A stretch of 16,486 bases of DNA from Gemmatimonadota bacterium (GTDB lineage Bacteria; Gemmatimonadota; Gemmatimonadetes; Longimicrobiales; Longimicrobiaceae), in NCBI GenBank assembly GCA_019348475.1, contig JAHWJJ010000031.1, forward strand, positions 1 through 16,486, written 5' to 3'. Positions 1-16,486 of the stretch are shown piece by piece. Each line of letters opens with the position of its first letter. The stretch's first letter is position 1. Below the pieces are notes generated by a model. It was not told the origin of the DNA. It did not search any database and saw nothing but the letters and a program-made list of their open reading frames with translations. The position numbers and the translations under genes are program-made.

Positions 1-523
1 CGCGGGCTTTGCGCGCGCAGGGGCGGGAGCCGCGTACGCGCGCGGCGGCCAGCCGGGGATCTCCACGTACGCAACCTGCTCCGCGCGACGGGCGGGCGGC
101 GGCTGGCGATCCGGGGCGCGCGGGGCGACGGCGATATCAGCGCCAGCATCGCGTGCGCGGCCGCGGACATGCCCACGGCCGCGTACGTCCGGCGCGAATC
201 GCGGGTCCGCGGAATGGATCGGCTGAGCGGAGGGCGCACGGAGGCCGCGGTTGGGCTGACGGGAGCGGGCGGGCGAAGTGCGTGCTACTCGCGCGCGACC
301 TCTCCTGTTCCTGCGTCACCCACCGGCTCGAGAACCCCTGCAAGCGACGCAACACGGGGGCGGTAGAGATCCGAGCCGGCAACGCGCCTGGAACGTCATC
401 ATCATGCCGTGTCAACGTCTCAGGCCGCCCGGCCGCGAACGCGTCCGGCACAGACGGAGCTGCGGCGCCCGCGCGGGCCACGCTGGCCCAGCTCGCGGTC
501 TCCCTCGTGGGCAACCCGGCCCG
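1..523. other. No confidently assignable gene; possible tail of a gene from the left flank
   Basis: Several frames stay open here because the DNA is extremely GC-rich, but none gives a product I recognise. On the plus strand, one frame entering from the left edge closes at a TGA near 224 and another at a TAG near 364. Either could be the last codons of a gene that begins outside the window. The translations are dominated by Arg, Ala, Gly and Pro, as expected of non-coding or wrong-frame GC-rich DNA. I saw no RNA gene, repeat or clear promoter. Confidence 0.4.
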
Positions 524-1144
524 TCAGCGATAATCCCAGTGCACGACGGCGAAGGAGGCCAGCGTGATGCGGGTGTCGCCAAAGAGCAGCGCGGTGTGGA
601 GCCACTCTGCCTGCGCGGCTCCCAGTTCCGCCTTGGCCGTCGGCGCGCCGCGCCGGGTCTGCAGAAACGCGAAGTCGTCGCCGCGCCAGGCGAACACGTC
701 CCAGCACCCGGCATAGCGCTTGTTGGCCCGCCGCGCGACCCCGGCGAGCACCACCCGCGGATCCTCTTCTTCGATCACGCGGTTGCGCTGCTCGGCGCGG
801 GGCACGTCGTCCCAGCGGGTGAGGTACTTCCACACCTCGCCCTTTGCGCTGTACGTGTTCACCCACCGGCCGCTCCACCCGTCGCGCTCCAGCAGCCGCA
901 GCACCGCGAGCGCGGCGAACAGGTGTTCGCCCTCCAGCTCCACCATCCCCGCTGCCTTCTTGCCGAAGTCGTCGGCGAACGGAGCGCCCTCCCAGCGGGG
1001 AAGGCGCAGGTACACGCCGGCCACGTCGCCGATCATCCGGCCGCTGGGCATGTGGATGGGAACCTTGAGCGGCACCCGGTAGTCGCTGCGCTCCGCGTAC
1101 GGCAGCAGTGCCTGCATCCAGGCGGGGGATTGGGCCTCTGACAT
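524..1144 (-). CDS. Hypothetical protein, 206 aa, C-terminus faintly VRR-NUC/PD-(D/E)XK-like
   Basis: I do not recognise this protein by name. The ATG at 1144 begins MSEAQSPAWMQALL; the frame stays open further upstream, but that extension has the Arg/His/Pro-rich look of non-coding GC-rich DNA. The protein is soluble, with no signal peptide or membrane segment. The N-terminal half is a mixed Gly/Leu-rich region. Residues 144-200 run AGCWDVFAW, then a beta-like FAFLQTRRG, then AAQAEWLHTAL and an ITLASFAVV strand. That order resembles VRR-NUC nucleases (Asp on a strand, ExK on the next strand, then a helix with Gln), with D149, Q162-T-R164 and Q178 in the expected places. The ExK is therefore replaced by QTR, so an active nuclease is doubtful. 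The fold is inferred from motif order only. No strong Shine-Dalgarno sequence is visible. The gene lies downstream of the DUF2236 gene on the same strand, after a gap of about 316 bp, so co-transcription is uncertain. Confidence 0.7.
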   Translation of the reverse strand: MSEAQSPAWMQALLPYAERSDYRVPLKVPIHMPSGRMIGDVAGVYLRLPRWEGAPFADDFGKKAAGMVELEGEHLFAALAVLRLLERDGWSGRWVNTYSAKGEVWKYLTRWDDVPRAEQRNRVIEEEDPRVVLAGVARRANKRYAGCWDVFAWRGDDFAFLQTRRGAPTAKAELGAAQAEWLHTALLFGDTRITLASFAVVHWDYR

Positions 1145-1460
1145 GACCTGGGGTCCAGGGGTACGGGAATGGTGGGGGCGGCCGCGAACGACGCAATCTG
1201 CCCGCCCGGGGCAAGCAGCGGAAGGCGTGCAACGATGAGTCAGCACATCCGCCTGGACGCTGCCGCCGTCGCGGGCGTGGACGGATGCGCCGGGGCGGTG
1301 GTGCACCGGGTCGATGACGCGGATGAACGCGGCGCTTGCCTCTGGCGCAAACGAGGCACCAGCCGCGGCCGGACCTACGACGGCTGCCGCCCCCGATATT
1401 CCTCACGCTGTGAGCCGCGCACCACCTCGACCGCGCGGCGAAAACGCCGGTCCAAACCCG
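1145..1460. other. Intergenic stretch without a supported gene
   Basis: These 316 bp separate two minus-strand genes. No open frame has a credible product or ribosome binding site. I saw no convincing terminator with a T-tract, and no repeat. Confidence 0.5.
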
Positions 1461-2345
1461 TCATCCTTTCGGCACCGCAGCGCCGCCGCCGCGCTGTCGA
1501 CCACCACGTTCTGCGCCCGCACGCGGTGCACCACGTGTCGAATAGCGCGGCTGCGGAGGGCCTGGCGCGGGGTGATCCAGGGCGCGCACGGCGGCGAGAT
1601 ACCGTGGAGGCATGAGCAGCCGCTGGATGATCGAGCGCAATCCGGCGCGGACCAGGACAGGGTAGAAGCGAAGCAGAGGCCGCAGCCACGCGGCAGGCTT
1701 CAGTCGCAGGAGGCCTCGCACGTGCCCAGGCGTCAGGATCGACTGGAGCCGCAGCAGGAGGTGATACCGCCAGGGGCCGAGGTGCTTGCGATACTGCGCG
1801 TACAGCGCCTCGGTGCCCTCGCCATGCACCAGGTCGCGGCGCAGGTGAAGCTCGCGATCCGCTCCCCAATCGGCGTACGTCCGCGGGAGGCCGGGGACGC
1901 CCAGGCCGGTGCCCACCCGGTAGAACACGTCGTAGAGCTCGCGCTGCTCATCCGCGGTAAGCGGCCGCGCGAGCGTCTCGTGCGCTCGTTCGGAGTAGTC
2001 GATGAGCATGTAGAGCACGTCGCGGTGCGCCCAGTCGGGGATCTGCCGGCCCCGCTCGCGCTCGACCGCGTGGTGGACCGCCCGGATTCGCGCCAGCGTG
2101 CGCGCGGCGGTCGCTGCGTCGGCGAAGACGATCCCCTGCGCGTAGCCAGCCGTGGAGAAGAGCCGGCCGATGGGGTCGGCGGGCAGCTTGCCCGTAAAGA
2201 ACAGCCAGTCGACGGCACGGTTGAGCGCGAACTCGGCGGCGGAGCCGGCGAAGACCAGGAGCACCATGTCTGCATCTCCCCAGATCCTCCGTACGATGGA
2301 ACCTCGATCGACGAAATCAGCCACGGCACCCCCGCTTTCAGGCAT
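1461..2345 (-). CDS. DUF2236 / MpaB-family oxygenase-like protein
   Basis: This 294-residue protein fits the DUF2236 family (pfam name ER-bound oxygenase MpaB/MpaB'/rubber oxygenase, Lcp). Features seen: an N-terminal helical block (residues 27-60), the stretch LFSTAGYAQGIVFAD (62-76), then RIRAVHHAVE (87-95) matching the family's v-H-x-x-V segment. After that come PDWAHRD (104-110), matching the family's W-V-H motif, ARPLTADEQRELYDVFYRVG (126-145) and a G-V-P-x-L-P-x-T motif near 149-156. Members studied are b-type heme oxygenases that cleave isoprenoid chains, but most bacterial homologues are uncharacterised, so the substrate here is unknown. There is no signal peptide. The last ~45 residues are Arg/Gly/Pro-rich and outside the domain. 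The ATG at 2345 lacks a strong Shine-Dalgarno sequence; a candidate promoter lies just upstream. The gene is divergent from a lanthipeptide-like precursor, so a tailoring role is conceivable but unsupported. Confidence 0.8.
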   Translation of the reverse strand: MPESGGAVADFVDRGSIVRRIWGDADMVLLVFAGSAAEFALNRAVDWLFFTGKLPADPIGRLFSTAGYAQGIVFADAATAARTLARIRAVHHAVERERGRQIPDWAHRDVLYMLIDYSERAHETLARPLTADEQRELYDVFYRVGTGLGVPGLPRTYADWGADRELHLRRDLVHGEGTEALYAQYRKHLGPWRYHLLLRLQSILTPGHVRGLLRLKPAAWLRPLLRFYPVLVRAGLRSIIQRLLMPPRYLAAVRALDHPAPGPPQPRYSTRGAPRAGAERGGRQRGGGAAVPKG

Positions 2346-2363
2346 CTCGCATATACGCGGAGC

Positions 2364-2392
2364 ACTTTACGCAACAAAGCATCTGCGCACAA
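2364..2392 (-). promoter_or_regulatory. Candidate sigma70-type promoter for the DUF2236 gene
   Basis: On the minus strand, TTGTGC (2392-2387) and TAAAGT (2369-2364) are separated by 17 bp. The -10 box ends 18 nt before the ATG at 2345, which would give a very short leader. Each box matches the consensus only partly (3/6 and 4/6), so this is weak. Confidence 0.3.
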
Positions 2393-2529
2393 GTGTCTCT
2401 CGAGTGCCTCCGTGCCCTCCGCTCCCGTCCTCAGACGGGAGCCGTCGCGAGCACGTCCCTCTCGACACGCGCCAACGCGTGCAGGCGAATCACCTGGTCG
2501 ATATGGATATCCGGATCCGACGATTTTTG

Positions 2530-2558
2530 TTGACCATTGCAGCGCGCCGCACTATGTT
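2530..2558 (+). promoter_or_regulatory. Promoter of the orphan lanthipeptide precursor
   Basis: TTGACC (2530-2535) is followed after exactly 17 bp by TATGTT (2553-2558). The spacer begins with A-TTGCAG. The minus-strand promoter of the lanthipeptide operon (14776-14748) has the same architecture, with TTGACC, one base, TTGCAG, and TAGGTT at the same spacing. It lies about 65 bp upstream of the precursor start. The T-rich stretch just before the -35 box (ATTTTTG) stands out in this GC-rich window. Confidence 0.6.
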
Positions 2559-2623
2559 CGTGGACACCGCCTGCGGCCATTCGCGCGTTCCGTGCGATAC
2601 CGCGCGTTCACCCCCCACTGAGC

Positions 2624-2785
2624 ATGAGGCACAACATGAGGCACAAGCTGAGCATCGAAACGCTCGAGGTGCAGTCGTTCCACACGGCGCCGGACACCGA
2701 CGAGCAGGGCACTGCTCGGGAGTTCTGTCCCACCTTCTGCTTTACCCAGTGCCACACCGAATGCACCTGCCCGGCGACGCCCTGA
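2624..2785 (+). CDS. Lanthipeptide-like (pinensin-type leader) precursor peptide, orphan
   Basis: This 53-residue peptide looks like a ribosomal peptide precursor. The leader carries KLSIETLEVQSF (8-19), resembling the K-L-x-L-x-x-L-x-V-x-S-F motif I associate with pinensin-family and related class I lanthipeptide leaders. A Gly-Thr follows at 29-30. The core (about 33-53) reads C35-x-T-x-C39-x-T-x-C43-x-T-x-C47-T-C49 and then PATP, giving five Cys and four Thr in a strict four-residue period, ideal for LanB/LanC chemistry. There is no double-Gly cleavage site. Two in-frame ATGs lie in a 12-bp tandem duplication (2624 and 2636). The second has TGAGG six bases ahead and may be the true start, giving 49 residues. 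It has its own promoter and a following hairpin, so it is monocistronic. No modifying enzyme is adjacent; the LanB/LanC about 7 kb to the right are the obvious candidates. Confidence 0.75.
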   Translation: MRHNMRHKLSIETLEVQSFHTAPDTDEQGTAREFCPTFCFTQCHTECTCPATP

Positions 2786-2819
2786 GCCTTCGGGCGGGGC
2801 TGGCACAGGCCGGACACGC

Positions 2820-2861
2820 GCGACCCTCCCCCGGACATCGGGCGGAGGGTCGCCGCGCTTT
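2820..2861 (+). terminator. Rho-independent-type hairpin after the orphan precursor
   Basis: GCGACCCTCC (2820-2829) pairs perfectly with GGAGGGTCGC (2844-2853), a 10-bp stem with a 14-nt loop that can close further (CCC/GGG). Only a short T run (CTTT, 2858-2861) follows. It starts 34 nt past the precursor stop codon. Confidence 0.55.
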
Positions 2862-2897
2862 GGAGGGTTTCCGCCGCCACGACGGCTGCTGCAGGTA

Positions 2898-3210
2898 GCT
2901 CCCGGTCACGCCGCGAGCCGGTGCACCCCCCCGACCGCGCCGCGCTCGCAGACCGTCACGTACACCAGATCGGCGTTTGGGTCGCGCACCTCCCACAGCG
3001 GCGCTGCGAGCGCCTGTCGACGATGTACGCGGGCTGCGCGGCGGGTGCGGGTGCTGCAGCGCATCTGGTCTGCGACGTGCAGGCGGCCCGTGCGCCCGGC
3101 TCCTTCGCGGTGAGGAGCCGATTTCGTCCCGCCCCCCAGCGCTCGCCGCCATGTCCGTCGCGCCCACCCCGTCCGAAATCTTTCGCCGCTCCGCCAACGA
3201 AGGCGAGCGG
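2898..3210 (+). repeat. Direct repeat, copy 1 (contains the transporter start)
   Basis: This stretch is repeated, with scattered substitutions and small indels, at 4037-4346. Shared landmarks in order are CCGGTCACG, GAGCCGGTGCACC, CACCAGATCGG, CACCTCCCACAGCGGCGCTG, GCGGGCTGCGCG, CTGGTCTGCGACGTG, CGTGCGCCCGGCTCC and CCGAAATCTTT. By eye the best 200 bp agree at roughly 85% of positions. Copy 1 runs into the first codons of the formate/nitrite transporter (ATG at 3151). On its minus strand, one frame reads APLWEVRDPNADLVYVTV and continues to a stop at about 2906, which may be the decayed 3' end of an older gene. Confidence 0.8.
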
Positions 3211-3939
3211 CGCCTGGACCAGTCGCTCCTGGAACTGGTGTCGACCGCGTTCATCGCGGGCTTCACGATCATCTTCGGCATCGTCGCGCTCGGGATCGTC
3301 CATGCCGCGGTCGAGCCGCAGGCGGGGCAGATCGCGCGCATTGCGGGCGCGCTTGCCTTTGCCCCCGGCGTGGTATTCCTGATCGTGGGTCGGGCCGAGC
3401 TGTTCACCGAGAACTTCTTCGACCCCGCCGCGGCCGTGGTCCAGCGGCGCGAGTCGCGGCCGGTGCGGCAGCTGATGCGGTTGTGGGCCGTGACCTTTGT
3501 GCTGAACCTGATCGGCGGGACGCTCTTCGCGCTGGTGTTCGCGGTGCCCGGCGTTCTTCCGGAAGGAGCGCCGGAGGCGCTGCGCAGGGTGGCCGAAGAG
3601 ATCGCGGCTCGCGGCGCATGGGCCGGGTTCGCATCGGCGGTGGTGGGGGGCGCCCTGGTCGCGCTGCTCTCGTTCTTCCTGGCGGCGGTGAACGGCGTCG
3701 GCAGCCGCATCGCCATGGCCTACCTGGTCGGCTTTCTTCTGGCCGTGGGACCCTTCGACCACGTGACCGTGACCGTGCTGCACGTGTTCGTCGGCATCCT
3801 CTTCGGCGCGGGCATCGACCTGGGCACGGTGGCCGTGATCATGGCGATCTCCACGGCCGGCAACCTGGTGGGGGGTGTGGGCCTGGTTACCCTCAGCCAC
3901 GTCGCGCAGGCCCGCGGCGCGGACGAATCCGGCGAGTGA
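3151..3939 (+). CDS. Formate/nitrite transporter (FNT) family membrane protein
   Basis: This 262-residue protein is about the usual FNT length (260-290) and has six hydrophobic segments. Recognisable features are an amphipathic start (SEIFRRSANEGERRLDQS), the first helix AFIAGFTIIFGIVALG, and GRAELFTENFFDP, equivalent to the family's L-F-T-G/E-N re-entrant segment. A central G-P-F-D-H-V-T-V-T-V-L-H segment supplies the pore His, and AGNLVGGVGLVTLSHV near the C-terminus matches the family's G-N-x-x-G-G signature. FNT pentamers move formate, nitrite, hydrosulfide or similar small anions across the inner membrane. This sequence looks closer to the YfdC-like branch than to FocA/NirC, so the substrate is open. 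The ATG at 3151 is chosen because the hydrophilic N-terminus typical of the family starts there; no good Shine-Dalgarno sequence precedes it. The start lies inside a direct repeat whose second copy has ACG at this position. Confidence 0.88.
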   Translation: MSVAPTPSEIFRRSANEGERRLDQSLLELVSTAFIAGFTIIFGIVALGIVHAAVEPQAGQIARIAGALAFAPGVVFLIVGRAELFTENFFDPAAAVVQRRESRPVRQLMRLWAVTFVLNLIGGTLFALVFAVPGVLPEGAPEALRRVAEEIAARGAWAGFASAVVGGALVALLSFFLAAVNGVGSRIAMAYLVGFLLAVGPFDHVTVTVLHVFVGILFGAGIDLGTVAVIMAISTAGNLVGGVGLVTLSHVAQARGADESGE

Positions 3940-4036
3940 TCCGCGGTGTCCGGCGTGCGAGTCGCTTCCGCTCGGACCGGCATTGCCGCGAGGACAGCCG
4001 GGACGCCGCTGACCCTCATCATCACCTGCGAAGCAA

Positions 4037-4346
4037 CTCGCCGGTCACGCTGCGAGCCGGTGCACCACCTCGACCGCGCCGCGGTTGAAGACCGTCACGC
4101 ACACCAGATCGGTTTCGGGTCGGGCACCTCCCACAGCGGCGCTGCGTGCGCTTGACAACGGTGCACGCGGGCTGCGCGCCGGGTGCGGGGGCTGCAGCGC
4201 CTCTGGTCTGCGACGTGAAAGCGGACCGTGCGCCCGGCTCCGTCGGTTGCCGATTCGATCCGCCCGGCGCTCGCCGCCACGTCCGTCGCGCCTACCCCCT
4301 CCGAAATCTTTCTCGCCGCTCCGCCAAACAAGGGGAGTCGGCGCTC
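4037..4346 (+). repeat. Direct repeat, copy 2 (degenerate)
   Basis: This is the second copy of the repeat at 2898-3210, about 1.14 kb further on in the same orientation. It has accumulated substitutions and small indels. One indel breaks the minus-strand frame that reads PLWEVRDPNADLVYVTV in copy 1. The similarity fades shortly after the position equivalent to codon 15-20 of the transporter. Confidence 0.8.
4279..4346 (+). pseudogene. Remnant of the 5' end of a duplicated FNT transporter gene
   Basis: Within repeat copy 2, the bases matching the transporter start read ACG instead of ATG (4279-4281) and then encode SVAPTPSEIF, identical to residues 2-11 of the intact transporter. Small insertions after the TTT codons shift the frame, and the similarity is lost soon afterwards. 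This is either the scar of a lost tandem transporter copy or hitch-hiking sequence at the edge of a duplicated segment. Confidence 0.55.
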
Positions 4347-4535
4347 CTTCGGGTCACGCCGCGGTCGTGCTCTCCCCCAGCACCAGCCTTCACCGGCCCT
4401 CACGGAACCGTTACGTTTATCCGCTCGGCCCGCTCACGCTGTCCACGCGACGGCCCCGCGGGTCCTGGCGCTCGCGAATCGTCGCTGGACCCTGACTTCC
4501 TTCCGCCCCGCCGCCGCCGGTCATCCGAGCCCAAC

Positions 4536-6653
4536 GTGCCTTCCGGCATTCCCGCCCCAGCCTTCGCACACCACCCGGCTGTGCATCCAGCCGCGGAAGA
4601 GGTCCTGCGCGGCGACCCGGCTGGCGCGTATGCCAGCTGCGACACCCGGACGCAATGGCAGTATCACGTCGCCCTCGCCGAGTGGGAACGCCGTACGGGA
4701 GTCGACCGCGTGTCGCTCGCGCGCAGCGCCCTCGCGCGCGCCGAAGCTGGCAAGGAAGCCGACGGAGCCGACGCTCCCACCGCGCACGTCGGCTACTACC
4801 TTGTCGGGGACGGCGTACGGGAGTTCGGGATGGGCTCCACCACGGGTTCCGCGGGCGCGCGGAAGGGGCCGCGGCTTGCACCCGAGCTGCTCGTGCCTCT
4901 GGTCGTCACGCTCGCGACGCTGCTCCCCGCGGCCTGCATTGCCGTGCTCCACGGCAGTGGATCGCCGGCGTGGGTGCAGGTCCTGGCCGCGACCGCCGCG
5001 GTTCCGCTGGGCTGGGTGTACGCCTCGACCATCAGCCGAACGCTCCCGTGGCACCGTCGCGTGCATCTGCCGCTGCCCAGGCTGCGTGCAGGCGAGGGGC
5101 GCGCCAGCGATGAAGCCGTGGTGATCGTGGTTCCCGCGATCACCACTTCGCCGGCGCGCGCCCATGCACTCGTGCAGCGCCTGTGGGCGCTGTACGAGGC
5201 GCAGCCCGCGGCCGAGTTCCGGTTCGCTCTCCTGTCGGATTTCGGCGACGCGCCGGCGCAGGCATCCTCCGACGACGAAGCCATCCTCGCCGAGCTCCAG
5301 GCCGGTATCGCCGCGCTGAACGCGCGGGCGCGCGACTCCCTCGGGGACCGGTTCTTCGCGCTGCACCGGCGCCGCACCTGGAGCGCCACGCAGGAAGCAT
5401 GGATCGGCTGGGAACGCAAGCGCGGCAAGCTCCTGGAGTTCGTGCGCCTCCTGCGGCCGGGTTCGCCCGAAACGACGTTCAGGTGGCAGTTCGGCGACCT
5501 CCCCGGACTGGTCTCTCGGGCCTCGATCCCGTTCGTGATCACCCTGGACGAGACGACGTGGCTGGCGCCGGGCGCCGCCGCCGAGCTGATCCGGACTGCG
5601 GCGCACCCGCTGAACCGTCCTCACGTGGATGAAACCACCGGCCGGGTCACGTCGGGGTACGCGGTGTTGCAGCCGAGCGTCCTGTTCACCCTGGATCCTC
5701 CACCCACACCGACCAGCGACGCCTCACCACCGTCTCGCGGGGCGGCGCGGGCCGGGGGACCCACCTTCTACTTCAGCACCCTCGGCGTCGGAATGCACCA
5801 GGGCGCCGGAGCGCTCTACCACGTCGATGCGTTTCGGCGTGCGCTGGACGGCGCGTTTCCGGACGACCTCGTCCTGCACCATGACCTGCTCGACGGCTTC
5901 GTCGGACGCACCGGCGAGGCTTACGAAGCCGCGGTGCACCAGCCGCTGCCGAAGACCTACCTGGCCCAGGCGCAGCGTGGACACCGGTGGCTGCGCGGCG
6001 TCTTCCAGGCCATCCCCTTCCTCCTCCGCGCCAGCGGAGCCAGGCGGGGCACACGCGGCCGGAACCCGTTGACGGGGGTGCAGCGATTCATCGTCGCCGA
6101 GCTGGTGCTCCTGGAACTGGCGCCGGCGGCGTCGCTGACGCTGCTGCTGCTGGCGTGGACCGTTCTCCCCGGCGCGCCGACGTTCTGGACGCTGCTCGCC
6201 TGCCCTCCCCTGTTCGTGCTCGGCGCATTCCTGCTCCGCCGGGCCGTCTCCCTTCCGATCCGTCGCCTGCGTGGAGGGCGGCGGTCCGGCTGGGGGCCGG
6301 CGCTGCATCGGATGGCGTCCGCCGGGTTCGCGCAGGTCGTGCTCGTCTACCAGGCCTTCGTGGTGGTCGACGCGCTGGCGCGAGTGGCCTGGCGGCTCGG
6401 CGTGTCGCGCAAGCGCCTGCTGGAATGGGCGCCGCGGCACGACTCCGCTTCCACGTCCGCCACACCGCTGGCCGCGTACTGGCGGGCGCTGTGGGTGTCG
6501 CCTGCCGTGGGTGCGCTGACGCTCGCGGCCCTCGCCGCCTGGAGGCCGGGGGTGCTCTGGATCGCCGCTCCCTTCGCGGTGGCCTGGATCGCCGCTCCCG
6601 TCATCGTGGGACTCGGCGATCGATACGTTTTCGGCGTGGAGGGACCGACCTGA
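4536..6653 (+). CDS. Stand-alone GT84 (NdvB / cyclic beta-1,2-glucan synthase-like) glucosyltransferase
   Basis: The protein matches the glucosyltransferase part of NdvB/cyclic beta-1,2-glucan synthases (normally >2,500 aa) but has only ~705 residues, without the glycoside-phosphorylase (GH94) half. In order: the pre-membrane region ending HVGYYLVGDG (about 88-97); two TM helices (about 113-166); FALLSDFGDAP; FFALHRRRTW; GWERKRGKLLEF; ITLDETT (D338); AHPLNRP; LHHDLLDG (D450); QRGHRWLRG (480-488); then about five TM helices including SRKRLLEW. NdvB enzymes use UDP-glucose at the inner membrane. The usual acidic motif L-D-A-D-T is L-D-E-T-T here, and the segment before FYFSTLG is shortened, so activity is uncertain. 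The start is uncertain: homology already runs at VLRGDPAGAYASCDTRTQW with no ATG upstream, so I took the GTG at 4536. The GTG at 4581, or the ATG at 4830 (GGGAG six bases ahead), are alternatives. The gene appears N-terminally truncated. Confidence 0.75.
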   Translation: MPSGIPAPAFAHHPAVHPAAEEVLRGDPAGAYASCDTRTQWQYHVALAEWERRTGVDRVSLARSALARAEAGKEADGADAPTAHVGYYLVGDGVREFGMGSTTGSAGARKGPRLAPELLVPLVVTLATLLPAACIAVLHGSGSPAWVQVLAATAAVPLGWVYASTISRTLPWHRRVHLPLPRLRAGEGRASDEAVVIVVPAITTSPARAHALVQRLWALYEAQPAAEFRFALLSDFGDAPAQASSDDEAILAELQAGIAALNARARDSLGDRFFALHRRRTWSATQEAWIGWERKRGKLLEFVRLLRPGSPETTFRWQFGDLPGLVSRASIPFVITLDETTWLAPGAAAELIRTAAHPLNRPHVDETTGRVTSGYAVLQPSVLFTLDPPPTPTSDASPPSRGAARAGGPTFYFSTLGVGMHQGAGALYHVDAFRRALDGAFPDDLVLHHDLLDGFVGRTGEAYEAAVHQPLPKTYLAQAQRGHRWLRGVFQAIPFLLRASGARRGTRGRNPLTGVQRFIVAELVLLELAPAASLTLLLLAWTVLPGAPTFWTLLACPPLFVLGAFLLRRAVSLPIRRLRGGRRSGWGPALHRMASAGFAQVVLVYQAFVVVDALARVAWRLGVSRKRLLEWAPRHDSASTSATPLAAYWRALWVSPAVGALTLAALAAWRPGVLWIAAPFAVAWIAAPVIVGLGDRYVFGVEGPT

Positions 6654-6674
6654 GGCGCGCGAGGGGAGCGCGCC
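6654..6674. terminator. Shared GC hairpin between convergent genes
   Basis: GGCGCGC (6654-6660), a 7-nt loop and GCGCGCC (6668-6674) form a perfect 7-bp stem. It fills nearly all of the 25-bp gap between the stop of the GT84 gene (TGA at 6651-6653) and that of the convergent C39/ABC gene. There is no T-tract on either side, so termination may be Rho-assisted. Confidence 0.5.
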
Positions 6675-6678
6675 GCCG

Positions 6679-8760
6679 TCACGCCGCGCTCGACGAGGAC
6701 ACGCGGACCAGGCGGTATTCCGATGGGATGATGTCGGACCGGCCGGTGCACAGCACCACGATGCAGGGAAGCGTGTGGAGCGACCGCGCGAGTGCCCGGG
6801 CCTCGTCCACGCCGAGCTCGTCGAGCGTCCCGTCCAGCACCAGCACCAGGGGCAGCCGCGGCAGCAGGCGGGCGAGGCAGAGCAGCCGTGAAGCGGGCCC
6901 GGGAAGGGTTCCCGGAGAAAGAGGCGTGAGTTCGCCGAGCGGCCTCGTCGCCAGCCAATCGCCCAGGCCCACGCGCGTGCACGCGTCGAGCACGGCCGCC
7001 CTGCCGCACGCGGGATACACGACCTGGAAGTTGTCCAGGATGGTCGCGGCGAGCGGCTCCGCACCCGCCAGCACACCCGCCGCGAGCGTCCGCCGCAGCG
7101 CCTCGTCCACCTGCGCGACCTGGATACCGCCGATGGTCAGCGCTCCATCAGACGGGCGGGCGAGACCGAGCACGAGGTGGGCGAACGCGGTTCTCGCCTC
7201 CGCGTCTCCCAGGACCGCGATCGACTCGCCCGGCGCGGCCTCCACGCTCGTCGGCGACAGGCGCTCGTGCCCGCCGGCCGCATGGCACACCGACCGGCAC
7301 CGCAGCGTTCCATCCGGGTCTCCCGCCGGCTCGCCCGGCCGCGCGGGGTCGGGTACCTCCAGGCACGCGTCCGCCAGCGCGGCGAGGCTCGCCGCCCACG
7401 CGCGAAGCCGGGCGATCTCACCCGCCGCCGCGTGGGTCGCGCCGAGGGCGGCCGTCCCGAGCAGCAGGACGACGACGGCGTCTCCGTGGGCCAGGTCCCC
7501 GGTCACCGCAGCGCTGCCGGTGAGTAGCGCAAGCCCGGCGAAAGCGGCGCCGAGCAGCCCCACGTGCGGCTCTGGCGGCGCGGGCGACGAACCGCCCATG
7601 GCCCCGTGCGCCCCGGCCCGGAGCTCCGCCCAGCGTTCCAGCGCGGGGGTAAGGCCCCCCCCGGCGCGCAGGTCCACCGGTCGCGTGAGGACGGCGCGGC
7701 CCCATTCACGCGCCGCCTGCACGGCGCCGCGCCAGCGCATGGCGCGATGGCGCCACCGCCTGGTGCGCCATCCCGCCCCGGCCGCCACGACCGCGAGCGA
7801 AACGAGCACTCCGAGGCCGACCACCACCGACACCCACAGCGACACGGCGGCGGCGGCGAGGGCGAGCCCCCCCAGCCGAATGCAGCGGAGCGACGGCAGC
7901 CGGGGATTGACCGCCGGATCGAGATCGCCTGCCAGGTGCTCCAGGAAGCGGCTCGTCCTGGAGGCCAGGTACTCCCGCGGCGCATTCGCGGCCATGCGCA
8001 CGAAGCGCTGCGCGAGGAAATCTCCCACCGTACCCGAAAGGACCGTCTCCAGCCTCGCCGCCCGCCGGCTCAGCCCGGCGGCTGCCCCCAGGCAGAGCGC
8101 GGCGACCGCGATCGCCGCGGCGGGATGCAGGGCTCCCGCTTCCATGGCCGCGGTGAACGCGCCGCCCGCCCACCACACCCCCGCCGAAGCGGATGCGCCC
8201 ATTCCAAGCGCCCAGGCGCCGAGGCGCGCGATCCGGGTGCGCTCCCGGCGAACCCACGGCGAGAGGACCGACCACGCGCGGCCCCACTCCGATCCACTCC
8301 CTGATCCCGCGTCCCCTGGCGTGGGCGCCGGCTGATGCTCCGGTTCCAGCACCAGCGCACACCCGCTGTACAGGCGGCCGAGTTCCTCGCAGTCCAGGAG
8401 CACGCGTCCGCCCGCGGGGTCCACGATGGACACGCGGCCGTCGCGAAGCCCCTCGAAAACGACGAAGTGCCCGCGCCGCCAGTGCAGAATGGCGGGCGCG
8501 GGCAGGGCCTGCAGCGTGTCGGGCGGCGCCTCGAACCCCTCGGCTTCGAAGCCGCACGCGTGGGCTGCGGCGCGCAGGCTTTCGAGCGTCGACCCGCCCG
8601 ACGTGTCGCCGACGGCGCGGCGAAGGTGGTTTCGTTCGTACTTCGCCCCGTGGTAGCGAAAGACCATCTCGAGCGCCGCCAGGCCGCAGTCGCTCGCACC
8701 GGTCTGGCGGACGACCGGCACGCGCACCGCGGACTGCGGGGCATTCCGGGATGTGCTCAC
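6679..8760 (-). CDS. C39-peptidase ABC protein (LanT-like) with a degenerate ATPase domain
   Basis: This is the last gene of the lanthipeptide operon, about 693 residues. Residues 12-130 are a C39 leader peptidase: Q19, C25 in SDCGLAALEM, H98 in GHFVVFEG and D114 in SIVDPAGG, so the triad is intact and cutting after the precursor's VAGG is expected. Residues ~165-430 are a hydrophobic, Ala/Gly-rich membrane domain. The C-terminal ~210 residues follow an ABC nucleotide-binding domain in order but not in motif. Walker A is GDAEARTA (518-525, no GKS/T). The Q-loop Gln is gone (VLAGAEPL). The signature is LSPGTLPGP (from 614) instead of LSGGQ. Walker B ends LVLDGTLDEL, with G644 where the catalytic Glu should be. 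The H-loop His is replaced (LCTGRSD). ATP hydrolysis is therefore unlikely. The GTG at 8760 is chosen because GTGA overlaps the upstream stop by 4 nt; another GTG at 8781 is possible. Confidence 0.85.
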   Translation of the reverse strand: MSTSRNAPQSAVRVPVVRQTGASDCGLAALEMVFRYHGAKYERNHLRRAVGDTSGGSTLESLRAAAHACGFEAEGFEAPPDTLQALPAPAILHWRRGHFVVFEGLRDGRVSIVDPAGGRVLLDCEELGRLYSGCALVLEPEHQPAPTPGDAGSGSGSEWGRAWSVLSPWVRRERTRIARLGAWALGMGASASAGVWWAGGAFTAAMEAGALHPAAAIAVAALCLGAAAGLSRRAARLETVLSGTVGDFLAQRFVRMAANAPREYLASRTSRFLEHLAGDLDPAVNPRLPSLRCIRLGGLALAAAAVSLWVSVVVGLGVLVSLAVVAAGAGWRTRRWRHRAMRWRGAVQAAREWGRAVLTRPVDLRAGGGLTPALERWAELRAGAHGAMGGSSPAPPEPHVGLLGAAFAGLALLTGSAAVTGDLAHGDAVVVLLLGTAALGATHAAAGEIARLRAWAASLAALADACLEVPDPARPGEPAGDPDGTLRCRSVCHAAGGHERLSPTSVEAAPGESIAVLGDAEARTAFAHLVLGLARPSDGALTIGGIQVAQVDEALRRTLAAGVLAGAEPLAATILDNFQVVYPACGRAAVLDACTRVGLGDWLATRPLGELTPLSPGTLPGPASRLLCLARLLPRLPLVLVLDGTLDELGVDEARALARSLHTLPCIVVLCTGRSDIIPSEYRLVRVSSSSAA

Positions 8761-9722
8761 CCGATCATCCCGCCGGTCCACCGGTGCGGCAGCCGGAGCA
8801 TCGCCCTGCGCCGTGGATCGCCCCCGCGCAGCACCGCCGTGTACGCGATGCGCAGCGGGAGCCCACAGCCGCTTTCGAGGAGTTCCGCGCTCGTCAGGGG
8901 GCCTTCATCGTCAGGGAGCCGTTCGTAGGGACGAGCGCCGAGCTCCTTCAGCACCTCCCCTGCCGCCCGGCCTCCGCGCACCGCCGCTGCCAGGAGCCGC
9001 ATCCGCGCGCTGGTTTCCCGCCAGTCCGGGAGGCTCATCACGCCCGCGCCGTACAGGAAGTGCAGCAGCCGCACCTGGCTGCTCAGGGCGCGATCGAGGT
9101 TCCGCCCGGCGAGGGGCGCGCGCGGCGCGGGAAGGAGGCTCGCCAGGACCACGGCCTGAAAAGGGTTCAGCGACCGGGGGCTCGCATCGAAGTACGCCCG
9201 CGCGGCGTCCTCGATCCCCCAGGTGCCCGGGCCCCATTCCACCACGTTGACGTACAGCTCCAGGATCCGCCGCTTCTCCAGCACCGCCTCCAGCCGGCGC
9301 GCGAGCAGCACCTCGAACAGCTTGCGCGTTCCCGATCGCTCCTCGGACAGATACAGGTTCCGCGCGAGCTGCTGCGTGATGGTGCTCACCGCCACCGCTC
9401 GTCCCCCGCTGCGCGCGGCGGAATACAGGCGGGCCGCCACCTGGCTCCACCAGATCCCGCGATGCTGAAAGAACGCCGGGTCTTCCGCGCCGACGATCGC
9501 GCAGAGGGCATACGGGGAAAGCTCGGCCACGTCCGTCCAGCGCGCCGCCCCCTGGCCTCCGCCGCGGGGGTCCCCCCGCAGGCGCATGTATGCCGTGGTC
9601 CCCGGCCTCTGGGCGCGGAGCCGCGGGACGTCGCTCCACGCGCCGAAGAAGCCGTGCGGCCCGGGACGTCCGGGTGCGGCGGGCGAAGCGGCCCGCTCGG
9701 GAGATGGCCGCGCCCGGCCCAT
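8757..9722 (-). CDS. Monofunctional GT51 peptidoglycan glycosyltransferase in the lanthipeptide operon
   Basis: The 321-residue protein has every GT51 motif: the catalytic Glu E80 in AEDPAFFQHRG, STITQQLARNL (113-123), R-K-x-x-E with E137, and KRRILELYVN (150-159) followed by EWGPGTWGIEDAARAYF. GT51 enzymes polymerise lipid II into glycan strands on the outer face of the inner membrane. This one resembles MtgA-type enzymes, with no transpeptidase domain. Two oddities: the first 65 residues are Pro/Arg/Gly-rich with no TM helix or signal peptide, whereas MtgA is normally anchored; and about 110 residues of unknown nature follow the domain. The ATG lies 2 nt past the lanB stop and the stop overlaps the next gene's start, so it is firmly embedded in the operon. 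Because lipid II is the usual target of class I lantibiotics, a self-protection or target-related role is plausible but inferred. It could also be an unrelated cell-wall gene captured by the operon. Confidence 0.85.
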   Translation of the reverse strand: MGRARPSPERAASPAAPGRPGPHGFFGAWSDVPRLRAQRPGTTAYMRLRGDPRGGGQGAARWTDVAELSPYALCAIVGAEDPAFFQHRGIWWSQVAARLYSAARSGGRAVAVSTITQQLARNLYLSEERSGTRKLFEVLLARRLEAVLEKRRILELYVNVVEWGPGTWGIEDAARAYFDASPRSLNPFQAVVLASLLPAPRAPLAGRNLDRALSSQVRLLHFLYGAGVMSLPDWRETSARMRLLAAAVRGGRAAGEVLKELGARPYERLPDDEGPLTSAELLESGCGLPLRIAYTAVLRGGDPRRRAMLRLPHRWTGGMIG

Positions 9723-9724
9723 CG

Positions 9725-12700
9725 TCAGGCTCGCGATGCCGAACGCGCCCGCCCGACGATGCTGCGATACGCGCGGTGCAGCCGGTCGTACAGGATGGGT
9801 TCGGCGTTCACTCCATCCGCCAGCGTGCGATTCACCCACATGTGGCTCAGGCTGAGCAGAACGTCTTCGAGCGGCGTCTGCAGGGCGCCCGCGGCCTCCA
9901 GTTCCCGAAGCCGGGTCAGCAGCGGCCGCATCGCGGCCGAGCGGCCGGCGAGGAAGGCCTCCACCGCGCGGGCCGCGGCGTCTCCGGCATCCGCCGCAAG
10001 CACCCGCATGACCAGGGGCCGGCACTGGCGAAACTCCATGCTCCGGGCGTGGCGCGTCGCGGAAGGAACCTGGCCGATCGCTCGCTCCAGCAGGGCGATC
10101 CGGCCCTCCACCGAAAGACCGGCATCCGCGAACAGCCGGTCGATGCCGGCCAGGACGATGAGGTCGCGGGGCGTTTCCCGCAGGAGCGAGGCACCGCCTG
10201 CGCCCGCCGCCAGGGTGAGGGCGGCGTCGCTGTCCACGGCGAAGACGCCCTCGGCGACGCCGATGGTCTCCGGCCCGCCGTAGCGTTCCACCTCGGGAAG
10301 GTAGGTGTCGAAAACCAGCCGGGCCAGCCTTCCCGAAGCGATCGCGGGGCCCGCCGCCGCCCCGACCAGTTCGAACAGCCGCGGTACCGCCCTGGGATCC
10401 GCCCGAAAGCGAAGGCGGATGTGGAACTCCGGGTCCGCGTAGCGCAGGAAGAACCAGCCGTGCACGGCCAGCTCGGACCTGGCCTTCCACACCAGGGGCG
10501 CAACGATGTCACGGAGGACCTGTTCCGCGCTGCCCCTCCCGCAATACAGCTTCGCGTAGAGCCATTCGGAACCGGGAGGGTGCGCGCGGACCGCGGGCCG
10601 CGCGCCGGCCCCTGCCGCCGCCGGCACGTGCGCGGCGCTCGTCCGCTCGCCCGGGTCGGGCAGGGCGCTCCGCACCAGCGGGATGATGACCTCGTTCGTA
10701 AAGCTCCCCTCCGGCCCCTGGGCGCAGAAGGCGCCGGGCTCCAGCAGGGATTCGATCACCGTCGCGCTCTGCCGGCCCTTGAGCAGCCTCGCGAACATCA
10801 CGGCGCTGACCGGATTCTCGAAGTCGACGGGGAGGCGGTTGTCGGCGTCGGAGACGAGGGCGAAGCGCGGAATCCCGCGCTCCGCGCGCCATGCCTGCAC
10901 GGCGTGGTGGTCGGACCGGCTTCCGGCCTCGGCGAGCTGCTTTGCGTCACGCGGCGACAGGTTCCACGTGGCGCTGCTCAGAACCAGCCGGCCTCGCGTG
11001 ACCCGCGGCAGAAAGGAAGCCGTCCCCTGCGCCCCCCAGGTCCAGTACGTGGTGGTCTGCTGCATGTGGTCCTGGAGCATGCAGAGGAACCGGTACACGG
11101 GAAGCTCGTGGTCGCCGTGATAATTGTGCGCGGTGCTGAGCCGTGGGTGCACGTCGCGGCCGAGCCGTGCCGAGCGCAGCCTCACGCGCCCGCGCCTGAC
11201 GGATACGCGAAGGTCCGCCAAGTCGATCTGGCACTCGGCGGCCGCCCCGCCACGCCCCAGATACGAAAGCTCGTGGGCCCGCAGCACGGGGCGCGCGATC
11301 ACGTTGCCCACCCGGCCCTGCGGCAGATGAATGATCTCGGCGAAGACTGCATCGGGCCGAAGCGCCTCCTCGGCGGCCAGGTACGCCCGGACCCTGCCTT
11401 CGAGGTCCTCGTCCAGATGCGCGAATCGCCCCAGCAGGCGTGCGCCGGACGTGCCGGAGACGTGGTTCACGACGAGCTGGTACTCGCCTCGATCCACCGC
11501 CTCGCTGCTCGCCGCCACGATGGCTCCGAAGAACGCGAGTGCATCGGGAACGGTGCGCGCGTCGGACGACCGCAGCCGCTCCACGTCCTCGTCGGTCAGT
11601 TCCACCTCCATCGCCCGAGCGTACGCGGCCCGGCACCGCAGCTCCGACAGGACGCCTTCGCGCCGGTTCCGCGCCTCCGTCACCCGCCGCATCACCCCGT
11701 CGTCCGCGCTCGCGCTGGGCATGCCGATGCCCACTTCGTCGTCGAGCGCCTCGAGCAGGGGCACCTCGCGCGTCTCGTATCGTGCCTCGAAGCGCGCGGC
11801 GAACGCGGCAAGGGGGTCGTAGGTGGGAATGATCCGGGGCAGCAGCTCGGCCGCGGCGACGGCATCCTCCACCACCATGCGGCCGATGGAGGCCGAGGCC
11901 GCCGGCTTGTAAAGATCCACCTGGAGGATCTTGGCCTCGTCGACGGGCACCTGCAGCTGGCGCAGCGGCGCCACGGCGGCGCCGTAATCCGGGAGGCCGC
12001 CCACGCCGCCCGCGTCGATGTCCCGCAGGCGGGCGCACACGTCCCGCAGCGCGGCGCTAACCAGGGGGGCGCACGCCGCCGCCTCGAGCGACTCCGCCAT
12101 CGCGGCGCCGGGATCTCCTCCGGATACGATCGGGTCCAGCTCAGGTACCAGGAGCTGCGCATCCAGCAGCTCGGCGATAAACCCCTCCACTTCGTCGTCG
12201 GCGTATCCCTCGGCCAGGAGAGGCTCGGCCAGCTCCCGGAACGACGCTCCATTCCGCGCGCGGGCCAGCGCGTCGAGAATCTCCGGTGTCGGGTCGGCGG
12301 CCGTGAGCTCGTAGTTCCTCACCCGCCCGGAGTATCGCGTCTCCACGTAGTGCAGACGCCCGCCCAGAAGGGCCGCGCTCGTGTTGGTGCGGAGCGGCAC
12401 CCGGCGGCGGCAGTCGGCGTCGGTGCCCAGGACGCGCGACAGCTCCGCCAGGTGGTCCATGCCGATCCGCGTCTTTCGCGTGTACTCCGCCCGCGCGCCC
12501 AGCCGCAGCTGGGTCCGGTCCGCGACGTCGACGGTGCTGCACCCCGCGAAGAGACCGAACGGCGTGCACCGGTACGTCGCGCGGGCGAAGTACCGCACCA
12601 GCGAATACAGCAGGCGATCAGCGTCGATCCTGCGCGATCCCGTGAGCCAGGCGTCGATCTCGTCGGACAGCGCCACGGATGCCACGCGGATGGCCTCGCG

Positions 12701-12910
12701 AAACGCCGGCTGGTCCACGATGCCGCGCATGACGTCCAGCGGCGCCGCCGGATCGGCGCTCCCGGCGGCGGAATCCGCGGAGACTGCCTCCCTCGTTCGG
12801 CGTGACCAGTCGAAGAAGTCGTCGATGGCAAGAAGGGGCGTGCGCAGGACCGCGAACCCGGCGTCCACCAGGGGCGCGGTCTGAGCTCCCGAGGAGGGTG
12901 GCGTGGGCAT
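9725..12910 (-). CDS. lanB: Full-length LanB lanthipeptide dehydratase
   Basis: At 1,061 residues this has the length of classical LanB (NisB about 993). The N-terminal glutamylation domain carries the family hallmark YRCTPFGLFAG (113-123) and, further on, PTYDPLAAFAARFEARYE with the VPLLEALDDEVGIG segment. The C-terminal SpaB_C/elimination domain starts near residue 781 (SEWLYAKLYCG) and includes FFLRYADPEFHIRLRF (about 818-833) and SLSHMWVNRTL near 1,020, which align with the elimination-site Arg and His of NisB. LanB uses glutamyl-tRNA to activate Ser/Thr of the precursor and eliminates glutamate to give dehydroalanine/dehydrobutyrine. It acts in the cytoplasm with LanC. The ATG at 12910 has GAGGA overlapping the lanC stop codon, with a 9-nt intergenic gap, which indicates translational coupling. 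Split LanBs of thiopeptide clusters are excluded, as both domains are fused. Confidence 0.96.
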   Translation of the reverse strand: MPTPPSSGAQTAPLVDAGFAVLRTPLLAIDDFFDWSRRTREAVSADSAAGSADPAAPLDVMRGIVDQPAFREAIRVASVALSDEIDAWLTGSRRIDADRLLYSLVRYFARATYRCTPFGLFAGCSTVDVADRTQLRLGARAEYTRKTRIGMDHLAELSRVLGTDADCRRRVPLRTNTSAALLGGRLHYVETRYSGRVRNYELTAADPTPEILDALARARNGASFRELAEPLLAEGYADDEVEGFIAELLDAQLLVPELDPIVSGGDPGAAMAESLEAAACAPLVSAALRDVCARLRDIDAGGVGGLPDYGAAVAPLRQLQVPVDEAKILQVDLYKPAASASIGRMVVEDAVAAAELLPRIIPTYDPLAAFAARFEARYETREVPLLEALDDEVGIGMPSASADDGVMRRVTEARNRREGVLSELRCRAAYARAMEVELTDEDVERLRSSDARTVPDALAFFGAIVAASSEAVDRGEYQLVVNHVSGTSGARLLGRFAHLDEDLEGRVRAYLAAEEALRPDAVFAEIIHLPQGRVGNVIARPVLRAHELSYLGRGGAAAECQIDLADLRVSVRRGRVRLRSARLGRDVHPRLSTAHNYHGDHELPVYRFLCMLQDHMQQTTTYWTWGAQGTASFLPRVTRGRLVLSSATWNLSPRDAKQLAEAGSRSDHHAVQAWRAERGIPRFALVSDADNRLPVDFENPVSAVMFARLLKGRQSATVIESLLEPGAFCAQGPEGSFTNEVIIPLVRSALPDPGERTSAAHVPAAAGAGARPAVRAHPPGSEWLYAKLYCGRGSAEQVLRDIVAPLVWKARSELAVHGWFFLRYADPEFHIRLRFRADPRAVPRLFELVGAAAGPAIASGRLARLVFDTYLPEVERYGGPETIGVAEGVFAVDSDAALTLAAGAGGASLLRETPRDLIVLAGIDRLFADAGLSVEGRIALLERAIGQVPSATRHARSMEFRQCRPLVMRVLAADAGDAAARAVEAFLAGRSAAMRPLLTRLRELEAAGALQTPLEDVLLSLSHMWVNRTLADGVNAEPILYDRLHRAYRSIVGRARSASRA

Positions 12911-12919
12911 CCAGCGTCC

Positions 12920-14158
12920 TCAGCTCAGAAGCAGCAGCCGGTCCCACGACCGGTCGCCGTCCGGGTGCAGGGCGTTGAGCAGCGATAACCCCACTCCCGC
13001 CGCACCCTGCAGGAACGACGCATCCGGCTGGATCTGGGGAGTGCCTTCATGCCACCGGGCGAAGTAGAAACCCGCCACTCCCTCGCCCGGCAGCCGCATG
13101 TTCATCGTGGTGGCATGCCACGCGTCGGCGCGAAGCCGCAGCTGCTCGTCGTCCAGGGCACGGCCCAGGATTCCGAACAGGTGTCCCAGCCCCGCCGATC
13201 CGTGGCACAGCGAGGTGTCGACGACGGTGTGGCGCTCCGACTCGGCCAGGGCAGCGGCCCGGCGTGCCGTGCGGTGGACCCCGCGGAGCAGCTCGCCGTC
13301 CGCCAGCGCTCGCGACGCCAGGAGGAGCGCCACGGCGATCCCGGGGTCGCCGTAGCACCACGCCGCGCGATGCCGGAGCGGCGTTCGCGGCGCGCGCGGG
13401 TCCACCATCACGCCGTAGGCGCCCCGTTCCCCTTCGGGACGCTCCAGCCCCATCAGCCAGCGGACCGATTCCCGGAGCATCTCCTCCGCCGGCTGCCGGT
13501 CCTGGCCGTGAAGGAGCGCCAGCGCCAGGAACGCGATCACCCCGGGAACGCCGTGCGCCAGGCCGAGGTCGTACTTTCCGTCGGGGAGCGAGTCGCGCTG
13601 GGTAGACGGAACCAGCTCGGGTCTGGTGAACCAGCGCATGCCGCGCTCGTCCCGCTCGCCGGTGGCCTCGAGCCTCGCGATCACCCGCCGCAGGCCTTCC
13701 GCGGCGGCGGGTGCGGGCAAACGTTCCAGGAAATAGGTCCCCAGCCCTACGGCACCGCTGATCAGGTCGTAGGGCGGGGTGACGTCGTCGCTCACGGAGT
13801 CGATCAGCAGGTCGTCGATGCTTTCGAAATCGAGTGCGTCCTCCGCGCCACCGATCCGCTCCATGTGGGCAAGAGGCCAGGCCATGCCGGCAATCCCGCC
13901 GTAGAGGTACGGCTGCATGGGCACCTCGGCGATGAACTCGGCGCAGATTTCCGCCGCCTCGCTCGCGGCATTCCGGTACTTCGCGTCGCCGGAAACGCGG
14001 CTCAGGTGAGCGAGGAACAGCGCGGCCGCGGGAGGGATCTCCATCGAAGGGCGGCCGCCGGCGCGCATCAACGCCAGAAGCGCCTGCGCGATGTCGGTAA
14101 TGGCGGGCGCAAGTGCCGTGCGGTCCAGCGGCCGGTGCAAGGCGGTCGGAACGGTCAT
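12920..14158 (-). CDS. lanC: LanC-type lanthionine synthetase (cyclase)
   Basis: From the ATG at 14158 the protein is 412 residues, matching NisC (414). It shows the repeated G-x-x-G alpha-toroid motifs (LYGGIAGMAW, LISGAVGLGTYF, LAHGVPGVIAF, WCYGDPGIA, LCHGSAGLGHLFG, LQGAAGVGLSLL). The zinc ligands are C268, C318 and H319, and H202 sits at the catalytic-His position. LanC activates precursor Cys thiolates on Zn2+ for Michael addition to dehydro-residues, forming (methyl)lanthionine rings. The frame stays open upstream to a GTG at 14281, but that codon lies inside the intercistronic hairpin (14264-14291) and the extra 41 residues do not look like LanC, so the ATG is preferred even though its Shine-Dalgarno sequence is weak. 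The gene sits between the precursor (147-bp gap) and lanB (9-nt gap). Stoichiometry is likely set by the hairpin, with precursor more abundant than cyclase. Confidence 0.95.
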   Translation of the reverse strand: MTVPTALHRPLDRTALAPAITDIAQALLALMRAGGRPSMEIPPAAALFLAHLSRVSGDAKYRNAASEAAEICAEFIAEVPMQPYLYGGIAGMAWPLAHMERIGGAEDALDFESIDDLLIDSVSDDVTPPYDLISGAVGLGTYFLERLPAPAAAEGLRRVIARLEATGERDERGMRWFTRPELVPSTQRDSLPDGKYDLGLAHGVPGVIAFLALALLHGQDRQPAEEMLRESVRWLMGLERPEGERGAYGVMVDPRAPRTPLRHRAAWCYGDPGIAVALLLASRALADGELLRGVHRTARRAAALAESERHTVVDTSLCHGSAGLGHLFGILGRALDDEQLRLRADAWHATTMNMRLPGEGVAGFYFARWHEGTPQIQPDASFLQGAAGVGLSLLNALHPDGDRSWDRLLLLS

Positions 14159-14263
14159 GTAGCGGGGCTCGGGGCAGGGATCAGCGGGATTGTGGACGAG
14201 CACGCAAGCGAGGTTCGTTTCAACCAGCCCGGGTATTCGGGTTCCGGCCTCCAGGTGCAGGTG

Positions 14264-14291
14264 CTGCCGCCGGGATGGCACCCGACGGCAG
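14264..14291 (-). terminator. Intercistronic hairpin between precursor and lanC (partial terminator / stabiliser)
   Basis: CTGCCG (14264-14269) pairs with CGGCAG (14286-14291) and CGGG (14271-14274) with CCCG (14281-14284), separated by one C/A mismatch, with a 6-nt loop. On the transcribed minus strand it starts 14 nt after the precursor stop. It has no T-tract, as expected for a read-through element. Comparable inverted repeats after the structural gene are known in lantibiotic operons (for example nisA) and limit expression of downstream genes. Confidence 0.6.
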
Positions 14292-14305
14292 CCCCTTGCG
14301 CGACG

Positions 14306-14596
14306 TCAGCAGGTGCAGGTCACGGTGCAGTCGCAGGTGCAGCCGGGCTCGCTTTCGCACGAGCCCTCGCACGTCCACCAGCAGCTGTACTCGTGGGTCG
14401 AGGGCTCGCAGGTCTGTCCCCAATCCACCGTGTAGACGCATCCCGCCCACGTGCACGGCTCTGCGCTGTATCCCGTACCGCCCGCCACCTGCCGCAAGGT
14501 CCGCGCTCCCAGCTGCCGCAGCGTTTCGCGCGCGACCTGCAGCTTGCGGCGCGGGGGGGGAGATCCGTCGGTGGTGCTTTGCTCCAGGTGATCCAT
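14306..14596 (-). CDS. lanA: Class I lanthipeptide precursor with VAGG leader and 11-Cys core
   Basis: This 96-residue precursor heads the operon. The leader (1-40) contains RKLQVARETLRQLG and ends TLRQVAGG, the K-L-x-x-x-x-E-T-L...V-A-G-G pattern of double-glycine class I leaders that C39 proteases cut. The core (41-96) has 11 Cys (48, 53, 63, 72, 76, 80, 86, 88, 90, 94, 96) and 15 Ser/Thr. Seven Cys directly follow a Ser/Thr, and SCWWTCEGSC (71-80) has a four-residue period, so the Cys-proximal C-terminal half could be densely bridged. It should be dehydrated by LanB, cyclised by LanC and trimmed by the C39 domain encoded in the same operon. The ATG at 14596 has a strong GGAGG five bases ahead. 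The frame is open further up, and an ATG at 14737 lies only a few bases past the predicted transcription start, so a leaderless longer form (143 aa) is a less likely alternative. Confidence 0.9.
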   Translation of the reverse strand: MDHLEQSTTDGSPPPRRKLQVARETLRQLGARTLRQVAGGTGYSAEPCTWAGCVYTVDWGQTCEPSTHEYSCWWTCEGSCESEPGCTCDCTVTCTC

Positions 14597-14625
14597 GAGA
14601 TCCTCCAAGGGGAAGGTGGCCGGCA

Positions 14626-14639
14626 CCCCCGGCCGGGGG
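14626..14639. promoter_or_regulatory. 14-bp GC palindrome in the precursor 5' leader
   Basis: CCCCCGGCCGGGGG is a perfect palindrome lying 30-43 bp upstream of the precursor ATG and inside the predicted ~145-nt 5' untranslated region. It could be an operator half-site pair or a short RNA hairpin that tunes translation. In DNA this GC-rich it may also be chance. Confidence 0.3.
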
Positions 14640-14747
14640 ACAGCACCCGCAGGTTTGGGGATAAAGAACTGCGCAGGGATGAGAGGCGTGTGAAGGAGAT
14701 CTGGCACGGTCACGCACGCTGCCGACTCTGCCTTCATTGTGGCGGGA

Positions 14748-14776
14748 AACCTACTCGACCGGACTGCAAGGGTCAA
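14748..14776 (-). promoter_or_regulatory. Promoter of the lanthipeptide operon
   Basis: On the minus strand TTGACC (14776-14771) and TAGGTT (14753-14748) are separated by 17 bp, and the spacer begins C-TTGCAG. It matches the orphan precursor's promoter in -35 box, TTGCAG block and spacing, and in five of six -10 bases. Transcription from about 14741 would give a ~145-nt leader before the precursor's GGAGG-preceded ATG. Confidence 0.6.
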
Positions 14777-14995
14777 GAAACAGGCGCATTATCGTGCGGA
14801 TTCCGCCAGTTCTCCGTGCGCCGCGCGGCCAGCGAGTCTCGCCGCCGCCCCGGCCACCCCGGCTCCCGCTCGTGATGGGCACGTTGCAATGCCCCCCGCA
14901 CTCGCACGAAGCGACCCCGATGGTGACGCTTTGGGCCGGGCCACGACGACTGCGGCCATTCCGGGTGTGCCCGGGTCTTCCGCCTGGCGTAATTG
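14777..14995. other. Intergenic region upstream of the lanthipeptide operon
   Basis: About 220 bp lie between the operon promoter and the stop of the next minus-strand gene. I see no supported gene. A weak 5-bp CCGGG/CCCGG hairpin near 14966-14978 could help to end the flanking transcript, but it has no T-tract. Confidence 0.4.
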
Positions 14996-15139
14996 TCAGC
15001 GCGTAATCTCGCGACGGATCAAGGGCGAGTTGAGATGGAAGTCCGCGTAGAGCGCGTCGGAGAGCACGTTCTCCCGTACGACCAGGAACGCGACCACGGC
15101 CAGCACCGCGAAGGGGAGCCAGGTGGAGAGGCGGCGCAC
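14996..15139 (-). CDS. Small single-TM protein, 47 aa, overlapping the upstream membrane gene
   Basis: From a GTG at 15139, preceded by GGAG with an 8-nt spacer, the frame encodes MRRLSTWLPF, one hydrophobic helix (AVLAVVAFLVV, about 9-21) and a polar tail RENVLSDALYADFHLNSPL ending IRREITR. The composition is far more protein-like than that of the overlapping frame, which here reads as Ser/Arg/Trp-rich noise. It may be an independent small membrane protein translated by coupling, or the true C-terminus of the upstream protein after a frameshift. I do not recognise a family. Confidence 0.55.
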   Translation of the reverse strand: MRRLSTWLPFAVLAVVAFLVVRENVLSDALYADFHLNSPLIRREITR

Positions 15140-15765
15140 CCGGTCATCTCCGCGTACGACGCAGCCGAGAGCACCCGGCCGCCGTGCAGCGCCTGCATGT
15201 CAGCCGATTCGCCATTCCGCGCGATGCGGACGGGCGTGCGATGGACGTCCTGCGCTCCCGGCGGCGCCGAGCCGGCGTGCAGGCGGCCGTGCTCGTGCGG
15301 CCCGCCGATGGAGCCGGACTCCGCGCGCTGGGCCAGCCACATCGACGCGCCCGCCGCGATACCGCCGAACACCGCGGCCATCACCAGATCCGAGAAAACG
15401 TCTTCCAGCGCCGGAAACCCGTCCCCCGACACCAGGCCGCCGACGGCGAAGAACGCGAGGATGAACAGCTCGGCCACCACCGCGCCACCGAGCCCGAAGC
15501 GCACCCACTCGATCTCGGACAGCCGCCGCCCGCGATAGAAGAGGCTGATGAACACCGCGAAGGCGCCCCCCGCAAGGCCGCCGACGATGCCGACGCGTAT
15601 GGCCATGCCGATCGCGTCCAGCGCGCCGATCTCCGGGGGAACCATGACGCCGATCGTGCGGAGCCCGATGATGCTGACGAAGGCGAGAGCGGACCAGGCG
15701 ACGCCCCACACCACTGCGTTCTTTACGGCGCCGGTCAGGCGCCGTACGACGTTCTTGATGGTCAT
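15019..15765 (-). CDS. Hypothetical four-helix inner-membrane protein
   Basis: The ATG at 15765 has an excellent AGGAGG six bases ahead. Of 248 residues the first ~150 hold four TM helices (about 16-40, 55-76, 88-112, 124-146) with a conserved-looking cytoplasmic loop FYRGRRLSEIEWVRFG between the second and third. Residues 147-200 are hydrophilic (Gly/His/Ala-rich). The final ~40 residues, from about MTGCAASPPG, are Ser/Arg/Trp/Pro-rich and lie on the other frame of the 47-aa ORF, so they look like out-of-frame translation. The real protein may end differently. I do not recognise the family or its function. There is no sign of a link to the lanthipeptide operon beyond position. Confidence 0.75.
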   Translation of the reverse strand: MTIKNVVRRLTGAVKNAVVWGVAWSALAFVSIIGLRTIGVMVPPEIGALDAIGMAIRVGIVGGLAGGAFAVFISLFYRGRRLSEIEWVRFGLGGAVVAELFILAFFAVGGLVSGDGFPALEDVFSDLVMAAVFGGIAAGASMWLAQRAESGSIGGPHEHGRLHAGSAPPGAQDVHRTPVRIARNGESADMQALHGGRVLSAASYAEMTGCAASPPGSPSRCWPWSRSWSYGRTCSPTRSTRTSISTRP

Positions 15766-15917
15766 CAGTTGCCTCCTGAGAAGTTCCGCCCAGCTTGATC
15801 TCGCGCGGCTTCACGCCGCCACCGCCGGCTCCGGCTGCTCGCGACGCCCAGGGCGATGGCCGCGACCGACACGGGTGTGGGCATTCCATCGTCCAGGTTG
15901 CGGATCTGGTACTCCAC
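15765..15917 (-). CDS. Possible 50-aa ORF coupled to the membrane protein gene
   Basis: A GTG at 15917 has GGAG seven bases ahead, and the frame ends in TGATG, overlapping the next gene's ATG by one base. That is the layout expected of coupled translation. The product begins MEYQIRNLDDGMPTPVSVAA and has a short hydrophobic stretch followed by an Arg-rich tail. There is no homology I can name, and such ORFs arise by chance in GC-rich DNA. Confidence 0.3.
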   Translation of the reverse strand: MEYQIRNLDDGMPTPVSVAAIALGVASSRSRRWRREAARDQAGRNFSGGN

Positions 15918-15968
15918 GCTCGTGCTCCGGGCTGTACGTGCGGGTGGTCCGCGGTGCGGCCGCGGCGC

Positions 15969-16486
15969 TCACGGCGCCCTCGGAAAGGTGCGCTCGGTCC
16001 CGTCCTCACGCCGCAGGACGAGCGCCGTGGCCCGCCCGTCCACGCCGAGGGTGAAGGTGGCCGTCATCGCCGCGCCCTCGCGGCCCACGGAGTAGCTGGT
16101 CCCCGACATCGGGACGAGCTGCGCCTTCGGCTGTCCCTTCGGCTCTCCGTAGAGGGTGCCGCCCTCCAGCGTGATGGTGATGCCGTGCCCCGGCGCCGCC
16201 TGGTAGAAGCCCACCAGCGCCCCCGGCGCCGCGGAGGCGGTCTCCGGCCCGGGATCCACCGCCGGACCAGCCGCGGCCGGCGCCTGCGGGAGGGGCGGGT
16301 CCGTGGCGTCACCCAGCCGCGTGAACCGGACATCGCGGGCGCGGGGGAGGCTGATCCCGTACGAGACCACGCGGCCGGCGGCGTCGCGGCTGAACCTGAC
16401 CCGCGTGTTCGCCGTGCCGGCGAACTCGTCGCGCTGCAGCGGCCGGAGCACCTGCCCCATTCCCGGCCGTCCGTCGATGTTCAGCC
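15969..16486 (-). CDS. C-terminal part of a DUF3471-containing protein, probably a serine hydrolase (5' end outside the window)
   Basis: The frame enters from the right edge (LNIDGRPGMGQVLRPL) and ends at 15969, so only the last ~171 residues are seen. Two beta-rich repeats are visible. The first ends in RVRFSRDAAGRVVSYGISLP and RDVRFTRLG. The second runs LVGFYQAAPGHGITITLEGG, then LYGEPKGQPKAQLVPMSG, then ATFTLGVDGRATALVLRREDG. This G-x-Y/F-x-x-x-P-G ... G-Q-P-x-x-x-L-x-P ... D-x-x-G-R-x-x-x-L-x-L pattern is typical of DUF3471, which follows class C beta-lactamase/esterase domains in many environmental bacteria. A Pro/Ala linker (about 16236-16308) separates the repeats. The catalytic domain is not in view, so the assignment rests on the accessory domain. 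Confidence 0.7.
   Translation of the reverse strand, partial: LNIDGRPGMGQVLRPLQRDEFAGTANTRVRFSRDAAGRVVSYGISLPRARDVRFTRLGDATDPPLPQAPAAAGPAVDPGPETASAAPGALVGFYQAAPGHGITITLEGGTLYGEPKGQPKAQLVPMSGTSYSVGREGAAMTATFTLGVDGRATALVLRREDGTERTFPRAP

What the first reader, a model, noticed from the sequence alone, without database searches (positions are those of the whole stretch)
8757..9722. GT51 lipid II polymerase embedded in a lanthipeptide operon: candidate self-protection by the target enzyme
A complete GT51 domain lies between lanB and the C39/ABC gene, with a 2-nt gap on one side and a 4-nt overlap on the other. Lipid II is both the GT51 substrate and the target of many class I lantibiotics. No LanI or LanFEG immunity gene is visible, so a dedicated lipid II-consuming or lipid II-binding enzyme could protect the producer. 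I know of no established precedent for a GT51 enzyme in this role.
Basis: partly seen in the sequence, partly recalled or inferred. Interest (0 to 1): 0.8.

Follow-up and report, generated by a model that had tools for sequence, protein, structure and literature searches.

The report
Soluble GT51 enzymes in antibiotic-type clusters
A cell-wall-building type of enzyme that has lost its membrane anchor but kept its active site sits inside a lanthipeptide gene cluster, and close relatives sit in other peptide natural-product clusters of the same bacterial family, which suggests a dedicated but still untested role in making the product or in surviving it.

Summary
In detail: an intact GT51 gene (8757-9722, minus strand) lies between lanB and a C39 gene, with a 2-nt gap and a 4-nt overlap. 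It is no lone oddity. It belongs to a GT51 group that keeps the catalytic residues but shows no transmembrane helix or signal peptide by hydropathy. A profile search of 154 genomes of the order found six such genes. All six lie in biosynthetic clusters: four lanthipeptide clusters of two types and two NRPS clusters. The other GT51s of the order whose N-terminus I scored (27 loci) have a transmembrane helix. The producer has further GT51 genes.

The gene is cluster-dedicated, but an enzyme that apparently stays in the cytosol is badly placed to protect against a lantibiotic acting on lipid II outside. The four lanthipeptide clusters each carry a second putative glycosyltransferase; in the window it is a stand-alone NdvB-type GT84 domain (4581-6653, plus strand), conserved in Longimicrobium terrae. 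The ABC half of the C39 protein is degenerate in both genomes.

I favour, weakly, a cytosolic lipid II-dependent tailoring step over self-protection. Neither is shown. The literature searches listed gave no precedent.

The parts
8757..9722 (-). TM-less GT51 (peptidoglycan glycosyltransferase domain plus ~90-aa helical C-terminal extension)
9725..12910 (-). LanB, full-length lantibiotic dehydratase
   Evidence: PF04738 and PF14028; 64% identical to the L115 LanB
12920..14281 (-). LanC cyclase (start probably the ATG at 14158, judged from the alignment to L115)
   Evidence: PF05147 148.4 bits; 60% identical to the L115 LanC from residue 51
14306..14596 (-). Precursor peptide, 96 aa; leader KLQVARETLRQLGARTLRQVAGG, core rich in Cys and Thr
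   Evidence: Translation; leader conserved in the L115 precursor
6679..8781 (-). C39 leader peptidase fused to an ABC-exporter-like part with a degenerate ATPase (start GTG 8760 or 8781)
   Evidence: PF03412 is the only Pfam hit; Walker A, signature and the Walker B Glu absent here and in L115 but present in the L119 ABC
4581..6653 (+). Stand-alone GT84-type glycosyltransferase (NdvB/Cgs GT domain), convergent with the operon
   Evidence: E 6.8e-63 to cyclic beta-1,2-glucan synthase 8rf9/8rf0; 58% over 686 aa to the convergent gene in L115; second Asp of the NdvB LDAD motif is Thr here and in L115

Best explanation
A cluster-dedicated, anchorless GT51 that works on the cytosolic side of the inner membrane, where lipid II is made. 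Shown: the gene is embedded in the operon, the active-site residues are intact, no anchor is seen, and the same enzyme type recurs in lanthipeptide and NRPS clusters. Inferred: it binds lipid II (or a similar polyprenyl-diphosphate sugar) at the inner leaflet. Inferred, weakest step: it takes part in tailoring the product, for example by moving a lipid II-derived sugar unit onto a product already primed by the neighbouring glycosyltransferase, rather than in building the cell wall.
For: Six of six TM-less relatives found by profile among 154 genomes of the order lie in biosynthetic clusters. An alignment of 39 TM-less rows has invariant E80, D81, F84, H87, S113, Q117, Q118, R133, K134, E137, K150, so activity appears to be under selection. 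The compartment matches that of LanB, LanC and NRPS. In L118 and L119 the GT51 start overlaps the stop of a GT2-like protein by 4 nt, and in the window and L115 a GT84-type protein lies convergent to the operon: a second putative glycosyltransferase in 4 of 4 lanthipeptide clusters. GT84-type copies in G005 also lie beside P450, aminotransferase, monooxygenase or NRPS genes. Group-specific Val in place of Gly or Ala before the catalytic-motif Ser (V112: 76% of 33 group rows against 0 of 74 TM+ rows). The similar cluster in G013 lacks GT51, as an optional decoration would. The TM-less L035 relative stands with an amidase without hydrophobic stretch and a Cupin_8 protein.
Against: No product structure is known. 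GT51s are known (recalled) only for lipid II polymerisation. No second glycosyltransferase was seen beside GT51 in G005, whose contig ends soon after it; in G016 the next gene is a GT4-type enzyme after a gap of about 0.5 kb and may not belong. The window GT84 protein lacks the second Asp of the DxD motif, so its activity is doubtful; the GT2-like call is sub-threshold. Recruitment by unlike product classes fits a resistance gene at least as well as a tailoring enzyme. Lack of export rests on hydropathy alone.
Confidence: 0.35

Rival explanations
1. Self-protection: a spare, cluster-borne GT51 that shields the producer, either as a less sensitive lipid II polymerase or as a soluble decoy that binds the product or its target before export.
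For: Extra GT51 beside other copies; recurrence in chemically unlike clusters, as expected (recalled) of target-duplicate resistance genes; no LanI/LanFEG-like gene among the window genes and five L115 flank genes scanned; catalytic motifs kept.
Against: No anchor or signal by hydropathy, so the wrong side of the membrane for a product acting outside; Gemmatimonadota are diderm (recalled), which lowers the need; the sister cluster in G013 lacks GT51; no functional data.
Confidence: 0.3
2. The GT51 fold has been re-used with another donor or acceptor (another polyprenyl-diphosphate sugar), with no link to lipid II at all.
For: Group-specific V112 and P82 and a C-terminal W315 conserved in the group; no anchor; company of other unusual glycosyltransferases.
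Against: The motif residues that (recalled) handle lipid II in GT51s are invariant in the 39 aligned rows.
Confidence: 0.15
3. Ordinary MtgA-type enzyme that landed beside the cluster by chance, with cell-wall duty only.
For: Same fold and motifs; the genomes of this family are very rich in NRPS genes, so NRPS neighbours alone are weak evidence; 16 of 20 contigs with a LanB match carry no GT51 match.
Against: No anchor; operon-tight spacing; same order in two genomes; 3 of 6 against 0 of 90 beside LanB; other GT51s present.
Confidence: 0.07

Closest known systems
Monofunctional peptidoglycan transglycosylase MtgA (GT51, TIGR02070, PF00912)
   Same: GT51 fold and catalytic motif residues; structural match to S. 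aureus MtgA 3hzs/3vmt and A. aeolicus PBP1A 2oqo
   Different: No N-terminal transmembrane helix by hydropathy; 131.6 bits against the TIGR02070 cut-off of 182.65; extra C-terminal helices; V112; cluster-borne
Class I lanthipeptide clusters (LanB/LanC)
   Same: Full-length LanB, LanC, Cys/Thr-rich precursor, C39 peptidase
   Different: GT51 and GT84-type genes; exporter ATPase degenerate; no LanFEG/LanI seen among the genes scanned
Pinensin-type lanthipeptide clusters (relatives L118, L119, L227)
   Same: Leaders like KLxLSLDDLRVETF; split LanB and S8 protease in L119 and L227
   Different: GT2-like partner in all three and a coupled GT51 in two of three; NF038180 leader score 20.6, below its cut-off of 24, in the one precursor tested
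Target-duplicate self-resistance genes in antibiotic clusters (recalled: gyrB, fabF, PBP copies)
   Same: Extra copy of a target-type enzyme inside the cluster
   Different: Compartment unlike the presumed target's; no resistance shown
NdvB/Cgs cyclic beta-1,2-glucan synthase (GT84 domain; the GT84 name is recalled)
   Same: Window 4581-6653 aligns over residues 28-676
   Different: 690 aa against about 2,800; DxD altered

Membership tests
GT51 / PF00912 | Profile match over curated cut-off | tested here: met
   138.2 bits against 27
GT51 / PF00912 | Catalytic motifs (EDxxFxxHxG, STxxQQ, RKxxE; motif names recalled) | tested here: met
GT51 / PF00912 | GT51 fold | tested here: met
GT51 / PF00912 | Lipid II polymerase activity | not testable with these tools
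   Needs a biochemical assay
MtgA (TIGR02070) | Score over the equivalog cut-off | tested here: not met
   131.6 against 182.65
MtgA (TIGR02070) | N-terminal transmembrane anchor | tested here: not met
   Best 17-residue hydropathy -0.22 before TAYM; 0.36 when the open frame upstream is included; 2.34 for the TM+ relative G012
Class I lanthipeptide cluster | LanB with both domains, LanC, Cys-rich precursor | tested here: met
Class I lanthipeptide cluster | LanI or LanFEG immunity genes | tested here: inconclusive
   None among the window genes and five L115 flank genes scanned; small LanI lipoproteins could be missed
Target-duplicate self-resistance gene | Extra copy beside other copies | tested here: met
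   4 GT51 matches; 6 in G017
Target-duplicate self-resistance gene | Conserved location in biosynthetic clusters | tested here: met
   6 of 6 TM-less loci found in the order
Target-duplicate self-resistance gene | Same compartment as the target | tested here: inconclusive
   No anchor or signal by hydropathy, which speaks against it; no dedicated signal-peptide predictor and no fractionation
Target-duplicate self-resistance gene | Confers resistance | not testable with these tools
   Needs experiments
Functional C39 ABC exporter | Walker A, signature, Walker B Glu | tested here: not met
   Absent in window and L115, present in L119
Pinensin family leader (NF038180), for relative L118 | Score over cut-off | tested here: not met
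   20.6 against 24, one precursor tested
NdvB/Cgs GT84 | Sequence homology over the GT domain | tested here: met
   E 6.8e-63
NdvB/Cgs GT84 | Intact LDAD (DxD) motif | tested here: not met
   LDET here, LDDT in L115

The most novel reading that the evidence does not exclude
Anchorless GT51s are natural-product tailoring enzymes that draw on lipid II at the cytosolic face of the membrane as a donor, conjugating a muropeptide-type disaccharide unit to lanthipeptides and nonribosomal peptides: a link between cell-wall precursor chemistry and natural-product glycosylation that I did not find described in the searches listed.
Probability: 0.18. Interest if true: 0.92.

Novelty: new variant of a known kind. 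Interest (0 to 1): 0.68.

Why it matters
GT51s are treated as membrane-anchored cell-wall polymerases and as antibiotic targets. A group that has shed the anchor, kept the active site and been taken up by lanthipeptide and NRPS clusters would mean either a new self-protection route against cell-wall-active peptides or a new way to decorate them. A carrier is already in culture (Longimicrobium terrae), so the question can be tested directly.

Tried and rejected
Chance neighbour: disfavoured, because the operon order is conserved in a second genome and contig lengths of GT51 and LanB relatives coincide. Amphipathic N-terminal anchor in place of the TM helix: hydrophobic moment over 38 rows, mean z 0.89 against shuffles, window z -0.42; not supported for the window, inconclusive for the group. 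Catalytically dead decoy: of 16 positions compared, 15 do not vary in the 33 group rows used (33 of the 38, two of them replaced by their protein copies) and R121 is Lys in one row. Plasmid-borne relatives: one hit at E <= 1e-20, annotated PBP1A. Acidobacteriota survey from L035: 8 further hits in 396 genomes at E <= 1e-42, all with a TM helix. Genome-contig scan: 80 loci kept of more; those scored were mostly anchored. Rows L059, L070, L072, L085, L086 and L101 score low there because the hydrophobic stretch lies just after my cut; L079 and L082 I could not judge. L035 was the one TM-less locus I accepted. TM+ GT51 near a LanB-like gene: G013:C1, about 6 kb away, taken as coincidence. Gene calls in my scripts use GC3 bias and are rough. 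The hydropathy threshold (1.3) was set after seeing two separated groups, and P0053 was set to TM by hand (score 1.75). Four rows outside the two TM-less groups also score as TM-less (P0042 a fragment, P0086, P0094, P0095). For the tree I left out P0001 and P0010, rows without the motif pattern, and two of three rows after P0096; for the AU test I dropped 22 of 131 rows. A first Pfam scan of the L119 LanB gene, read from a start too far upstream, gave no hit, and NCBIfam gave none for the proper ORF; Pfam on the proper ORF gives PF04738 145 bits.
Full report
CHECK OF THE OBSERVATION. The GT51 ORF is at 8757-9722 on the minus strand, 321 aa, PF00912 138.2 bits. It starts 2 nt after the lanB stop codon and overlaps the GTG start of the C39 gene by 4 nt. 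The operon reads precursor, lanC, lanB, GT51, C39. The precursor (14306-14596) carries the leader KLQVARETLRQLGARTLRQVAGG and a Cys/Thr-rich core.

WHOSE GENOME. G017 is Longimicrobium terrae or a very near strain: its LanB is identical to P0125, named L. terrae, and that protein's contig length, 3,950,089, equals contig 1 of strain CB-286315T in PMC7291104 (passages read), where antiSMASH lists lanthipeptide clusters without describing this one. The window's genome is placed in the same genus. So I call the family Longimicrobiaceae and the phylum Gemmatimonadota, by inference.

IT RECURS. A search of 21 genomes of the family gave 96 GT51 matches at E <= 1e-10. G017 holds the same operon (L115): LanC 60%, LanB 64%, GT51 59% and C39 protein 55% identical, with a precursor sharing the leader. 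Protein lists for GT51 and LanB share contig lengths for P0001/P0121 (the window), P0005/P0123 (14178), P0007/P0122 (192782), P0009/P0127 (14082), P0010/P0125 (3950089) and P0011/P0126 (38301). So 6 of the 12 best GT51s (P0001-P0012, the window counted) appear to share a contig with a LanB at least 61% identical. For the other six GT51s no equal length was found, nor for P0124, P0128, P0129, P0130 and the partial P0137 among LanBs of 61% or more. Sharing is inferred from lengths, except for the window and G017, which I read.

THE SIX TM-LESS LOCI FOUND IN THE ORDER LIE IN BIOSYNTHETIC CLUSTERS. With a profile of the group, 11 of 154 genomes of the order matched at E <= 1e-50. The six best (346 bits or more) lack the anchor; the other five (G012 at 313 bits, then 205 or less) have it. 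Of the other 90 GT51 matches in the family I scored 24, all with a hydrophobic helix (lowest 1.68); 66 were not scored. With three more loci of the order (L203, L205, L206) this makes 27. Distant TM-less GT51s could therefore have been missed. The settings are as follows. Window and G017: LanC-LanB-GT51-C39. G011 (L119): beta-lactamase-fold protein, LanC, ABC exporter, GT2-like protein, GT51, two precursors with a pinensin-like leader, S8 protease, split LanB. G004 (L118, a 5.1-kb contig without LanB on it): HlyD, GT2-like protein, GT51, three such precursors. G005 (L117): NRPS, indoleamine dioxygenase, GT51. G016 (L167 and L116): NRPS, ADOP-like permease (below its cut-off), P450, methyltransferase, three aminotransferases, a glyoxalase-fold (HPPD-like) protein, an MFS transporter, GT51. 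These genomes are very rich in NRPS genes, so the two NRPS cases are weaker than the four lanthipeptide ones. Of 395 genomes drawn from the phylum, matches of 160 bits or more to the window GT51 came only from this family (5 genomes, one of them the TM+ G012). L035 stands beside an amidase (PF01510) without a hydrophobic stretch and a Cupin_8 protein.

RESULTS AGAINST A SIMPLE RULE. Of 20 contigs with a LanB match in the family, 16 carry no GT51 match; short contigs may explain some. The G013 cluster (L227) has the GT2-like protein, LanC, split LanB, S8 protease, ABC, HlyD and a pinensin-like precursor, but no GT51 match on its contig. Among the LanB relatives listed at 52% identity or less, none shares a contig length with the listed GT51s; both lists are capped at 120 rows.

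OTHER PARTS OF THE CLUSTER. The gene at 4581-6653(+), without a Pfam match and without a meaningful NCBIfam match, matches the glycosyltransferase domain of cyclic beta-1,2-glucan synthase (E 6.8e-63; the class name GT84 is recalled). Its homologue is convergent to the same operon in G017 (58% over 686 aa). Among 150 genomes of the order, full-length matches near 60% occur only in these two; G007 has a 62% fragment; the rest are 33-38% identical, many of them in frames of 2,800-3,000 aa as in NdvB. G005 has three shorter copies, one of them cut by a contig end; they lie by a P450 and an aminotransferase, by a luciferase-like monooxygenase, and by an NRPS. The NdvB LDAD motif reads LDET in the window and LDDT in L115, so activity is uncertain. 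The C39 protein's ATPase half has lost Walker A, the signature and the Walker B Glu in both genomes. So 4 of 4 lanthipeptide clusters with GT51 carry a second putative glycosyltransferase, GT84-type or GT2-like. The GT2-like assignment rests on sub-threshold PF00535 hits (E 0.007 and 0.011) and a DxD read by eye.

MECHANISM. Steps shown: cluster membership, conserved active site, no anchor by hydropathy. Inferred: cytosolic-side contact with lipid II. The tailoring reading (0.35) is favoured by compartment, coupling to biosynthetic genes, the glycosyltransferase company and the optional presence. The protection reading (0.30) is favoured by recurrence in unlike clusters and the presence of other copies, and disfavoured by the compartment.

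LITERATURE. Nine searches: lanthipeptide with transglycosylase, immunity and lipid II, Longimicrobium with lanthipeptide, cluster with peptidoglycan glycosyltransferase and self-resistance, GT51 with lanthipeptide, pinensin, moenomycin self-resistance, lantibiotic dehydratase with transglycosylase, anchorless transglycosylase, Gemmatimonadota with lanthipeptide and glycosyltransferase. No listed title or abstract start names a GT51 in such a cluster. I saw listings only, plus passages of PMC7268733 (no 'transglycosylase' in its main text), PMC6804068 (moenomycin clusters with transporters; no GT51 gene named as a resistance gene in the passages) and PMC7291104. Most subscription papers are not in the library.

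Noticed in passing
4581-6653 (+): Stand-alone NdvB-type GT84 domain beside the lanthipeptide operon, conserved in L. terrae, with an altered DxD; shorter copies in G005 also sit by biosynthetic genes.
   Followed up: partly
6679-8781 (-): C39 peptidase fused to a conserved but ATPase-degenerate ABC exporter, so export of this lanthipeptide is unexplained.
   Followed up: partly
L118 1981-3834 (-), L119 7840-9708 (+), L227 5678-7534 (-): GT2-like 617-622 aa protein of pinensin-like clusters; 25 homologues at E <= 1e-10, two of them with a C39 domain; no PDB match for the L118 protein and only sub-threshold Pfam and NCBIfam hits for L118 and L119.
   Followed up: partly
L035 3519-6021 (+): Second TM-less GT51 lineage in an Acidobacteria MAG, followed by a cytosolic-looking Amidase_2 and a Cupin_8 protein, as if a small pathway.
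   Followed up: partly
L123 (G013:C1:99000-118000): NRPS-like genes near a LanB-like domain protein, with an anchored GT51 about 6 kb away.
   Followed up: no
3151-3939 (+) and 1461-2345 (-): Formate/nitrite transporter family protein and an MPAB/Lcp rubber-oxygenase-like protein, apparently unrelated to the cluster.
   Followed up: no
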